Shown here: positions 1 to 64,000 of the stretch, in pieces
How positions within the stretch are numbered: the first letter of the stretch is position 1
Layout: the number at the start of each line of letters is the position of its first letter
Assembly: GCF_000337095.1 (NCBI RefSeq)
Contig: NZ_AOIV01000041.1
Span: 190,861 to 254,860 of the forward strand
From: Halogeometricum pallidum JCM 14848
Lineage (GTDB): Archaea; Halobacteriota; Halobacteria; Halobacteriales; Haloferacaceae
Direction of reading: 5' to 3'
DNA: 64,000 nucleotides
Translations under genes and position numbers: made by a program
The notes under the pieces: model-generated
Seen by the model: only the letters and a program-made list of their open reading frames with translations
The model's database searches: none
What the model was told of the DNA's origin: nothing

Positions 1-1
1 T

Positions 2-784
2 GCCACGACGGACCTGCTCCTCGGCAGCATGACGCTCGGGGGGGTCCGCGAACTCGGCGGCATCCTCGCCGGCGTCGGCGTGCCGATGGTGTTCCTCGGT
101 ATCTTCGCGGTCACCCCGTCGAGTCGACTCACGAAAGCCGCGGCCGTCGTCGGCGCGGGCATCGCCTTGGTAGGCGTCGCACTGTTCCGGTACGCGTACC
201 CCTGCCGGTGGTCCGGGGCGACGGGGTGCCCCGCCGGGTACGGGGACCTGACGCTTCTGACGGTAGGCATCTACTTCCTCGGCGCGCTGACGACGTTCTG
301 GTGTCTGTTCGTCGGCGTCGCCAACTTCAAGACGCGAAACGCGCCGGGCGGCACCGCCACGGTGCAGGTGACGAAGAAGGGCGAGACGCGGTACGTGGAA
401 GTCGACCGCTCGCGCGGCCTCGGCGGCATCGGCTTTCTCGGCGGCACGCCCGACTCGGAGGCGGAGACGCAGACGGCGCGGGACAAGCGGGCGACGGAGA
501 CGGGCACCGTCTCCGACGGCGGCACGGACCCCGAACCCATCACCTCGCCGCGGGGGACGGGCGGAACGCGGAGTCCGGAGGGGTCGCAGGGACCCCGTTC
601 TCCGTCCGACCGGTCGCAGCCTCGGTCCCAGTCGTCGCGGCCGGCGGACGTCTACTGCGGCAACTGTGCGCACTTCGACTACGTCCGCACCGACGACGGC
701 ATCGTGCCGTACTGCGGCTATCACGAGGAACTCATGGACGACATGGAGGCCTGCGACCGCTGGACGTCGCGGAGCGAGCGGTAA
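2..784 (+). CDS. DUF7139-like membrane protein with C-terminal cysteine cluster (5' partial)
   Basis: The frame is open from base 2 with no stop, and the first visible Met (base 29) lies inside a hydrophobic stretch, so the true start is upstream of the window. Three hydrophobic segments occupy roughly the first 105 visible residues and are followed by a polar Ser/Pro/Arg-rich linker. The last 45 residues carry four cysteines (CGNC, then YCGY and EACDRW) that could bind a metal. It resembles a haloarchaeal family I recall as DUF7139. The function is unknown; an integral membrane protein with a cytoplasmic zinc-binding tail is inferred. Confidence 0.7.
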   Translation, partial: ATTDLLLGSMTLGGVRELGGILAGVGVPMVFLGIFAVTPSSRLTKAAAVVGAGIALVGVALFRYAYPCRWSGATGCPAGYGDLTLLTVGIYFLGALTTFWCLFVGVANFKTRNAPGGTATVQVTKKGETRYVEVDRSRGLGGIGFLGGTPDSEAETQTARDKRATETGTVSDGGTDPEPITSPRGTGGTRSPEGSQGPRSPSDRSQPRSQSSRPADVYCGNCAHFDYVRTDDGIVPYCGYHEELMDDMEACDRWTSRSER

Positions 785-821
785 CCCGCCCTCTCTTCTC
801 TTCCGCCATTCGCCTTCGCGT

Positions 822-1346
822 TCACCCGACGGCGTCCAGTCGCTCCGCCACGTCCGTCCAGTGGCTCCCCCGCCAGAACACCTGCTCGCAGTCCCGGCAC
901 CGCCAGAGCGGTCGTTCCGCGGGGTCGGGCGCGTAGTCCGGAACCGACTCCCCGGCATCGACGGGGGCGACCGGGGCGTTGCACGACCCGCACCGCGTCG
1001 GCCGGTCGCCGAGTTCGACGGGGTAGCCCGCCGCCGCGAACTCGGCGAGTTGGTCGGTCACCGCCTTCGAGGAGAGGAGGACGCTCCGATCGGCGCGTGC
1101 GGCGAGGCGTCGGTCGCGGGTCACCAGCGTTCGGCCCTCCTCGCGCGCCCAGTCGAGGACGGCGTCGTCGCCGGGGTCCGGGCCGTCGTCGAGGACGTAG
1201 GCGGCGTCGTAGCCGCACATCCGCAGGTACGTAGCTAGTTTTCCGAGCATCGAATCGAGGAGGAGCGAGTCGATGTCGGCGTCGACGCCGGAAACGTCGG
1301 CGCCCTCGGCGCCGCTTCCGCCCTCGCCCGCGGACGGGTCGGACAT
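822..1346 (-). CDS. Mut7-C RNase domain protein (PIN-like fold plus zinc ribbon)
   Basis: A 174-residue protein. The N-terminal half has the Mut7-C pattern LLLDSMLGKLATYLRMCGYD followed by TLVTRDRRLA, with the spaced acidic residues of the PIN-like nuclease fold. The C-terminal half has two CxxC pairs (RCGSC and RCRDC) forming a zinc ribbon that ends FWRGSHW. The ATG at 1346 is chosen because it overlaps the upstream polX stop as TGATG, implying translational coupling; a longer frame to 1412 runs inside polX. The family is predicted to cleave RNA, but no substrate can be read from sequence. Confidence 0.85.
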   Translation of the reverse strand: MSDPSAGEGGSGAEGADVSGVDADIDSLLLDSMLGKLATYLRMCGYDAAYVLDDGPDPGDDAVLDWAREEGRTLVTRDRRLAARADRSVLLSSKAVTDQLAEFAAAGYPVELGDRPTRCGSCNAPVAPVDAGESVPDYAPDPAERPLWRCRDCEQVFWRGSHWTDVAERLDAVG

Positions 1347-3094
1347 CAGTGGAGGAACGAGCGCAGGTCCTCGACCGCCCGCGCGTTCAGCAGGTCGTCG
1401 GCCTCGCACCACCCGCGTCGGGCGGTGTGGACGCCGTATCGCACGTAGTCGAGGCTTCCGGGGGCGTGCGCGTCGGTGTTCGTGATGACGGTCGCCCCCG
1501 CGTCGATAGCGACGCGCGCGAGTTCGCCGCGCAGGTCGAGTCGGGCCGGGTCGGCGTTGATTTCGAGAGCCGTGTCGTTCGCCGCGGCGGCCTCCGCGAC
1601 CCGTTCGAGGTCGACGCCGAGGCCGGGTCGCTCGTTGATGAGGCGGCCGGTGGGGTGACCGAGGACGTCGACCGAAGGATGCTCGACGGCTCTCACGAGC
1701 CGCTCAGTCGCCGTCTCGCGGTCCTGCCCGAGGGCCGCGTGCGGCGAGGCGACGACCACGTCGAGTTCGGCCAGCACGTCGTCGCCGACGGAGATTCCGC
1801 CCTCGGCGTCGACGTTCGCCTCGACGCCGTGGAGGAGTTCGAGGTCCGCGTCGGCGGCCGCCCCCTCGACCGCGTCCGCCTGTTCGCGGAGTTCGTCGTC
1901 CGAGAGGCCGACGCCGCCGACCATGCCGGGCCCGGTGGCGTGGTCGGTGACGGCGTAGTAGTCGTAGCCTCGCTCCTCGGCGGCGGCGACCATCTCCTCG
2001 AGGGGGTAGCGGCCGTCGGACCAGTCGGTGTGGGTGTGCAAGTCGCCGCGCACGTCCCCCGATTCGACCAGCGTCGGGAGCGTCCCCTCCTCGGCGGCCT
2101 CGATTTCGCCGGCGTCCTCGCGGAGTTCCGGCGGTATCGGCGGGAGGTCGACGGCGGCGTACATCGAATCCTCCGTCTCGCCGGCGACTCGCTCGCCGAC
2201 GCGCTGACCGGCGTCGGGGTCCGCCACGTCCGAGACGTCGAACACGCCGTACTCGTTCATCTTCAGCCCCCGTTCGATGGCGACGTTCCGGACCCGCCGG
2301 TTGTGCTCTCTGTTCCCGGTGAAATACTGGAGGGCGGCGCCGAACTCCTCGGGAACGACGACGCGCAGGTCGACGCGGATGCCGTTCGACCGGACGCTCG
2401 CCTTCGACTCCCCGGCCTCGATGACGTCGTTCGCCGCCGGCCAGTCGACGAACGCGTCGACCACCGCCGCCGCCTCCTCGCTGGCGACGAGAACGTCCAC
2501 GTCTCCGATGGTGTCGCGCCAGCGCCGAATCGACCCGGCGACGTCCGCCCGTTCCACCGCGCCGTCTGCGCGGAGGTACGCCAGCGCGTCGTCTGCGAGC
2601 GGTCGGGCGTCGCCGAGGCGTTCGCGTTCCTGGGCGCGCCGGGCGAACGGCACGTTCTCCCGGATGTTCTCCTCCGTCTTCGGACCGAACCCCTTCACCT
2701 CGCGTATCCGCCCCTCCTCGGCGGCGGCTTCGAGTTCGTCGAGCGTGGTGATTCCGAGCGCCTCGTACAGCGAGGCGACCGTCTTCGGACCGACGCCTTC
2801 GACGCTCGTCAGCGCCGCCATGTCGACGGGGAGTTCCGCTCGGAGCTCCTCTAACTCCGCTATCTCGCCGGTCTCGAAGTACTCGACCACCTTCGAGGAG
2901 ATGGCCTCGCCGACGCCCTGAATCTCCCCGACGGCCTCTTGCCCCTCCGCGGCGAGTTCCTCGACGGGTCGGGCGTGCGCCCGGATATTCTCGGCGGCGC
3001 GGCGGTACGTGTTCGGCTTGTAGGAGACGTCTTTGGCCTCCAAGAGGTCGGCGAACTCCTCGAACAGCGACGCCACCTCGTCGTTTCGGCTCAT
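1346..3094 (-). CDS. polX: DNA polymerase X family protein with PHP domain
   Basis: A 582-residue family X polymerase. Helix-hairpin-helix motifs (GVGEAI, GVGPKT, GFGPKT) lie at about residues 59-145. The nucleotidyltransferase signature GSIRRWRDTIGDVDVL at about 187-202 supplies the catalytic Asp pair. The C-terminal PHP domain starts at about 352 with DLHTHTDWSDG and continues with TDHA, HGVEAN, SPHAA, GHP and TNTDAH, the metal ligands of an active PHP exonuclease or AP-endonuclease site. PolX-PHP proteins act in base excision and gap-filling repair. The start is ATG 3094, preceded by GGAGGTG and overlapping the DUF5788 stop as TGATG; a GTG one codon upstream is an alternative. Confidence 0.95.
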   Translation of the reverse strand: MSRNDEVASLFEEFADLLEAKDVSYKPNTYRRAAENIRAHARPVEELAAEGQEAVGEIQGVGEAISSKVVEYFETGEIAELEELRAELPVDMAALTSVEGVGPKTVASLYEALGITTLDELEAAAEEGRIREVKGFGPKTEENIRENVPFARRAQERERLGDARPLADDALAYLRADGAVERADVAGSIRRWRDTIGDVDVLVASEEAAAVVDAFVDWPAANDVIEAGESKASVRSNGIRVDLRVVVPEEFGAALQYFTGNREHNRRVRNVAIERGLKMNEYGVFDVSDVADPDAGQRVGERVAGETEDSMYAAVDLPPIPPELREDAGEIEAAEEGTLPTLVESGDVRGDLHTHTDWSDGRYPLEEMVAAAEERGYDYYAVTDHATGPGMVGGVGLSDDELREQADAVEGAAADADLELLHGVEANVDAEGGISVGDDVLAELDVVVASPHAALGQDRETATERLVRAVEHPSVDVLGHPTGRLINERPGLGVDLERVAEAAAANDTALEINADPARLDLRGELARVAIDAGATVITNTDAHAPGSLDYVRYGVHTARRGWCEADDLLNARAVEDLRSFLH

Positions 3095-3534
3095 CACCTC
3101 CCCCCTCGGCTCGCGCCGCCGCTGTCGCGGCCGAGCGCCTGCTTCAGGAAGTTCATCCAGCGCTTCTGGTCCTGCGCCTCCTGCAACTGCGCCTCCTGTT
3201 CGAGGTCGGCCGGGCGCAACTGCTCGAGGGCGTTCAGCGCCCGGTCGATGCCGACGATGCTCTCGGCCAGTCGCTCGCCCTCCTCGTAGCTCACCTCGTT
3301 GTCCTCGATGCGCTGGAGTCGTTCGAGGCGTTCGCGCCGGAGGTTCCGCTTCGCCGTCTCGACCCCTTCGCGTTCGCCCTCCGGAATCGTGTCGCGTCGC
3401 TTTATCTCGAAAACGAAATCGCGCAGTTCGACCTCCTCGCCCTGCACGTCGACGGCGTCGGGGATGTCCACGCCCACCGTCGCGCTCTCGCGGTTAACCC
3501 GTTCCAGCAACTGCTTTCGCTCGAACTCCTTCAC
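3094..3534 (-). CDS. DUF5788 family protein
   Basis: A 146-residue charged, helical haloarchaeal protein. The core VKEFERKQLLERVNRESATV and the following stretch DFVFEIKRRDTIPEGERE are the conserved part of the family. A heptad-like Gln/Leu-rich segment near the C terminus (LEQEAQLQEAQDQKRW) suggests a coiled coil. GTG 3534 is chosen because conservation begins there; the frame extends to an ATG at 3699, but those residues look non-conserved and would occupy the divergent promoter region. It heads the operon with polX and the Mut7-C gene, so a role near DNA repair or RNA metabolism is suggested by position only. Confidence 0.8.
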   Translation of the reverse strand: MKEFERKQLLERVNRESATVGVDIPDAVDVQGEEVELRDFVFEIKRRDTIPEGEREGVETAKRNLRRERLERLQRIEDNEVSYEEGERLAESIVGIDRALNALEQLRPADLEQEAQLQEAQDQKRWMNFLKQALGRDSGGASRGGR

Positions 3535-3724
3535 GGTTGTCGTCGCCGAGTACGGACGGGCGACACTTCGCTCCTTCGCCCCGAGCGACGGCCGCCGTCG
3601 CTCCGGCCCGGTTGGCTCCGATTCGACCGCTCCGGTGGTTCCCCGGCCCGATTCGCTTCGCCGCCGCCCAGTCGACCGTTCCCGCTGCGTCGCAGTCACC
3701 GGCAGACGTTCGGACGTAGAAGAA

Positions 3725-3756
3725 CCTTCTTATGGCGTCTCCGCGGAAGGAGTGGT
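3725..3756 (+). promoter_or_regulatory. TATA-like element and Shine-Dalgarno for the 3757 gene
   Basis: TTCTTATGG lies about 27 bases before the ATG at 3757, the usual spacing for a haloarchaeal leaderless promoter. A GGAAGGAG sequence ends five bases before the start codon, so initiation could use either signal. Confidence 0.5.
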
Positions 3757-5106
3757 ATGGGTTTGTTCGACCGACTACGCGGGCAAGACGACCCGCGTGT
3801 CGCCTTCATCGGAATCGACGGCGTTCCCTTTAGTCTCCTCGCCGACAACCCCGACGAGTTCCCCAACATGGCGGCCCTCGCGGACGCGGGTAGCGCCGGC
3901 GCGATAGAGAGTATCGTGCCGCCGGAGTCCTCGGCGTGTTGGCCCTCGCTCACGACGGGTGTCAACCCCGGGGAGACCGGGGTGTACGGCTTTCAGGACC
4001 GCGAGAACGGCTCGTACGACACGTACGTCCCGATGGGGCGCGACGTGCAGGCGACCCGCCTCTGGGACCGCGTGACCGACAGCGGACGCAAGGCGACGGT
4101 GATGAACGTCCCCGTGACGTTCCCGCCGCAGCGGAACGTCCAGCGCATGGTCTCGGGATTCCTCTCGCCCAGCGTCGACAAGGCCGCCTACCCCGACGAG
4201 TTCCGCGACTACCTCGACTCGATGGGCTACATCATCGACACGAACGCGAAACTCGGGCACAAAGACGACAAGACCGAGTTCGTCGAGAACGCCCACAAGA
4301 CCGTCGACAAGCGTTTCGAGGCGTTCACGCACTATCTCGAACAGGACGACTGGGACCTCTTTTTCGGCGTGTTCATGACGACCGACCGGGTCAATCACTT
4401 CCTGTTCAAAGACTACGAAGACGGGACGCCGGATAAAGAGAAGTTCATGGAGTTCTACCGCAAGGTGGACGACTACCTCGGCGAGATCCGAGAGACGGTC
4501 GCCGACGACGTGACGCTCGTCGTCGCCTCCGACCACGGCTTCACCTCGCTCGACTACGAGGTCCACTGCAACGCGCTCCTCGAAGAGGAGGGGTGGCTCT
4601 CGTACGACGACGACGACCACGAGCAACTGGACGACATCTCCGACGACACGCTCGCGTACTCGCTCATCCCCGGCCGCTTCTACATCAACCTGGAGGGCCG
4701 CGAACCGCGCGGCGCCGTCCCCGAGGACGAGTACGACGAACGCCGCGACGAACTGAAGGAGATGCTCGAGAACCTCGAAGGCCCCAACGGGCGGAAGGTC
4801 GCGGACCGCGTCGTCGAGAAGGAGGAGGCGTTCCGCGGCGACCACGACGACATCGCCCCGGACCTCGTCGTCGTCCCGAACCACGGCTTCGACCTGAAGT
4901 CCGGGTTCAAAGGCGCCGACGACGTGTTCGGACAGGGCCCCCGAAACGGGATGCACAGCTTCGACAACGCGTCGCTGTTCGTCGACGACCCCGACGCGGC
5001 CATCGAGGACGCCGACCTGTTCGACATCGCGCCGACCATCCTCGACCTGATGGAGGTCGACTACAGCCGCACCGACTTCGACGGCGCCAGCCTGCTCACG
5101 CAGTAA
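3757..5106 (+). CDS. alkaline phosphatase family / type I phosphodiesterase-nucleotide pyrophosphatase
   Basis: A 449-residue hydrolase of the alkaline-phosphatase superfamily. Metal- and nucleophile-site signatures are visible in order: FIGIDGVPF near the N terminus, the SSACWPSLTTG segment with the nucleophile region, TTDRVNHFLF mid-protein, VVASDHGFTSL, and GMHSFDNASLF near the C terminus. No signal peptide or membrane helix is seen, so it is probably cytosolic. Related proteins hydrolyse phosphodiesters or phosphomonoesters; the substrate is unknown. It is a single gene divergent from the DUF5788 operon. Confidence 0.85.
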   Translation: MGLFDRLRGQDDPRVAFIGIDGVPFSLLADNPDEFPNMAALADAGSAGAIESIVPPESSACWPSLTTGVNPGETGVYGFQDRENGSYDTYVPMGRDVQATRLWDRVTDSGRKATVMNVPVTFPPQRNVQRMVSGFLSPSVDKAAYPDEFRDYLDSMGYIIDTNAKLGHKDDKTEFVENAHKTVDKRFEAFTHYLEQDDWDLFFGVFMTTDRVNHFLFKDYEDGTPDKEKFMEFYRKVDDYLGEIRETVADDVTLVVASDHGFTSLDYEVHCNALLEEEGWLSYDDDDHEQLDDISDDTLAYSLIPGRFYINLEGREPRGAVPEDEYDERRDELKEMLENLEGPNGRKVADRVVEKEEAFRGDHDDIAPDLVVVPNHGFDLKSGFKGADDVFGQGPRNGMHSFDNASLFVDDPDAAIEDADLFDIAPTILDLMEVDYSRTDFDGASLLTQ

Positions 5107-5172
5107 CGCCGCCGTTCCGACCGCTCGCGTCTCGCTCTCACGATTTTTCCGACGCCGCTTTCGGTTCAGCCG

Positions 5173-6360
5173 TCAGTCCGTCCGCTCCCGCAGGCTCGGC
5201 GCCTCCCGAGCGCTCCGCCGCTCCGCGCCCCGAACGTCGCGTTCGAGGCGTTCGGCGTGTTCGAGTCGGAGTTCGCGCGCCTCCTCCGGGGAAATCGACT
5301 CCCGACCGTCTATATCGTGCGTGACGGGGCTGTAGGCGTCGACGTCGAACCCCATCCGGTCGAGGTACGACCGGACGTCCTCGGACTCCAACCCCTCCTC
5401 GATGGCGGCGTCGACGTACCTCAAGACGGCGTCGAACTCCGGGAGGACCACCGTCTCCTCCGTCGCGCGACCCGTCTCGCCCTCGATTCGGAGTTCGGCG
5501 CCGTCGAGGCGTTCGACGAATCCGGCCACGTCGTCGGCCAACCGGAGCACCTCGCTCGGGAGCGCGTTGTCCGGTGAGCGCCACTCGACGGTCGAGAAGC
5601 ACTCTCGGAGTTGGACGGGCGTCCAGACGGCGCTCTCGGGGTCGAAGTTCGATTCGACGGCCGTCCGGTCGACGCCGGCGTTCACGGCGGCGGTCACGAA
5701 CTCCTCGAAGCGGCGTTCGAGCCGCCGCGACCACTCGCGGGTGTCGTCCGCGTAGCGCCACAGCCCCCCCTGATGCGGTACGTCGTCGTACGCCATCCGT
5801 CGGTACAGCTTCGACCGCGCGCCCGCGGCCAACCGCCGCCCGTCGAAGTACGGCGACGTGTTCGCGAGCGCCAGCGCGGGGTCCGCGGCGACGAGCGCGT
5901 TCAGCTGGTCGATTTCGCGCCCCGGACGCTGCTCGACGTGGATGTGCGTCCCCGCGCAGTGTCTCACGTACCGGAAGTCGTCGCCGACGACGCGGTTCTG
6001 AATCCGCGTCCGCTCGCCGTCCAGTTCCCCGATGACTTCCTCGCTCATCGGCGTCGCGAGCGGAACGAGACCCTTGCCGAGTTCGTCGGCGCGCCGGAGA
6101 ACCGTCTCGAGTCGTTCGTACAGTTCCCCGCGCAGTTCCGCCGTCGTCTCGCAGGGCGTCGTCTTCACCTCGAGGATGGGCTCGACGAACTCGCGTTCGG
6201 CCCCTTCGGTCGTTCCGACGAGTCCGCCCGGTTCGACGAGGCGACCCTCCTCGTCGACGACCCAGTATTCGACTTCGATGCTCCGCCGAAGCGGGCCGGA
6301 TCCGTCTACGGACACGGCCGTCCCGTGGGGTCCCGAACGGTGATCGGTCGTCGATGACAT
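5173..6360 (-). CDS. gshA: glutamate-cysteine ligase (haloarchaeal GshA type)
   Basis: A 395-residue protein of the GCS2 family, which condenses glutamate and cysteine into gamma-glutamylcysteine, the main low-molecular-weight thiol of haloarchaea. Motifs include RRSIEVEYWVVDEEGRLVEP near the N terminus, FVEPILEVKTTPCE, and CAGTHIHVEQRPG in the substrate site. ATG 6360 is chosen because family similarity begins right after it; a longer frame reaching 6687 has an unrelated extension. It is a single gene with its own upstream region. Confidence 0.9.
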   Translation of the reverse strand: MSSTTDHRSGPHGTAVSVDGSGPLRRSIEVEYWVVDEEGRLVEPGGLVGTTEGAEREFVEPILEVKTTPCETTAELRGELYERLETVLRRADELGKGLVPLATPMSEEVIGELDGERTRIQNRVVGDDFRYVRHCAGTHIHVEQRPGREIDQLNALVAADPALALANTSPYFDGRRLAAGARSKLYRRMAYDDVPHQGGLWRYADDTREWSRRLERRFEEFVTAAVNAGVDRTAVESNFDPESAVWTPVQLRECFSTVEWRSPDNALPSEVLRLADDVAGFVERLDGAELRIEGETGRATEETVVLPEFDAVLRYVDAAIEEGLESEDVRSYLDRMGFDVDAYSPVTHDIDGRESISPEEARELRLEHAERLERDVRGAERRSAREAPSLRERTD

Positions 6361-6550
6361 CGTTCGTCTACATCGATGTTTGGTAACACGCCACCGTATT
6401 ACGAGTTCCACCCACATGAACTCTTTGCAGACAAAACTAAATATTCCGGAGCTCCCGTGGACTGGCCCCGTTGATGCGATATAACTGACCGCACTGGACA
6501 AAAGAATCTTATCAGCGCTACATTCGGTCGATTCGGTCGGGGCCGACGGC

Positions 6551-7636
6551 TCAGATGAGGTCGTCGAGTTGGTCGGTGCTCCACATGTCGGTGGGGTCCT
6601 CGCGCTCTTCGGTCCCGTCGGCCTCCTTCGCGGCGTCCCGCGCGCGTTGCATGAACGCTTCGAGGCGGTCGGAGCGCTCGACGCCACCGAGGAGGATGAG
6701 CGAGGCGATGCGGCCGGACTGCAGCGGGAAGTCGCCGCCGCGGACCTGCTGGCTGCCCGTCTCCTCTTCGACCCACCGGCGGGCGCGTTCGACGCCCTTG
6801 CGGGGAATCTTGTCCGGTTCGCCGGCGACGACGAGAAGGGCGGCGTCGGACTTCGACGCCTCGGGGAGGCTCGTCCCCGTGAGGAGGGCGCGCCGCGTGG
6901 TGCTCATCACGGTGTTGATGTTACCTTCGGCGTCCTCGGCCGACTCGGCGGCGGCGTAGCCCAGCGCGGCGATACCGCCCGAGCGGAGCGTGTTGATGAC
7001 CTCCGAGGAGTCGACGACGCTCTCGGCGACGCCCCCGACGGCCTCTCCGGAGGCGAACAACAGACCGACGCGTTGTGCGATTGCGTCGTTGATGGCGTCG
7101 AAGCCCTGTTCGACGCTCTCGCCGGAGCTTCGGAAGGCGTCGTTGTCGACGAGCAGCAGCGAGTCCGCCTCGCGGGCGACGGTCTTCAGAGACCGGCCCG
7201 CGTTCACCTGGTACATCGCCCCCTCGTTCCGCCCGGGGAGGACGCCCAGCGCGTAGACGGGCACGTCGTATATCCGCTTGAGTTCGCGCACGAGGACCGG
7301 CGCGCCGCCGCTCCCCGTTCCCCCGCCGAGACCGGCGACGACGAAGACGGCGTCGGCCTCGGCGGTGACGCTGCCGTCGAGGGCGGACAGCACCTCCCGC
7401 CTGTCCGCGTCCATCACGGCCGCGCCGAGTTCGTTGTCGCCGCCGACCCCGTGTCCCTTCACGCGGTCCTGACCGACGAGGACGGTCTCGAAGGGGAGGT
7501 CGCTGAGGTCGGCCTTCGCCGAGTTCACGCCGACGGCGCCGAGAATCGCGCCGAACTCCATTCGCTCGTCGAAGTCGACCAGCGCGCGGGTGAGTTTCCC
7601 CCCGGCCTGTCCGACCCCTATCAGGACGGTCTTCAT
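6551..7636 (-). CDS. cetZ: tubulin/FtsZ-superfamily cytoskeletal protein CetZ
   Basis: A 361-residue GTPase. The nucleotide-binding start MKTVLIGVGQAGGK and the tubulin signature GLGGGTGSGG (residues 102-111) are intact, as are GHGVGGDNELG and NDAF. The absence of the usual long FtsZ tail and the overall sequence place it in CetZ, closest to what I recall as CetZ2. CetZ proteins are haloarchaeal cytoskeletal GTPases linked to cell shape and motility. The start ATG 7636 lies at the shared divergent region with the pilus-like cluster, so the two transcription units face away from each other across about 75 bases. Confidence 0.9.
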   Translation of the reverse strand: MKTVLIGVGQAGGKLTRALVDFDERMEFGAILGAVGVNSAKADLSDLPFETVLVGQDRVKGHGVGGDNELGAAVMDADRREVLSALDGSVTAEADAVFVVAGLGGGTGSGGAPVLVRELKRIYDVPVYALGVLPGRNEGAMYQVNAGRSLKTVAREADSLLLVDNDAFRSSGESVEQGFDAINDAIAQRVGLLFASGEAVGGVAESVVDSSEVINTLRSGGIAALGYAAAESAEDAEGNINTVMSTTRRALLTGTSLPEASKSDAALLVVAGEPDKIPRKGVERARRWVEEETGSQQVRGGDFPLQSGRIASLILLGGVERSDRLEAFMQRARDAAKEADGTEEREDPTDMWSTDQLDDLI

Positions 7637-7681
7637 ACCACCGAGTGGAGAGTACGGACCTTCAACTTTCCCCACCAATTC

Positions 7682-7687
7682 TTTATG
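7682..7687 (+). promoter_or_regulatory. TATA element of the pilus-like cluster
   Basis: TTTATG centred about 28 bases before the ATG at 7712, the expected spacing for a leaderless transcript. Confidence 0.55.
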
Positions 7688-7711
7688 TGACATGACGGGG
7701 CCAGCCGTCCC

Positions 7712-8224
7712 ATGCCGAACGACCGGACCGACACCGCGACGCTCGCCGCCCGCCTCGACGCCGTCGAACGCGCGCTGACCGACGAGACGCGCACCGCCCC
7801 CGGATCCGCCGCCGAACGGGAACCCGCCTCTACCGACCCCGACGACTCGGACCTCTCGGGCGCGTTGAACGTTCCCGACGCGCCGGGCGCGGAGTCCGAA
7901 CGGTCCGACGCCGTCGCCGCCGACGGGGACGCCGTCCGCCGACTCGAACGTCGGGTGGAGGAACTGGCCGCCGAACTCGACGCCGTCCGCGGACTGCTCG
8001 GCGGCGTCGAGGCGGTGAACGAGTCCGTCGAACGGCGCGCGAACCTCGCTCTCGCGGCGGCCGAACGGGCGAGGACCGACCGAGAGACGGACGGCCTCGT
8101 CGTGGAACGCCTCCCCGACGGGGACGACGTACGCGACGACCGCTCGTCCGCCGTCGACGCCGTCGAAGCGGAGAGAGAGGATTCCGCGGCCTCTCTCGCC
8201 GCGCGTCTCCGCGAGGCGCTGTGA
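7712..8224 (+). CDS. DUF7310-like coiled-coil protein
   Basis: A 170-residue acidic protein without membrane segments. An N-terminal short helix, a Pro/Ser/Asp-rich linker and a central coiled coil (residues about 68-115, for example RRLERRVEELAAELDAVRGL) are visible. I recall the family as DUF7310, found with the adjacent ATPase in haloarchaea. As first gene of the cluster it may be a cytoplasmic partner of the ATPase or membrane platform; that is inference from position. Confidence 0.8.
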   Translation: MPNDRTDTATLAARLDAVERALTDETRTAPGSAAEREPASTDPDDSDLSGALNVPDAPGAESERSDAVAADGDAVRRLERRVEELAAELDAVRGLLGGVEAVNESVERRANLALAAAERARTDRETDGLVVERLPDGDDVRDDRSSAVDAVEAEREDSAASLAARLREAL

Positions 8225-8225
8225 C

Positions 8226-8693
8226 GTGCTTCGCGTCGTCCTCGCGGCGGTGCTGGCGACGGCGGTGCTCGGTGCGTCGCTTCCGGCGGTCGAGGACGCG
8301 CGGGCCGACCGGACCGCGACGGCGCTGGACGCCTCGATAGCGCGGGTCTCGGCGGCCGGGTCGGCGCTCGCCGTCGGAAACGACGCACCGAGCACCGCCG
8401 TCGCGCCGACGCGAACGGTCGCGTTCTCGCTCCCGCAGCCGACGTGGACCGCCGCGGCCGTCGAGTACGTCGCCGTCGGCGGGTCGCCGGGCGGCCCGGG
8501 GAACCGAAGCGCCGTGACCTACGCGACCGAGGGCGGCGGCGAGGTGCGGCGACTGCTCTCCGTTCCCGTCCCCGTGCGGACGCCGCGCGGCCCGGTCGTC
8601 TTCCGCGGACGCGGCGAGCGGACGATCTCGCTGTCGCTTCGGGCGACGGCCGACGGGCCGGTACTCGTCGTCGGACGCGGCGGTCGCACCTGA
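8226..8693 (+). CDS. DUF7311-like exported or pilin-like protein
   Basis: A 155-residue protein starting at GTG 8226, one base after the previous stop. The first 20 residues (LRVVLAAVLATAVLGASLPAV) form one hydrophobic segment immediately at the N terminus, followed by an extracellular-type beta-rich domain. This layout fits a minor pilin-like or membrane-anchored subunit. I recall the family as DUF7311. The close spacing implies co-translation with the coiled-coil gene. Confidence 0.75.
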   Translation: MLRVVLAAVLATAVLGASLPAVEDARADRTATALDASIARVSAAGSALAVGNDAPSTAVAPTRTVAFSLPQPTWTAAAVEYVAVGGSPGGPGNRSAVTYATEGGGEVRRLLSVPVPVRTPRGPVVFRGRGERTISLSLRATADGPVLVVGRGGRT

Positions 8694-8698
8694 GCTTC

Positions 8699-8704
8699 TT
8701 ATAC
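8699..8704 (+). promoter_or_regulatory. internal TATA element before the secretion ATPase
   Basis: TTATAC lies about 25 bases before ATG 8726 and starts just after the DUF7311 stop, so the ATPase and downstream genes may also be transcribed from here. Confidence 0.55.
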
Positions 8705-8725
8705 CGGGACGCGGCCAGCCGACCC

Positions 8726-10711
8726 ATGTCACTCGACTTCGCCGCCGGCCTCGCGGCCGCCGCGAACGCGGTCGTCGCCGGCGGCCGAGACGCCGGGGAG
8801 ACGGACGCCTGCCGGTGTCGCCACTCGTTCGAGACGCCCGTCGGCCGGGGAGCCGACCGGACGGAACTCGTCGTCGCCGCCGACGACTGCCCCGGAGAGG
8901 GGGACCTCGCGCGCGCCCCGTCGTGTCGCGCCGCCGTCGTCACCGCACTCGCCGAGCGAGACGCCGACGCGGTCCGGGTGCGGGCCGACGGACTCGAACG
9001 CGCCTACGACGACGGCGCCGCGGGACTCCTCCTCGCGGCCGGCCGGTTCGTCGAACGCGCGCGCTTCCACGACGAATCGCTGGCCGACCGCGCGACGCGC
9101 GACCCGGTCGGGGCCGCCCGCCGGGCGACCGGTCGAGCGGGTCCGGTGGCGCGAATCGCCGCCGAGACGGGCCTCGCCGCGGGTGCCGAACGCGCCGACC
9201 GGGGAGGCGGAGACGGCTACGCGGACCTGCTCCGCTGCTCCGTCGGACCGTCCGTCGCCCGGTCGCGGGTCGTCCGCCGTCCGCCGCCCGACGCGACGCT
9301 CCTCGACCGCCGGGAACTCGGCACCGGCGCGACGGTTCGCCTCTACCGAACCGACGGACGGGAGGCCGGCGCCGACCGACTGTACCACCTCACGCCCGTC
9401 TCGCACGGCCTCGACGCGGACGCGACGGCGACGCTCGCCGCGGCGCACGACTGCCTCGCCCGCGGGGGCGGCGGCGGCGGCGAACGCGCCCCCGGCCGGG
9501 CCGTCCGACACGTCGCCGCCGACGGCGACCCGGTGGAGACGCTCTCGGACGTGCTGGACCGACACACGCGCGGTAACGGCGTCCTCGACGACCTGTTCGC
9601 CGACCCGCGCGTGACGGACGTGGTCGCCTCCGCGCCCGTCGAGTCGAACCCGGTCCGCGTCACCCTCGACGGCGAGCGCGTCCCCACGAACGTCCGCCTC
9701 ACGACCGACGGCGCGGCGGCCCTCGCCTCCCGGTTCCGACACGCCAGCGGGCGCGGGTTCTCGCGCGCCTCGCCCGCGCTCGACGCGACCATCCGCGCGC
9801 CGAACGGCCGTGTCCGCGTCGCGGGCGTCACTGCGCCCGCCAGCGACGGCGTCGGCTTCGCCTTCCGCGCGCACGGCGACCGCGCGTGGACGCTCCCCGG
9901 CCTCGTCGCGGCCGGGACGCTGTCGGCCGAGACGGCGGCGCTCCTCTCCGTGGCGACCGAACGCGGCGCGACCGGCCTCGTCGCCGGGACGCGCGGCGCG
10001 GGCAAGACGACGCTGCTCTCGGCACTCCTCTGGGAACTCCCGGCGTCGACGCGCCTCGTCACCGTCGAGGACACGCCCGAACTCCCGGTCGACGCGCTCA
10101 GAGACGGCGGCCGCGACGTGCAGGCCCTCCGAACCGAACTCGGGGAGGCGTCGTCGTTCTCCCCCACGGACGCCGTCCGAACCGCGCTCCGCCTCGGGGA
10201 CGGAGCCCTCGTCGTCGGGGAGGTGCGCGGCGAGGAGGCCGGCGCGCTGTACGAGGCGATGCGCATCGGCGCGCACGGGCACGCCGTCCTGGGGACCATC
10301 CACGGCGACTCGCCCGCCGCCGTCCGCGAACGGGTCGTCTCCGACCTCGCGGTCCCCGAGTCGTCGTTCGCGGCGACGGACGTCGTGGTCGTCTGCGCCC
10401 GCGACGGCGCGGAACGACGGGTCGACGCCGTCGCTGAGGTCCGCCGGGGCGGTGATGGCGCTCGGGGAGACGGCGCGCTCCGCTTCGAGACGCTGTACGA
10501 CCGCGCCGACGAGGACGTCCGCGAAACCGGCGTCGTCGCCCGCGGTGACAGCGCGCTCGTGGCGTCGCTCGCTCGGCACGACGAGTCGTACGCCGACGTG
10601 CTGGCCGCCCTCCGACGGCGCGAGGAGCACCTCGAACGTCTCGCCGAGACCGACCGGACGCGACCCGAGGACCTGCCGAACCGCGGCGGCAACTTCGGAG
10701 CGACTCGATGA
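8726..10711 (+). CDS. type II/IV secretion system ATPase (PilB/GspE family)
   Basis: A 661-residue motor ATPase. The catalytic half shows Walker A GTRGAGKT (421-428), the Asp box VTVEDTPEL (about 446-454), Walker B LVVGEVRGEEA (about 495-505) and the His box GHAVLGTIHGDS (518-529). The N-terminal region of about 270 residues is divergent and contains four cysteines (29, 31, 55, 67) in CxC...C...C order. Such ATPases power assembly of type IV pili, archaella or Tad-like fibres at the cytoplasmic membrane. ATG 8726 is chosen for its TATA element; the frame is open further upstream. It overlaps the next gene by four bases. Confidence 0.9.
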   Translation: MSLDFAAGLAAAANAVVAGGRDAGETDACRCRHSFETPVGRGADRTELVVAADDCPGEGDLARAPSCRAAVVTALAERDADAVRVRADGLERAYDDGAAGLLLAAGRFVERARFHDESLADRATRDPVGAARRATGRAGPVARIAAETGLAAGAERADRGGGDGYADLLRCSVGPSVARSRVVRRPPPDATLLDRRELGTGATVRLYRTDGREAGADRLYHLTPVSHGLDADATATLAAAHDCLARGGGGGGERAPGRAVRHVAADGDPVETLSDVLDRHTRGNGVLDDLFADPRVTDVVASAPVESNPVRVTLDGERVPTNVRLTTDGAAALASRFRHASGRGFSRASPALDATIRAPNGRVRVAGVTAPASDGVGFAFRAHGDRAWTLPGLVAAGTLSAETAALLSVATERGATGLVAGTRGAGKTTLLSALLWELPASTRLVTVEDTPELPVDALRDGGRDVQALRTELGEASSFSPTDAVRTALRLGDGALVVGEVRGEEAGALYEAMRIGAHGHAVLGTIHGDSPAAVRERVVSDLAVPESSFAATDVVVVCARDGAERRVDAVAEVRRGGDGARGDGALRFETLYDRADEDVRETGVVARGDSALVASLARHDESYADVLAALRRREEHLERLAETDRTRPEDLPNRGGNFGATR

Positions 10712-12435
10712 TCGGCCCCTCCCGAGTCGCCGCCGCGCTGGCGCGACTGTACCCGTGGTCGGTCGATCCGAGCGACGACCTCCGTGGGGCGCTCTCGTAT
10801 CTCGGCTGCGACGTAGACGCCGAGACGGTCGTCCGCGCGGGATACGGGCTCTGTCTCCCGCTCTCGCTGGCGGCGTTCCTCCTCTCGACGCTCGCGCCCG
10901 CCGACGTCCCCCTCCCCGCCCGCCTCTGCGCCGGCCTCGCCGTCGGACTCGCGGGGACGCACGCGGTACACCGGCTGCCGGCCGCCGCCGCCCGACTCAG
11001 ACGGACGCGCGCGCTGGGCGAGACGACGGCGCTGGTCGGCCGCGCGACGCTCCGGATGCGGCTCGCTCCCGTCCCCGAGCGCGCCGCGTCGTTCGCCGCC
11101 CACACCGCCGACGGACCGCTGGCCGACAGCCTCGCGGCGCACGTCCGCCGCGCCCGCGGCACGCCCGACACGGGATTCGAGTCGTTCGCCGCGGAGTGGG
11201 GCGAGGCGTTCCCGGCACTCGCCCGGGCCGTCTCCCTGCTGTCGGCGGCCGCGGACGCCCGACCCGCGGACCGAGAGCGGTCGCTCGACCGCGCGCTCGA
11301 CGCCGTGCTGGACGGCACCCGGGACGAACTCGCGTCGTTCGCGTCGGACGTCCGCGGACCGACGACGGGCGTCTACGCCTTCGGCGTCCTGCTTCCGCTG
11401 GCGCTGGTCGGCGTCCTCCCGGCGGCCCGCGCCGGCGGCGTCTCGGTGCCGACGGCGCTGTTCGTCGGCGTCTACGACCTGCTGCTCCCGGCCTCGCTGG
11501 CGGCGGCGGGCGCGTGGATACTGCTCCGCCGACCGGTGGCGCTGGCGCCGCCGCGCGTCGATGCGAATCACCCGGACGTTCCGTCCTCGCCCGCGCGGGC
11601 GGTCGGCGCCGCCGCTGTCTGCGGCGTCGGCGGGTGGTTCGTCGGGTCCGCCGTCGCTCCGTGGGCCGACTGGCCGACGGCCGTCGGCGCGTGTCTCGGA
11701 ACCGGGCTGCTCGTGCGCTACCGTCCCATGGCGCGGGTTCGAGCGCGCACCCGGGCGGTCGAGGCCGGACTCGACGACACGCTCTCGCTCGTCGGCCGCC
11801 GCGTCGACGCGGGCGACTCCGTGGAGGCCGCCATCGAATCCGCGGCCGAGGCGTTCTCGACGCCGGCGGGCGAGACGTTCGCCGAGGCGGCCGGCGTCCG
11901 CCGCCGCCTCCGCGTTGGCGTCCGGGAGGCGTTTCTCGGAAAACACGGCGCCCTCACCGACGTGCCGAGTCCGCGGGCGCGGGGGGCCGCGGCTCTCCTG
12001 TCCGTTGCGGCGAACGAGGGGCGACCCGCCGGGGATGCCCTCGTCGCCGGCGCGGACCACCTCCGCGACCTCCGCCGGGTCGAGTCGGAGGCACGGTGCG
12101 AACTCGCCGCGGTGACGGAGACGCTGTCGAACACCGCCGCCCTGTTCGCACCGCTCGTCGGCGGCGCCACCGTCGCCATGTCGGCCCGGATGGGGTCGGT
12201 CGACGCCGCCCTCGCCGAACGCGGGGCGGGGACGGCGGGAACGCTCGGCCCCGAACTGCTCGGCGCGGCGGTCGGCGGCTACGTCCTCTTTCTCGCCGCC
12301 GCGCTGACCGTCCTCTCGACCGGGCTGGACCGGGGCCTCGACCGGACGCTCGTCGGCTACCGCGTCGGAATCGCCCTCCTCTCGGCGACGGCGGCCTACC
12401 TCGCCGCGTTCCGCGGCGCGTCGCTGGTGTTCTGA
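10708..12435 (+). CDS. type II secretion system F / TadC-like platform protein
   Basis: A 575-residue polytopic membrane protein. Hydrophobic segments occur near residues 50-90, 225-275, 295-325 and at the C terminus (about 520-575), separated by two helical cytoplasmic regions resembling T2SSF domains (for example the segment around DSLAAHVRRARG and that around SVEAAIESAAEAF). PilC/TadC proteins form the membrane platform on which the ATPase assembles a pilus. The ATGA overlap with the ATPase gene supports a stoichiometric pair. Confidence 0.88.
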   Translation: MIGPSRVAAALARLYPWSVDPSDDLRGALSYLGCDVDAETVVRAGYGLCLPLSLAAFLLSTLAPADVPLPARLCAGLAVGLAGTHAVHRLPAAAARLRRTRALGETTALVGRATLRMRLAPVPERAASFAAHTADGPLADSLAAHVRRARGTPDTGFESFAAEWGEAFPALARAVSLLSAAADARPADRERSLDRALDAVLDGTRDELASFASDVRGPTTGVYAFGVLLPLALVGVLPAARAGGVSVPTALFVGVYDLLLPASLAAAGAWILLRRPVALAPPRVDANHPDVPSSPARAVGAAAVCGVGGWFVGSAVAPWADWPTAVGACLGTGLLVRYRPMARVRARTRAVEAGLDDTLSLVGRRVDAGDSVEAAIESAAEAFSTPAGETFAEAAGVRRRLRVGVREAFLGKHGALTDVPSPRARGAAALLSVAANEGRPAGDALVAGADHLRDLRRVESEARCELAAVTETLSNTAALFAPLVGGATVAMSARMGSVDAALAERGAGTAGTLGPELLGAAVGGYVLFLAAALTVLSTGLDRGLDRTLVGYRVGIALLSATAAYLAAFRGASLVF

Positions 12436-12476
12436 TTTCCCCCGTCCCGCCCGCGCCCCCTCCGCTCCGCCGAGCG

Positions 12477-12485
12477 TTTATATAC
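12477..12485 (+). promoter_or_regulatory. TATA element before the exported-protein genes
   Basis: TTTATATAC lies about 26 bases before ATG 12507. It is a strong haloarchaeal TATA box and suggests that the four downstream pilin-like genes have their own promoter. Confidence 0.7.
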
Positions 12486-12506
12486 GAACCCGCGGCCAGA
12501 CGCCCC

Positions 12507-12986
12507 ATGCTCGACCTACCCCTCGACGCGTGGTACGCGTGGCTCGGACTCTCGATCGCGGGCGTCGCCCTCGTCGGCGCCGCCTCGGGGCTGCCGACCG
12601 CGCCGCCGCCGAACGCCGAATCCGCGGCCGCGACGGTCGACCGTGCGGCCGCCGCCGAGTACGCGTCGACCGCCGAACACCCGCTGGATGCGACGGCGGT
12701 CAGACTTCGCCCGCGCCGACTCGCCCTCCGGAACGACGCCGGGACCGCGCACGCGACGTTCGCGTTCGGCCCGGTCACGCCCGTTCCGCCGGGGGACTCG
12801 CGGCTTCGCGACGTAGTGCACGGCGCGCACCCCTCCGACGTCTACGGCGACCCGGAGGCGTTCCGACAGACGGTCGTCGACGCCCGCGCCCGCGGGACCG
12901 ACGCGCCGTGGCGCGAGGTGGACCGCACGCTACTCGTCCGCAAGACGACCTGGGAGGGGGTCGATGTCGTCCTCGTCGACGCGTGA
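12507..12986 (+). CDS. DUF7283-like single-pass protein
   Basis: A 159-residue protein with one N-terminal hydrophobic segment (about residues 9-30, AWYAWLGLSIAGVALVGAAS) and a polar outer domain. I recall the family as DUF7283, associated with this ATPase and platform pair. A pilin-like subunit or pilus-associated membrane protein is inferred. Its end overlaps the next gene by 23 bases. Confidence 0.75.
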   Translation: MLDLPLDAWYAWLGLSIAGVALVGAASGLPTAPPPNAESAAATVDRAAAAEYASTAEHPLDATAVRLRPRRLALRNDAGTAHATFAFGPVTPVPPGDSRLRDVVHGAHPSDVYGDPEAFRQTVVDARARGTDAPWREVDRTLLVRKTTWEGVDVVLVDA

Positions 12987-13410
12987 GCGGTCGGCCGAGC
13001 GGAGCGGCCGCGCGCAGGCGTCGCCCGTCGCCGCCCTCGCGGCCCTCTTCGCCGTCTGCGCCGGAGTGACCCTCTACGCGACCGTTCTCGGCGGCGCGAT
13101 GCCGGTCGTCGACGACCGGGACGCGGCCGACCCGACGCTGGACCGCGTCGCGGATGTAACGAGCGACGGCGGGGTGGTCGCTCCCGCCCGACTCGCCGAA
13201 GTCCGCGGTCGCGGTCCCGTCGGGCGCCGACTCAATGTCTCACTCGTCGCCGGCGGCCGCGCGTGGCACGTCGGTCCCGCCGTCCCCGCGTCGCTGTCGC
13301 CCGCAACGGACCGCACGGACCGCGCGGACCGAGCCAGTCGCCTCGTCAGCGTCCGACTCGGCGACGCTCGCGTCGAACCGGGTCGGCTCTCGGTGGCGGT
13401 GTGGTCGTGA
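12964..13410 (+). CDS. DUF7285-like pilin-like protein
   Basis: A 148-residue protein with a charged N terminus and then GRAQASPVAALAALFAVCAG, a hydrophobic helix after a short basic/polar leader as in archaeal class III (pilin) signal peptides. The remainder is a small extracellular domain. I recall the family as DUF7285. No prepilin peptidase gene is in the window, so processing cannot be judged. Confidence 0.75.
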   Translation: MSSSSTRERSAERSGRAQASPVAALAALFAVCAGVTLYATVLGGAMPVVDDRDAADPTLDRVADVTSDGGVVAPARLAEVRGRGPVGRRLNVSLVAGGRAWHVGPAVPASLSPATDRTDRADRASRLVSVRLGDARVEPGRLSVAVWS

Positions 13411-14348
13411 ACGCCACCGTCGACGCCGCGGTGTTCTTCCTCCTCCTCGGCGCCGCCGTCCTCGGTGTCACCGCCGCCGATACTGGAGAGTCCGCGGCGG
13501 CCGTCGACGGGGACCGCCCGGACGCCGTCGGCACCGTTCTCGCGACGAGCACCGCCACGGTGAACTACTCGCTCGCTCCGGGCGCACGCCGGGCAAACAG
13601 CGAGGAGGCCGACGGCGTGAGCGGCGTCCGCTTCGAGCGCACGGCCGGCCCGGAGTTCGAGCGGACGACGCACGGGTCGCTCGCCGGCCTCCTCGCTCGT
13701 GCCGCCGTCGGGACGGCTGGCTTCGATGACGCCCCCGTCACTCACGCGCGGGACGACCTACGGGCGGCCGTCCGCGGGGCCGTCGCATCCAGGATTTCGA
13801 CCGTCGGGCTCCGAGTCGACGCCGTCTGGCGGCCGTATCCCGGCGCGCCGGTCGGGGGACGGGTCGCGGTCGGCGACTCCCCGCCCGACGACGAAGCGGT
13901 CGACGCGGCGACGCTCACCGTCCCGACGGGGGCGGAACCGCTCTCGCCGCGCGAGACGCGCGACTTCGCGTCGCTGTCGGGCGCCGTCGCCGACCGCACC
14001 GTCGACGTGTTGGCGCCGGCGGGTCGGATGCGGCTCGCGCTCCGCGACGACGCCCCCGTCTCGACGTTCGCGCGGTACCGCTACGCGCGCCTCGCCGCGG
14101 AACTGAACGTCTCGGTGACCGGCGCCGTCGCCGACGCGGACACGCGGGCGGCGAATCGTCGTCTCGCGTCCGCCTTCGCCTCCCGGGTCGAGTCCGACCT
14201 CCGGGCGCGCTACGACTCGCCCGAGGCGGCCGCCGCCGCCGTCTCCGCGTCCGAGGTGCGGGTCGTCGTCCGCGCGTGGGACGCCGGTCGGCGCGGGAAC
14301 GACGCCGACGCGACCGACGACGGGCGGACCCCGGAGGGCGGTCGCTGA
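13407..14348 (+). CDS. DUF7284-like exported protein
   Basis: A 313-residue protein. GTG 13407 is chosen because it overlaps the previous stop as GTGA; GTG 13401 is possible. The hydrophobic segment starts almost at once (NATVDAAVFFLLLGAAVLGV), followed by a large polar domain rich in Ala, Asp and Arg. I recall the family as DUF7284. Its layout (short tail, one helix, extracellular domain) fits a minor pilin or tip component. Confidence 0.75.
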   Translation: MNATVDAAVFFLLLGAAVLGVTAADTGESAAAVDGDRPDAVGTVLATSTATVNYSLAPGARRANSEEADGVSGVRFERTAGPEFERTTHGSLAGLLARAAVGTAGFDDAPVTHARDDLRAAVRGAVASRISTVGLRVDAVWRPYPGAPVGGRVAVGDSPPDDEAVDAATLTVPTGAEPLSPRETRDFASLSGAVADRTVDVLAPAGRMRLALRDDAPVSTFARYRYARLAAELNVSVTGAVADADTRAANRRLASAFASRVESDLRARYDSPEAAAAAVSASEVRVVVRAWDAGRRGNDADATDDGRTPEGGR

Positions 14349-17300
14349 TGCGTCTCGCGGACGACGAACGGGCGAGAGTCCCGTTCGCGCTCGTCGGCGT
14401 CCTCCTCCTCGTCGGGAGTTCGACGTTCGCGGCGTCGCTCGCCTCGCCGAACGCCGGCGTCGTGGACGACTCGGTCGACGTTGCGATGGACCGCGCCGAC
14501 GCCGAGACGACCGCCGCGCTTCGAGTGGCGGTTCGCGAGGCCGCGAGGGCGGCCGCCGCCGACCCGGTGACGACGCCCGCGAACACGACGGTCGGTCGCG
14601 CCCTCGGGAGAAACCGGACGTTCCGGAACTACCTCCGGCTCAGAATCGCGCTCTCGGCCCGCGAGGCGGTGTCGACCGTGGAACACCGTCGGGGGAGCGC
14701 GGTGGCGCGGGCGTTGCTTCAGCCGGTCCCCGCGGTCGGTCTCGAACCGGCGTTGCGGAACGTCTCCGTGGCTCGCGCGGACGGGGGGCGGTCGCTGACG
14801 GTCGTCGTTCGAAACGTCTCGCTCGTCGCCGCGCGGGACGGACGCGTCGTCGCCGAGCGAACCGTCTCGCGGCGCGTGACGGTCCGTGTCCCGGTGCTCG
14901 CGCTCCACGACCGGACCGCGGAGTTCCAGCGACGGCTGAACCGCTCGCCGGTGTACGCGCCCGGACTGAAGCGCCGCGCGACGGCCGGATTGCTCGCCGT
15001 CGCGGAGGCGCGCGGCCTCGCCCAGCACGCCGGCGCGCCCGTCGACAACGTCCTCGCGAACCGGCACGTCGAACTCTCGACGAACGCGGGCGTCCTCGCC
15101 GCCCAGCGTGCTTCGTTCGGTCGGACCGACCCCGACGCCGCCCGGGGCGTCCGCGCGGCGACGCTCCGAACCGGACTCTCCGACGCGTTCTCGACGTCCG
15201 CCGGCGGCGAAGCCACGGAGCGAATCGTCGGCGCCGCGCCGCCTCCGAACCCGTCACCCCCGTCGTCCCCGCTATCGACGCAGACGTTCTCCGCGAGCGT
15301 CGATGGAACCGCCGACGACGCCTTCCTCGCGGTGCTCGGTGACGGGAACGAAGGCGGTGACGGCTCTCCCGGCGACGCGCCGACGCTCGGTCGGGTCCTC
15401 CGCGACGGCTACGCCGCGGACCTGACCGTCGTCTCGGCGGTGACCGACGCGGACGAGGGGCGGAAGCCGGCGCCGAACGCGCCCGGCGCACCGGACGGGT
15501 CGGGCGAGGCGGGCGGGTGGACGCTCGTCGACGAGGATGTGGACACCGATACGTCGGTGTTCGTGCTGGAGGACGCCGCACCGCCGGCCGTCGGCATCGG
15601 CGAACGCGCTTTCGAGACGACCGCCCGACGGGTCGTCGCGCGCCACACCGTCTCTCGGACGTGGGTGCGGAACGGGACCCAGCGGACGACCACGGGGCGT
15701 TGGACGGACGACTACCGCGTCCGCGTCGCCGTCGTCGCGTCGCTCCGCTCGCTTCCCGGGCCGGACCGGCCGGTGACGCCGCTATTCGAACGCGGCGGCG
15801 CTCTCTCGGGGCCGAATCTCGCCGCGGTTCCGCGACTGGCGAGCGCGGAACTCGCCGACAGCGGCGGGGCCGACGCCGTCGCCCGCCGGACGGCGCTCGA
15901 CGTCGGTGGCGACGGCGACGAGGACGCTCTCGTGGCGTCGACGACCCACGTCGGCGACCGTCCGGATTCCCTCCGCGAGTGGGTCTACACGGACGTGGCG
16001 AGACTCCGCGAACGGGTCCGTAACGTCTCCGTCGAGGTGACGGCGCGGGACGCGGCGACCGGCCACGCCAACGCGGCGGCCGACCTCGCGGCCGCCGTCC
16101 GCGCCCGGCGAGCGGAACTGGTGGACGCGCCGACCGAGTACGACGGCGTCGCCGACCGGGCCCGCGCCGCGGCTCGGGAGGCGTACGTCGACCGGGTCCT
16201 CGCGGCGCTTGACGAACGCGCCGCGGCGGCCGGCGGGCGGAACGACCGACTGCGCGAGGCGCTCGCCTCCCGCGGAGTAGACCCGGACGCGGTGCGGGCG
16301 GTCCTCGCCAGCAGCGCCGTCGAGGACGACCGGGCGGTCTCTGCGGACGCCGCGACCGCCGCCGCCGACGCCGACGCGTTCGTTCCCGACGGCGACCCGG
16401 CGTACCTCTCGCTGTCGAGCGTCGACGGCGCGGCGGTCGACGGCGTCGCGGACGACGCCGCGTACACCCCGCTGGGGGCCCAAAACACCAACCTGTTCAC
16501 CCTCCCGTACGGCGACCTCGCGGACGCCGTCGCCGGTGCGGTCTTCGGCGGCGACCGGGTGTCGCTCCGGACCGCGGGGCGGGCGCTCGTCGCCGCCGAT
16601 CGGACGCTCGCCGTCCGCCCGGATTCGACGCTCCGCGACCGACGGAACGCGCTCGCGGAGGAGGTGGACCGCTCGCTCGTCGCGGTCCGACTGCGGGCCG
16701 CCATCGCGGTCCGGCGCGAGACGACGCTGACGCGCGAGGAGAGCGCCGACGCGGTGGACGCCGCCCTCGCCCGCTGGGAGGGGCCAGGCGCGCGCGCCGT
16801 CGCGGCGTCGAACGGGTCGCTCGCGGCCGCCGTCGCGTCCGAGGCGGGCGTCGAGAGCGACGCGGGGCGGGACCGACTCGCCACGGCGCTCAGAGTCGAG
16901 TTGCGCGAGGCGACGACCGCCCCGGGGGTCCGCGTCTCCGAGGCGGCGGTGAACGGCACCGCGTCCCGGACGCGGACGCTCGCGGCGGAACTGGCGACCG
17001 AGGCGGCGTCCCGCGGTGCGGACCGCCTGACCGACCGCGTTCTGAACGGGACGCTCGGGTCGGTTCCCGCGGGCCTCCCGCTCTCGCCGACGCTGAATCC
17101 GTGGGTCGCCACGACGAACCTGTGGGTAATCGAGGCCCGCGGCGCGTACGCCAGATTCGCCGTCTCCGCGGGCGGCGGCGCCGTCCCCACGACGTACGTT
17201 CGCGACGGGTCGGTCGTCCGGGTGGACGTCGACGGCGACGGGAGCCGCGAAGTCGTCGGCTCGAACGAGCGAATCGGCTTCGAGGTGCGAACCGTCGCCG

Positions 17301-17434
17301 TCGCCGTCGTCCCGCCCGCCGGTAGCGGCGTCGGCGACATCGGCGGCGACGCGGTCGAGGCGTCCCCGGCGTGGTCCGGTGCCGCGCCGGGACCGCGGTG
17401 CGACACGCCGACGGGACGGTGTCCGCCGGAGTGA
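14348..17434 (+). CDS. giant DUF7286-like exported protein of the pilus-like cluster
   Basis: A 1,028-residue protein starting at an ATG that overlaps the previous stop as TGATG. A single hydrophobic helix (VPFALVGVLLLVGSSTFAAS) sits at about residues 12-31. The rest is predicted extracellular, with many NxS/T sequons (for example NTT, NVS, NGT) suited to N-glycosylation, and no other clear membrane helix. I recall the family as DUF7286. Its size is far above that of a normal pilin, so a surface adhesin or tip protein anchored by a pilin-like helix is one reading. Confidence 0.8.
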   Translation: MRLADDERARVPFALVGVLLLVGSSTFAASLASPNAGVVDDSVDVAMDRADAETTAALRVAVREAARAAAADPVTTPANTTVGRALGRNRTFRNYLRLRIALSAREAVSTVEHRRGSAVARALLQPVPAVGLEPALRNVSVARADGGRSLTVVVRNVSLVAARDGRVVAERTVSRRVTVRVPVLALHDRTAEFQRRLNRSPVYAPGLKRRATAGLLAVAEARGLAQHAGAPVDNVLANRHVELSTNAGVLAAQRASFGRTDPDAARGVRAATLRTGLSDAFSTSAGGEATERIVGAAPPPNPSPPSSPLSTQTFSASVDGTADDAFLAVLGDGNEGGDGSPGDAPTLGRVLRDGYAADLTVVSAVTDADEGRKPAPNAPGAPDGSGEAGGWTLVDEDVDTDTSVFVLEDAAPPAVGIGERAFETTARRVVARHTVSRTWVRNGTQRTTTGRWTDDYRVRVAVVASLRSLPGPDRPVTPLFERGGALSGPNLAAVPRLASAELADSGGADAVARRTALDVGGDGDEDALVASTTHVGDRPDSLREWVYTDVARLRERVRNVSVEVTARDAATGHANAAADLAAAVRARRAELVDAPTEYDGVADRARAAAREAYVDRVLAALDERAAAAGGRNDRLREALASRGVDPDAVRAVLASSAVEDDRAVSADAATAAADADAFVPDGDPAYLSLSSVDGAAVDGVADDAAYTPLGAQNTNLFTLPYGDLADAVAGAVFGGDRVSLRTAGRALVAADRTLAVRPDSTLRDRRNALAEEVDRSLVAVRLRAAIAVRRETTLTREESADAVDAALARWEGPGARAVAASNGSLAAAVASEAGVESDAGRDRLATALRVELREATTAPGVRVSEAAVNGTASRTRTLAAELATEAASRGADRLTDRVLNGTLGSVPAGLPLSPTLNPWVATTNLWVIEARGAYARFAVSAGGGAVPTTYVRDGSVVRVDVDGDGSREVVGSNERIGFEVRTVAVAVVPPAGSGVGDIGGDAVEASPAWSGAAPGPRCDTPTGRCPPE

Positions 17435-17481
17435 CCCCGGGCGACGGAAACCGTTTTGACCGAGGCGCGGCGAGTGGAGGT

Positions 17482-17913
17482 ATGCTCTACGACGCGGCCG
17501 ACGACCCGGCGTCGCTCTCGCCGGCGGAGTTGCGAGAAGCCTACGAGGCGCAGATTCGGACCGTCGTCGACTCGGTCGGCGTCGAGACGGCGGCGGCCGA
17601 CGCCGGCGTCGACGAGGGGCGGGTCGCCGCCGTCGCCGACGGCGCGGCGCCCGATATGCGCGTCGAGGACGCGGCGGCCCTGTTGGCCCTCTCGGAGGAC
17701 TACCCCGACCAGGAGGCCATCGTGCTCGAACTCCGCGACCACCTCCTGATGGGGATGACGACGGGCGTTCTCGACGTGGACACCATCGCCTCGAACGTCG
17801 ATTTGGACCTCTCCGGACAGGAGATACAGCAGGCGCTTGAGGGTCGTATCCCGATGACGCTCGAACAGTTAGCGGCCATCCACGGCTACATCGCCGAACG
17901 GAACGACCGCTAA
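17482..17913 (+). CDS. DUF5791 family protein
   Basis: A 143-residue soluble acidic haloarchaeal protein. Recognisable family blocks are SPAELREAYEAQI, LRDHLLMGMTTGVLDVD and GRIPMTLEQLAAIHGYI. ATG 17482 is chosen because GGAGGT lies directly before it and a TATA-like TTTTGAC lies about 28 bases upstream; a longer frame would overlap the DUF7286 gene. The function is unknown. Its stop abuts the next ATG (TAAATG), so it is co-transcribed with the epimerase. Confidence 0.85.
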   Translation: MLYDAADDPASLSPAELREAYEAQIRTVVDSVGVETAAADAGVDEGRVAAVADGAAPDMRVEDAAALLALSEDYPDQEAIVLELRDHLLMGMTTGVLDVDTIASNVDLDLSGQEIQQALEGRIPMTLEQLAAIHGYIAERNDR

Positions 17914-18819
17914 ATGGCGCGCGCAGTCATCGTCGGGTGCGGCTACGTCGGCCTCGAACTCGGCCGGCGGTTGGCGGCCGACGGTCACGACGTGACGGGC
18001 GTTCGCCGCTCAGAGGACGGTCTCGCGGCCGTCGAATCCGCCGGTTTCAACGCCGCGCGGGCGGACGCGACGGACCCCGACTCGCTCTCTTCGCTCCCGG
18101 ACGCCGACTGGGTCGTCTTCGCCGCGAGTTCCGGCGGCCGCGGCGCCGAGGCGGCCCGCCGCGTCTACGTCGACGGTCTACGGAACGTCGTCGAGGAGTT
18201 CGGAGACCGCGAGTCGCCGCCGGAGCGACTCGTCTACACCTCCTCGACGGGCGTCTACGGCGACCACGGCGGCGACTGGGTCGACGAGGAGACGCCGCTG
18301 GACCCGACGACGGAGAAGACGCGGGTGCTCGCGGAAGCCGAACGCGTGGCGGTCGAGGCGGCCGCCGGGGCGGGAATCGACGGTGCAGTCGCGCGGTTCG
18401 CGGGCCTGTACGGTCCGGACCGCTACCGCCTCGACCGCTATCTCTCCGGTCCGGTCACGGAGGGCTATCTCAACATGGTCCACCGCGACGACGCCGCCGG
18501 CGCGGTCCGCTTTCTCCTGACAGACGAGGGCGCCCGCGAGACGGACACGCTCCTCGTCGTCGACGACGAACCGGTCGACAAGTGGTCATTCGCCGACTGG
18601 TTGGCCGACGAGTGCGGCGTCCCCCGACCCGACAAGCGGACGAAGGAGGCGCGTCTGGACGACGACCTCTCGGAGGCGGCGCGGCGGCGCATCCTGACGA
18701 GCAAGCGGTGCTCGAACGACCGACTCCGCGGACTCGGGTACGACTTTGCCTATCCGACCTTCCGGGAGGGCTACCGCGCGGCGATAGACGACTACCGCGC
18801 GGACGGCGGCGCGGGATAG
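17914..18819 (+). CDS. NAD(P)-dependent epimerase/dehydratase (SDR family)
   Basis: A 301-residue extended SDR. The cofactor motif VIVGCGYVGLELG is at residues 5-17 and the active-site region reads YTSSTGVYGD, with Ser/Thr and Tyr in the usual places but no classical YxxxK. GLYGPDRY and NMVHRDDAAGA are typical of this subgroup. The sugar or other substrate is unknown. It directly follows DUF5791 without a gap. Confidence 0.85.
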   Translation: MARAVIVGCGYVGLELGRRLAADGHDVTGVRRSEDGLAAVESAGFNAARADATDPDSLSSLPDADWVVFAASSGGRGAEAARRVYVDGLRNVVEEFGDRESPPERLVYTSSTGVYGDHGGDWVDEETPLDPTTEKTRVLAEAERVAVEAAAGAGIDGAVARFAGLYGPDRYRLDRYLSGPVTEGYLNMVHRDDAAGAVRFLLTDEGARETDTLLVVDDEPVDKWSFADWLADECGVPRPDKRTKEARLDDDLSEAARRRILTSKRCSNDRLRGLGYDFAYPTFREGYRAAIDDYRADGGAG

Positions 18820-18864
18820 CGTTCACTGCCGTATCCTCCGGGGTCGTGACGGCGAACCAAAAGG

Positions 18865-18895
18865 AATATTCATACGTGTGGCACGGGACCACACG
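18865..18895 (+). promoter_or_regulatory. TATA element with an adjacent 7-bp inverted repeat (possible operator)
   Basis: AATATTCATA (18865-18874) is followed at once by CGTGTGG (18875-18881) and its complement CCACACG (18889-18895) with a 7-base spacer. The dyad fills the interval between TATA and ATG 18898, where a bound repressor would block the polymerase. A 5' hairpin is less likely because a leaderless transcript would exclude it. Confidence 0.5.
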
Positions 18896-18897
18896 GT

Positions 18898-20088
18898 ATG
18901 GATTCGAGGGCTGCCGTCGGCGCGACGGGGATCGCGCAGGTGGTCGGTGGGGCTCGATCCGTCATCGCGGACCATCCGGGGCTAGTCGTGGCCGTCATCG
19001 TCGCCGTGATGGCGTTAGTCGGCGGTCTGTACGCTATTCTCCATTTCAAGCGTCCGACCGGGACCCGCTTTCTGGAGCGGTTGTCGGAACTGGACGAGGT
19101 GGCGGTGCTGATGCACCCGAACCCCGACCCCGACGCGATGGCGGCGGCCATCGGCGTCGCCTGCCTGGCCGAACAGATCGGTGTGAGCGCGCACATTCAG
19201 TACACCGGGCAGATACGCCACCAGGAGAACCGGGCGTTCGAGACGGTGTTGGACCTCGATCTGGAGGCCATCGACCACGTCACCGACCTCGCGGCCCCGA
19301 ACGTGGTTCTCGTGGACCACAACCGCCCGCGCGGGTTCGCCGGCGCCGACGGCGTCCTCCCGTTCGCCGTCGTCGACCACCACCCCGGCGAGGGAACGGG
19401 CGAGCGATTCACCGACGTGCGGACCGACTACGGCGCCTGTTCGAGCATCGTCGCGGAGTACTTCCGCGACGTCGGCGCGCGGCCGGTCCCGCCGGACCGC
19501 CACGCCAGCGAGGTCGGCTCCGAGTACATCGTCCCCTCGATGGTGGCGACGGGACTGCTCTACGGCATTCTCACCGACACGAAGCGGCTCACCGCGGGCT
19601 GTTCGGCCAACGACTTCGCCGCCGCGGGCTATCTCTACCCCGGCGTCGACGAGGACGTGCTCGACCGGGTGGCCAACCCCGAGGTGTCCAAGGAAGTGCT
19701 GGAACTGAAAGCGCGCGCCATCGCCGGACGGGACGTGCGCGGCCCGTTCGCCGTCAGCGACGTCGGCACGCTGTCGAACGTCGACGCCATCCCGCAGGCG
19801 GCGGACGAACTCATCCAGTTGGAGGGCGTCACCGCCGTCGTCGTCTGCGGCGAACGCGACGGCACGCTCTTTCTGTCGGGTCGCTCCCGCGACGACCGGG
19901 TCCACATGGGCCGGACGCTCGAACACGCCCTCGACAACGTCCCCGGCGCGTCCGCCGGCGGTCACGCCCGCATGGGCGGCGGGCAGATTCCCCAGCAGAA
20001 CGGCCGCATCCTCACCGACGGCGGCGACGCCCTCGCGCGGACGACGCTGTGCGAACGCCTGTTCGAGGCGATGTCGGGCGACGTGTAG
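18898..20088 (+). CDS. membrane-anchored DHH/DHHA1 family phosphoesterase
   Basis: A 396-residue protein. One membrane helix at about residues 24-47 (GLVVAVIVAVMALVGGLYAI) precedes a DHH domain with NPDPDA, LVDHNRP and the signature VVDHH, and a C-terminal DHHA1 domain with GGHARMGGG. DHH/DHHA1 enzymes include RecJ nucleases, nanoRNases and c-di-AMP phosphodiesterases. The anchored form recalls GdpP-like c-di-AMP phosphodiesterases, but there are no PAS or GGDEF domains, so the substrate is open. Confidence 0.88.
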   Translation: MDSRAAVGATGIAQVVGGARSVIADHPGLVVAVIVAVMALVGGLYAILHFKRPTGTRFLERLSELDEVAVLMHPNPDPDAMAAAIGVACLAEQIGVSAHIQYTGQIRHQENRAFETVLDLDLEAIDHVTDLAAPNVVLVDHNRPRGFAGADGVLPFAVVDHHPGEGTGERFTDVRTDYGACSSIVAEYFRDVGARPVPPDRHASEVGSEYIVPSMVATGLLYGILTDTKRLTAGCSANDFAAAGYLYPGVDEDVLDRVANPEVSKEVLELKARAIAGRDVRGPFAVSDVGTLSNVDAIPQAADELIQLEGVTAVVVCGERDGTLFLSGRSRDDRVHMGRTLEHALDNVPGASAGGHARMGGGQIPQQNGRILTDGGDALARTTLCERLFEAMSGDV

Positions 20089-20129
20089 GAGACCAGAGCG
20101 CGTTTACCCGCCCGCTCCCTACCCCGCCC

Positions 20130-21224
20130 ATGGCGACGACATCCGGCACGTGGGGGTATCGCGACCGATTCGACGATGCGTTCGCGCGGACGTACTTCCG
20201 CCGGTTCGGCCCGGGCGTCGTCTCCAGCATCGGCGCCGGAACCTATCTGGGCGACCCGACCGACGACGCCGACGCGCGCTACCGCGAGGCGATGGTCGAG
20301 GCGCTCGAATCGGGTATCAACCTCCTCGACACGGCGATAAACTACCGCTGTCAGCGCAGCGAACGCGCCGTCGGCGACGCCCTCGACGCGGCGGACGCCG
20401 CCCGCGAGGAAGTCGTCGTGGCGACGAAGGGCGGGTTCGTCCCGTTCGACGGGTCGCGCCCCGACGACCCGGGCGCGTACGTCCGCGACGAGTTCGTCCG
20501 CACGGGCCTCGTCGACGCCGACGACTTGGCTCGCGGGAGCCACTGCATCGCCCCCGGCTTCTTGGACGCGATGTTCGACCGCTCGCTGGAGAACCTCGGG
20601 GTCGAACGCGTCGACTGCTACTACGTTCACAACCCCGAGACGCAGTTGACGGAGCGCTCCCGCGAGGCGGTGTACGACCGGTTAGAAGACGCCTTCGAGA
20701 CGTTGGAGGAGCGCCGCCTCGCGGGCGAGTTGGGCGTCTACGGCGTGGCGACGTGGGAGGCGTTCCGCGTCCCGCGCGGACACGACAGCTACCTCTCCCT
20801 GCCCGAAGTCGGCGCGCGCGCCGAACGCGCCGCGGAGTCGGCGGGCGCGGACGAGTGCGGTTTCGCGGCGGTACAACTCCCGTTCAACGTCCGGATGGCC
20901 GACGCGTTCACCGTCGAGGCGCACCGCCACCCCGAGGAGGACACGGACGTGAGCGCACTCCAGTACGTACAGGAGTCCGGACTCGACGCGTTCGCCAGCG
21001 CCAGCCTCTCGCAGGGGGCGCTCGCCGAGTCGATTCCCTCGCCCGTGAACGAACAGCTCTCGGGGGAGACGCCCGCTCAGCGGGCCCTCAACTTCGCGCG
21101 AAGTGCGCCGGGCGTCACCGCCGCCCTCGTCGGCACCGGGTCGCCCGAGCACGTCGCCGAGAACGTCGCCGCTGGGACCTTCGAACCGCTCGGCGCCCGC
21201 GCGTTCGACGCGGTGTTCGAGTGA
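20130..21224 (+). CDS. aldo/keto reductase
   Basis: A 364-residue TIM-barrel oxidoreductase. Family features are LLDTAINYR (Asp and Tyr of the catalytic tetrad), VVVATKGGFV (Lys) and CYYVHNPET (His), with a C-terminal NADPH region LVGTGSPEHVAENV. ATG 20130 is supported by a TTTACC TATA-like element about 27 bases upstream. The protein is longer than a typical AKR of about 320 residues because of an insertion around residues 110-130. The substrate is unknown. It converges with the zinc-finger gene, leaving nine bases between stops. Confidence 0.87.
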   Translation: MATTSGTWGYRDRFDDAFARTYFRRFGPGVVSSIGAGTYLGDPTDDADARYREAMVEALESGINLLDTAINYRCQRSERAVGDALDAADAAREEVVVATKGGFVPFDGSRPDDPGAYVRDEFVRTGLVDADDLARGSHCIAPGFLDAMFDRSLENLGVERVDCYYVHNPETQLTERSREAVYDRLEDAFETLEERRLAGELGVYGVATWEAFRVPRGHDSYLSLPEVGARAERAAESAGADECGFAAVQLPFNVRMADAFTVEAHRHPEEDTDVSALQYVQESGLDAFASASLSQGALAESIPSPVNEQLSGETPAQRALNFARSAPGVTAALVGTGSPEHVAENVAAGTFEPLGARAFDAVFE

Positions 21225-21233
21225 GACGCCGCC

Positions 21234-21404
21234 TCAGCCGATTTCCTTCCACTCCGCGCCGCACTCGGGACAGGTCCGCACCGAGAACACCTCGTCCGGG
21301 TCGTTCCGCGTCTTCAGCGTCTCGCCGCACTCGCTACACGCGAGTCGGTCGTACGTGTCCTTCTCCAACTCCCCTTCGCGCATCCCCTTCCGCGTCGTTT
21401 TCAT
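21234..21404 (-). CDS. HVO_0758-family zinc finger protein
   Basis: A 56-residue protein that begins MKTTRKGMREGELEKDTYDR and contains two zinc knuckles, CSECGE and CPECGA, 24 residues apart. It matches the small haloarchaeal family named after HVO_0758. A TTTTTAAG TATA element lies about 28 bases upstream (around 21430-21437). Such one-domain zinc proteins are thought to bind nucleic acid or protein partners; the role is unknown. Confidence 0.88.
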   Translation of the reverse strand: MKTTRKGMREGELEKDTYDRLACSECGETLKTRNDPDEVFSVRTCPECGAEWKEIG

Positions 21405-21551
21405 ACCGCTTGGGTTTTGTCAGGAGCACTTAAAAAGACGCTGGGGAGTGACACCGATCCGCACGCGACGCGTCCGGCGGTTCCGAGCGGCGGGCAGGGG
21501 TCCGAACGGCGTTCCGGAACGCTTGAATCGCCCCGAACGAAACGGACGAGC

Positions 21552-22784
21552 GTGTCACGAGGTCGGCTGTTCGGAACGCTCTGCTCGATGGTGCTGCTCG
21601 TCAACCTCGCGCGGGTGATATTCGCTCCCCTCTTGGAGGAGTTCATCGCGGTCTTCGGTATCGGAGAGGCGACGGCCGGCCTCGTCGCGACGCTCGTCTG
21701 GGTCGGCAGCGCCGTCCCCCGCGTCCCGACCGGGTGGCTCCTGACGCGCGTCCCCCGCCACCGCGTCATCCTCGCGACCGGCGCGATACTCACCGCCGCC
21801 TCCGCGTTCACCGCCGCCGCGAACTCCATCTTCACGGTGGGCCTCGGCGCCTTCCTCATGGGCCTCTCCTCCGGCGTCTACTTCGTCGCCGCCAACCCCC
21901 TCGTGAGCGAACTGTACCCCGAGCGCGTCGGGCGGGCGATGGGCATCCACGGCATGGCGAGCCAACTGGCCGCCGTCGTCGCCGCGCCGTTCGTCACGCT
22001 CGTCCTCTCGGTGTTCGTCGAGTGGCGCGTCGTCTTCGTCTGCATCGGGGTCGTCGCGTTCGCCGCCACGGCCGTCTTCTACCACATCGCCCGGCGGACG
22101 GAACTCCCGGGCGCGGGGGCGGCCGACAGGGACCTCCTCGGCGCGGCGCGGGCGCAGTGGCGGGTCGTCCTCCTCGGCGTCGTCATCCTCGGCTCCACCG
22201 GGTTCGTCTGGCAGGGGCTGTTCAACTTCTACGGACTGTACATGCAGACGAAGGGGCTCGGAAGCGCGACGGCGAAGAACACGCTGACGCTCCTCTTCGC
22301 CGCGGGCGTCCCCGCGTTCTTCGTCTCGGGTCGCCTCGCGGACCGCCTGCCCCGGGTACCGTACCTCCTCTCCATCGTCGCGACGTTCGTCGTCGCCGTC
22401 CTCGCACTGACGGCGACGAGTGGCTTCGTCCCCCTGCTCGTCCTCACGGCCGTCATCGGCTACGTCGTCCACAGCCTCTTTCCGGCGCTCGACACCTACC
22501 TGCTCGACACGCTCCCCGACGAACACCGTGCCAGCGCCTACGCCGTCTACTCCGCGGGGATGATGGTCGTTCAGGCTTCGGGCTCCTCCGCCGTGGGGGT
22601 GCTTCGGGAGGGTCACGGCGCCTACGAGGTCGTTCGCGCCGCGACGGCGTTGCTGCCGGTCGTCGGCCCCCTCCCGCCCGGCGGCCTCTCGTACGACGCC
22701 ATCTTCACCGGCTTCTCGCTCGGCCTCGCCGTCGTGGTGAGCACGCTGCTCGTCCTCCGGCGCGGCGGCAGACTCCCGAACTGA
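21552..22784 (+). CDS. major facilitator superfamily transporter
   Basis: A 410-residue carrier with about 12 hydrophobic helices. The N terminus SRGRLFGTLCSMVLLVNLAR matches haloarchaeal MFS members, so GTG 21552 is preferred. An ATG at 21417 lies in the divergent promoter region and would add an unlikely 45-residue polar leader. The loop 2-3 motif reads RVPTGWLLTRVPRHR. The substrate cannot be read from sequence. There are no partner genes; a weak TATA-like CTTGAATC lies about 27 bases before the GTG. Confidence 0.88.
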   Translation: MSRGRLFGTLCSMVLLVNLARVIFAPLLEEFIAVFGIGEATAGLVATLVWVGSAVPRVPTGWLLTRVPRHRVILATGAILTAASAFTAAANSIFTVGLGAFLMGLSSGVYFVAANPLVSELYPERVGRAMGIHGMASQLAAVVAAPFVTLVLSVFVEWRVVFVCIGVVAFAATAVFYHIARRTELPGAGAADRDLLGAARAQWRVVLLGVVILGSTGFVWQGLFNFYGLYMQTKGLGSATAKNTLTLLFAAGVPAFFVSGRLADRLPRVPYLLSIVATFVVAVLALTATSGFVPLLVLTAVIGYVVHSLFPALDTYLLDTLPDEHRASAYAVYSAGMMVVQASGSSAVGVLREGHGAYEVVRAATALLPVVGPLPPGGLSYDAIFTGFSLGLAVVVSTLLVLRRGGRLPN

Positions 22785-22902
22785 CTGGCCGGGACTCCGG
22801 CGGCCGACTTCGACCCCGACCCCGACCGGCGGGCCTCAGTCGGCCTCGATTTCGGCCGCCGGACCCGCCCCCTTTTCATCCGGCGGTCCTCACTGTCGCT
22901 CG

Positions 22903-24000
22903 ATGGAGTACGTGCAGGAACGGGTGACGACGCTTCACGACCTCTCGGACCCGGTCCCCGACGCGCCGACGGCGCGGACGGCGGTGGTCGTTCCGATGAC
23001 CGAACGCGAGTACGCGGGGTTGGCGGCCGACCGCGTCCTCTCGGTGCTCGAACGGGTCGACCCCGCACGCGTGGTCGTCCCCCTCCGCGCGCCGGCCGAG
23101 CGCGTCGGGTCGTTCCGCGAGTGGCTCTCCGAGTACGACCTGCCCCTCGAAGTGCTGTGGTGCGACGGCCCGCGCGTCTCGGACCTGCTCTCGGCGGAGG
23201 GGCTGAACGGGACGCGCGGGAAGGGCCGCGACGTGTGGCTGGCGCTCGGCCGCGCCGCCGAGGAGGAGTTCGTCGTCGTCCACGACGCCGACACGAAGAC
23301 GTACGACCGCTCGTACGTCTCGCGCCTCCTGTTCCCCTTGGCGAACGGGTACGGCTTCTCGAAGGGCTACTACGCCCGCGTCGAGGACGGCCGCCTGTAC
23401 GGCCGGCTGTTCCGCCTGTTCTACGCTCCGCTGGTCCGCGCGCTGGCCGACGAGACGCGCGCGCCCGTCGTCGACTACCTCGACGCCTTCCGGTACGCGC
23501 TGTCCGGCGAGTTCGCGGCGACGAGCGACGTGGCCCGGTCGCTCCGCGCGCCGCGGTCGTGGGGGCTCGAAGTCGGCGTCCTCGGCGGCGCGTTCGACGC
23601 CGTCGGCTTCGACGGGACGGCGCAGGTCGACCTCGGCGCCTACGAGCACGACCACCGGGCCGTCTCCGGACCGACCGGCCTCTCGGATATGAGCGAGTCG
23701 GTCGGCGAGACGCTGTTCCGGACGCTCGCGGACCGCGGCGTCGCCCCCGACTTCGGGACGCTTCCCGCCCGCTACCGCGAGGCGGCGTTCCGGCTGGTCG
23801 ACCAGTACGCCGCCGACGCGGCGTTCAACGGCTTCGAGTTCGACCGGGCGGGCGAGCGCGAACAGGTGGACGCCTACGCCGACGCGGTGGTCGAACCCGA
23901 GGGCGAGGATCGTCGGTTGCCCGCGTGGACGGACGCGCCGTTCGACCCCGCGGACGTGGTCGCCGCCGCCGAACGAGACGCCGAGGAGGTGTCGGCGTGA
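22903..24000 (+). CDS. GpgS-like glycosyltransferase (GT2/GT81 type)
   Basis: A 365-residue GT-A glycosyltransferase. The metal-binding DxD lies in FVVVHDADTKTYDR, followed by GFSKGYYARVEDGRLYGRLF and WGLEVGVLGGAF, the order seen in glucosyl- or mannosyl-3-phosphoglycerate synthases. These transfer a sugar from a nucleotide donor to 3-phosphoglycerate in compatible-solute synthesis. That reaction is plausible but unproven here. The stop overlaps the GTG of the next gene (GTGA). Confidence 0.8.
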   Translation: MEYVQERVTTLHDLSDPVPDAPTARTAVVVPMTEREYAGLAADRVLSVLERVDPARVVVPLRAPAERVGSFREWLSEYDLPLEVLWCDGPRVSDLLSAEGLNGTRGKGRDVWLALGRAAEEEFVVVHDADTKTYDRSYVSRLLFPLANGYGFSKGYYARVEDGRLYGRLFRLFYAPLVRALADETRAPVVDYLDAFRYALSGEFAATSDVARSLRAPRSWGLEVGVLGGAFDAVGFDGTAQVDLGAYEHDHRAVSGPTGLSDMSESVGETLFRTLADRGVAPDFGTLPARYREAAFRLVDQYAADAAFNGFEFDRAGEREQVDAYADAVVEPEGEDRRLPAWTDAPFDPADVVAAAERDAEEVSA

Positions 24001-24509
24001 CCGACGCGGAGGCGCTGTACGACGACCTCGCGGGAATCGTCGACCTGTTCGGCGCGCTCTCGCGGGCGGAACTCGGGCGCGCGCTGGACGAACTCGCGTT
24101 CAAGCAGGGACGGGATGCCGACGCGGACGCCTTGTCGGCGGCCGTCGAGGATGCGGTGCGAGAGTACTACCTCGTCGCGTACGACCGCGACGGCGTCGAA
24201 CTCCTCGTCCCCGGTCCGGCGGCGTTCCCGTCGCTCCCGGAGAACGCCGAGGACCTGCCCCACATCCTCGACGTGGACCGGCGAGAGGTCGACGGCGAGG
24301 CGGCCGCCGATGCGACCCTCGCCCGCCTGCGGAGCGACGCCGATGCGGCCGTCGAGGCGGGCGACGACGACCGAATAGAACATCTCCTCGACGTGACGTA
24401 CGACGCGGAACTGTGGGCGCCCGGCGGCGCGAACGTGGACCTGAGCGGGGAGACGGACGCGAACGTCGAGTCGGTCCGCTCGCGGTTGGAGGGGGCGCTC
24501 GACGCGTAA
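23997..24509 (+). CDS. DUF7109-like haloarchaeal protein
   Basis: A 170-residue acidic soluble protein starting at GTG 23997 in a GTGA overlap with the glycosyltransferase stop. It has an N-terminal helical region (LAGIVDLFGALSRAELGRAL) and a middle segment PAAFPSLPENAEDLPHILDV. I recall a haloarchaeal family DUF7109 with this pattern. The translational coupling suggests that it works with the glycosyltransferase. No catalytic motif is recognised. Confidence 0.75.
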   Translation: MTDAEALYDDLAGIVDLFGALSRAELGRALDELAFKQGRDADADALSAAVEDAVREYYLVAYDRDGVELLVPGPAAFPSLPENAEDLPHILDVDRREVDGEAAADATLARLRSDADAAVEAGDDDRIEHLLDVTYDAELWAPGGANVDLSGETDANVESVRSRLEGALDA

Positions 24510-24584
24510 CCCGCCTCTCAATCCGCACGGACGACCGCTCGCCGCGAGAGCTAAGGCTAAGCACCTCCGACGGTTCGAACCAAC

Positions 24585-25184
24585 ATGGACCTCTCGCGGG
24601 TGTCGTCGCACGACGCCGAGACGATATCGGACGCGGACCGGCAGGCGGCGGTCGTCGCCCCCGTCCTCGTCCGCGGCGGCGAGGACCACGTCCTGTTCAC
24701 GAAGCGCGCGGACCACCTCGGCGAGCACCCCGGCCAGATGAGTTTCCCCGGCGGCGGGCGCGAACCGAGCGACGACAGCATGCGCGAGACGGCGCTCCGC
24801 GAGGCGTACGAGGAGATCGGCCTCCTCCGCGACGAGGTCGACTTCTTCGGCCGACTCGACGACATCGGCACCGTCACCGACTACTCCGTGACGCCGTTCG
24901 TCGCGCGCGTCCCCGACCGGAAGTACGACCCCGACGAACGCGAGGTGGCCGAGATAGCCGTTCTCGCGGAGTCTGATCTGACGAATCTGGACAACTACGA
25001 ATCCGAACAGCGGATGCACCCCCAGTACGGCGACCACCGCATCCACTTCTTCCACGTCGACGGCTACACCGTCTGGGGGGCGACGGGCCGGATGCTCGTC
25101 CAACTGCTCGAACTCGCCACCGACTGGGAGATGCCGGCCGAACCTGACCGGGTGGTCGACCCGGATGCCGAACTCCCGCTGTAA
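24585..25184 (+). CDS. Nudix hydrolase, CoA pyrophosphatase-like
   Basis: A 199-residue Nudix protein. The Nudix box is visible from GGGREPSDDSMRETALREAY onward, ending EEIGL, with the catalytic glutamates in place. The upstream HPGQMSFPGG and family layout match NudL/CoA-diphosphatase members, which cleave CoA to 4'-phosphopantetheine and 3',5'-ADP. Substrate specificity is inferred from similarity only. It is a single gene. Confidence 0.85.
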   Translation: MDLSRVSSHDAETISDADRQAAVVAPVLVRGGEDHVLFTKRADHLGEHPGQMSFPGGGREPSDDSMRETALREAYEEIGLLRDEVDFFGRLDDIGTVTDYSVTPFVARVPDRKYDPDEREVAEIAVLAESDLTNLDNYESEQRMHPQYGDHRIHFFHVDGYTVWGATGRMLVQLLELATDWEMPAEPDRVVDPDAELPL

Positions 25185-25240
25185 CGTCGCCCATCCGCTC
25201 GACCGACCCCCGCGGGCAAGAAGTGCCTCTGAGCGACGAG

Positions 25241-25341
25241 TTTATGCCGTCCGGTCGGCAACGAGAGGTCACATGGTCGCACAGACGATGGATCGCGTTC
25301 CGCGATGACGATGATTTTCCTCCCGTGAGTAGTGATACACG
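25241..25341 (+). promoter_or_regulatory. TATA element and leader with very short open frames
   Basis: TTTATG (25241-25246) is followed 30 bases later by an ATG (25273) that opens an 11-codon frame ending at 25308. A second 7-codon frame (25305-25328) overlaps it as ATGA. A small hairpin, ATCGCG-TTC-CGCGAT (25292-25306), lies in the same stretch. The next gene starts at 25342. Translation of these frames is not shown by sequence alone. Confidence 0.35.
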
Positions 25342-26124
25342 ATGTTGACCGGTGAGTGCGCCGTCTCGCAGACGGGTCTCGACGCCGTGGCCCTGAAGCC
25401 GAAAGAGTGCGACGTGCGGGCGGCCCTCGACACGCCGTTCGACACCGTCGCCGTCGACTACGAGGGGCGCGAGCACCTCCCCGACGCCGAGGTGCTTCGA
25501 GAACTCGCGGCCGACCGCGAGGTTCGTCTCACGATGCCCGTCCGCGCCGACGGCTTCGACCCCACGGGAGACGACGACCTTTGGAACTGGGTGCCCGAGG
25601 GGGTCCGCCGCGTCTTCGTGGCGGGCCACGCCGCCTACCTCTCGGAAGAAGAGCGACGCCGCGCCGTCGCGCCGCGTCTCGCCGCCGGTCTCGAACGCGC
25701 GCCGGACGCCTGGGTCGGCACCGAAGGCGTCGAACGCGTCGCCCTCGCCGCCGGCGGGACGCAGTACGAACTGCTCTCGCGGTCGACGGAGGCGGATCTC
25801 CGCGCCCTCCGCTCGACGGGGTACGACGGCGAGATAGCCGTCTACGCGCCGACGGTGCTTACCGACGACGAGGACGACATCCTCGACGCCGTCGGCGCCT
25901 ACGCCGGCCGTCGCCGCCCCGTCGCGAAGGCGCTCCCGACCGACGCGACCACGGACGCCCGCGCCGAGGGTCGCGCCCGCGACGTTCTCGGGAAGGCCGT
26001 CCGCGACTACGCCCTCGTCGGCGACGTCGCGAGCGTCCGGGAACGCGTCTCCTCGCTGAAGGAAGCCGGCGCGGACCTCGTCGTGGGCTATCCCGCCCGC
26101 GGCGTCGAGGAGTTCTCCGAGTAG
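25342..26124 (+). CDS. DUF7388-like haloarchaeal protein
   Basis: A 260-residue soluble protein. The N terminus GLDAVALKPKECDV and the segment DTVAVDYEGREHLPD are the conserved parts I recall for DUF7388. The alternating beta-strand and helix pattern and the C-terminal VRERVSSLKEAGADLVVGYP recall TIM-barrel flavin (luciferase-like) proteins, but no cofactor motif can be shown. It stands alone behind an unusually long leader. Confidence 0.75.
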   Translation: MLTGECAVSQTGLDAVALKPKECDVRAALDTPFDTVAVDYEGREHLPDAEVLRELAADREVRLTMPVRADGFDPTGDDDLWNWVPEGVRRVFVAGHAAYLSEEERRRAVAPRLAAGLERAPDAWVGTEGVERVALAAGGTQYELLSRSTEADLRALRSTGYDGEIAVYAPTVLTDDEDDILDAVGAYAGRRRPVAKALPTDATTDARAEGRARDVLGKAVRDYALVGDVASVRERVSSLKEAGADLVVGYPARGVEEFSE

Positions 26125-26258
26125 CGTCCGTCGTTCGACCGGAATTTCACCGTTCTGCTGGCGGATTGCTCCCGCTCACCGAAGTCGTTCGAGCGGTCGC
26201 TCGCCGCTCCGTTCTCCGCCTCACCGACTGCTAAGTGTCCCGCCGACGAGCGACGACT

Positions 26259-27035
26259 ATGAAGAGGGACTCGCCGCACCTCCACGAACACACGACGACC
26301 ACCGCCGCCGAGCGGTTCGAAGGGGCCTCGGTCGCCCTGCTCCCGACCGGCGCCATCGAACAGCACGGCCCCGCGCTTCCCCTCGGAACCGACTACCTCG
26401 CCGCCCGCGCCCTCGCGGACTCGGTCGACCGCGAGGATACCGTCGTCCTGCCGCCGATTCCGGTCGGCGTGAGCGCCCATCACCGCCAGTTCCACGGGAC
26501 GCTCGCGGTCACCCCGGAGACGTTCGCGGCGTACGTCGAGGAGACCGTCGAGAGCCTCGCGACCCACGGCGTCCGGAAGGTGGTCGTCGTCAACGGCCAC
26601 GGCGGAAACGACGACGCTCTCGAACGCGTCGCCCGCCGCCTCAGGGGGGAGGAGACGGCGTTCGTCGTCCCGTGGAACTGGTGGTCGAACCTCGGGGAGA
26701 CGGCCGAAGAACTGTTCGGCACCGACGGTATCGGACACGCCGACGAGATGGAGACGAGCATGGTGTACGCGACCGCGCCCGAACTCGTCCGCGAGGACGC
26801 ACTCCCGGAGGCGGAGGAAAGCGGCGCGGCGTCGTGGGGAATCTCCGTCGCGGGGGCGTCGCTGCCCGTCGACGCCGCGGAGTTCACCGATAGCGGCGCC
26901 GTCGGCCGGCCCACCCGCGCGTCCGCCGAGGCGGGCGAGCGCCTGCTCTCGGAGGCCGAGGCGGACCTGGAGACGCTCATCGGCTGGCTGGTCGAACGGT
27001 CGTTCGAGTCGCTGCTGCCGGCCGAGCACCGATGA
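26259..27035 (+). CDS. creatininase family amidohydrolase
   Basis: A 258-residue protein with the metal-binding motifs of the creatininase fold: GAIEQHGPALPLGTDY, VVNGHGGND and GHADEMETS. Family members include creatininase, the archaeal riboflavin/F420 deformylase ArfB and the mycofactocin protein MftE. ATG 26259 has a CTAAGT TATA-like element about 27 bases upstream, so it is preferred over GTG 26235. It overlaps the FAD oxidoreductase gene by ATGA, suggesting a shared pathway. Confidence 0.85.
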   Translation: MKRDSPHLHEHTTTTAAERFEGASVALLPTGAIEQHGPALPLGTDYLAARALADSVDREDTVVLPPIPVGVSAHHRQFHGTLAVTPETFAAYVEETVESLATHGVRKVVVVNGHGGNDDALERVARRLRGEETAFVVPWNWWSNLGETAEELFGTDGIGHADEMETSMVYATAPELVREDALPEAEESGAASWGISVAGASLPVDAAEFTDSGAVGRPTRASAEAGERLLSEAEADLETLIGWLVERSFESLLPAEHR

Positions 27036-28210
27036 CCGACGCCGAGGCGTTCGTGCGGCCGTTCGAGATACCCGACGGGTCGGGCGAACGAGTCGCCGTC
27101 GTCGGCGCGGGCGCGGTCGGACTCACGGCCGCGGCCGACCTCGCCTCGGCGGGGGCGTCGGTGACGGTGTACGAACGCGGCGACGCCGTCGGCGCGGGGT
27201 CGTCGGGACGGGCCGCCGGCATCCTCTACGACGCCTACGCCGAGGACGTGGACGTGCGGATGGCCGCCCGCGCCCTCGCCCGGTTCCGCGCGTTCGACGC
27301 CGACGGGGGGACCGAGTTCTCGGTGACGCCCTGCCCGTACGTGTTCCTCGCCCGCGCGGACGACGGCCGGACCGGCGAGGCCATCGCCGAGACGGCCGAA
27401 CGGATGCGCGCCCACGGGCGCGACGTGACGACGACGGACGGCGCGGGTCTCCGGGACCGGTTCGGCGACGCCCTCCGGACCGACGACGTGGGGACGGCCG
27501 CCGTCGCCGCCGACGCGATGTGGACCGACCCGGCCTCGTACGTCTCGATGGCGGCGGACTGCGCCCGCGCGGCGGGCGTCGGGATTCTGACGGGCGACGC
27601 GGTGGGCGTCCGAACCGACCCCCCGGGCGTCGTCCGTCGGGGTGGCGCGGTGACAGAGCGGTACGACTCGGTCCTCGTCGCCGCGGGCGCGCACACGAAG
27701 CGGGTGCTCGCGGAGGCGGGCGTCCCCCTCGCGACGAAACCCTACCGAGTGCAGGCGCTCGTCAGTCGCCGGCCGTACGACGGTCCCATCTGCTACGACG
27801 CCACGGAGGGGGCGTACTTCCGTCCGCACCCCGAGGGCCTCCTCGCGGGCGACGGCACCGAGGCCGTCGAAGCCGACCCGGACGAGTGGTCCCGCGAGGG
27901 CGACGAGTGGTTCGTGGAGGCGGCGACGGGCGTTCTCGACCGCCGGGCGAACTACGAGGCCGACGTATCGCGGGCGTGGGCGGGCCTCTGCACGGCGACG
28001 CCGGACAGAAAGCCGCTGCTCGGCGCGGTCGCTGAGGGCGTCTTCGTCGCCACCGGGTGGCACGGCCACGGGTTCATGTGGGCGCCCGCCTCGGGCGAGG
28101 CCGTTGCGGCGGCGATGCTCGGCGGCGAGGGCGTGGAAGAAACGTACGACCCGCGTCGGTTCGACGGAAGTGAAGCGTTCGAGGTGGTCGAGGGGATGAC
28201 CGTGGACTGA
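27032..28210 (+). CDS. FAD-dependent oxidoreductase (D-amino acid/sarcosine oxidase family)
   Basis: A 392-residue flavoprotein. The dinucleotide motif VAVVGAGAVGLTAAADLASA starts at about residue 21 with a terminal acidic residue in VYERG. The C-terminal ATGWHGHGFMWAPASGEAVA is the second FAD-contacting region of the DAO family. The substrate is unknown (a secondary amine or amino acid is typical). The ATGA overlap with the creatininase-family gene points to consecutive or coupled reactions. Confidence 0.87.
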   Translation: MTDAEAFVRPFEIPDGSGERVAVVGAGAVGLTAAADLASAGASVTVYERGDAVGAGSSGRAAGILYDAYAEDVDVRMAARALARFRAFDADGGTEFSVTPCPYVFLARADDGRTGEAIAETAERMRAHGRDVTTTDGAGLRDRFGDALRTDDVGTAAVAADAMWTDPASYVSMAADCARAAGVGILTGDAVGVRTDPPGVVRRGGAVTERYDSVLVAAGAHTKRVLAEAGVPLATKPYRVQALVSRRPYDGPICYDATEGAYFRPHPEGLLAGDGTEAVEADPDEWSREGDEWFVEAATGVLDRRANYEADVSRAWAGLCTATPDRKPLLGAVAEGVFVATGWHGHGFMWAPASGEAVAAAMLGGEGVEETYDPRRFDGSEAFEVVEGMTVD

Positions 28211-28222
28211 CCGACGGGCGGA

Positions 28223-28993
28223 TCAGCGGTCGAGGCCGGCGGAGTTGCTGTCGCCACCGTCTCCGTTCTCGTCGTCTCCGTCGTCCGCACCGAGTTCGAC
28301 GTCGTCGTCCTCGTCGTCGACGCCGGTCGAATCCGTCGACCCGACGCCGTCGGCGGCGTCCGTCGCGTCGATGTCCGTCGAGGAACCGGTCGCGTTGAGG
28401 CCGGCGCCGTCCTCGGGCGCGTCGACTTCGTCGCGGGACGTCTCCCCTCCGGTGTCGTCTCGGGCGTCGTCTCTCCGGGACCCCTCCCGCGTCGACGCCT
28501 CGCGGGCCATCGTCTCGCCCATCGTCGTCTCATCGCCCGCCGCGCCGGTCCCCGTGGCGTCCGCGTCGGACGAGGAGGCGTCCGCCTCGTCGGTGACGGC
28601 CACGTCCCGTGCGCGATCGTCCTTCGGAATCTCGACGCGGAGCGTCCCGTTCGCGGCGATTGTCGCGCTGGCACCGGTGGCGTCGACGGCGGCGTCGTCG
28701 GGTAGTTTCGCGCTCCCGTCCAGCGACAGGCCGCGGCCGGGGAAGCGCATCTCGAACCCCTCGTGGAAGTCGCGGAAGCGGTCTATCTGGACCTGCACCT
28801 CGCCGTCGAGAAAGCGCACCTGCACGTCGCTTCGCTGGACGCCGGGCGCGTCGAAGACGACGAGGTACGCGTCGTCGCTCTCCAATACGTCGTGCGGGAG
28901 CGGTTTCCGTTCTTGGACTCGGCCGACGCCGCGACCGATGCGTTCGAGGACGCTCCGGGCCGCCGACTCGCCGAACTCCTTGAGTCCGCTCAT
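28223..28993 (-). CDS. Hsp20/alpha-crystallin family protein with long acidic tail
   Basis: A 256-residue small heat-shock protein. The alpha-crystallin domain spans about residues 32-130 (DAYLVVFDAPGVQRSDVQVR onwards, ending NGTLRVEIPKDD, the usual C-terminal strand). It is followed by about 120 residues of low-complexity Asp/Ser/Thr/Gly sequence, far longer than in typical members. Hsp20 proteins hold unfolding clients. The start overlaps the zinc-protein stop by four bases, so the two are coupled. Confidence 0.88.
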   Translation of the reverse strand: MSGLKEFGESAARSVLERIGRGVGRVQERKPLPHDVLESDDAYLVVFDAPGVQRSDVQVRFLDGEVQVQIDRFRDFHEGFEMRFPGRGLSLDGSAKLPDDAAVDATGASATIAANGTLRVEIPKDDRARDVAVTDEADASSSDADATGTGAAGDETTMGETMAREASTREGSRRDDARDDTGGETSRDEVDAPEDGAGLNATGSSTDIDATDAADGVGSTDSTGVDDEDDDVELGADDGDDENGDGGDSNSAGLDR

Positions 28994-29148
28994 AGCTCGA
29001 TGGCTTCGAGACAGTCGGTCCCTCGGCAGTACGGACAGGCGAAATCCTCGACGCCCACGTCGTCCGGCATGTCGTACGTGTAGTGCATCTCGAACATATC
29101 CATCTCGCAGTCCGAATCCGTACACTTCACTTCGAGGGTCGCAGGCAT
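28990..29148 (-). CDS. DUF7559-like small zinc-binding protein
   Basis: A 52-residue protein with a CTDSDCEM pair near the N terminus and CPYCRGTDC near the C terminus, suitable for one zinc site. I recall the family as DUF7559. GGTGGAGAT precedes the start, and a TTTATCATC element about 27 bases upstream (near 29171-29179) serves as promoter. It is coupled to the Hsp20 gene by an ATGA overlap, so it may share heat or stress expression. Confidence 0.85.
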   Translation of the reverse strand: MPATLEVKCTDSDCEMDMFEMHYTYDMPDDVGVEDFACPYCRGTDCLEAIEL

Positions 29149-29239
29149 ATCTCCACCTAGCCCCGCCACGATGATAAACGCGCGGGCTTCGGCCCGCCTC
29201 GCCGCGGTGTCGCGGTCCTCGAGGGTTCTCCTCGGCCCC

Positions 29240-29875
29240 TCACTCGTCGCCGAACGCCGGGTCGACGGCGGAGACGGGGCGCGGCGGGTCGGGGTCCGCG
29301 GGCGCCTCCCGAAGCGCGCGCCGGTACCACTCCACGTCGTGCCACGCGCCGAGTTTGAACCCCGCCTCGGGGAACGTTCCGAGGTGGTCGAATCCGGTCG
29401 CCTCGTGGAACGCGACGCTCTCGGGGTTCGGCATCCCGAGGGCGGCGTAGGCGGCGACGTACCCCTGCGCGCGGAGCGTCTCGAACAGTCGCTCGTACAG
29501 CGCGCTCCCGACGCCGCCTCGCTGTGCGTCGGGGTCGACGTAGACCGACGTCTCGACGGCCCACTGGTAGGCGTCCCGTTCGCGGAGCGTGCCCCCGTAC
29601 GCGTAGCCGACGACGCCCTCGCCCGTCTCGACGACGTACCACGGGTAGGCGTCGGCCGCCAGTTTCGCCCGCACCTTCTCGCGCATCGCCTCGACGGACG
29701 GAACCTCGTCGGAGAACGTCACCGCCGTCCCCTCGACGAACGGCGCGTAGATATCCCGAATCGCCGCCGCGTCGCCGGGGTCGACGGGCCGGATTCGGAG
29801 CGCCTCGCCCGCCGCGCCGTCCGTCGCACCGTCGGCCCGCCCGTCGCCGCCTGCCGCGCGTTCTCCGTCGCTCAT
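29240..29875 (-). CDS. GNAT family N-acetyltransferase (phosphinothricin acetyltransferase-like)
   Basis: A 211-residue protein. LRIRPVDPGDAAAIRDIYAP opens the GNAT domain, and the acetyl-CoA loop appears as DPDAQRGGVGSALYERL. The later ALGMPNPESVAFHEATGF and KLGAWHDVEWY are typical of the Pat/bar-like subgroup. The first 24 residues are a Gly/Ala-rich extension and may not be translated. It likely acetylates an amine of a small molecule such as an amino acid; the substrate is unknown. Confidence 0.87.
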   Translation of the reverse strand: MSDGERAAGGDGRADGATDGAAGEALRIRPVDPGDAAAIRDIYAPFVEGTAVTFSDEVPSVEAMREKVRAKLAADAYPWYVVETGEGVVGYAYGGTLRERDAYQWAVETSVYVDPDAQRGGVGSALYERLFETLRAQGYVAAYAALGMPNPESVAFHEATGFDHLGTFPEAGFKLGAWHDVEWYRRALREAPADPDPPRPVSAVDPAFGDE

Positions 29876-30041
29876 ACGTGGAGGGTGACGCGGGGAACCA
29901 AACCTCTCCCGGTGACGGCGGAATTGGCGGGGCGGGGAGGGACAGCCGGGATTCCGGACCGTCTGGCGGCGCGAGGGGTCCCTCTTCGTCCGAGCGGGCG
30001 GTCCGCCTCGTTCTCTCCGCTCGCCGCTCCGAGGTAGTCAT

Positions 30042-30050
30042 CGTTTTACC
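30042..30050 (+). promoter_or_regulatory. TATA-like element of the radical SAM gene
   Basis: GTTTTACCC is centred about 27 bases before ATG 30073. Confidence 0.5.
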
Positions 30051-30072
30051 CGTCGGCCGTCTCCTCACCCAC

Positions 30073-31800
30073 ATGACCGACCCGGCCGACCTCACCGTGA
30101 CGCTCGTGGACGGCTACGTCGACGAACCGGCGCACTTCGGCGTGCCGCCGTACATCTCGACGTACCCGCGCTTCACGGCCGGAGCCCTCGTCGACGCTGG
30201 CGTCCCCGAGGAGAACGTCACCTACCACACCATCGACGAACTCCGCGACGAGAGACAGAAGTGGGCCGACGTGGCCGACGCCGACCTGATGGTGTACATC
30301 GGGGGGATGACCGTCCCCGGAAGCTACGTCGGCGGCACCCCCGCCGAGCCCGATGAGGTGCGCGAACTCGCCTGGACCGCCGACGGAACCTCGGTGATGG
30401 GCGGCCCCATCCGCTTCGGCGTCGGCGAGGAGAACGCCGGCGCACAGGAGATGGAGCGGCGGAACCTCGACTACGACTTCCTCGCGATGGCCGACGTGGA
30501 GGCGGCCGCGTACGACTTAGTCGACAGCGGACTGGAGGGGTTCGACAACCGCTACCGCGACAACGAGGAACTCGACAGGTGGGCCGCCAAGGGGGCGTTC
30601 GTCGTCGAACAGCACCCGAACCACCCCGACTACCTCATCTGCGAGATGGAGACGTCGCGCGGGTGCGCCTACCGGTGCTCGTTCTGCACCGAACCGATGT
30701 ACGGCAACCCCGCCTTCCGGACGCCGGAGTCCGTCGTCCGCGAGGTGGGCAACCTCTCCGACCGGGGGGCCAAACACTTCCGCCTCGGCCGGCAGGCCGA
30801 CATCCTCGCGTTCGGCGGCGACGGCGAGGCGCCGAACCCCGACGCCCTCCGGCGACTGTACGAGGGGATTCGGGAGGTGGCGCCCGACCTGGAGACGCTC
30901 CACCTCGACAACATGAACCCCATCACGGTGGTCGAGTGGCCCGAAAAGTCCCGCGAGTGCATCCGCATCATCGCAGAGCACAACACGCCCGGCGACACCG
31001 CAGCGTTCGGCCTCGAATCGGCCGACCCCGTGGTGCAAGAGCAGAACACGCTGAACGTCACCGCCGACGAGTGCTTCGAAGCCGTGAAGATAGTCAACGA
31101 GGAGGCCGGGTGGCGGCCGGGCGAGTCGCCCGCCGACGCGCCGACGCACGGCGACGGCGCCACCAATCGCCTGCCGAAGCTCCTCCCCGGCATCAACCTC
31201 CTGCACGGCCTGAAGGGCGAACGCGAGGAGACGTTCGCGCACAACAAGCGCTTCCTCCACCGCGTCTACGACGCCGGTCTGATGGTCCGCCGCATCAACA
31301 TCCGGCAGGTGATGGCGTTCGAGGGCACCGAGATGGCCGAGGAGGGGGCGAACATCGCCGCCGAGCACAAGAAACTGTTCCAGAAGTACAAAAAGGAAGT
31401 CAGAGAGGAGATAGACCGGCCGATGCTCAAGCGCGTCGCTCCCGCGGGCACCGTCCTGCCGAACGTCCACTTGGAGTACCACCAAGACGGCCGGACGTTC
31501 GGCCGCCAACTCGGAACCTACTCGCTCCTCGTCGGCATCCCGGGCGAACTCGAACTCGGGCGGACGACGGACGTGACCATCGTCGACCACGGTTACCGCT
31601 CCGTGACGGGCGTCCCCCATCCGCTGGACCCGAACGAGGCGAGCATGGACGAACTCACCTCGATTCCCGGTATCGGCAAGCGCACCGCCGGCGACATCGT
31701 CGTCAACCGCCCGTACGCCTCCGCGGACGAGGTGAACGCCGCCGACGTGGACCTCTCGAAGTTCACCGGACCTTATCCGGTGGAACCGAAGGCCGAGTAG
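30073..31800 (+). CDS. radical SAM protein with C-terminal helix-hairpin-helix
   Basis: A 575-residue protein. The first 150 residues resemble a B12-binding-like Rossmann region without the DxHxxG cobalamin motif. The 4Fe-4S motif SRGCAYRCSFCTEP places cysteines at 198, 202 and 205. The last 50 residues contain a helix-hairpin-helix (LTSIPGIGKRTAGDIVV), normally a DNA- or RNA-binding element. The enzyme generates a 5'-deoxyadenosyl radical, but the target is unknown. RNA or DNA modification is suggested by the tail. Confidence 0.85.
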   Translation: MTDPADLTVTLVDGYVDEPAHFGVPPYISTYPRFTAGALVDAGVPEENVTYHTIDELRDERQKWADVADADLMVYIGGMTVPGSYVGGTPAEPDEVRELAWTADGTSVMGGPIRFGVGEENAGAQEMERRNLDYDFLAMADVEAAAYDLVDSGLEGFDNRYRDNEELDRWAAKGAFVVEQHPNHPDYLICEMETSRGCAYRCSFCTEPMYGNPAFRTPESVVREVGNLSDRGAKHFRLGRQADILAFGGDGEAPNPDALRRLYEGIREVAPDLETLHLDNMNPITVVEWPEKSRECIRIIAEHNTPGDTAAFGLESADPVVQEQNTLNVTADECFEAVKIVNEEAGWRPGESPADAPTHGDGATNRLPKLLPGINLLHGLKGEREETFAHNKRFLHRVYDAGLMVRRINIRQVMAFEGTEMAEEGANIAAEHKKLFQKYKKEVREEIDRPMLKRVAPAGTVLPNVHLEYHQDGRTFGRQLGTYSLLVGIPGELELGRTTDVTIVDHGYRSVTGVPHPLDPNEASMDELTSIPGIGKRTAGDIVVNRPYASADEVNAADVDLSKFTGPYPVEPKAE

Positions 31801-32044
31801 AAGAGGGGAGATGCACCCCCTGCGGTGTCGAGCGTCGCGGTGCAGTGCGGGGTTGACGATGAGCATTCATCCGTCTACGTACCGAGCGACGACGGGAATA
31901 GCCTGTCTACTCAGACGAGCAGTCGCTTTCCAACGTGACCGCTCTTCCCGCGATAAGGGTGGTTTTACGGCTGACACCACCCCTAACCGATCAGCAGATT
32001 CGCCGACCGATTCGCGGCTGAGACGCAAACTGTCTAGACTTCCA
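31801..32044. other. gene-free stretch before the hairpin array
   Basis: No convincing gene on either strand. Open frames here have no recognisable domain and run straight through the hairpins. It contains one clear stem at 31957-31982 and several weaker dyads. The composition is less GC-rich than that of the neighbouring genes. With the following array it makes a gene-free interval of about 500 bases between the converging radical SAM and TRAM genes. Confidence 0.6.
31957..31982. repeat. 7-bp stem with 12-base loop
   Basis: GGGTGGT (31957-31963) pairs with ACCACCC (31976-31982). It is the first clear stem of the gene-free interval. Confidence 0.6.
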
Positions 32045-32051
32045 ACGCGAG

Positions 32052-32110
32052 AAAAGAGGAGAGTCGGGACCGCGCCGAGCGAACGGAGCGAGCGAGGCGC
32101 GGACTCTTTT
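32052..32110. repeat. long imperfect stem, first large hairpin of the array
   Basis: AAAAGAG (32052-32058) pairs with CTCTTTT (32104-32110), and CCGCGCC (32070-32076) with GGCGCGG (32096-32102). The 19-base loop contains a GAGCGAACGGAGCG-type sequence. The right arm ends in a T run, so it could also act as a terminator for the radical SAM transcript. Confidence 0.65.
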
Positions 32111-32114
32111 TGTC

Positions 32115-32137
32115 GCCAGAACGCTGCGCGTTCTGGC
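32115..32137. repeat. perfect 10-3-10 hairpin 1
   Basis: Left arm GCCAGAACGC, loop TGC, right arm its exact reverse complement. Total 23 bases. Confidence 0.9.
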
Positions 32138-32143
32138 TGAACA

Positions 32144-32166
32144 GCCAGAAATCGGAGATTTCTGGC
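32144..32166. repeat. perfect 10-3-10 hairpin 2
   Basis: Left arm GCCAGAAATC, loop GGA, right arm its exact reverse complement. It shares GCCAGAA with hairpin 1 and follows it after 6 bases. Confidence 0.9.
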
Positions 32167-32172
32167 GGTGCC

Positions 32173-32195
32173 GTCAGACGGCACGGCCGTCTGAC
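32173..32195. repeat. perfect 10-3-10 hairpin 3
   Basis: Left arm GTCAGACGGC, loop ACG, right arm its exact reverse complement. It follows hairpin 2 after 6 bases. Confidence 0.9.
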
Positions 32196-32200
32196 TGCTA

Positions 32201-32223
32201 ACCGGAAAGCGCCGCTTTCCGGT
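32201..32223. repeat. perfect 10-3-10 hairpin 4
   Basis: Left arm ACCGGAAAGC, loop GCC, right arm its exact reverse complement. It follows hairpin 3 after 5 bases. Confidence 0.9.
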
Positions 32224-32229
32224 GATGGT

Positions 32230-32302
32230 CGAGCTTTTTGCGAGGAGGGTCCCCGCAGCGAGCCGAAGGCTCGCGAGGAGACCCGAGTGTGCAAAAAGCT
32301 CG
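32230..32302. repeat. compound hairpin closing the array
   Basis: An outer 12-bp stem (CGAGCTTTTTGC, 32230-32241, with 32291-32302) encloses a GGGTC/GACCC stem (32247-32251 with 32280-32284) and an inner 7-bp stem GCGAGCC (32258-32264 with 32268-32274) capped by a GAA loop. It abuts the stop codon of the TRAM gene. Confidence 0.8.
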
Positions 32303-32713
32303 TTAGAAGTCGTCCTCTATCACTTCGCCCACGGCGAAGTTGGATTTGACTTCGGTCACCTCGATCTTGACGCGGTCGCCGACTTCCGCGCCGGGGACGA
32401 TGATGACGTAGCCGCGTTCGACGCGGGCGATGCCGTCGCCCTGCTTGCCGATGTCCTCTATCTCGACGTAGCGGAGTTCGCCAACTTCGACGGGGGGTTG
32501 CGGTTCGGACGAGGGCGTCGTCGACGCGGTGCTCGTGTCGGCCTCCTCGTCGGACTCGACCGCCTCGCGGGAGATGAGAGCGACGCGATACGTCTCGCCG
32601 GGTTCGACCGTGCCGGACTCGACTTCGCGCTTCGGAACCTCGACCACGTACCGGTCGTCCTCCGCGCGCACGTCAGTGTTGAACAGACACAGGAGTTTAT
32701 CTGAGATTTCCAC
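32303..32713 (-). CDS. TRAM domain protein
   Basis: A 136-residue protein starting at GTG 32713. A short N-terminal domain (residues about 1-50) and an acidic linker are followed by a TRAM domain at about residues 78-133 (VEIEDIGKQGDGIARVERGY, then VIIVPGAEVGDRVKIEV). TRAM is an OB-fold RNA-binding module; stand-alone archaeal TRAM proteins have been linked to RNA chaperone or tRNA roles. An ATTTAACA element near 32748-32756 and GGAGGT before the start may direct expression. Confidence 0.88.
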   Translation of the reverse strand: MEISDKLLCLFNTDVRAEDDRYVVEVPKREVESGTVEPGETYRVALISREAVESDEEADTSTASTTPSSEPQPPVEVGELRYVEIEDIGKQGDGIARVERGYVIIVPGAEVGDRVKIEVTEVKSNFAVGEVIEDDF

Positions 32714-32804
32714 CGTGATAGACCTCCACGCAAAACTCTCGTGGCACTGTTAAATGTGTACCGCCGGAGCCGGTTCGTCGGACGCCCGTTCGTCGACCGC
32801 GCGC

Positions 32805-33518
32805 TCACTCGTCCGACCGCGTCTCCGCTGCGGCCGTTCCGTCCGGTCGCTTCGCGCCCTCGGAGTCGTGGACGACCACCTCGCCCGGTCCCGTGGCGAC
32901 CGACCGGTACTCGTCTCTGACGCCGATAGCCTCCTCCAGTTCCCGGACCGCGCGCTCCTTCAACGCCCGCGCGAGGTCCTCGGCCTCCGCGCGGGAGATG
33001 TTGCGTCCGAGGCCCTCGCACTCGTGGGCGCGGACCATTCCCTCTGCATCGACCGCCTCCCCCATCGGCTGACTCGTCCCGCCGAGGGCGACGCTGAACG
33101 GGTACGTCTCGCAGATGAGCGGTCGGTCGGCGTGGACGGTGCAGGCGCCCCGCGTTCCCTCGTCGGTCTCGGTTTCTTCGTAGAACGCGCAGTCGCCGCA
33201 GGCGTCGGTCTGGAGCGCCCACTCGAACGTCTCCCCCTCTGGACCGTCGTCGCCGTCCGAGAGGCCGTAGGGCATCGGGCGGGCGACGTCCCGCCACTCG
33301 AGTTCTTCGGCGGTCGCGTCCTGTATCTCCCGCACCTCGTCGGGGAACACCGTCGCGGTGTGGGGTTCCCGGTCGTCGGCATCCCCGTGGCCCTTACAGC
33401 AGGCGCCGCACCGGGTGCACTCGAATCCGATGGACTCGACGGCGTCCGCGAGGTCGGAGACCGACAGGTCGCGGGCGCGTTCGAGTTCCTCCTCTAAGCT
33501 GGGACCGGCGTGGCTCAC
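32805..33518 (-). CDS. YkgJ-type cysteine cluster protein
   Basis: A 237-residue protein with the CxxCGxCC cluster (FECTRCGACCKG, residues about 32-43), a second pair in CGDCAFYEE and a fourth element GACTVHADRPLICETYPF. This is the YkgJ/FliB-like family, thought to carry a zinc or iron-sulfur site. The C-terminal third is helical and charged, ending in an Asp/Glu/Ala-rich tail. The function is unknown; it stands apart from the TRAM gene by about 90 bases. Confidence 0.82.
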   Translation of the reverse strand: MSHAGPSLEEELERARDLSVSDLADAVESIGFECTRCGACCKGHGDADDREPHTATVFPDEVREIQDATAEELEWRDVARPMPYGLSDGDDGPEGETFEWALQTDACGDCAFYEETETDEGTRGACTVHADRPLICETYPFSVALGGTSQPMGEAVDAEGMVRAHECEGLGRNISRAEAEDLARALKERAVRELEEAIGVRDEYRSVATGPGEVVVHDSEGAKRPDGTAAAETRSDE

Positions 33519-33591
33519 ACCGTCGCTTCGGCGCGAGGTCGAAAAACACTCCCGGTCCGGTCGGGTTCCACCGCGACGCCGACCCCCTGCG

Positions 33592-34377
33592 TCAGGCGGG
33601 TTCGACGCGCTGGGAGTCCGCGTCGTACCGGAGGCGCCCCTCGGATGCGAGTTTCTCGAGGTGGGCGATGACCGTCGCGCGCGCGAGGTCGCGGACGCCC
33701 GTCAGGTCCTTCTCGTAGGCGGCGTCGACGACGGCGTCGACGTCCGCCGCGCCGCGACCGACGGCGTCGAGGACGCTCCGCTCGCGGTCCAGACGGTGCC
33801 GAATCAGGCGTTTGCACGTCGCCCGCGGGTCGTCGATGACCGGACCGTGTCCGGGGTAGAGCGCGGGCGGGTCCCGAGCGTGGAGGCGGCGGAGGGCGAC
33901 GAGGTAGGCGCGGAGGCTTCCCTCGGGTGCGCCGACGACGACGCTGCCCTCGGCGACGGCGAGGTCGCCGCAGCAGACGCCGAAGTCGCCCTCGAACGCG
34001 ACGTGGTCGGGGGCGTGCCCGGGCGTGTCGAGGACGGTCACGCCGTCGTCGCCGACCGGAATCTCGTCGCCCTCCGCGAACGTTCGGTCGGGGTCGACCC
34101 CCGTCGCGTCGGCGAAGCGCGCCTCCCGGCCGCGTCGACACCAGACGGTGGCTCCGGTCTCCTCGGCGTAGGTCCGCACCGCCCCGGTGTGGTCGGGGTG
34201 CGTGTGCGTGACCGTCACGTGTTCGACGCGTCGCTCGAAGACGAGTTCGTTCAGTTCGTCCGTTCGACCGGCCGGGTCGACGAGCAGCGCCCGGTCCGAC
34301 CCGACGACGTAGGCGTTCGTCGACCCCTCGGGCGCGCGAGTGGTCTCCGGAACCGGCGCGCGGGCGATGGGAGTCAC
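33592..34377 (-). CDS. MBL-fold metallo-hydrolase
   Basis: A 261-residue metallo-beta-lactamase fold enzyme. The metal site shows THTHPDHTG (HxHxDH), DTPGHAPDHV, CCGDLAV and YPGHGPVI in order. The C-terminal winged-helix-like segment (residues about 185-255) is as in LACTB2-like proteins, which act as endoribonucleases or thioesterases. The substrate is not readable. It is the last gene before the divergent HTH/PPOX region. Confidence 0.87.
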   Translation of the reverse strand: MTPIARAPVPETTRAPEGSTNAYVVGSDRALLVDPAGRTDELNELVFERRVEHVTVTHTHPDHTGAVRTYAEETGATVWCRRGREARFADATGVDPDRTFAEGDEIPVGDDGVTVLDTPGHAPDHVAFEGDFGVCCGDLAVAEGSVVVGAPEGSLRAYLVALRRLHARDPPALYPGHGPVIDDPRATCKRLIRHRLDRERSVLDAVGRGAADVDAVVDAAYEKDLTGVRDLARATVIAHLEKLASEGRLRYDADSQRVEPA

Positions 34378-34486
34378 GACTCCGAGTTCGCTGGAGTCCG
34401 AGAAAATGGTACTGGTGAACGGCGGGAGGTGGCTTGGTCAGTCCGTCCTGCGGCCGCCGTTCACGTTCTCTTGTTACGGTTCGGCG

Positions 34487-34759
34487 TTACGTGTTCAGGA
34501 AGTAGACCTGCTTTCGAGCGTCCTTGAAGCTGTAGCGCGACCCGACGAGGTCCGACTCCTCCAGTCGGTTCAGCGCGTAGCGGACGGTTCGGTCCGGGAG
34601 CAGGGACTCCTCCGCGAGTTCCCCCTGCGAGAGTGGCGCGTCGCCCTCTAACACTTTGGCGACGAGCTTGGCGCTCGGGGGTAGCTCTCGGAGTCGTTCG
34701 CGGAACTCGCCCTCCGAGAGGGGGTCCTCACGGTTCATCTCTGCGGTACTGGTGCTCAT
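34487..34759 (-). CDS. small winged helix-turn-helix regulator (MarR-like)
   Basis: A 90-residue one-domain wHTH protein. The recognition region reads LSQGELAEESLLPDRTVRYA followed by LNRLEESDLVGSRYSFKDAR. ATG 34759 is preferred over GTG 34774 because a TTTACC TATA-like element lies about 27 bases upstream. It is conserved in haloarchaea but lacks a ligand domain. It faces away from the PPOX gene across an AT-rich region and might regulate it. Confidence 0.82.
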   Translation of the reverse strand: MSTSTAEMNREDPLSEGEFRERLRELPPSAKLVAKVLEGDAPLSQGELAEESLLPDRTVRYALNRLEESDLVGSRYSFKDARKQVYFLNT

Positions 34760-34844
34760 ACTCCACGCGAACACGTCGGTCGTGGTAAAGCTTGGCTACA
34801 AGTGTGTCAAAATAATCCAGACACATTATACACAAATAAGGTCG

Positions 34845-34853
34845 TATTAATAT
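34845..34853 (+). promoter_or_regulatory. TATA element of the PPOX gene
   Basis: TATTAATAT lies in the AT-rich divergent region. The predicted start of transcription is near 34875, and a G-rich Shine-Dalgarno-like run lies just before ATG 34897. Confidence 0.5.
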
Positions 34854-34896
34854 CTGGTGGCGAACCATTTTCTCGTGCCGCGACGAGGGGGAGAAC

Positions 34897-35289
34897 ATGA
34901 TTCCCGAGTCGCACATCGACATCTTCGAGAAGGAGTCGTTCGCCCACTTCGCGACGGTCATGCCCGACGGGACCCCGCAGGTGACGCCCGTCTGGGTCGG
35001 CCACGAGAACGGCGAGTACGTCCTCCTCAACAGCGCGTACGGTCGGCGGAAGGTGAAGAACGTGCAACGAGACCCGAAGGTCGGCGTCTCCGTGGTGGAC
35101 CCCGACGACCCCTACCGGTACGTCTCCGTCCGCGGCGAGGCGGAGTTGGTCGACGAGGGGGCTCGAGAGCACATCGACGAACTGGCGCGGCGGTATCTGG
35201 ACGTCGACGAGTACCCCTACCACGACGAGGAGTTGGGGGGTAGGGTTATCATCCGCATCCCGGCCGAGAACGTCGTCACCAGCGGATAG
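34897..35289 (+). CDS. PPOX-class F420-dependent oxidoreductase
   Basis: A 130-residue split-barrel protein. AHFATVMPDGTPQVTPVWVG and the RRKVKNVQRDPKVGVSVVD segment are typical of the pyridoxamine-oxidase-like F420-binding proteins of archaea and actinobacteria. The size is normal for a one-domain member, which usually forms a dimer. It reduces an unknown substrate with F420H2 or binds flavin; haloarchaea make F420, so that cofactor is likely. Confidence 0.85.
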   Translation: MIPESHIDIFEKESFAHFATVMPDGTPQVTPVWVGHENGEYVLLNSAYGRRKVKNVQRDPKVGVSVVDPDDPYRYVSVRGEAELVDEGAREHIDELARRYLDVDEYPYHDEELGGRVIIRIPAENVVTSG

Positions 35290-35411
35290 CCGGACGGACG
35301 CGGCCGAGACGCGTCGCGGCCGGTCCGTCTCGCGGTCGGCCCCTGCCGCCGGTCGGTCGTCCGGCCGCATCCAGTACGGTTTTAGGCCGTCGGCGTGCAG
35401 TACGGTGTAGT

Positions 35412-36134
35412 GTGAAAGGAAAGGAGTGGTACCAGGCGGACGACGTCGCCCAGGAGTACGACTCGAAGCGATTCTCCGGCGGCGGGCGACTCATCGACCA
35501 CCGGGAGAAGCAGGCAGTCCTCGACGCCGTCGGTCCCGTCGAGGACAAGAAGGTCCTGGAGATAGCCTGCGGTACCGGTCGGTTCACCGTCATGCTCGCC
35601 GAACGCGGTGCGAACATCGTCGGACTCGACATCTCGCGGGCGATGATGACGCAGGGACGCGAGAAGGCACGGCGGGCGGGAGCCGACGTCGCGGAGCGTA
35701 TCGAGTTCCTCCGCGGCGACGCGGCGCGTCTGCCGTTCCCCGACGACCACTTCGACGCCGTGTTCGCGATGCGCTTTTTCCACCTCGCGGACACGCCCGC
35801 GAAGTTCCTCGCGGAGATGGCGCGCGTCTCGAAGGACGTGGTGTTTTTCGACACGTTCAACGACACCAGCGCGCGCCTCGTGTACAACTGGCTGTTGCCG
35901 ATGGGGTCGCGTCTCTACGGCGAGTCGGAGGTGGACGGCCTCCTCCGCGACGCCGGCCTCAGACTGACCGAGGCGGCCCACGACTTCGTCGTCCCGTACG
36001 GCGTCTACCGGAAGATGCCGAACGGCGTCGCCAGCGAACTCCGCGGCCTCGACACCTCCTTCGGCGGGACGTCGCTCGGCGAACACCTCGCCTCGGTGTC
36101 GTACTGGACGGCCTCGGTTCCCGACGCGGACTGA
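35412..36134 (+). CDS. class I SAM-dependent methyltransferase
   Basis: A 240-residue enzyme starting at GTG 35412, with TTTTAGG about 30 bases upstream. Motif I is VLEIACGTGRFTVMLAERG, motif II ends VGLDISRAMM, and motif III is LPFPDDHFDAVFAMRFFHL. This matches the methyltransf_11 (UbiE/quinone-like) pattern. The substrate is unknown; small molecules such as quinones are common in this group. Confidence 0.85.
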   Translation: MKGKEWYQADDVAQEYDSKRFSGGGRLIDHREKQAVLDAVGPVEDKKVLEIACGTGRFTVMLAERGANIVGLDISRAMMTQGREKARRAGADVAERIEFLRGDAARLPFPDDHFDAVFAMRFFHLADTPAKFLAEMARVSKDVVFFDTFNDTSARLVYNWLLPMGSRLYGESEVDGLLRDAGLRLTEAAHDFVVPYGVYRKMPNGVASELRGLDTSFGGTSLGEHLASVSYWTASVPDAD

Positions 36135-36179
36135 CCGGAACTGCACCGCCGTTCCTTTTCCCGCCCGTCGGAGCGACGG

Positions 36180-36187
36180 TATTTAAG
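36180..36187 (+). promoter_or_regulatory. TATA element of the 36211 glycosyltransferase
   Basis: TATTTAAG is centred 27 bases before ATG 36211, fitting a leaderless start. Confidence 0.7.
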
Positions 36188-36210
36188 TCGCTCCGTCCGT
36201 ACGAACGCGT

Positions 36211-37113
36211 ATGCATCTCTCGGTAGTGGTTCCGACCCTCAACGGTCGGGACCGTCTCGCGGCCGGCCTCGATGCCTTGGCCGAGGCCGCTCCGGACGCC
36301 GAAGTCGTCGTCGTCAACGGCCCTTCGGCCGACGGCACCACGGGGATGGTGCGCGACCGAGACGACGTGGACGTCCTCGTCGAGATATCCGACCGAACGC
36401 TGAACGTCGCCCGCAACGCCGGCATCCGCGCCGCCTCGGGGGACGCCATCGCGTTCCTGCGCTACGACTTCGCCGTCGAGGAGCGATGGCTGGACGGCGT
36501 CACCGACGGCCTCGAGGAGGCGGCGGCGGTGACCGGTCCCTCCCACCAGACGCTCCGCGCCGGGATGACGACGGAGACGCTCGAACGGCGGACCATCTGC
36601 GGCCGCGACGTGACCTACTTCAACGGCGGTAACGTCGCCTTCCACCGGGACGCCTTGGAGGAACTCGACGGCTTCGACGAGTACCTCCTCACCGGCGGCG
36701 CGCGCGACGTCGCGCATCGACTCGCGGGAGTCGGAGAGGCGGTGACGTGGCGCCCGGAGATGAGCGTGCGAACGGAGTACGAAGCCGACGGCGGCGTGAA
36801 AGAGCGCGATTGGGGCTGGAAGTACCGCGCGCTCGGCTACCGCCTCGCGAAGAACTACGGCTTCCGCCCGACCGTCGCCCGGCGGACGTTCAAACACGCC
36901 GGAACGGACGCGTTTTCGGCCGCCCGGGACGTCATCCACGGCGACGCGACGCCGACGGGGTGGTTCGGGACGGGCAAGGACGTCGTCGGCGGGATGGCAA
37001 CCGGTATCTCCGACGGACTCGTCGCCCGCGCCCGCGACCGGACGACGACGCGGAACCCCCACGGCTGTTCGAAGCGGACCGACCGCGCCGTCGCCACGTA
37101 CGACTGGCGCTGA
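36211..37113 (+). CDS. glycosyltransferase family 2
   Basis: A 300-residue GT-A enzyme. The N terminus MHLSVVVPTLNGRDRLAAGL binds the nucleotide sugar. In place of a canonical DxD it has FLRYDFAVEERWLDGV, and the acceptor-side FNGGNVAFHRDALEELDGFD is as in GT2. No membrane helices are seen, so it is cytosolic or peripheral. The product is unknown; cell-surface glycan or glycolipid synthesis is usual for this family. Confidence 0.85.
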   Translation: MHLSVVVPTLNGRDRLAAGLDALAEAAPDAEVVVVNGPSADGTTGMVRDRDDVDVLVEISDRTLNVARNAGIRAASGDAIAFLRYDFAVEERWLDGVTDGLEEAAAVTGPSHQTLRAGMTTETLERRTICGRDVTYFNGGNVAFHRDALEELDGFDEYLLTGGARDVAHRLAGVGEAVTWRPEMSVRTEYEADGGVKERDWGWKYRALGYRLAKNYGFRPTVARRTFKHAGTDAFSAARDVIHGDATPTGWFGTGKDVVGGMATGISDGLVARARDRTTTRNPHGCSKRTDRAVATYDWR

Positions 37114-37119
37114 TTTTCG

Positions 37120-37950
37120 TTACTGCTCGCCGGGACCGAGTTCCGGCACGACGCGCGCGATGTTCTTCGAGAACGCGCGGCGCATCGCGTCCTCCGAGAC
37201 GTCGAGCGTCAGCAGTTCCATCACGCCGACGTTCGGGTGCGCCTCGGGCACGCCGCTCCCGAACAGCACCCGGTCGGGATGTTCCAACAGCGCGCGCTCC
37301 ATGACGTCGCGGAAGCGGACGAAACTCGTGTCGAGGTAGAGGCCGTCGAACTCGTCCAACAGGTCGATGCTTCGGTTCATCAGGTCTCGCTCCAGCGGAT
37401 AGCCACCGAACCCGGCGAGGACGACGGGGAACTCGCGCCGGAGCAGCGTCTCGGCGGCGTCGTCGGGCGTGAACTCCCGGCCGCCGTGGACGAGGACGGG
37501 CAGGCCCACGTCGTCCAACCGGTCGAGCGTCTCCTCGTCCGGCAGGCCGTCGACGGCGGGTGCGAGCGTGAACCCGTAGAACCGGTCGTCGTAGGCGTAC
37601 TGTTCGATGTCGTCGGGGTCGGCGTGGCTGTCGTCACGCGAGGCGGTGAGGTTCCGCAGGCGCGCGCTGGCGCGTCCGCTCGGGTCCCGCGGACCGTTCA
37701 CGCGCGCGAACGCGACGAACGGCCGGTCGACGCTCATGCGCGCGACGGCGTTGTTCGCGCGGAGGTACCCCTCCCCCTCGGCGCGCCGTCCCGGCGAGAC
37801 GACGGCGCGGACGACGCCCGCCTGGTGGAGTTCCCGCTCTAAACGCTCGGGACTCATCTCCCGCCCCCGCGTGGCCACCGACTCGTCGCTGTCGGGGTCC
37901 AACCGCGCGTGGACGTCCACCACCCGAAATCCGTGGTTCAGTTCGAGCAC
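37120..37950 (-). CDS. amidohydrolase-2-like protein (metal site incomplete)
   Basis: A 276-residue TIM-barrel protein. The first-strand motif reads VVDVHARLDPD, where the usual HxH is HxR, so one metal ligand is replaced. Later blocks LPVLVHGG, PVVLAGFGG, LYLDTSFVRF and VLFGSGVPEAHP follow the amidohydrolase-2 order. The catalytic state is therefore uncertain. It converges on the preceding glycosyltransferase with six bases between stops. A TATTTTACC element near 37973-37984 is its likely promoter. Confidence 0.78.
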   Translation of the reverse strand: MLELNHGFRVVDVHARLDPDSDESVATRGREMSPERLERELHQAGVVRAVVSPGRRAEGEGYLRANNAVARMSVDRPFVAFARVNGPRDPSGRASARLRNLTASRDDSHADPDDIEQYAYDDRFYGFTLAPAVDGLPDEETLDRLDDVGLPVLVHGGREFTPDDAAETLLRREFPVVLAGFGGYPLERDLMNRSIDLLDEFDGLYLDTSFVRFRDVMERALLEHPDRVLFGSGVPEAHPNVGVMELLTLDVSEDAMRRAFSKNIARVVPELGPGEQ

Positions 37951-38064
37951 GGTTCGACCGTTCTCAGGCGAGGTAAAATAGCTTATCAGAACTGTTCAGT
38001 TACGCTACCAATCGCCGGTCAAACCACCTCGAACGGCAAACGACTTTTGCACCTCGAGAATACG

Positions 38065-38087
38065 AATCCGCGGTCGGATTGCGACCG
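38065..38087. promoter_or_regulatory. overlapping dyads upstream of the thermosome gene
   Basis: AATCCG-CGGT-CGGATT (38065-38080) and CGGTCG/CGACCG (38071-38076 with 38082-38087) overlap, giving two alternative dyads about 60 bases before the TATA box. This is a possible binding site; no factor can be named. Confidence 0.35.
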
Positions 38088-38138
38088 AGTAGCACCCCGA
38101 CACGGCTCCTGTCATGCGGTTTTCCGGAGCTTACTCCA

Positions 38139-38154
38139 CGAAAGATATTTATAG
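38139..38154 (+). promoter_or_regulatory. BRE and TATA of the thermosome gene
   Basis: CGAAA (38139-38143) followed by TATTTATAG (38146-38154) is a strong archaeal core promoter. Predicted transcription starts near 38177, giving a short leader before ATG 38192. The BRE sequence resembles that of haloarchaeal heat-inducible cct genes. Confidence 0.75.
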
Positions 38155-38191
38155 AACCGCTAACGTCTACGGGGGTGAGGTTTCATACATC

Positions 38192-39766
38192 ATGTCATCA
38201 CGAATGCAGCAACCCCTGTACATCCTCTCCGGCGGTAGCTCTCGAACGCGCGGTCAGGCCGCCCAGGACTCGAACATCAGAGCGGGTAAGGCCGTAGCGA
38301 GCGCCGTACGGACGACACTCGGCCCCCGCGGGATGGACAAGATGCTGGTCGACTCCTCGGGCGACGTCGTCATCACCAACGACGGCGCGACCATCCTCGC
38401 GGAGATGGATATCGAACACCCAGCCGCGCAGATGATCGTCGAAGTCGCCGAGACCCAGGAGGAGGAAGTCGGCGACGGCACCACCACCGCGGCCGTCCTG
38501 ACGGGTGAACTCCTCATGCACGCCGAGGACCTCCTCGAACAAGAACTCCACCCGACGGTCATCGTCGAGGGCTACACCGAGGCGGCCCGCCTCGCACAGG
38601 AAGCTATCGACGCGCAGGTTCTCGACGCCGACCTCGACGACGACCTCCTCGAACGGGTCGCCGAGTCCAGCATGACCGGGAAGGGGACCGGCGACGTGAC
38701 CGCCGACGTCCTCGCCGGGCACGTCGTCCGGGCGGTCCGCATGGTCCACGACGAGAACGACGGCCGGTTCGACCGCGACGACGTGCGCGTGTTGACCCGC
38801 ACGGGGGCGTCCTCCTCCGCGACGGAACTCATCGAGGGCGTCGTCATCGACAAGGACCCCGTCAACGACAACATGCCCACGTCCGTTGAGGACGCGACGG
38901 TCGCCGTCCTCGACGCGAAACTCGACGTCCGCAAGGGTGAGGTCGACACCGAGTACACCATCACCTCCGTCGAGCAGTTGGACGCGGCCCTCAAGGCCGA
39001 GGACGACGAACTCCGCGGCTACGCCAAGGCGTTCGCCGACGTCGGCGTCGACGTGGTGTTCTGCACGAAGTCCATCTCGGACCGCGTCGCCGGCTATCTC
39101 GCCGACGCGGGCGTCCTCGCGTTCAAGAGCGTGAAGAAATCCGACGCGCGCGCCATCGCCCGCGCCACGGGCGCAAAGCGCCTCGGCTCCGCCACCGACC
39201 TCGACGAGTCCGACTTCGGCCACGCCGACTCCGTCTCGCTGAAGCCGTACGGCGACGACGAACTCGTGTTCGTCGAGGGCGGCGACGCCTCCAAGGCCGT
39301 CACGCTATTCCTCCGCGGCGGCACCGAGCACGTCGTGGACGAACTCGAACGCGCCATCAACGACGCCATCGACGTGACCGTCGCTGCCCTCGACAAGGGC
39401 GGCGTCGTCCCCGGCGCGGGCGCGACCGAAATCGCCATCGCCGACCACGTCCGCGCCGAAGCGGCCGGCATTGAGGGCCGCAAGCAACTCGCCGTCGAGG
39501 CGTTCGCGGACGCCGTCGAGGCGCTCCCCCGCACCCTCGCGGAGAACACCGGCATGGACCCCATCGACGCCCTGGTCGACCTGCGCGCGCGCTACGAGAA
39601 CGAGGGCATCGCAGGCGTCATCTCCAGCGGTCGCAGCGGCGAGATAGGCGACCCCGTCGAGCACGGCATCCTCGACCCCGCCGCGGTCAAGCGCGAGGCC
39701 GTCGAGTCCGCCACCGAGGCCGCGACGATGATCGTCCGAATCGACGACGTCATCGCCGCCGAGTAA
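38192..39766 (+). CDS. thsC: thermosome subunit (group II chaperonin), Cct3 type
   Basis: A 524-residue chaperonin subunit. ATP-site motifs [23 protein letters not shown] and GAGATE are intact. It ends at IDDVIAAE and lacks the Gly-rich GGM tail of the other haloarchaeal subunits. Both the length and the tail match what I recall for Haloferax Cct3, the third, non-essential subunit. It folds proteins as part of a double-ring complex with other subunits encoded elsewhere. ATG 38192 follows the promoter; an upstream in-frame ATG at 38114 lies before the TATA. Confidence 0.93.
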
Positions 39767-39911
39767 TCCCGACGCGCGGCCGGAACACTCCTCGCGGGTC
39801 CGGCGTCCCGTCGCACCCCGTATTCGTTCGCGCCGATTTCCGCGTCGCGTTGTATCCCGTTTCTCTCCTCCGAGCGACCGCTTCGCCCGCGCTGTTCTCC
39901 TCGTCTCAGAT

Positions 39912-40571
39912 TCAGACCTCCGGGAGTCGCCACGCGTACCTGAGCGCCAGCATCCGCACGGCGAAGACGGCGCCGGCGCAGGCGCCCGACGGAATGCCGC
40001 TCGGCGCGCCGGCGAAGCGCGCGAGGAGAAACACGCCGCCGCCGACGAGGGCGGGCGTCGCGTAGAAATCCTCGCGCAGGACGACCGGGACGCGACCGAG
40101 GAGCACGTCCGCCAGCGACCCGCCGCCGACGGCCGTCACCGCGGCGAGGACGACCACGCCGTACGGCGCGAGTCCGGCCCTCGTGCCGACGAGCGCGCCC
40201 GTCGCGGCGAAGGCCGCGAGGCCAGTGGCGTCGCTCACGAGGAACACGCGACTGTCGAGGACGCGGGCGTGCTTGGAGGCGCGCCGGGAGAGGATGACCG
40301 CGAGAGCCACGCCGACGAGGGCGACGGACATGTCCCACGTCGTCGTCAACGAGGCGGGGGGTCGGTTGACGAGGACGTCGCGGACGGTGCCGCCGCCGAG
40401 TGCGGTGAGGACGCCGAGGACGGCCACGCCGAACGCGTCGAGACCGGCGTCGGAGGCTTTCAGCGACCCCGCGACGGCGAACGCGAGGAGGCCGACGGCG
40501 TTCATCACGGTGAACGGGTCGGGGACGGCGATAGAGACGAACGGCGCCGGCGGAACGAACGGAACGGACAT
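39912..40571 (-). CDS. TRIC-type cation channel family protein (UPF0126)
   Basis: A 219-residue membrane protein with about seven helices and the internal repeat of this family: ALGGGTVRDVLVNRPP in the first half and AVGGGSLADVLLGRVP in the second. Prokaryotic TRIC proteins are trimeric monovalent cation channels. It starts six bases after the nadM stop, so the two form an operon. Confidence 0.88.
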   Translation of the reverse strand: MSVPFVPPAPFVSIAVPDPFTVMNAVGLLAFAVAGSLKASDAGLDAFGVAVLGVLTALGGGTVRDVLVNRPPASLTTTWDMSVALVGVALAVILSRRASKHARVLDSRVFLVSDATGLAAFAATGALVGTRAGLAPYGVVVLAAVTAVGGGSLADVLLGRVPVVLREDFYATPALVGGGVFLLARFAGAPSGIPSGACAGAVFAVRMLALRYAWRLPEV

Positions 40572-40577
40572 CTCCGA

Positions 40578-41117
40578 CTACGCCGGCGAGGGGTAGTCGT
40601 CGCGGCCGCCGTTCGAGTCGGTGTCGCTGACGCGCTGAAGGCGTTCGATGCCGCCCACCTCTTCGATTATCCGCTCGACGGGGTCGGGGACGAGGTCGCG
40701 CCAATTCTTGTCGTGCAGCATCCGGTTGCGGAGTTCGGTGCCCTCCAGTACGTCCCGGTTGAACATCGGCGACTGGTGTACCTCCACGCCCGCCTCCGAG
40801 AACAGTTGGATGACGAGGGGGTTGTTCGAGTACGCCACGTCGAACGCGGGCGACATGCTCTGGACGTGGCTCACCCAGACGGAGTTCCTGTCTAAGTCCT
40901 CGATGGGGACGGCGTAGGTGGTGATGTCGAAGTCTGCGACCGACTTCGTCACCATCATGACGCGTTCGCCCGCCGTGAACGGGTTCCGCGGAGAGTGGGA
41001 ATCGCCTGCGGACCCGATTCCGAGGACGAGTTCGTCCACCTCTTTGGCTATCTCTTCGACCATCTGATGGTGGCCGTTGTGAAAGGGCTGGAAGCGACCG
41101 ATGTAGAACCCCCGCAT
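40578..41117 (-). CDS. nadM: nicotinamide-nucleotide adenylyltransferase
   Basis: A 179-residue archaeal NMN adenylyltransferase, which makes NAD from NMN and ATP. The nucleotidyltransferase motif GRFQPFHNGHHQMV begins at residue 8, and NPFTAGERVMM and the C-terminal GTELRNRM carry further ATP-binding residues. ATG 41117 has a TTTATAAAGG TATA element about 27 bases upstream. The C-terminal tail is slightly longer than in methanogen homologues. Confidence 0.93.
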   Translation of the reverse strand: MRGFYIGRFQPFHNGHHQMVEEIAKEVDELVLGIGSAGDSHSPRNPFTAGERVMMVTKSVADFDITTYAVPIEDLDRNSVWVSHVQSMSPAFDVAYSNNPLVIQLFSEAGVEVHQSPMFNRDVLEGTELRNRMLHDKNWRDLVPDPVERIIEEVGGIERLQRVSDTDSNGGRDDYPSPA

Positions 41118-41138
41118 GCTTTCGATTTCTCCGGCAGC

Positions 41139-41148
41139 CTTTATAAAC
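41139..41148 (-). promoter_or_regulatory. TATA element of nadM
   Basis: GGTTTATAAA on the minus strand, centred 27 bases before ATG 41117. Confidence 0.7.
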
Positions 41149-41240
41149 CCGACGAGTTCGTCGAACGGTCGATTTCACGATTCAGGAGGGCTGAACCATC
41201 CGAATGGCGTCTGGGTGGGAGGAACGCCCACGGGGAGAAA

Positions 41241-41249
41241 GTATATCAG
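41241..41249 (+). promoter_or_regulatory. TATA element of lonB
   Basis: GTATATCAG about 41 bases before ATG 41286, giving a predicted leader of roughly 14 bases. Confidence 0.55.
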
Positions 41250-41285
41250 TCGTGCAGCCTTTCTTTGAAGTAGCGAAACAGTTCT

Positions 41286-43379
41286 ATGAGTAACGACATG
41301 GATACCGACGAAAACTCCTCGGAAGAGGGGGTCGACATCTCCGAAGAGACCCCCGACTCCTCCGCCGGTGCGGACGAGGAGGTCTTCCCGGACTCGGCTC
41401 CCGACGACGGGACCGACGACGTCGACGAGCGAACTATCGACGACCTCGGGAGCGACGTCGAAGTCACCGCCGACGTCGCCGACGACGTAGACGAAGACGA
41501 CCTCCTCGGTGGGCTTCAGATCGATTCGACGAGCGAGATAGAGGTTCCGGACCGCCTCGTCGACCAAGTTATCGGTCAGGAGCACGCCCGCGACGTGGTC
41601 ATGAAGGCAGCCAAACAGCGCCGCCACGTCATGATGATCGGATCGCCCGGGACGGGCAAATCGATGCTCGCCAAGGCGATGTCCGAACTGCTGCCGAAAG
41701 AGGAACTGCAGGACGTTCTCGTCTACCACAACCCCAACGACGGAAACAACCCGAAGGTCCGAACGGTCCCCGGGGGTAAAGGCGAACAGATAGTCGAGGC
41801 CCACAAAGAGGAAGCGCGCAAGCGCAATCAGATGCGCTCGTTCCTCATGTGGATCATCATCGCAATCGTCCTCGGCTACTCGCTCATCATCGCCGGGCAG
41901 ATACTGCTCGGCATCCTCGCGGCCGGCGTCATCTACCTCGCCTTCCGCTACGGTTCCCGCGGAGGCGACGCGATGATTCCGAATCTCATCGTCAACAACG
42001 CCGACGGCGCGGCCGCGCCGTTCCAGGACGCCACGGGCGCGCACGCCGGTGCGCTCCTCGGTGACGTTCGGCACGACCCGTTCCAGTCCGGCGGGATGGA
42101 GACGCCGAGTCACGACCGCGTCGAACCCGGCGCCATCCACAAGGCGAACAAGGGCGTGCTGTTCATCGACGAGATAAACACGCTCGACATCCGCTCTCAG
42201 CAGCATCTGATGACGGCCATCCAGGAGGGCGAGTTCTCCATCACGGGCCAGTCCGAGCGCTCCTCGGGCGCGATGGTCCAGACGGAACCCGTCCCCACGG
42301 ACTTCATCATGATTGCTGCCGGGAACCTCGACGCGATGGAGAACATGCACCCCGCCCTGCGCTCGCGTATCAAGGGGTACGGGTACGAGGTGTACATGGA
42401 CGACACCATCGAGGACACCCCCGAGATGCGGCGCAAGTACGCGCGCTTCGTCGCTCAGGAGGTCAAGAAGGACGGCCGCCTGCCCGAGTACAGCGCCGAG
42501 GCCATCGAAGAGGTCATCCTCGAAGCCCGTCGCCGCGCGGGTCGGAAGGGGCACCTCACGCTCGAACTGCGTAACCTCGGCGGACTGGTCCGCGTCTCCG
42601 GCGACATCGCCCGCGCGGAGGACGCCGACGTGGTCACCCGCGCGCACGTGCTGCAGGCGAAGGGTCGCAGCCGGTCCATCGAACAGCAGCTCGCGGACGA
42701 CTACATCGAGCGCCGCAAGGACTACGAACTGCAGGTCGCCGACGGCTACCAGGTCGGCCGCGTCAACGGTCTCGCGGTGATGGGCGAGGACTCCGGCATC
42801 ATGATGCCCGTGATGGCCGAGGTCACGCCCTCGCAGGGGCCGGGCGAGGTCATCGCCACCGGGAAACTCCAGGAGATAGCGATGGAGGCCGTCCAGAACG
42901 TATCGGCCATCATCAAGAAGTTCTCCGACGAGGACATCTCGCAGAAGGACATCCACATCCAGTTCGTGCAGTCCTACGAGGGCGTGGAGGGCGACTCCGC
43001 GTCCGTGACGGTCGCCACGGCGGTTATCTCCGCGCTGGAGAACGTCGGGGTCGACCAGTCGCTCGCGATGACCGGCAGCCTGTCGGTCCGCGGGGACGTG
43101 CTCCCCGTCGGCGGCGTCACGCACAAGATAGAGGCCGCCGCGAAGTCCGGTTGCTCGAAGGTCATCATCCCGCAGTCGAACATGCAGGACGTGATGATCG
43201 AAGAGGAGTACGAGGAGATGGTCGAAATCATCCCCGTCAGCCACATCAGCGAAGTGCTCGACGTGGCCCTCGAGGGCGAACCCGAGAAGGACTCGCTCGT
43301 CGACCGCCTCAAGAGCATCACCGGCTCCGCGTTCACGCAGGAGCAGGTGTCCGGGCCGTCGAGCCCGAGCCCGCAGTAA
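41286..43379 (+). CDS. lonB: ATP-dependent membrane protease LonB
   Basis: A 697-residue archaeal Lon. An acidic N-terminal region of about 80 residues is followed by the AAA+ domain with Walker A GSPGTGKS (119-126) and Walker [12 protein letters not shown]. Two membrane helices inserted in the AAA+ domain lie at about 186-220. The protease domain has catalytic Ser571 (GDSAS) and Lys614 (THK). LonB degrades damaged or regulatory proteins at the membrane; in haloarchaea it is essential and controls lipid and carotenoid enzymes. It has its own promoter and is followed after six bases by a CPBP protease gene. Confidence 0.96.
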
Positions 43380-43385
43380 CGCCGG

Positions 43386-44351
43386 ATGCCCGATTGGGCG
43401 ACGTTCGCCGCGTTCGCGAGCGTCGTCACGGCGGGCCTCCTGATTCTCTCTTTCGCCTCTCGAGGCGCTATTTCACCCGACGACGAGCGGCCGCGCCGCG
43501 ATACCGCTTCCGACGACTCGGTCGGTTCCGACGCCGGCGGTCGGCGCGCGGACGCCGGCGGTTCGACGCGCGCGGGCGAATCCGACTTCGACCCGCGGGC
43601 GCCGGCCGACGCGGAACGACCGTCCGTCCGGGGACGCGCCCCGTCCGGGGACGCCGCGGAGCGCCCGGAAGTCGTCCTCCCGAAGTCCGGCGTCCGCTTC
43701 CGGCCGGAACCGCCGCGCGAGGGCGGGAACGGGGCCGGGAGCGCCCCGGAGCTATCGACCGCCGAACTACTCGCCAACGTCGCGTTCTCCCAGGGGCTGT
43801 TCGCCGTCTTCCTCCTCGCGGGCGCGTGGTACGCGCAGGTGCCGGCGTCGGCGTTCGGCGCGGGGTCGGGGTCCGCCTCCGTCCCGGTTCTCCTCGGCGG
43901 CGCCGCACTCGGCGTCGCCCTGTACGTCGTCAATCAGGTGGGCGCCGCCCTGGGCGCCGCGCGCGGACTCGGGAACGCCGAGGAACTCCGGGAGGCCCTC
44001 GCGCCCGACACGCCCGCCGGGTGGGCCGTCCTCCTCTTTTTCATCCTCCCGCTCATCGCCGGCTTCGAGGAACTGCTCTTCCGGGGCGCCCTCGTCGGCG
44101 CCTTCGCCGCGGGGTTCGGCGTCTCGCCGTGGCTGTTGGCCGTCGTCTCCTCCGTCGCCTTCGCTCTCGGGCACAACGCGCAGGGGCGACTCGGCGTCCT
44201 CGTCACCGGAGCGTTGGGGTTCGTCCTCGCGGCGGCGTACGTCCTCACGGGGAGCCTGTTCGCCGTCGTGCTGGCGCACTACCTCGTCAACGCCTTGGAG
44301 TTCGTCGTCCACGAGGGGTTCGGATTCGACTGGGCGGCGCGGCTGACGTAG
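43386..44351 (+). CDS. CPBP family intramembrane metalloprotease
   Basis: A 321-residue protein. One N-terminal helix is followed by about 100 residues of polar, disordered linker and then several membrane helices. The CAAX-protease/bacteriocin-processing motifs are present: EELLFRG, FALGH and AHYLVN. It probably cleaves a membrane peptide or protein. The position six bases after lonB indicates co-transcription and a possible joint role in membrane protein turnover. Confidence 0.87.
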   Translation: MPDWATFAAFASVVTAGLLILSFASRGAISPDDERPRRDTASDDSVGSDAGGRRADAGGSTRAGESDFDPRAPADAERPSVRGRAPSGDAAERPEVVLPKSGVRFRPEPPREGGNGAGSAPELSTAELLANVAFSQGLFAVFLLAGAWYAQVPASAFGAGSGSASVPVLLGGAALGVALYVVNQVGAALGAARGLGNAEELREALAPDTPAGWAVLLFFILPLIAGFEELLFRGALVGAFAAGFGVSPWLLAVVSSVAFALGHNAQGRLGVLVTGALGFVLAAAYVLTGSLFAVVLAHYLVNALEFVVHEGFGFDWAARLT

Positions 44352-44366
44352 GCCGCGAACGACCGG

Positions 44367-44819
44367 TCACTCCGACTCTAACGCCCGCAGGCGCCGCGCC
44401 ACCTCGTCGGGCGTCGCGCCCGCGGCGTCCTCGACGCGGTGGTCCGGGACGAACAGCGGCACCGGGTTCTCGCGGAGGGCCGTCCGCGCCGTCGACACGT
44501 CCGCCTCGTCGTCGGGGTCCGACCCCGCCATGCGGACGACGCGCCGGAGTTCCACCGTCTCCCCGTACGGGACGTTCCCAACGGCGTCGAGGACGCGCCG
44601 GTGGTCCGTCGGCACGGTCAGCGCCACGGGCGCGTCCCCGAAGTGGTCGGCCTCGCCGTCGAGGTAGTCGAACACTCTGTCGAGAAGCGGACTCTCGTCC
44701 TCGGCGTCCGGCGGAACCTCGGCGGGGAAGGAGACGCTGATAACGCTGCCGCTCGCGACACCTATCTGCACCGCTCGCCCGAGCAGGTCCGAGTGGCGGG
44801 CGAATACACCGGCGTTCAT
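44367..44819 (-). CDS. alkyltransferase-like (MGMT-fold) protein without catalytic cysteine
   Basis: A 150-residue protein with the MGMT DNA-binding domain. VGNVPYGETVELRRVVRMAG is the helix-turn-helix region. The active-site motif PCHRV is here PDHRV (residues 125-129), so the alkyl-accepting cysteine is Asp126. This is the state of alkyltransferase-like proteins that flag alkylated guanine for nucleotide excision repair. The arginine that flips the base may lie in the preceding helix. ATG 44819 is chosen; a longer frame overlaps trpC in antisense. It faces away from the trp operon. Confidence 0.85.
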   Translation of the reverse strand: MNAGVFARHSDLLGRAVQIGVASGSVISVSFPAEVPPDAEDESPLLDRVFDYLDGEADHFGDAPVALTVPTDHRRVLDAVGNVPYGETVELRRVVRMAGSDPDDEADVSTARTALRENPVPLFVPDHRVEDAAGATPDEVARRLRALESE

Positions 44820-44870
44820 GGAAGCGACTTCGCCCGGTCCGCCCTTGAACCTTGACGACGACGCGCAAGC

Positions 44871-44902
44871 CTTATGTGCAGATGAGTACGTTAGTGTACA
44901 CT
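44871..44902 (+). promoter_or_regulatory. trp promoter with TGTACA palindrome
   Basis: CTTATGTGC (44871-44879) is a TATA-like element 30 bases before ATG 44904. AGTGTACACT (44893-44902) is a perfect 10-base palindrome that covers the expected transcription start and ends one base before the ATG. TGTACA is the core of TRP boxes bound by TrpY in a methanogen. Confidence 0.55.
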
Positions 44903-44903
44903 G

Positions 44904-45725
44904 ATGAACGCTAGTGAGGATTCGCTCGCACCCGAGGTCCGCTCCATCCTCGACGCCGCGCGGGGGCGACACGGGGGCGACGAACGCGTCGCCGTGTCCG
45001 CGCGGTCGTTCCCCGACGCCGTCGCCGAGACGGAGGCGGCGGGTCGGGTTCCGGTCGTCGCGGAGGTCAAACCCACCAGTCCGACGACGGACGGCGAACG
45101 GACCGACGACCCGGTCGAACTCGCCCGCCAGATGGTCGCGGGCGGCGCGACGGCGCTGTCGGTGCTGACCGAGCCCGACCACTTCGGCGGGTCGACGGAG
45201 AACCTCGAACGAATCCGCGAGGCCGTCGACGTGCCGGTGCTCCGCAAGGACTTCGTCGTGAAGGAGTCGCAGTTGGACGCCGTCGAGGCGGATTTGGTGC
45301 TCCTCATCGCGCGCTTTCTGGAGGAGGACCTCGCGGACCTCGTGGCGGCGGCGCGCGAGCGAGGGTTCCAACCGCTCGTGGAGGTCCACGACCGGGCGGA
45401 ACTCGAACTGGCACTCGACGCGGGCGCGGAGATAGTCGGCGTGAACAACCGCGATTTGGGCGCGTTGGAGGTCGATCTCGAAACGTTCGAGTCCGTGGCG
45501 CCTCACGTTCCGGACGACGTGACGCTTCTCGCCGAAAGCGGCGTAAAAACGGTCGCGGACGCGAAACGGATGCGCGCGGCGGGCGCGGACGCCCTCCTCA
45601 TCGGCACGGCCATCATGGACGGCGACGTGCGGACGAACACCGAGTGGTTCGCGAACGCGACGGACGCGGACGCGGATTCGAATGCGGAGACGGACGCGGA
45701 GACGGAAACGGAGATAACAGAATGA
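44904..45725 (+). CDS. trpC: indole-3-glycerol-phosphate synthase
   Basis: A 273-residue TIM-barrel enzyme converting CdRP to indole-3-glycerol phosphate. Active-site blocks are [34 protein letters not shown] and LLAESGVKT. The last 25 residues are a repetitive Asp/Ala/Glu/Thr tail, coded by GACGCGGA-type repeats, beyond the normal family end. The stop overlaps trpB by ATGA. Confidence 0.95.
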
Positions 45726-47032
45726 GCGAGACGACGTTCGACGGCAAGTTCGGCGACTACGGCGGACAGTACGTTCCCGAGGCCCTCATGCCGGCCATCG
45801 AGGAACTGAACGACGCGTACGAACGATACGTGTTGGAGAACGAGGACGGCTTCGTGGACGAGTTTCGCCGCCGCCTCCGCGACTTCGGCGGACGACCGAC
45901 GCCGACGCAGCACGCGGAGCGACTCTCCGAGCGGTACGGCTGTGAGGTGTACCTGAAGCGCGAGGACCTCCTCCACGGTGGCGCGCACAAACTCAACAAC
46001 GCCCTCGGGCAGGTGCTCCTGGCGAAGTACATGGGTAAAGAGCGCATCGTCGCCGAGACGGGCGCGGGCCAGCACGGCACCGCGACGGCGATGGCGGCGG
46101 CCCACCTCGACATGCCCTGCGAGGTGTACATGGGCGAACGCGACATCAACCGCCAGCGACCCAACGTCTTCCGGATGCGGCTGAACGGATCGGCGGTGAA
46201 CCCCGTTTCCGTCGGCCGCGGGACGCTGAAGGAGGCCATCTCGGAGACGATGCGCGACTGGGCGACGAACGTGGAGGACACCCACTACGTCATCGGGAGC
46301 GTCGTCGGCCCGCACCCGTTCCCGGCGATGGTCCGGGACTTCCAGTCGGTCATCTCCGAGGAGGCGCGCGAGCAGATGCGCGAGAAGACGGGCGGTCTGC
46401 CCGATTCGGTGCTCGCCTGCGCCGGCGGCGGGTCGAACACGATGGGCGCGTTCGCGGAGTTCGTCGGCAGTGCGAGACTGAGCTCCGCGGGTCGGGAGGC
46501 GGCGGAGGGGTCCCCCGGCCCGCGAGGGGACGACGAGAGCGTCGACCTGTACGCCGTCGAGGCCGGCGGGTCGTCGCTCGACGTGGACGAGGAGGCGGGC
46601 GTCGCCCCCAACTCCGCGTCGCTGTCGACGGGTAGCGAGGGCGTCCTCCACGGCGCGCGTACCAAACTCCTGCAGGACCGCGACGGACAGATAATGGAGA
46701 GTCACAGCGTCTCCTCGGGGCTGGATTACGCCGGCGTCGGTCCGGAACTCGCCCACCTCGTCGACGAGGGCCGCGTGACGGCCGTCAACGTCGACGACGA
46801 CGCGGCGCTCACCGCCTTTCACCGCCTCTCGCAGTTGGAGGGGGTCATCCCGGCGCTGGAGACGGCGCACGCGTTCGCCTTCCTGGAGGAGAACCACGAC
46901 GAACTCGGCGAGACGGTGTTAGTGAACGTCTCCGGTCGCGGGGACAAAGACCTCGAATCCGTCATCGAGGAGACGTCGAAGCGCGACATCGACATCGCGC
47001 CGGACATGGACGCGTTCACGGGGGGGTTCTGA
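45722..47032 (+). CDS. trpB: tryptophan synthase beta subunit
   Basis: A 436-residue PLP enzyme that joins indole and serine. The PLP lysine is K90 in [12 protein letters not shown], the phosphate loop is [10 protein letters not shown] and the substrate loop is ETGAGQHG. An extra 20-25 residues (about 250-272) rich in Ser, Gly, Arg and Glu sit between EFVGS and [10 protein letters not shown], where most homologues have only a few residues. It is coupled to trpC by overlap and one base from trpA. Confidence 0.95.
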
Positions 47033-47033
47033 G

Positions 47034-47969
47034 ATGGGCAACCCCGCACTCGACGCCGCCTTCGAGGGCGGCGCGGCGTTCGTTCCCTACCTCGCCGCGG
47101 GCGACCCGGACTTCGAATCCTCCATCGAGTACGTCGAGGCCCTCGAACGCGGCGGCGCAGACGTCATCGAACTCGGCCTCCCCTTCTCCGAACCCGTCGC
47201 CGAGGGGCCGACGATTCAAGAGGCGGTCGTTCGCTCGCTCGAAGGCGGGATGACGCCCGACCGGTTCTTCGAGTTCGTGGAGGCCCTCGACGTGGACGTG
47301 CCCTTGGTCTGTATGACCTACTACAACCTCATCTATCGATATGGGGGAGGCGAGGCGCGAAGCGCCTCGGATGCGAGTAGCGCGGAGCGAAGCTCCGCGG
47401 ACAGTCGAGCGGCGAAGCCGCGAGACGACGGTGAAGCCGCGAGCGAGGGGCCGCGACCGTTCGTCGAGAAGGCCGCGGAGGTGGGTCTCTCGGGGTTCGT
47501 CGTCCCCGACCTGCCCGCGGAGGAGGCCGACCCCCTGCGCGAGGCGTGCGACGAGTTCGGTCTCGACCTCGTGTTCATCGTCGCGCCGACGACGACGGGC
47601 GACCGACTCGACCGCATCATGGAACGGGTGTCCGGATACGTCTACGTCCAGGCGCGCCTCGGCGTCACCGGCGCGCAGGACGACGTCTCCGGGCAGACCG
47701 AGTCGAGCCTCGACCGCCTGGCGGAGTACGACGTGCCTAAGGCCGTCGGCTTCGGTATCAAAACCGGCGACCACGCCGAGCGAATCGTCGCGGCGGGCGC
47801 CGACGGCATCATCGTCGGGAGCGCCCTCGTCGACATCGTCGCCGAAGGCCACGAAAACGGCGACGACGCCGAGACGGTGGCGGAACGACTCGAAGAGAAG
47901 GCACACGAACTGAAGGAGGGGGCCGAACGCGGGTTCGCGCAACGTGCGCCCCAAACGGAACGCACATAA
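47034..47969 (+). CDS. trpA: tryptophan synthase alpha subunit with palindromic insertion
   Basis: A 311-residue TIM barrel that cleaves indole-3-glycerol phosphate. Catalytic Glu49 corresponds to E46 in IELGLPF; the second acid (Asp60 in E. coli) is Glu57 here (PVAEGP). Residues about 105-141, between NLIYRYG and [10 protein letters not shown], are an Arg/Ser/Ala/Glu-rich insertion absent from ordinary TrpA, coded by DNA made of GAA-loop hairpins. The later blocks [27 protein letters not shown] and GIIVGSALV are normal. The insertion lies in a surface loop, so activity is probably kept. Confidence 0.94.
47346..47456 (+). repeat. in-frame palindromic insertion within trpA
   Basis: Two perfect 8-bp stems with GAA loops: CGAGGCGC (47351-47358 with 47362-47369) and CGCGGAGC (47381-47388 with 47392-47399), 11 bases apart. 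A third 5-bp GAA-loop stem spans 47409-47421. GAAGCCGCGAG is directly repeated at 47414 and 47433. The segment keeps the reading frame. Confidence 0.8.
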
Positions 47970-47973
47970 CGCC

Positions 47974-47981
47974 CTATTTGC
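47974..47981 (+). promoter_or_regulatory. TATA-like element before AroA'
   Basis: CTATTTGC lies 30 bases before ATG 48007, just after the trpA stop, so AroA' can be transcribed separately from the trp genes. Confidence 0.5.
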
Positions 47982-48006
47982 TACACACTACCACACTGAA
48001 TACACC

Positions 48007-48801
48007 ATGGACGTAGGAATCACAGCACGACTCGAACGCATCTCGACAGGGGGGCGATACCTCGTCGTCCCGATGGACCACGGAATCACGCTCGGCCCGG
48101 TGAAAGGGCTCGTCGACCTCGAAACGACCGTCGACGCGATAACGCGCGGCGGGGCGGACGCCGTTCTCACGCAGAAGGGCGTCGCGCGGCGCGTCCACCC
48201 CAAGAAGAACGGGAAGGGATTCATCGTCCACCTGAACGGGTCGACGGTCATCGGCCCGGAGACGAACGACAAGCGAATCACGGGGTCAGTCGAGGAGGCC
48301 CTCCGCGCCGGCGCCGACGCCGTCTCCTTCCACATGAACGTCGGCAGCGAGTACGAACCCGACCAGATGACGCAACTGGGCGAACTCACCGAGAAGGCCC
48401 ACCGCTTCGGCGTCCCCGTCCTCGCGATGAACTACGCGCGCGGCCGCGACACCGACCCGCACGACGCCGAGAACCTCGCCCACGCCGTCCGCCTCGCGGA
48501 GGAACTCGGCGCCGACGTGGTGAAGACGGCCTACAGCGGCGACCCGGACACCTTCGACCGCGTCTGCGAGGCGACGCGCCTCCCCGTCGTCATCGCGGGC
48601 GGAAGCCGAGGGACGGACCGACAGACCATCGAGATGGTCCGCGGCGCGATGGACGCCGGCGCGGCCGGCGTCTCGATGGGTCGCTCTATCTTCCAGCACG
48701 ACGACCCCGAGTCCATCACGCGCGCGGTGAGTTCGGTCATCCACCGCGACGAGGACGCCGAGACGGCCCTGCACGAGGCGGGCCTGGAACTCGAAGCGTA
48801 A
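48007..48801 (+). CDS. 2-amino-3,7-dideoxy-D-threo-hept-6-ulosonate synthase (AroA')
   Basis: A 264-residue class I aldolase-like enzyme of the archaeal shikimate entry route. It joins aspartate semialdehyde with a sugar-phosphate-derived unit. The motifs VPMDHGITLGP, MNYARG and DVVKTAYSGD (Schiff-base lysine) match the Fba2/AroA' family. It is often annotated as fructose-bisphosphate aldolase, but the trp and AroB' neighbours favour the aromatic pathway. It directly follows trpCBA. Confidence 0.9.
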   Translation: MDVGITARLERISTGGRYLVVPMDHGITLGPVKGLVDLETTVDAITRGGADAVLTQKGVARRVHPKKNGKGFIVHLNGSTVIGPETNDKRITGSVEEALRAGADAVSFHMNVGSEYEPDQMTQLGELTEKAHRFGVPVLAMNYARGRDTDPHDAENLAHAVRLAEELGADVVKTAYSGDPDTFDRVCEATRLPVVIAGGSRGTDRQTIEMVRGAMDAGAAGVSMGRSIFQHDDPESITRAVSSVIHRDEDAETALHEAGLELEA

Positions 48802-48961
48802 CGCGGCTCTCCGCCGCTTCTCTCGCTCGTTTCGCACTGTCGAGTCGGTCGTCTCTCCTCCTAGTGGATACTGCACCGAACCGGGCGAGTACGTACGTTG
48901 GTGAACACAGCGACCAGAACGAACGAGACGACGATACCGAGATAGTTCACGGCCGAACCGA

Positions 48962-49753
48962 CTACTCCAACTCCTCGGAGTCCAGCGGCGACGATTCTTC
49001 CCAGTACCGCTCGAACCGCTCTTCGGCCCACGCCACCACCTCGGGATTCTCTGAGTCTATCGCCGCCCGCAACAGGCCGTTCTCGTCGCGGAGAAAGAGG
49101 TGCGCGACGCCGTCGGTTATCGTCACCGCCAGCGGAATCTCCCCGTCGTACAGGCGAATCTCGGCGCTCTCGTCGCCCGTTAGTTCGCGGAGCCGGCTCC
49201 GAAGCGCGGAGTCGTGGGCGAGGGCGTCCACCGCCGCCGGCGAGAACACGCCGCGAAACGTCTGCCCCTCCTCGACGGTCCGCCGGCGAATCACGTCGAG
49301 GCTCTGCTCGTTGAACGCGTACGAGAAGATGCGGACGCGTTCGGCCCGTTCGAGCAGTTCCAACACGCGCTGGACCGGCGCGCCGGGTCGCGTCTGACTC
49401 GGCGTCGTGATGGTCGCATCGGAGAGGTGACGCAGGTCGAACCCCATCTCTTCGGTCGGAAGCCACTGCATCACCGTCCGGAGTTTCCCCTCCGTCTCCA
49501 GCGTCTCCAGCAGGTCGGTGAACTCCGCGGCGACGAGTCGACCCGTCGCCGTGGCCGCGTAGGCGTCGCCGTCGCGTTCTATCCAGTGCCGCTCGGTGAA
49601 ATCGCGCAGGATGCGCCCCAGCGTCGGCTGCGACGCCCCCGTGCGTTCGACGAGTTCGCGCCGCGTGCGCCGCTCCTCGCGCAGGGCGTTGAGCACCTGC
49701 ACCCGGTTCGCCGATAGCGCCAGGAACTCTATCTCTTCGAGCGCGGTGTCCAT
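48962..49753 (-). CDS. winged HTH regulator with FilR1-like sensor domain
   Basis: A 263-residue regulator. The wHTH at residues 5-80 includes TRRELVERTGASQPTLGRIL. The C-terminal half resembles the FilR1 (methanogenesis regulatory protein) middle domain, with VQRVLELLERAERVRIFSYA and the closing ITDGVAHLFLRDENG. Such proteins bind a small ligand and repress or activate nearby genes. It lies between AroA' and a divergent DMT exporter, so the exporter or the aromatic pathway are candidate targets. Confidence 0.82.
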   Translation of the reverse strand: MDTALEEIEFLALSANRVQVLNALREERRTRRELVERTGASQPTLGRILRDFTERHWIERDGDAYAATATGRLVAAEFTDLLETLETEGKLRTVMQWLPTEEMGFDLRHLSDATITTPSQTRPGAPVQRVLELLERAERVRIFSYAFNEQSLDVIRRRTVEEGQTFRGVFSPAAVDALAHDSALRSRLRELTGDESAEIRLYDGEIPLAVTITDGVAHLFLRDENGLLRAAIDSENPEVVAWAEERFERYWEESSPLDSEELE

Positions 49754-49887
49754 CTACTCCCCCGTTGTGGCGGTCCCTACATAGCGCTTTTCGAGGGATG
49801 AAAGTTCGTCAAAGTCTGAAACGCCGTCGGGGCGGAACAGCGAATCGCGGCGTGACAATACTGCAGTTATCGAATCTATTTCTGGAC

Positions 49888-49897
49888 ACATATAAGC
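49888..49897 (+). promoter_or_regulatory. TATA element of the DMT exporter
   Basis: CATATAAGCG on the plus strand predicts a transcription start near 49918, downstream of the GTG at 49898. This argues for ATG 50003 as the true start codon. Confidence 0.55.
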
Positions 49898-50002
49898 GTG
49901 AAACGCTATTACGTAGAATTACTTGATGACCTCCACACTCACGCGGAACGAACGGCCCGGGAGGATGCGGCCACGCCCGACGCGCGGGGGGACCAGATAG
50001 CG

Positions 50003-51022
50003 ATGGCGGCATCGACGCACCGCCTCGTCGCGTTCTTCCTCGCGGCGAGCGTCTTCTTCGGCGGCACGTTCGTCGCCGCCACCGCCGGCGCGGCGTACTT
50101 CCCGCCCCTGCTGTTCGTCTCGCTTCGCTTCGACATCGGGGCCGTCCTGCTCTTGGGCTACGCGGCGTACCGCTTCCCCCGCGAGCAGTGGCTCCCGCGG
50201 ACGCGCTCGGACCTCGCGGGCATCCTCGCGGCCGGCGTGTTCGCCATCGGCCTGACGAACGCCTTCATCTTCGTCGGCCAGACGTACGCCAGTAGCGGCG
50301 TCGGCTCCATCATCTACAGTCTCAACCCCATCCTGACGCCGTTCCTCGCGGCGTTCCTGCTCTCGGACGAACGACTCTCCAAGGCGGGCGCCGTCGGGAT
50401 GGCGCTCGGGTTCCTCGGCGTCGCCCTCGTCGTCGGCGTCAGTCCCTCGAACCTGCTCGGCGGGGCCCTCCTCGGGAAGGCGTTCCTCCTCGCCGCCGCC
50501 GTCTCGGGTGCGCTGGGAGCCGTGCTCATCCGCCGGGCGGACGCCTCGCTCCCGAGCACGGTCCGCACGGCGTGGGCGCTCCCGGTGGGGGCGCTCGTCT
50601 GCCACCTGCTGAGCCTCGCCGCCGGCGAGTCGTTCGCCGCCATCCAGTGGACGCCCGCCGCGTACGTCGCTCTCGGGTACGTCGGTATCTTCTCGGGCGC
50701 GCTGGCGTTCATCGCCTACTTCGGCCTGCTCGACGAGGTGGGCGCCATCCGCGGCAACCTCGTCTTCTACGTCGTCCCCGTCGTGGCGACGCTCGGCGGG
50801 TGGGCGTTCCTCGGCGAGACCATCTCCGCGACGACGCTCGCCGGATTCGCCACCATCTTCCTCGGGTTCGCGGTGCTCGGTCGCGACGCGATAGCGACCG
50901 AACTCTCCCGCTTCCGCGGCCGCCTCGCCGAGGGAGTGGGTGTCGACGTCGACGTGAAGGCCGACCCCGACACGCTGTCGGCCGCGGTCCACGGCGACGT
51001 CCGCTGGAACGAACAGGACTGA
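50003..51022 (+). CDS. EamA/DMT family transporter
   Basis: A 339-residue carrier with about ten membrane helices in two EamA repeats (FVSLRFDIGAVLLLGYAAYR in the first, VVPVVATLGGWAFLGE in the second). Members export amino acids and other small metabolites. ATG 50003 is preferred because the TATA element lies between it and the earlier GTG. The C-terminal 50 residues are acidic and cytoplasmic. It sits between AroA' and AroB', so export of an aromatic compound is possible but unproven. Confidence 0.85.
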   Translation: MAASTHRLVAFFLAASVFFGGTFVAATAGAAYFPPLLFVSLRFDIGAVLLLGYAAYRFPREQWLPRTRSDLAGILAAGVFAIGLTNAFIFVGQTYASSGVGSIIYSLNPILTPFLAAFLLSDERLSKAGAVGMALGFLGVALVVGVSPSNLLGGALLGKAFLLAAAVSGALGAVLIRRADASLPSTVRTAWALPVGALVCHLLSLAAGESFAAIQWTPAAYVALGYVGIFSGALAFIAYFGLLDEVGAIRGNLVFYVVPVVATLGGWAFLGETISATTLAGFATIFLGFAVLGRDAIATELSRFRGRLAEGVGVDVDVKADPDTLSAAVHGDVRWNEQD

Positions 51023-51105
51023 GCGCTCTCTGCTTTTTTCCTTCTCTCCGCTTTTCTCCTCTCTCGCCGCCGCGCCGTCCGGCAAACCTCCGGAGAGTCG
51101 CCACG

Positions 51106-51113
51106 CTTTAACC
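51106..51113 (+). promoter_or_regulatory. TATA element of AroB'
   Basis: CTTTAACC is centred 27 bases before ATG 51136. Confidence 0.65.
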
Positions 51114-51135
51114 CCGTCACCGAGTCTCTCCGACG

Positions 51136-52320
51136 ATGACACGGAGCGTCTGGTTGAAGGCCGACGACAGCGTCGGCGACTGGGAGGCGCGGAAGCGACG
51201 GATAACGGCGGGCCTCGAAGCGGGCGTCGACTGGGTGCTCGTCGACGAGGCGGACGTCGGCCGCGTCCGGTCGCTGGGCGAGGTGAACGTGGCCGCCTTC
51301 CGGACGGACACTGACGCGAGCCTCATCGACGACGTCGAGGAGGCCGAAGACCCCGAGGAGGGGGCCGTCGCGGACGCGTACGTCGTCGGCAAGGACGGCG
51401 AGGGCGACGGCACCATCGACCTGCCGAACGACCTCTCGGGGTCCGCCGACCTGACGACGCTCCGCCGCGCGGACAACCGCGCGAACGGCGCCTACGTCCG
51501 CATCCTCTCGAAGGAGTACGAGTCGTTCGCCGAGACGGCCGCCGAGGACGCCGACTATACAATCGTCGTCGGCGAGGACTGGACTATCATCCCCCTCGAG
51601 AACCTCATCGCCCGCATCGGCGAGGAGACGGACCTCGTCGCGGGCGTCACGACGGCCGAGGAGGCGCGTACGGCGTTCGAGACGCTCGAAATCGGTTCCG
51701 ACAGCGTCCTCCTCGACAGCGACGACCCCGACGAGATTCGCAAGACCGTCGAGGCGCGCGACGCCGCCGAACGCGAGACGCTCGAACTCCGGTGGGCCGA
51801 GGTGACCGCCGTCGAGCGCACGGGCATGGCCGACCGCGTCTGCGTCGACACCGGCAACCTCCTCGAACACGACGAGGGGATGCTCGTCGGCAGCATGGGC
51901 CGCGGACTCTTCTTCGTCCACGCGGAGACGGCCGAGTCGCCGTACGTCGCCTCCCGTCCGTTCCGCGTCAACGCCGGCGCCGTCCACGCCTACGTGCGCA
52001 CGCCCGACGGTGGGACGAAGTACCTCTCCGAGTTGAAGAGCGGCGACGAGGTGCAGGTCGTCGACAGCGAGGGTCACACCCGCGAGGCCATCGTCGGCCG
52101 CGTGAAAATAGAGAAGCGACCGATGTTCCGCGTCGAGGCCGAACTGGAGGGCGACCGCGTGGAGACGCTCCTCCAGAACGCCGAGACCATCAAAGTGCGG
52201 ACCCGCGAGGGCCGCAAGGCCGTCACGGACCTCGAGGCCGGCGACGAGATTCTGCTGTACTACGAGGACACCGCCCGGCACTTCGGGGAAGCCGTCGAAG
52301 AGAGCATCATCGAGAAGTAA
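51136..52320 (+). CDS. 3-dehydroquinate synthase II (AroB')
   Basis: A 394-residue archaeal enzyme that converts the AroA' product to 3-dehydroquinate by NAD-dependent oxidative deamination and cyclisation. Recognisable blocks are VWLKADDSVGDWEARKRRIT, the GEDWTIIPLENLIA segment, GSMGRGLFFVHAE and PFRVNAGAVHAYV. The length is typical for haloarchaea (longer than in methanogens owing to acidic insertions). It complements AroA' 2.3 kb upstream, giving the shikimate entry pair near trpCBA. Confidence 0.93.
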   Translation: MTRSVWLKADDSVGDWEARKRRITAGLEAGVDWVLVDEADVGRVRSLGEVNVAAFRTDTDASLIDDVEEAEDPEEGAVADAYVVGKDGEGDGTIDLPNDLSGSADLTTLRRADNRANGAYVRILSKEYESFAETAAEDADYTIVVGEDWTIIPLENLIARIGEETDLVAGVTTAEEARTAFETLEIGSDSVLLDSDDPDEIRKTVEARDAAERETLELRWAEVTAVERTGMADRVCVDTGNLLEHDEGMLVGSMGRGLFFVHAETAESPYVASRPFRVNAGAVHAYVRTPDGGTKYLSELKSGDEVQVVDSEGHTREAIVGRVKIEKRPMFRVEAELEGDRVETLLQNAETIKVRTREGRKAVTDLEAGDEILLYYEDTARHFGEAVEESIIEK

Positions 52321-52372
52321 CGGCGGCGTCGAACGCCCGCCTCGCTCGTCTCCCCCTCGCTCCCCGTTCCGC

Positions 52373-52825
52373 TCACTCGCTCTCCGAGCGTCCGCTCCCG
52401 TCCTCCGTCGACGCCTCCGTCGGGTCGGGGTCGACCATCGGGCGGCGCTCGAACTCCGTCGCGCACCACGGACAGAACGTCACCTGCGGGTCGAGTTCGC
52501 CGCGGCAGACGGGACAGCGCGGTTCGGCGTCGCCGACGCCGCCGCGGGCGGCGACGTAGTAGGCGTCGAACGTGCTGAGAAACAACAGGACGAACAGCGG
52601 ACCCGTCACCTCGGGCGGAATTTCGTCGAGCGTCGAGAGCGTGACCGCCGTCGGGTCGGCGAACACGGACAGGAGGATCAGTCCCGCGCCGACGACGAAG
52701 GTGAACCACGACACGGCGCGTCGCCACTCGCGGAGGTAGACGTGGCCCGCGCCGGCGACGCCGACGCTGGCGCCCAGTACGCCCACGAACGCGGCCACCA
52801 TCGCGCGCCGTCGTGCGCCTTCCAT
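52373..52825 (-). CDS. zinc-ribbon membrane protein
   Basis: A 150-residue protein with three hydrophobic helices (near residues 9-27, 38-58 and 72-92) and a cytoplasmic zinc ribbon RCPVCRGELDPQVTFCPWC at about 103-121. The C-terminal tail is acidic. It belongs to a haloarchaeal zinc-ribbon membrane group I cannot name with confidence. TTAAGAA about 27 bases upstream (near 52852-52858) is its likely TATA element. The function is unknown. Confidence 0.8.
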   Translation of the reverse strand: MEGARRRAMVAAFVGVLGASVGVAGAGHVYLREWRRAVSWFTFVVGAGLILLSVFADPTAVTLSTLDEIPPEVTGPLFVLLFLSTFDAYYVAARGGVGDAEPRCPVCRGELDPQVTFCPWCATEFERRPMVDPDPTEASTEDGSGRSESE

Positions 52826-52998
52826 TGTCCACCCTCGAAGCGTCCCCCGTTCTTAACTGTCGGGTTTCGCCGCCGACTCCGCGGTGGGGCGCGGGGCGCC
52901 TCCGGACGGCCGACCGGACCGAACGCCGTCGCTCTCCGGGCGAAGAAATCGAAAATCGGCTCGGCCGAGTCGCCGTGCGTCGAACGCGTGCGTCCGAA

Positions 52999-54057
52999 TC
53001 AGGCGAGACCGAGACTCTCCTCGGCTTCGAGCAGTTCGTGATAGCGGTTGCGGATGGTGACCTCGGAGATGTCCGCCACCTCGCTGACGGCCGCCTGCGT
53101 CGTCTTCTCGTTCGTGAGGAGGGCGGCGGCGTAGACGGCCGCGGCGGCGAGGCCGACGGGCGACTTCCCCGAGTGGACGCCCTTCTCCTTGGCGTTCTTC
53201 AGCAGTTGGCGCGCGCGCATCTTCGCCTCGTCGGAGAGGCCGAGTTCGGAGCCGAACCGCGGGACGTACTGCTCGGGGTCGGCGGGCTTGACCTCCAGCG
53301 ACAGTTCCCGCGCGATGTAGCGGTACGTGCGGGCGACTTCGCTCTTCTCGACGCGGGAGACCTCCGAAATCTCGTCCAGCGAGCGGGGGACGCCGGCCAT
53401 CCGCGCGGCCGCGTAGACGCAGGAGGTGGCGACGCCCTCGATGGAGCGGCCGGGCAGTAGGTCGTCGTCAAGCGCGCGGCGGTAGATGACCGAGGCCGTC
53501 TCGCGGACGTTCTCGGGCAGACCGAGCGCCGACGCCATCCGGTCTATCTCGCCGAGCGCTTGCTTGAGGTTGCGCTCCTTGGAGTCGCGCGTGCGGAACC
53601 GCTCGTTCCACTTGCGGAGTCGCTGCATCTTCTGGCGCTGGTTCGACGACAGCGAGTTACCGTACGCGTCGCGGTCGCGCCAGTCGATGTTCGTCGACAG
53701 CCCTTTGTCGTGCATCGTATTCGTCGTCGGTGCACCGACGCGGGACTTCTGGTCTTTCTCTTGGGAGTCGAACGCGCGCCACTCGGGGCCGCGGTCGACG
53801 GAGTCCTCGGTGATGACGAGACCGCAGTCGTCGCAGACCGTCTCGCCGTGTTCGTCGTCGACGACGACGTTACCGGCGCACTCGGGGCAGGTCAGTTCCT
53901 CCGCGGCGCTCTCGGATTCGGACTCGGTCTCCGATTCGTCCTCGTCCCGTCGGCCCCACTTCTGTCCCATCGACTGCCTCGATTCGCTCTCGTTGGTATC
54001 CGCTCGTTCCTCTTTCGTTCTCGCGTTCTGGCGAGTGAAGGTACTCTTCTCACTCAT
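52999..54057 (-). CDS. tfb: transcription initiation factor IIB
   Basis: A 352-residue TFB. A polar acidic N-terminal extension of about 55 residues is followed by the zinc ribbon (CPECAGN ... CDDCG), the B-reader region VDRGPEWRAFDSQEKD, and two cyclin repeats that end with the HTH contacting BRE (AAVSEVADISEVTIRNRY). It recruits RNA polymerase to TATA/TBP. Haloarchaea carry several TFB paralogues with different promoter preferences; which one this is cannot be told. The N-terminal extension is longer than usual. Confidence 0.95.
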   Translation of the reverse strand: MSEKSTFTRQNARTKEERADTNESESRQSMGQKWGRRDEDESETESESESAAEELTCPECAGNVVVDDEHGETVCDDCGLVITEDSVDRGPEWRAFDSQEKDQKSRVGAPTTNTMHDKGLSTNIDWRDRDAYGNSLSSNQRQKMQRLRKWNERFRTRDSKERNLKQALGEIDRMASALGLPENVRETASVIYRRALDDDLLPGRSIEGVATSCVYAAARMAGVPRSLDEISEVSRVEKSEVARTYRYIARELSLEVKPADPEQYVPRFGSELGLSDEAKMRARQLLKNAKEKGVHSGKSPVGLAAAAVYAAALLTNEKTTQAAVSEVADISEVTIRNRYHELLEAEESLGLA

Positions 54058-54221
54058 GGATGTAGCGACGAATGCTCCAGAGCACAGGCACGGCTGGGGA
54101 AAAGGCCCGGAGCGTTCCGTACATCACAGACAGAGTATCACTACATAAGACGTTCGGAATCGCTCGCGCGAACGCGGCGCACAGCCTCTGGGATCGCCGT
54201 TTGTGACTTAGTGTCAATCAC

Positions 54222-54232
54222 GTTTATATACT
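54222..54232. promoter_or_regulatory. TATA element in the tfb/BtuF-like divergent region
   Basis: CGTTTATATAC on the plus strand could drive the 54299 gene with a leader of about 45 bases, or, read on the other strand, tfb with a leader of about 140 bases. A second minus-strand candidate, CTTATGTAG, lies at 54141-54149. Confidence 0.5.
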
Positions 54233-54298
54233 AACAGCGTTCTAAAACGCCGGCCGCGGACGCCACAGTCTTGGGGCGCGCTCTCGTGGGGATCACGT

Positions 54299-55057
54299 AT
54301 GCGGGAGCCCACGGTCGAGAGCGAGTCGACGCGCGTCGCTTCCCTCGCGCCGAGTGCGACGGCGACGCTCGACGCGATGGGCGCGGCGGACCGCCTCGTC
54401 GGCGTCACCGCCCACTGCGAGTTCGACGCCCCGGTCGTCGGCGGGTGGCTGAACCCCGACTACGACCGACTCGCCGAGTTGGACCCCGACCTCGTCTGCA
54501 CCAGCGACGCCCTCCAGTCGGACGTCCGCGGGGAACTGACGGCGCGGGGTTACGAGGTGTGCCACGTCGAACCCGCGCGATTGACGGACGTGCTGGACTC
54601 CTTCGAGACCCTCGGCGCCGCCGTCGGCCGGTCCGGGGCCGGCGCGGCCCTCGCCGCCGACTGTCGGGAGCGACTCGCGGCCGTCGAAGCGCGCACGCCC
54701 GATGGCCCCGGTCCCGTCGTCTACTGCGAGGAGTGGTCGGACCCGCCGATGGCCGCCGGCAACTGGGTGCCCGACGCCGTCGCCGCCGCGGGCGGGCGCT
54801 GTCCGTTCGTCGACGCCGGCGACCGGTCGCGAGAAATCGACCGGGAGGCGGTCGAGCGCGCCGATCCCGACCACGTCGTCCTCCACCTCTGCGGTCGCGG
54901 CGACCGCGTCTCCCCCGAGTCCTTCCGCGAACGCGGGTGGGACGTCGACGCGGCGGTCCACGTCCTCGACGACTCCCTCCTGAACCAGCCGAGTCCGCGA
55001 CTCGTCGACGGCGTCGAGACGCTCGCCGAGTTGCTTCGCCCGGCGTCGGACGCGTAA
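54299..55057 (+). CDS. BtuF-like substrate-binding protein without signal peptide
   Basis: A 252-residue protein of the TroA/BtuF periplasmic binding fold: RVASLAPSATATLDAMGAAD, LVGVTAHCEFDAP and LDPDLVCTSDALQ correspond to vitamin B12-binding proteins. It has no signal peptide, lipobox or Tat motif, so it appears to be cytosolic. Such orphan members are often annotated as cobalamin-binding. No transport permease is adjacent. Ligand and role are open. Confidence 0.82.
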   Translation: MREPTVESESTRVASLAPSATATLDAMGAADRLVGVTAHCEFDAPVVGGWLNPDYDRLAELDPDLVCTSDALQSDVRGELTARGYEVCHVEPARLTDVLDSFETLGAAVGRSGAGAALAADCRERLAAVEARTPDGPGPVVYCEEWSDPPMAAGNWVPDAVAAAGGRCPFVDAGDRSREIDREAVERADPDHVVLHLCGRGDRVSPESFRERGWDVDAAVHVLDDSLLNQPSPRLVDGVETLAELLRPASDA

Positions 55058-55093
55058 CGACACGCCCAATGCGGTCGCCCCGTACCGTCGGGT

Positions 55094-55600
55094 ATGCAGA
55101 TTGCAGTCGGCAGCGGCAACCCCGTCAAGCGCGACGCGACCGTCCGCGTCTTCCCCGAGTCGACGGTCGCGGCCGAACTCGTCCCCTCCGGCGTCGCAGA
55201 GCAACCCACGGGCCACGCGGAGACCCGAACCGGCGCGGAGAACCGCGCTCGGGCGTGTCTCGACGCGGGCGCGTACGACCTCGGCGTCGGCATCGAGGGC
55301 GGCGTCGCGCGCTTCGAGGGCCGCGAAGACCCGTTTCTCGTCATGTGGGCGGCGGTCACCGACGGCGACCGATGGGGTCGGGGGACGGGGCCGAGCCTCA
55401 GACTCCCGGGGCGCGTCTCCGAGCGAATCGCGGCGGGCGAGGAACTCGGTCCCGTGATGGACGACGTGCTGGGGACGACGGACGTGGCGAAAAAGCAGGG
55501 AGCGGCGGGGGCGTTCACGGGCGGGAAACTGTCGCGGACGGACGCGCTCGAATCGGCGGTCGTCGCCGCCGCGGCGCCGTTTCTCTGCGAACTGTACTGA
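55094..55600 (+). CDS. yjjX: inosine/xanthosine triphosphatase (DUF84 family)
   Basis: A 168-residue protein starting QIAVGSGNPVKRDATVRVF, the nucleotide-binding start of the YjjX/DUF84 family, with LGVGIEGGVARFEG and the C-terminal KKQGAAGAFTGGKLSR. These enzymes hydrolyse ITP and XTP to keep deaminated purines out of nucleic acids. It follows the BtuF-like gene by 36 bases and converges with the AglD-like gene five bases away. Confidence 0.88.
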   Translation: MQIAVGSGNPVKRDATVRVFPESTVAAELVPSGVAEQPTGHAETRTGAENRARACLDAGAYDLGVGIEGGVARFEGREDPFLVMWAAVTDGDRWGRGTGPSLRLPGRVSERIAAGEELGPVMDDVLGTTDVAKKQGAAGAFTGGKLSRTDALESAVVAAAAPFLCELY

Positions 55601-55605
55601 CCGTC

Positions 55606-57438
55606 TCAGTCCAGTTCGGCCGGTTCCGCCTCGCGGCCCTCGCGGACGTCTTTCGTCTCCTCGACAGCCGTCGTGAGCGAGACGTTCAGACCGAGCATCG
55701 AGGCGTAGCCGCCGATGACGGTGACGACGTTCTTCACCGCGTGGTCGAGGACGGCCGCGCCGAGCGCCAACTCCGGCGAGATGCCGGTCAGACCGATGAC
55801 GAGGAGCGTGAACGCGCCCTCGTACAGGCCGACGCCGCCCGGCGAGAGGGGCAGCACCTTCGCCAGGTTGCCGACGCTGACCGCGAAGAAGCACACCGAG
55901 ACTAGCTCTATCGGCGCCAGTCCGGGGTCGAACGCCGCGAGGACGAGCATCGCCGTCGCCACGTCGAGCATCCAGATGCCGAGGCTGGAGATGCCGATGC
56001 GGGCGAACCCGCGTCGCGTCCCGGCGACGGCCTGCAGGTCGTCGACGAAGCGCTCGACGATTTGGGCGACGAACTCCGCGTAGGAGTCCGAACTCGCCCG
56101 GCGGACGAGTCTGCCGGCGAGGTTGCCGTCCGACTGGGCGGAGCCGACGATGACCGCCACCGCGAGGATGGCCGCGAGGGCGACGCCGACGGCGACGAGG
56201 ACGGCGACCTGTCCGGCCCCCTCCGCGCCGACGACGGTCTGCGCCAGTTCGGCGGTCTGTCCGGTGACGGTGTAGCCCACGAGGACGATGCCAGCGAGCA
56301 TCGTGATGGTGAGCAGGTCGAAGACGCGTTCGGCCGCCAACGAGGCGAAACCCGACGGGTACGGGATGCCGCGGCGGGCCTTCACGACGTACGCGCGGAT
56401 GAAGTCACCGAGTCGCGCCGGGAACACGAGGTTGCCGGTCTGACTGATGAATACCGCGCCCGTCAGGAACGATGCCTTCTCGCGGAACCCCAACTCCGCG
56501 AGGATATCGCGGTAACGGACCCCGCGGACGGGCCACGAGAGCACGTACACGAGGGCGGCGACGGCGACGAGGACGGGGTCGGCGGCCTGCATCTGGTCGA
56601 GGACGGCGCCGAAGCTGATGTACTGCGTCATCAGCACCAGCGCCAGGAGCGTCAGAATCGCGCCGGCGGCCATGGCGACGCGCTGCGTCACGCGCGGTTT
56701 GACGGCGACCTGCCACCACGTCCGGACGATCTGACTGCCCATCCCGAACACGTCGCGGACGAGGTCGACTTTCGTGTCGCCCTTCGGCGTCCACTGCACC
56801 GGGAATTCGTCGACGCGGTAGCCGGCGCGCTGAGCGCGGACGAGCATCTCCGTGTCCCAGAACCAGTGGTTGTCCTCCACTTGGCTCCGCAGGTCCTCGA
56901 ACACCTCGCGGCTGAACGCCTTGAACCCGCACTGGTGGTCACGGAGCGACGATCCGAGGAAGAGGCGCACGAGGAGGTTGAACGCGCGACTCGGCACGCC
57001 CCGCTTCGCCGGGCGGTCGGCGACGCGTCCGGGCATCCAGCGCGACCCGGTGGCCACGTCGTACCGTCCGGACCGGACGCGCTCGACCAACTCTTCGAGG
57101 TGGTCCATGTCCGTCGCGAGGTCCGTATCGAAGTAGACGAGCACCTCGCCGTTCGCGGCGGCGAAGGCGTGTTCGAGCGCACCGCCGCGCCCGAGTCGCT
57201 CGTCGCTGTGGAAGTGTCTCACTCGGTCGTCGCTGGCGGCCATTCGCTCCGCCAGTTTCGGTGTCCGGTCGTCGCAGCCGTCTTCGGCCACGATGACCTC
57301 GAACGAGTCCGCGGGAAGAAACGACGACAGCGTCCTGAGCGTCTCTCCCACCGTCTCCTCGATGGTGTCCTCCTCGTTGTAGGCGGGAAGGACGACGCTC
57401 ACTTCTGTCACCGACTGCTCGGTGGTCAGGCGACCCAT
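55606..57438 (-). CDS. aglD: AglD-like glycosyltransferase fused to a flippase-like membrane domain
   Basis: A 610-residue protein. Residues about 12-230 are a GT2 domain like dolichol-phosphate mannosyltransferase (VSVVLPAYNEEDTIEETVG, DTDLATDMDHLEEL, CGFKAFSREVF). The C-terminal half has about eight membrane helices of the UPF0104/LPG-synthase type (RLGDFIRAYVVKARRG, PLSPGGVGLYEGAF). This architecture and length match Haloferax AglD, which adds the final mannose in S-layer N-glycosylation. The symbol is given by resemblance. The start ATG 57438 has TACATAC about 30 bases upstream. Confidence 0.85.
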   Translation of the reverse strand: MGRLTTEQSVTEVSVVLPAYNEEDTIEETVGETLRTLSSFLPADSFEVIVAEDGCDDRTPKLAERMAASDDRVRHFHSDERLGRGGALEHAFAAANGEVLVYFDTDLATDMDHLEELVERVRSGRYDVATGSRWMPGRVADRPAKRGVPSRAFNLLVRLFLGSSLRDHQCGFKAFSREVFEDLRSQVEDNHWFWDTEMLVRAQRAGYRVDEFPVQWTPKGDTKVDLVRDVFGMGSQIVRTWWQVAVKPRVTQRVAMAAGAILTLLALVLMTQYISFGAVLDQMQAADPVLVAVAALVYVLSWPVRGVRYRDILAELGFREKASFLTGAVFISQTGNLVFPARLGDFIRAYVVKARRGIPYPSGFASLAAERVFDLLTITMLAGIVLVGYTVTGQTAELAQTVVGAEGAGQVAVLVAVGVALAAILAVAVIVGSAQSDGNLAGRLVRRASSDSYAEFVAQIVERFVDDLQAVAGTRRGFARIGISSLGIWMLDVATAMLVLAAFDPGLAPIELVSVCFFAVSVGNLAKVLPLSPGGVGLYEGAFTLLVIGLTGISPELALGAAVLDHAVKNVVTVIGGYASMLGLNVSLTTAVEETKDVREGREAEPAELD

Positions 57439-57684
57439 TGCCTCTCTATTCAGCTACGACCCCGTATGTAGTTTCTGGCTTCGACCGAGCGTGACCCCCT
57501 GTCTGGCCTCGGTAGCGCTTCTCTACGGTGTGATACTCACGATTAGGTGGATGTTAGGCGACCGTACCGCCGCGCCGTTGGCGACGCTCGATGCCGGCCG
57601 GCCGCGAGGACGAAACCGAGAGCCCGCGGTGTGTTAAGCTCACGTACCAAACCCCTCATATCGGTATCACCCATCCGTAGAGGT

Positions 57685-57933
57685 ATGAGCGCAACCGCGT
57701 CCACGACCGAACCCGTCGCCAACCTCTCGGAGAAACAGCGTACCATCCTCCAGTACCTCCGCACGAACGCCGCCGAGCAGACGTACTTCAAGTCCCGTCT
57801 CATCGCCGAGGAACTGGGCCTCTCGGCGAAGGAAGTCGGCGCGAACATGCGCGCCATCATCGACGGCGAGCACGACGTGACCATCGAGAAGTGGGGTTAC
57901 TCCTCGGGCACGACGTGGAAGGTCACCGTCTAG
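57685..57933 (+). CDS. DUF7123-like small wHTH protein
   Basis: An 82-residue protein with a one-domain winged helix: LSEKQRTILQYLRTNAAEQT followed by YFKSRLIAEELGLSAKEVGA and a beta wing ending SSGTTWKVTV. I recall it as DUF7123, conserved and well expressed in haloarchaea. ATG 57685 is preceded by AGAGGT, and CATATC lies about 27 bases upstream. It may be a small DNA-binding protein. Confidence 0.82.
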   Translation: MSATASTTEPVANLSEKQRTILQYLRTNAAEQTYFKSRLIAEELGLSAKEVGANMRAIIDGEHDVTIEKWGYSSGTTWKVTV

Positions 57934-58164
57934 ACGGGCGCTAGTCGTCCGTACCAGACGGCCGTCCGTCGTCACTCGGACCGACGCGGTTTCGGCGCGA
58001 ACGGTCGCGCCGGAGAACTGTCGCCCACCGCCCCGCGTTCCCGCGACGCTTCGGCCCTCCGCCGCGCTTTTCGCTTCACTCGTTGCCGAGCGGTCGCTCC
58101 CCCTCTCGTCGAATCGAAGAACACATCGAGCGACGACGCCGGACCGGGAGCGTCGGACGCCCGT

Positions 58165-58791
58165 TCAGGGGTCGTAGCGGATGAGGCTCGCGGCGTCGTC
58201 CGCCAGCGAGACGGTTGCGGGGCCGAACGAGTCGGCGTAACGGACCAACAGCGTGATGACCGTCTCCGGTCGGACGATGGCGTAGCCGTCCTCGCGGGAG
58301 AGCAGGCCCGCCTCGTCGAGTTTCCGGGCGTAGTTGCTCACCGTCGCGCGCGAGACGTCGAGTTCCGCGGCGAGCGCAGACCCGGTGGCGTCGGGGTTTC
58401 GGAGGAGGGCGACAAGCATCCCGCGCGGCGTGTCGCGGCGGAGATACCCCAGCGCCGTCTGCTCGAAGGCGGTGAACCGCCCGGCGGGGAAAAAGCGCTT
58501 GTAGTCGCCGTCGCGGCTGAACTCCACGACGCCGTCGTCGACGAGACGCTGGAGGTGATACTGCGTCTCGCCGGTTCCGAGCCGTAAGTCGTCGCGTACC
58601 TTCGAGAAGTGCGCGCCCGGCGTCGAGGCGACGTAGCCGACGATGGCGTCGCGCGCGTCGCTGCCGGACTCCGCGGCCTCCCCTTCGTCGGATTCGGCCG
58701 AGCCGAGTCCCACGAACGGCGTCGCCGCGCCGAGGGCCGCGAAGCGTCGGAGCGTCGCGCGTTTCTCTTCGTCTACGCCTCGGTTCGTCAT
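58165..58791 (-). CDS. HTH protein with two winged-helix domains and hydrophobic N terminus
   Basis: A 208-residue protein. Two wHTH units are visible at about residues 46-105 (STPGAHFSKVRDDLRLGTGE) and 112-185 (GSALAAELDVSRATVSNYAR). The first 30 residues, TLRRFAALGAATPFVGLGSA, resemble a Tat-like or weak membrane signal, which is unusual for a cytoplasmic regulator. Similar double-wHTH proteins occur across haloarchaea. Its target is unknown. It is a single gene flanked by intergenic regions of 157 and 231 bases in which nothing else was recognised. Confidence 0.8.
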   Translation of the reverse strand: MTNRGVDEEKRATLRRFAALGAATPFVGLGSAESDEGEAAESGSDARDAIVGYVASTPGAHFSKVRDDLRLGTGETQYHLQRLVDDGVVEFSRDGDYKRFFPAGRFTAFEQTALGYLRRDTPRGMLVALLRNPDATGSALAAELDVSRATVSNYARKLDEAGLLSREDGYAIVRPETVITLLVRYADSFGPATVSLADDAASLIRYDP

Positions 58792-58948
58792 CGGTTCTCG
58801 TCCTCAGTAGGACGGGTGGCGGTCAAAAGCTCTTCGCTCCGACGGATTACGTCCAACATATAATTTTCTGTGAGATTTACGGCCGGTAGTGTGCTCTTAC
58901 CGCCGGCCGTTTTCGGAGCGAAACGGACGGCGAGAGGACTCCGAGACC

Positions 58949-60196
58949 TTACAGCTCTTTTTCCGTCTCGCGCTGGTCTTCGTCGTCGTCGGTTCGTCCA
59001 CCGGCGGAACCGGCCCCGTTGCCCGCGGCGCCCGCGGGTTCCTCGTCGGACTCCGCGACCACTTCGTCCGCGCTCTTGATGTCGGATTTGTCCGCCGCGT
59101 CGGCCTCCGCGACCACTTCGTCCGCGCTCTTCATCCCGGGGTCCGACCCCTCCTTGATGGCCTGGGCCTCCTGTTCGAGTTCCTCGACGTTCATCTCGGC
59201 GGCCTCGTCTATCTGGCCGAGTATCTCCTCGATGTCGTCGAGGCCGATGAGTTCGCGCGTCTCCTCGTCGAACTCGAGGCTGTCGAGTCCGGCCTGCTCC
59301 TGCACGTCGGAGTCGCTCAACTGCCGGCCGTAGCGGCCGAGGAGGCTGGTGAGTTCCTGCGGGAGGACGAACGTCGTCGACTCGCCCTGTCCGATGTGTT
59401 CGAGCGTCTCCATCCCCTTTTCGATGATGGCGCGTTCGCCCATCGACTCGGCGGATTTGGCTCGCAGCACCGTCGAGATGGCGTCACCCTGCGCTTCGAG
59501 GATCTGGCTCTGTTTTTCACCCTGTGCGCGGATGATGTTCGACTGTTTTTCACCCTCGGCCTCTTCGACGGCGGAGCGTCGCTCCCCCTGCGCCTCCAGA
59601 ATCATGGCGCGGCGGCGACGTTCGGCGGACGTCTGCTGCTCCATCGCCTGCTGGACTTCCTGGGAGGGGTTCACCTCGCGGACCTCGACGCTCTCGACGC
59701 GGACGCCCCACTCGTCGGTCGGTTCGTCCAGTTCCTTGCGGATGCGGGCGTTTATCTCCTGTCGCTTGTTCAGCGTGTCGTCGAGTTCCATGTCGCCGAG
59801 GACGGCGCGGAGCGTGGTCTGTGAGAGGTTCGAGACGGCACGCTTGTAGTCGTCGACTTCGAGGAACGCTTTCCGAGCGTCCATCACCTTGATGTAGACG
59901 ACGGCGTCGGCGGTCACCGGCGAGTTGTCGCGGGTGATGGCCTCCTGTCGCGGTACGTCGAGCGTCTGCGTCCGCATGTCGAACGCGTACGTCCGCGAGA
60001 CGAACGGCGGGATGAAGTTGATACCCGGTTCGAGCAGCTTCCGGTACTCGCCGAACACCGTGAGCGCCTTCTTCTCGTAGGCGTCCACGATTTCGACCAT
60101 CTGGTAGACGGTCACGATGGCGAGGAGGAGCACTAACAGGCCGACGGCGTAGGCTCCGAGCGCCGCCGCCTGCAGTGTCACGGGGTTTACTACCAT
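58949..60196 (-). CDS. SPFH/stomatin-like protein (slipin)
   Basis: A 415-residue protein. One membrane helix (AAALGAYAVGLLVLLLAIVT, about residues 10-30) is followed by the SPFH domain (FGEYRKLLEPGINFIPPFVS, SPVTADAVVYIKV), a long coiled coil rich in Glu, Gln and Arg with repeats of EAQGE and RAQGEKQ, and an acidic tail with a duplicated KSADEVVAE. Stomatins scaffold membrane microdomains and protease complexes. The partner nfeD lies just upstream on the same strand. TTATTTGA about 27 bases before the start is a TATA candidate. Confidence 0.9.
   Translation of the reverse strand: MVVNPVTLQAAALGAYAVGLLVLLLAIVTVYQMVEIVDAYEKKALTVFGEYRKLLEPGINFIPPFVSRTYAFDMRTQTLDVPRQEAITRDNSPVTADAVVYIKVMDARKAFLEVDDYKRAVSNLSQTTLRAVLGDMELDDTLNKRQEINARIRKELDEPTDEWGVRVESVEVREVNPSQEVQQAMEQQTSAERRRRAMILEAQGERRSAVEEAEGEKQSNIIRAQGEKQSQILEAQGDAISTVLRAKSAESMGERAIIEKGMETLEHIGQGESTTFVLPQELTSLLGRYGRQLSDSDVQEQAGLDSLEFDEETRELIGLDDIEEILGQIDEAAEMNVEELEQEAQAIKEGSDPGMKSADEVVAEADAADKSDIKSADEVVAESDEEPAGAAGNGAGSAGGRTDDDEDQRETEKEL
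59051..59131 (-). repeat. 27-base direct repeat in the stomatin tail
   Basis: A 27-base sequence at 59051-59077 recurs exactly at 59105-59131, 54 bases apart. It duplicates a KSADEVVAE segment in frame, a recent tandem expansion of the acidic tail. Confidence 0.85.
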
Positions 60197-60279
60197 AGCC
60201 GGAGGTTGGTGTGTCGGTCAAATAAGGCTTCGCACGTGACAACCGCGTACGGCGTCCGTGTCGCGCCTTCGAGGCTTGT

Positions 60280-60906
60280 TCAGGCGCGTTCGGTTTCGGT
60301 TTCGGTCTCCGACTCGGTGGCGTCCCCCCGTCGTTCGCCGTCGTCCCCGCCTCCGTTCTCCCGTCGGCGACGCCCGCGCGCGAGTTCCCGGTCGATGTCG
60401 TCCAACGCGTCGTCGAGCGACTCGACGGTGATGACGTTGCCGCCGCCGGGGTCGACGACGATGACCTCGCTCCCCTCGGGAATCTCGCCGCTCACCGACC
60501 GGGCCGCGTAGTAGGGGTTGAAGCCGCCGCCCTCGCTCAGTTTCACCTCCCCCTCCGTCGGCGTCACGCGTTCGGTGACGCGCGCGGTTCGCCCGCGGAG
60601 CGACGCCGAGTCGCTGGTCTTCCCGCTCCCCTTGCCGCCGTAGAGGTCGAGTTCGCGGTAGCCGTACAGCGCGAGGGCGCCGAATACGAGCACGAGGACG
60701 CCGAGGACGACGGGGCCGGCGGCCGGGCCCAGCAGGAGACCGACTAACCCGGCGGCCAACAGCGCGACGCCGAGGACGACGAGGTGCGCCCCCGGCGCCA
60801 GCGCCTCGGCCAGGGAGACGCCGACGCCCGCGACGACGAGCAGGTACGGCAGAAGCTCTGGCGGGATAACGGGCTGGAGGAACGCCGTGAGCGGCGACCG
60901 GAGCAT
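60280..60906 (-). CDS. nfeD: NfeD family protein
   Basis: A 208-residue membrane protein. Four to five hydrophobic helices at about residues 16-85 (LLPYLLVVAGVGVSLAEALA onwards) precede a soluble OB-fold domain from about residue 105 (LRGRTARVTERVTPTEGEV) that ends SEVIVVDPGGGNVITVE. It lacks the N-terminal ClpP-like protease part, so it is the short NfeD form. NfeD and stomatin proteins act together in membrane quality control. It precedes the stomatin gene by 83 bases. Confidence 0.88.
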   Translation of the reverse strand: MLRSPLTAFLQPVIPPELLPYLLVVAGVGVSLAEALAPGAHLVVLGVALLAAGLVGLLLGPAAGPVVLGVLVLVFGALALYGYRELDLYGGKGSGKTSDSASLRGRTARVTERVTPTEGEVKLSEGGGFNPYYAARSVSGEIPEGSEVIVVDPGGGNVITVESLDDALDDIDRELARGRRRRENGGGDDGERRGDATESETETETERA

Positions 60907-61011
60907 AGGGGACCTAGGGAAGCAGGTCGATTAAGCGTTGTCACGCCGCACGGACGCGGCGCGGGGGCCGCATCGGAGCGCCGACGGTCGCAAGCGCGCC
61001 CGGTACGGCCA

Positions 61012-62220
61012 TCACGCCGAGGTCACCGTCGCTTCCGCCTCGACGGCGCCGTCGCGGACGAACCGGACGGACTCGTCGCCGCGGAGCACCAGCGTCGCGC
61101 TCTCCGCGTCGTCGGGGACGGAGAAGACGACCCACACCTCGCGCGGGTCGTCCGGGGCGAACAGTCCGCCCTGGTCGAACCCGGCGACGCCGTCCAACGG
61201 CTGGTGGCCGTACCGCTGGCCGGCGACTTCCAGCGCCAGCGACGACTCGTCCATCGACAGCGGCGACGACCCGGCGTTGCTCACGTTCATCCGCACGAGG
61301 ACGAACGTCTCGTTCGGCGGCGCGTCGTACGCCGTCCCGTTCACCGTCAGCGACTCGGCCGTCCGCGCGTTCCACCGCACCTCGGCCGTCGCGTTCGCTC
61401 CGGCCGTCGAGAGCGCGGAGACTGCGAGGTCCCCCTCGCCGCCGGCCCCGCCGATGGCCGGGAGTCCGAGCGCCGGGCCGACGGCCGACCCGAGCAGGAA
61501 GACGACGAGGACGAGGAGCGCCGCGGGCAGGACGACGTTCGGTCGGGGGAGCGCCGTCAGCGGGCCGGGAAGCGCCCCCGCGAGGTCCCGCCTGTCGCCG
61601 CCCCCGTCCGCGTCGGCGCCGGAGCCGTCGGGCTCCGCCGCGCCCGCTCCGTCCGGGGCGTTCGAGTCCGGCTTCGACTCCTCCCGTCCCCCCTCGGCGT
61701 CGCCTCCGTCTCCGTCGCCGCCCGTCGGCAACCGGGCGAGAAGCGCCTCGAAGTCGAACGGGAGCGCTTCCGGCACGGGGACGCCGTGGGAACGAAGGAC
61801 GGCGAGCAGTCGGTCCAGCGGTCCGCCGCCGCCCCCGCCGGTGTAGGTGCGGAGGACGTGCTCGAAGCCGCCCTCCTCGACGGTCCCGGCGAGCGTCTCG
61901 CGGTCCAGGAGGTGGATGCCCTTCGACTCGGCTATCTCTCTGGCCTCGCCGGCGTAGGCGCCCTGGGTCGCCACGACGGCCACGTCGATACCCTTCTTGC
62001 GGCAGAAGCCGACGAACCGCTTCAGGTGCTGCGTCGTCACGTGCGACTCCGTCGTCGGGAAGACGTACAGGACGCCCCGCTTGCCGTCGCCGCGCTGACC
62101 GACGATGAAGTACGTCTCGTCGGGTCGCTGCTTGACCGAGGTGTCCCACCCCCGTTCGTCCCACAGATCGGTCAGGAAGGAGACGAACGCCTCCGGTTCC
62201 AGTTCCGGTAGTTTCTCCAT
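61012..62220 (-). CDS. Mrr-like restriction endonuclease-fold protein with membrane helix and outer domain
   Basis: A 402-residue protein. Residues about 8-115 resemble the restriction endonuclease (Mrr) fold, with GWDTSVKQRPDETYFIVGQR, HLKRFVGFCRKKGIDVAVVA and GIHLLDRETL. The usual QxK catalytic pair appears as YVFPTTES, so nuclease activity is doubtful. A disordered acidic linker, one membrane helix (about 229-248) and a C-terminal Ig-like domain of the DUF4352 kind (265-402) follow. ATG 62220 is preferred, with GGAG just before it. A cytoplasmic sensor or anchor linked to an outer domain is inferred. Confidence 0.78.
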   Translation of the reverse strand: MEKLPELEPEAFVSFLTDLWDERGWDTSVKQRPDETYFIVGQRGDGKRGVLYVFPTTESHVTTQHLKRFVGFCRKKGIDVAVVATQGAYAGEAREIAESKGIHLLDRETLAGTVEEGGFEHVLRTYTGGGGGGPLDRLLAVLRSHGVPVPEALPFDFEALLARLPTGGDGDGGDAEGGREESKPDSNAPDGAGAAEPDGSGADADGGGDRRDLAGALPGPLTALPRPNVVLPAALLVLVVFLLGSAVGPALGLPAIGGAGGEGDLAVSALSTAGANATAEVRWNARTAESLTVNGTAYDAPPNETFVLVRMNVSNAGSSPLSMDESSLALEVAGQRYGHQPLDGVAGFDQGGLFAPDDPREVWVVFSVPDDAESATLVLRGDESVRFVRDGAVEAEATVTSA

Positions 62221-62257
62221 CACTCCGCCCCCCGTCCGTCCGAGTCGTGTTTTCCGT

Positions 62258-63999
62258 TCATTCGTCGTCTTCCCTCTTGGTTCCGCGCGCGAACAGTCCC
62301 GCCGCCGCGAGAATCGCCGCCACGGCGACGGCGGGCGACAGCGGCACGCCCGTCCCCGAGGTGCCGTCGGACGGCCCCAGCGGCGTCTCCGACAGCACGG
62401 GGTAGGGCGTCGCGGTGGGCGTCGGCGTGGTCGTCGCCGTCGCGACCGGCGTCCCCGTCGCGGCCGCCGGCGTCTCGGTCGGCGGCGACTCGAACGCGAC
62501 GCGCGCGGTGTCGTTGACGACCCGCCCCGACCGGGTGTACTCGCTGTCGTTCCGCGAGTACGCCGCGTCGCCGTCCGAGTCGTTCACGAGTTCGGCGCGG
62601 AGCGTCTGCGCTTCGTACAGGGGGAGCGACAGACCCGAGCTGACGTTCTCGTGTCGCCCCGGCGCGAGGTACTCCGAGCGGCCGACGCCGTCCCCGTCCG
62701 CGTCGTGGATGCGGACGAACCCGCCGTCGGGCGCCTCGACGAACGCGAGCGTCACCACGGCGTCGTCGGCCGATTGGTCGTCGAACCGCACGGTCGCGTT
62801 CGGGGCGACGAGCGTCACCTCCTGGGCCGTCTCCGGATAGAACTCGTCCGTCCACAGCGTCGCCGTCACGCCGCGCGTCGCGCCGCCGAGGTCGATGGTC
62901 GTCTCGTACTCGCGGTTCGCGTCCACGGTGGCCTCGCTGATGAGGAGGAACGCGTCGGGTCTCGGCGACCGGAGGCGCACCTCCAGCGTCGTGTTCGGCG
63001 CGCGCGTCGTCTCCCCGCGGACGACGATGGTGTCGTTCTCCCAGGGGTACTGCACCGTGTCGTTCGCCGGTTCGAGCGACGCCTTCGACTCGACCACTCG
63101 GAACGTCGTCGCCGCGACGACGGTGTCCTCCTCGACCAGCCCGTTCGACGCGGTGAGCGTCAGGCGGGCCTCGTACTCGTTGCGCTCGGGGCGGTCCTCG
63201 TCCGGTTCGACCGCCGAGGTATCCCAGACGAAGTACACCGCGTCCTCCTCGAAGTCGGGGAGGACGGTGACGTTGGCCACGTCGTCCCGCCCCGCCGTGT
63301 GCGCGCCCGAATCGCTGTTCGGCGCGGGCGACACCTGCGAGACGTTCCACGCGATGCCGTTCGACGCCGCACCGCCGGTCAGGTCCTCGACGTTCAGCGC
63401 CGACTCCAGTCCCGACTCCTCGACGCGCATCACGGCGTAGTCCCCGGTGGCGACGACGTTCGAGTCGGACATCGTACCCGTGAGCGGTCCGACGTCCGCG
63501 TCGTCGCCGTCGGTGGCGTACTCGGCCACCGCGAACTCGGCGGGCGCGACGAACGACCCGGCGTGCATCTCCCCGCGCGGTTCGACGGTGAGCGTCGCCA
63601 CGGCGCGTTCGTCGCCCTCGACGCTGACGCTCATCAGGTACTTCGACGGCATGAGCGGCTTCGAGAGCGGTTTCGACAGGAGCGTCGCGTCGCCGCCCTC
63701 GACGAACTCGTCGGGGTCGGCGGCCGTCGTCGCGAAGGTGTCTATCGTCACCTCGTCGGTTCCGCTCCCGCCGAGGGAGACGACGAGGTGGAAGCCGCTC
63801 CCGGGTTCGCCGACGGTGACGTTCGCCGGGCCGGAGTGGCTGACGGTGAACGTCACCTCGTCGCCGCGGGTGACCGTCAGGTCGCCGCCGACGGAGGCGG
63901 CGGTTTCGGCGGCGAGGACGGCGGACGCGTCGGCATCGACGGCGACCGACCGCGTCCGCTCGTCGGGCGGGAGGGCGAGTGCGGGGGCGGCGGCGACGG
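62258..63999 (-). CDS. BGTF-type cell-surface protein (5' partial)
   Basis: The frame continues past the window end in the 5' direction. The visible N-terminal region AVAAAPALALPPDERTR looks like the end of a signal peptide. The body is beta-rich with many NxS/T sequons (NVT, NVS, NTT, NDT) and Asp-rich turns, as in haloarchaeal surface glycoproteins. It ends in a Thr/Pro-rich stalk and a single C-terminal helix followed by a basic/acidic tail, without a clear PGF motif. It is probably secreted and anchored at the cell surface. The role is unknown. Confidence 0.8.
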   Translation of the reverse strand, partial: VAAAPALALPPDERTRSVAVDADASAVLAAETAASVGGDLTVTRGDEVTFTVSHSGPANVTVGEPGSGFHLVVSLGGSGTDEVTIDTFATTAADPDEFVEGGDATLLSKPLSKPLMPSKYLMSVSVEGDERAVATLTVEPRGEMHAGSFVAPAEFAVAEYATDGDDADVGPLTGTMSDSNVVATGDYAVMRVEESGLESALNVEDLTGGAASNGIAWNVSQVSPAPNSDSGAHTAGRDDVANVTVLPDFEEDAVYFVWDTSAVEPDEDRPERNEYEARLTLTASNGLVEEDTVVAATTFRVVESKASLEPANDTVQYPWENDTIVVRGETTRAPNTTLEVRLRSPRPDAFLLISEATVDANREYETTIDLGGATRGVTATLWTDEFYPETAQEVTLVAPNATVRFDDQSADDAVVTLAFVEAPDGGFVRIHDADGDGVGRSEYLAPGRHENVSSGLSLPLYEAQTLRAELVNDSDGDAAYSRNDSEYTRSGRVVNDTARVAFESPPTETPAAATGTPVATATTTPTPTATPYPVLSETPLGPSDGTSGTGVPLSPAVAVAAILAAAGLFARGTKREDDE

Positions 64000-64000
64000 C

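Follow-up and report, generated by a model that had tools for sequence, protein, structure and literature searches.

A tandem hairpin array between convergent genes of Halogeometricum pallidum is probably one copy of a dispersed palindromic element of haloarchaea

The DNA analyzed here, called the window throughout, is a 64,000-nucleotide stretch of Halogeometricum pallidum JCM 14848 (contig NZ_AOIV01000041.1, forward-strand positions 190,861 to 254,860), and coordinates are counted from its first letter. Four hairpins in tandem (H1 to H4) lie in a 502-bp gap between a radical SAM gene on the plus strand and a convergent TRAM-domain gene on the minus strand, with a further hairpin on either side (X and Y). 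The features of the locus, each with its basis, are as follows.

30073-31800, plus strand: radical SAM gene, left convergent gene (ORF; Pfam PF04055; orthologue beside TRAM in several relatives)
32061-32106, no strand: hairpin X, flanking, GAGTC..CCGCGCC..GGCGCGG..GACTC (sequence and fold; kept in congeners without the array)
32107-32111, plus strand: T5 tract 3' of hairpin X, terminator-like (sequence; T-rich tract kept in congeners)
32113-32227, no strand: inserted segment TC-[H1..H4]-GATG (interval compared in G000, G001, G002, G003, and G011; missing in three congeners)
32115-32137, no strand: H1, GCCAGAACGC-TGC-GCGTTCTGGC (sequence; stem recurs at many loci)
32138-32143, no strand: spacer TGAACA (same in the G011, G003, and G004 copies)
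32144-32166, no strand: H2, GCCAGAAATC-GGA-GATTTCTGGC (sequence; stem pattern search in relatives)
32167-32172, no strand: spacer GGTGCC (same in G004:C2)
32173-32195, no strand: H3, GTCAGACGGC-ACG-GCCGTCTGAC (sequence; comparison with G004:C2)
32196-32200, no strand: spacer TGCTA (TAGCA/TGCTA is the commonest spacer class)
32201-32223, no strand: H4, ACCGGAAAGC-GCC-GCTTTCCGGT (sequence; comparison with G004:C2)
32230-32302, no strand: hairpin Y, compound, with outer arms at 32230-32241 and 32291-32302, T5 (32235-32239) and A5 (inverted repeat and fold; X-TTTTTGGTCSAGCTTTTTGC-Y composite dispersed)
32303-32713, minus strand: TRAM-domain gene, right convergent gene (ORF; Pfam PF01938)

A preliminary description of the locus had placed the four perfect hairpins exactly, with their 10-bp stems and 3-nt loops, and its spacing of 5-7 bases agrees with measured gaps of 6, 6, and 5. 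Its right-hand compound hairpin is also exact, but the left-hand one, given as 32052-32110, is better drawn at about 32061-32106 and followed by the T5 tract. The same description spoke of the only long gene-free stretch; 502 bp is indeed the longest gap of the window, although gaps of 414 and 382 bp are present too. A GGGTGGT..ACCACCC hairpin (31955-31987) occupies the same gap, separate from the array.

A chance origin had been called very unlikely, and shuffling agrees. The 64 kb hold no perfect 10-bp/3-nt hairpins beyond H1 to H4; 40 dinucleotide shuffles of the window gave a mean of 0.6 such hairpins and never two within 120 bp, and among 2000 shuffles of the intergenic region one hairpin arose in 2 runs and two never did. 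The region folds strongly on both strands, and the array reaches a z-score of -9.1 as DNA and -6.8 as RNA. Such folding would suit a structured non-coding RNA or a protein-binding chromosome landmark at this position, as had also been suggested. However, Rfam covariance models and a tRNA scan gave no match, the two DNA strands are near-equivalent, and neither the position is conserved nor the array present in congeners, so that we regard this explanation as very improbable.

The presence of the array is lineage-specific, and empty sites can be seen. The TRAM gene was found in all 60 relatives searched, several of which keep the radical SAM neighbor, and the orthologous radical SAM-TRAM interval was compared as the preliminary description had proposed. 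At the orthologous site, three congeners (G001, G002, and G003) have hairpin X, a T-rich tract, GGTC(C/G)AGC, a second T5, and hairpin Y, with the array missing: the two terminator-like hairpins, with their T-tracts, are directly next to each other, and the window array splits this composite at TTTTTG^GTC. A member of another genus (G011) carries a two-hairpin allele, TC-[H1-H2]-GATG, its stems and spacer as in the window. Other hairpins lie inside Y in G002, and G004, whose orthologous locus is rearranged, was left out of the interval comparison. Since the congeners keep X, Y, and the T-tracts without it, the terminator-like composite predates the array, which is an optional insert. It is important to add that the window insertion site, unlike the intragenic sites described below, has no clear 4-bp duplication, which counts against reading the array as a mobile element.

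The composite is itself dispersed, with five copies in a 345-kb contig of the window's genome and five in 400 kb of G003, array-bearing ones included in both cases. As a side observation, it is a frequent landing site of arrays.

Window, 32061-32302, and G000:C41, at 127997, 270675, 275416, and 280259: composite, hairpin X - TTTTTGGTC(C/G)AGCTTTTTGC - hairpin Y - GCAAAAAG

The array is dispersed as well. Related genomes were searched, another check put forward at the outset: of 170 genomes in the family, 43 from 9 genera matched the array by BLAST, and the stem pattern GCCAGAAN9TTCTGGC was found in 13 of 60 relatives, often paired 29 bp apart (the reversed-pattern control was nearly nil). A complete four-hairpin copy of 124 bp, its stem order unchanged, occupies an unrelated locus in a congener (G004:C2), and all 7 differences from the window over those 124 bp fall within the 12 loop bases (p ~1e-8). 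The case in which no other copies exist and the array is a local accident can therefore be set aside. Uniform size and spacing might still suggest tandem duplication at the window locus, but this explanation, to which we give next to no credence, is already contradicted by the unlike stems of the array and by the G004:C2 copy, in which another species has all four of them in unchanged order elsewhere. Within one array it is true, as first described, that architecture rather than sequence is kept; between arrays, each stem recurs in its own copies, the spacers are stereotyped, and it is the loops that vary.

Copies are few. The window's own genome gave only 2 BLAST matches and relatives between 1 and 9 with the queries used; the low number in the own genome is unlike that of classical REPs and counts against the mobile-element reading. 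Halorubrum has a related four-hairpin form, a stereotyped subtype, in 16 of 52 genomes, with at most nine matches per genome; its loops are often common within one genome and different between species. In Halorubrum the array also forms part of a longer repeat, itself dispersed, whose ends read AAAGCCCCAG.. (L195-L203, L208-L210). Among plasmid and phage records, the array query found one weak plasmid match and none in phage. A dimer pattern, CGTC-N-TGSCA-N-GACG, was tried over the whole order and set aside, being swamped by coding matches, though G006 and G033 stood out.

In all, 120 distinct arrays were collected, comprising 296 hairpins (160 distinct) with stems mostly of 9-10 bp, gaps of 3-7 nt, stereotyped GTC/GAC feet, and short spacers drawn from few recurrent words. 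Please note that a hairpin was detected only if it had a perfect stem of 8 bp or more and a 3-nt loop (loop 3 was the sole setting used for relatives). Percent pairing thus carries no weight as evidence, unlike the variety of matched stems (81 distinct). The loop is closed by C-G in 159 of the 160 distinct hairpins, and GNA loops or their complement (TNC) make up 87 of the 160, against 18 of 96 isolated coding hairpins and 12.5% for random loops. GNA loops with G-C stems form exceptionally stable DNA mini-hairpins (PMC4686876), and the C-G closed GNA loops point, short of proof, to a hairpin acting at the DNA level. A foot-to-tail polarity of the loops was sought and none was consistent (GNA 39, TNC 25, read foot to tail), so a strand-specific single-stranded DNA mechanism is not demonstrated. 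In G006, TGSCA words alternate with GACGT/AACGTC words in the spacers, so that, as in BIMEs, the units alternate in orientation and face one another. Separately, at L037 (1452-1490) an 18-bp perfect stem with a 3-nt loop (CTTTTGCCGAGGGCTGGC-GGA-...) stands directly beside an array; it is apparently a terminator half made into a perfect palindrome.

A sister subtype lies inside genes. It was found by pattern and consists of a CGAATCGC hairpin, the spacer TTAGCCA, and an RCCAGAA hairpin, the last being common to H1/H2 of the window. All 23 copies with the TTAGCCA spacer, a few of them orthologous pairs, are inside predicted genes, in one frame and in sense orientation, and the inserts add a peptide like HESRSDSLANQNASRSGD. 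A frame probability of (1/6)^22 was not used for them, since stops occur in some of the element's frames. One genome, G251, holds 14 of the 23, and at least five genera are represented overall. The host genes encode TruA, phosphoglucosamine mutase (GlmM), a TrpE/PabB-like synthase, nicotinate phosphoribosyltransferase, M32 carboxypeptidase, aldehyde dehydrogenase (ALDH), universal stress proteins, and others. Three insertions have an uninterrupted orthologue in congeners, two in one HAD gene of G033 and one in an S9 peptidase gene of G006; these inserts measure 108, 96, and 57 bp, each divisible by three, and GACG flanks the hairpin part on both sides at each. When searched in plasmids, the insert peptide gave weak matches only.

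L260-L277, L282, L283, L287, L288, and L296, each at about base 1500: in-frame two-hairpin insertions
L240 (G033:C1:1410207-1411283) and L215 (G006:C1:1802531-1804723): insertions with clean empty sites

A related dimer was also observed in frame near the C-terminus of a TnpB-like protein (L279, G231:C23); the L305 TnpB lacks it. Flanks are the same in many near-identical dimers that have the spacer TCGCACA. Judging from this copy, insertion sequences may give arrays a ride.

Could the array instead be a working part of a bidirectional terminator or a 3'-UTR stabilizer, selected for strong RNA hairpins on both strands? It does stand between T5 tracts in a convergent gap, and 27 of 54 intergenic arrays lie in convergent gaps compared with 57 of 294 gene pairs, counts that come from a home-made gene caller and from copies that are not independent. 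There is also a precedent in Haloferax, where T stretches terminate transcription; in Haloferax volcanii, 503 termination sites have a hairpin upstream, one tested hairpin having terminated (PMC7237163). X-T5 and Y-T5 resemble such archaeal terminators, the array being an insertion into a composite of that kind, and a terminator-like role of these two flanks is plausible. For the array itself the explanation is quite unlikely: the flanking hairpins and T-tracts stay without it in three congeners, its stems, spacers, and their order recur at unrelated loci, sister-subtype copies sit inside genes, and C-G closed GNA loops fit the stability of DNA mini-hairpins. Transcripts from either side probably include the window array as 3'-UTR hairpins that are not required for termination; given that congeners keep the terminator-like flanks without it, the array is best seen as a passenger.

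The copies might also have spread without transposition, through gene conversion or template switching among dispersed hairpins and terminator composites. Within the genus of the window and its near relatives, the array often occupies the same point of the composite (TTTTTG^TC..GATGGTC). Template switching is compatible with the perfect stems and with the flipped loops (GGA/TCC), and recombination between terminator composites would yield part of the same pattern. Against this, the intragenic insertions lie in unrelated genes without the composite context, and arrays are also found in tandem and divergent gaps. We consider this route unlikely, though it deserves somewhat more weight than a terminator function.

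Our preferred reading, with a probability of roughly three in four, is that haloarchaea have a dispersed, non-autonomous palindromic element, similar to REPs/BIMEs and to the RPEs of Rickettsia, of which the array represents one copy. A mobile palindromic element family was among the possibilities first listed, and the dispersed copies, the empty sites, and the intragenic copies all support it. The unit would comprise a GTC foot, a perfect stem of 9-10 bp, a 3-nt loop closed by C-G (often GNA on one strand), and a short tail, with units arranged foot-out and tail-to-tail in twos and fours. Such an element may move in the form of a hairpin of single-stranded DNA, the lagging strand being one possible place for it, with an enzyme that would cut and join it at the GAC/GTC foot so that it lands beside an existing GAC; the window copy would have landed between the two T-tracts of the terminator-like composite that separates the convergent genes. 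Mobility and expression of the arrays are both inferred from these comparisons.

No enzyme could be tied to the arrays, which counts against the mobile-element reading: the Y1 transposase (PF01797, the family that includes RAYTs) was not found in seven carriers (G010, G011, G017, G078, G256, G335, and G235). Among 36 Y1 loci scanned, four had an array in the 3 kb examined, in no fixed arrangement. One hairpin dimer was noted just upstream of a tnpA-tnpB (IS605-type) element (L305, 1316-1364). A bolder proposition, which we hold only tentatively and think somewhat likelier to be wrong than right, is that haloarchaea carry a native mobile family of tandem GNA-loop hairpins, moved as single-stranded DNA by an enzyme other than Y1/RAYT, with intergenic forms such as that in the window and in-frame, protein-coding forms in conserved enzymes.

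Of the known systems, the CGTC-tagged REPs (Di Nocera et al. 2013, PMC3733652) share much with the arrays: they are short palindromes with unpaired CGTC/TGTC at one end and a short tail, form inverted dimers, lie mostly between unidirectional or convergent genes and in some cases within genes, and have no dedicated transposase. Their tag (CGTC or TGTC/CCTC) is present here, as TGTC before H1, and CGTC/GACG feet are common in relatives; their tail fits CCA, compared with TAGCA, TGCCA, or TAGCCA in many of our copies and TGAACA and TGCTA in the window. However, their stems have 8-9 bp and start with A-T, whereas ours mostly have 9-10 bp and start with GC, AC, GT, or CG, and their loops have 4-5 nt rather than the 3 nt of all four window hairpins. 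In addition, our arrays have few copies per genome and haloarchaeal hosts, and the text of Di Nocera et al. does not mention haloarchaea.

The GTAG REPs, REPINs, and BIMEs associated with RAYT (TnpA-REP) likewise consist of tagged palindromes at the 3' ends of genes, arranged as inverted dimers or in higher arrays. Their tag was not found at the hairpin feet here, the Y1 enzyme that accompanies them in the genome is missing from the seven carriers, and their copy number, often above 100, compares with 2 in the window's genome and 1-9 in relatives. Because defining features of both the CGTC-tagged REPs (stem start and loop) and the RAYT-borne REPs (tag, transposase, and copy number) fail, the array is filed under neither; it does belong with REPs/BIMEs in the broad sense of dispersed, lineage-variable palindromes in alternating orientation.

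The RPEs of Rickettsia are palindromic, lie in frame in many unrelated genes, and encode a conserved peptide (PMC10969869). Their in-frame insertion in unrelated genes is matched by the haloarchaeal sister subtype (23/23), the window copy being intergenic. RPEs are about 150 bp long, whereas the three intragenic inserts measured span 57-108 bp and consist of hairpins with 3-nt loops; the likeness drawn here is one of architecture. The PATEs/MITEs of Haloquadratum (PMC3119063) are also small mobile haloarchaeal repeats with palindromes, but the palindromes of PATEs are near the ends only; in our case almost all of the insert consists of tandem hairpins, both in the window and at two of the three intragenic sites. 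The open-access literature searched yielded no description of this hairpin-array family.

Of all mobile DNA, short palindromic repeats count among the most poorly understood, and those without a RAYT are left unexplained by the model of a REP transposase. With clean empty sites, strict hairpin geometry, a foot-side GAC, and Y1-free carriers, the question of what copies such palindromes becomes directly testable in halophiles that are genetically tractable. Through the in-frame subtype, Archaea would join Rickettsia as carriers of protein-coding palindromes; if it proves true, a non-Y1 hairpin family would be the archaeal counterpart of those described from Rickettsia.
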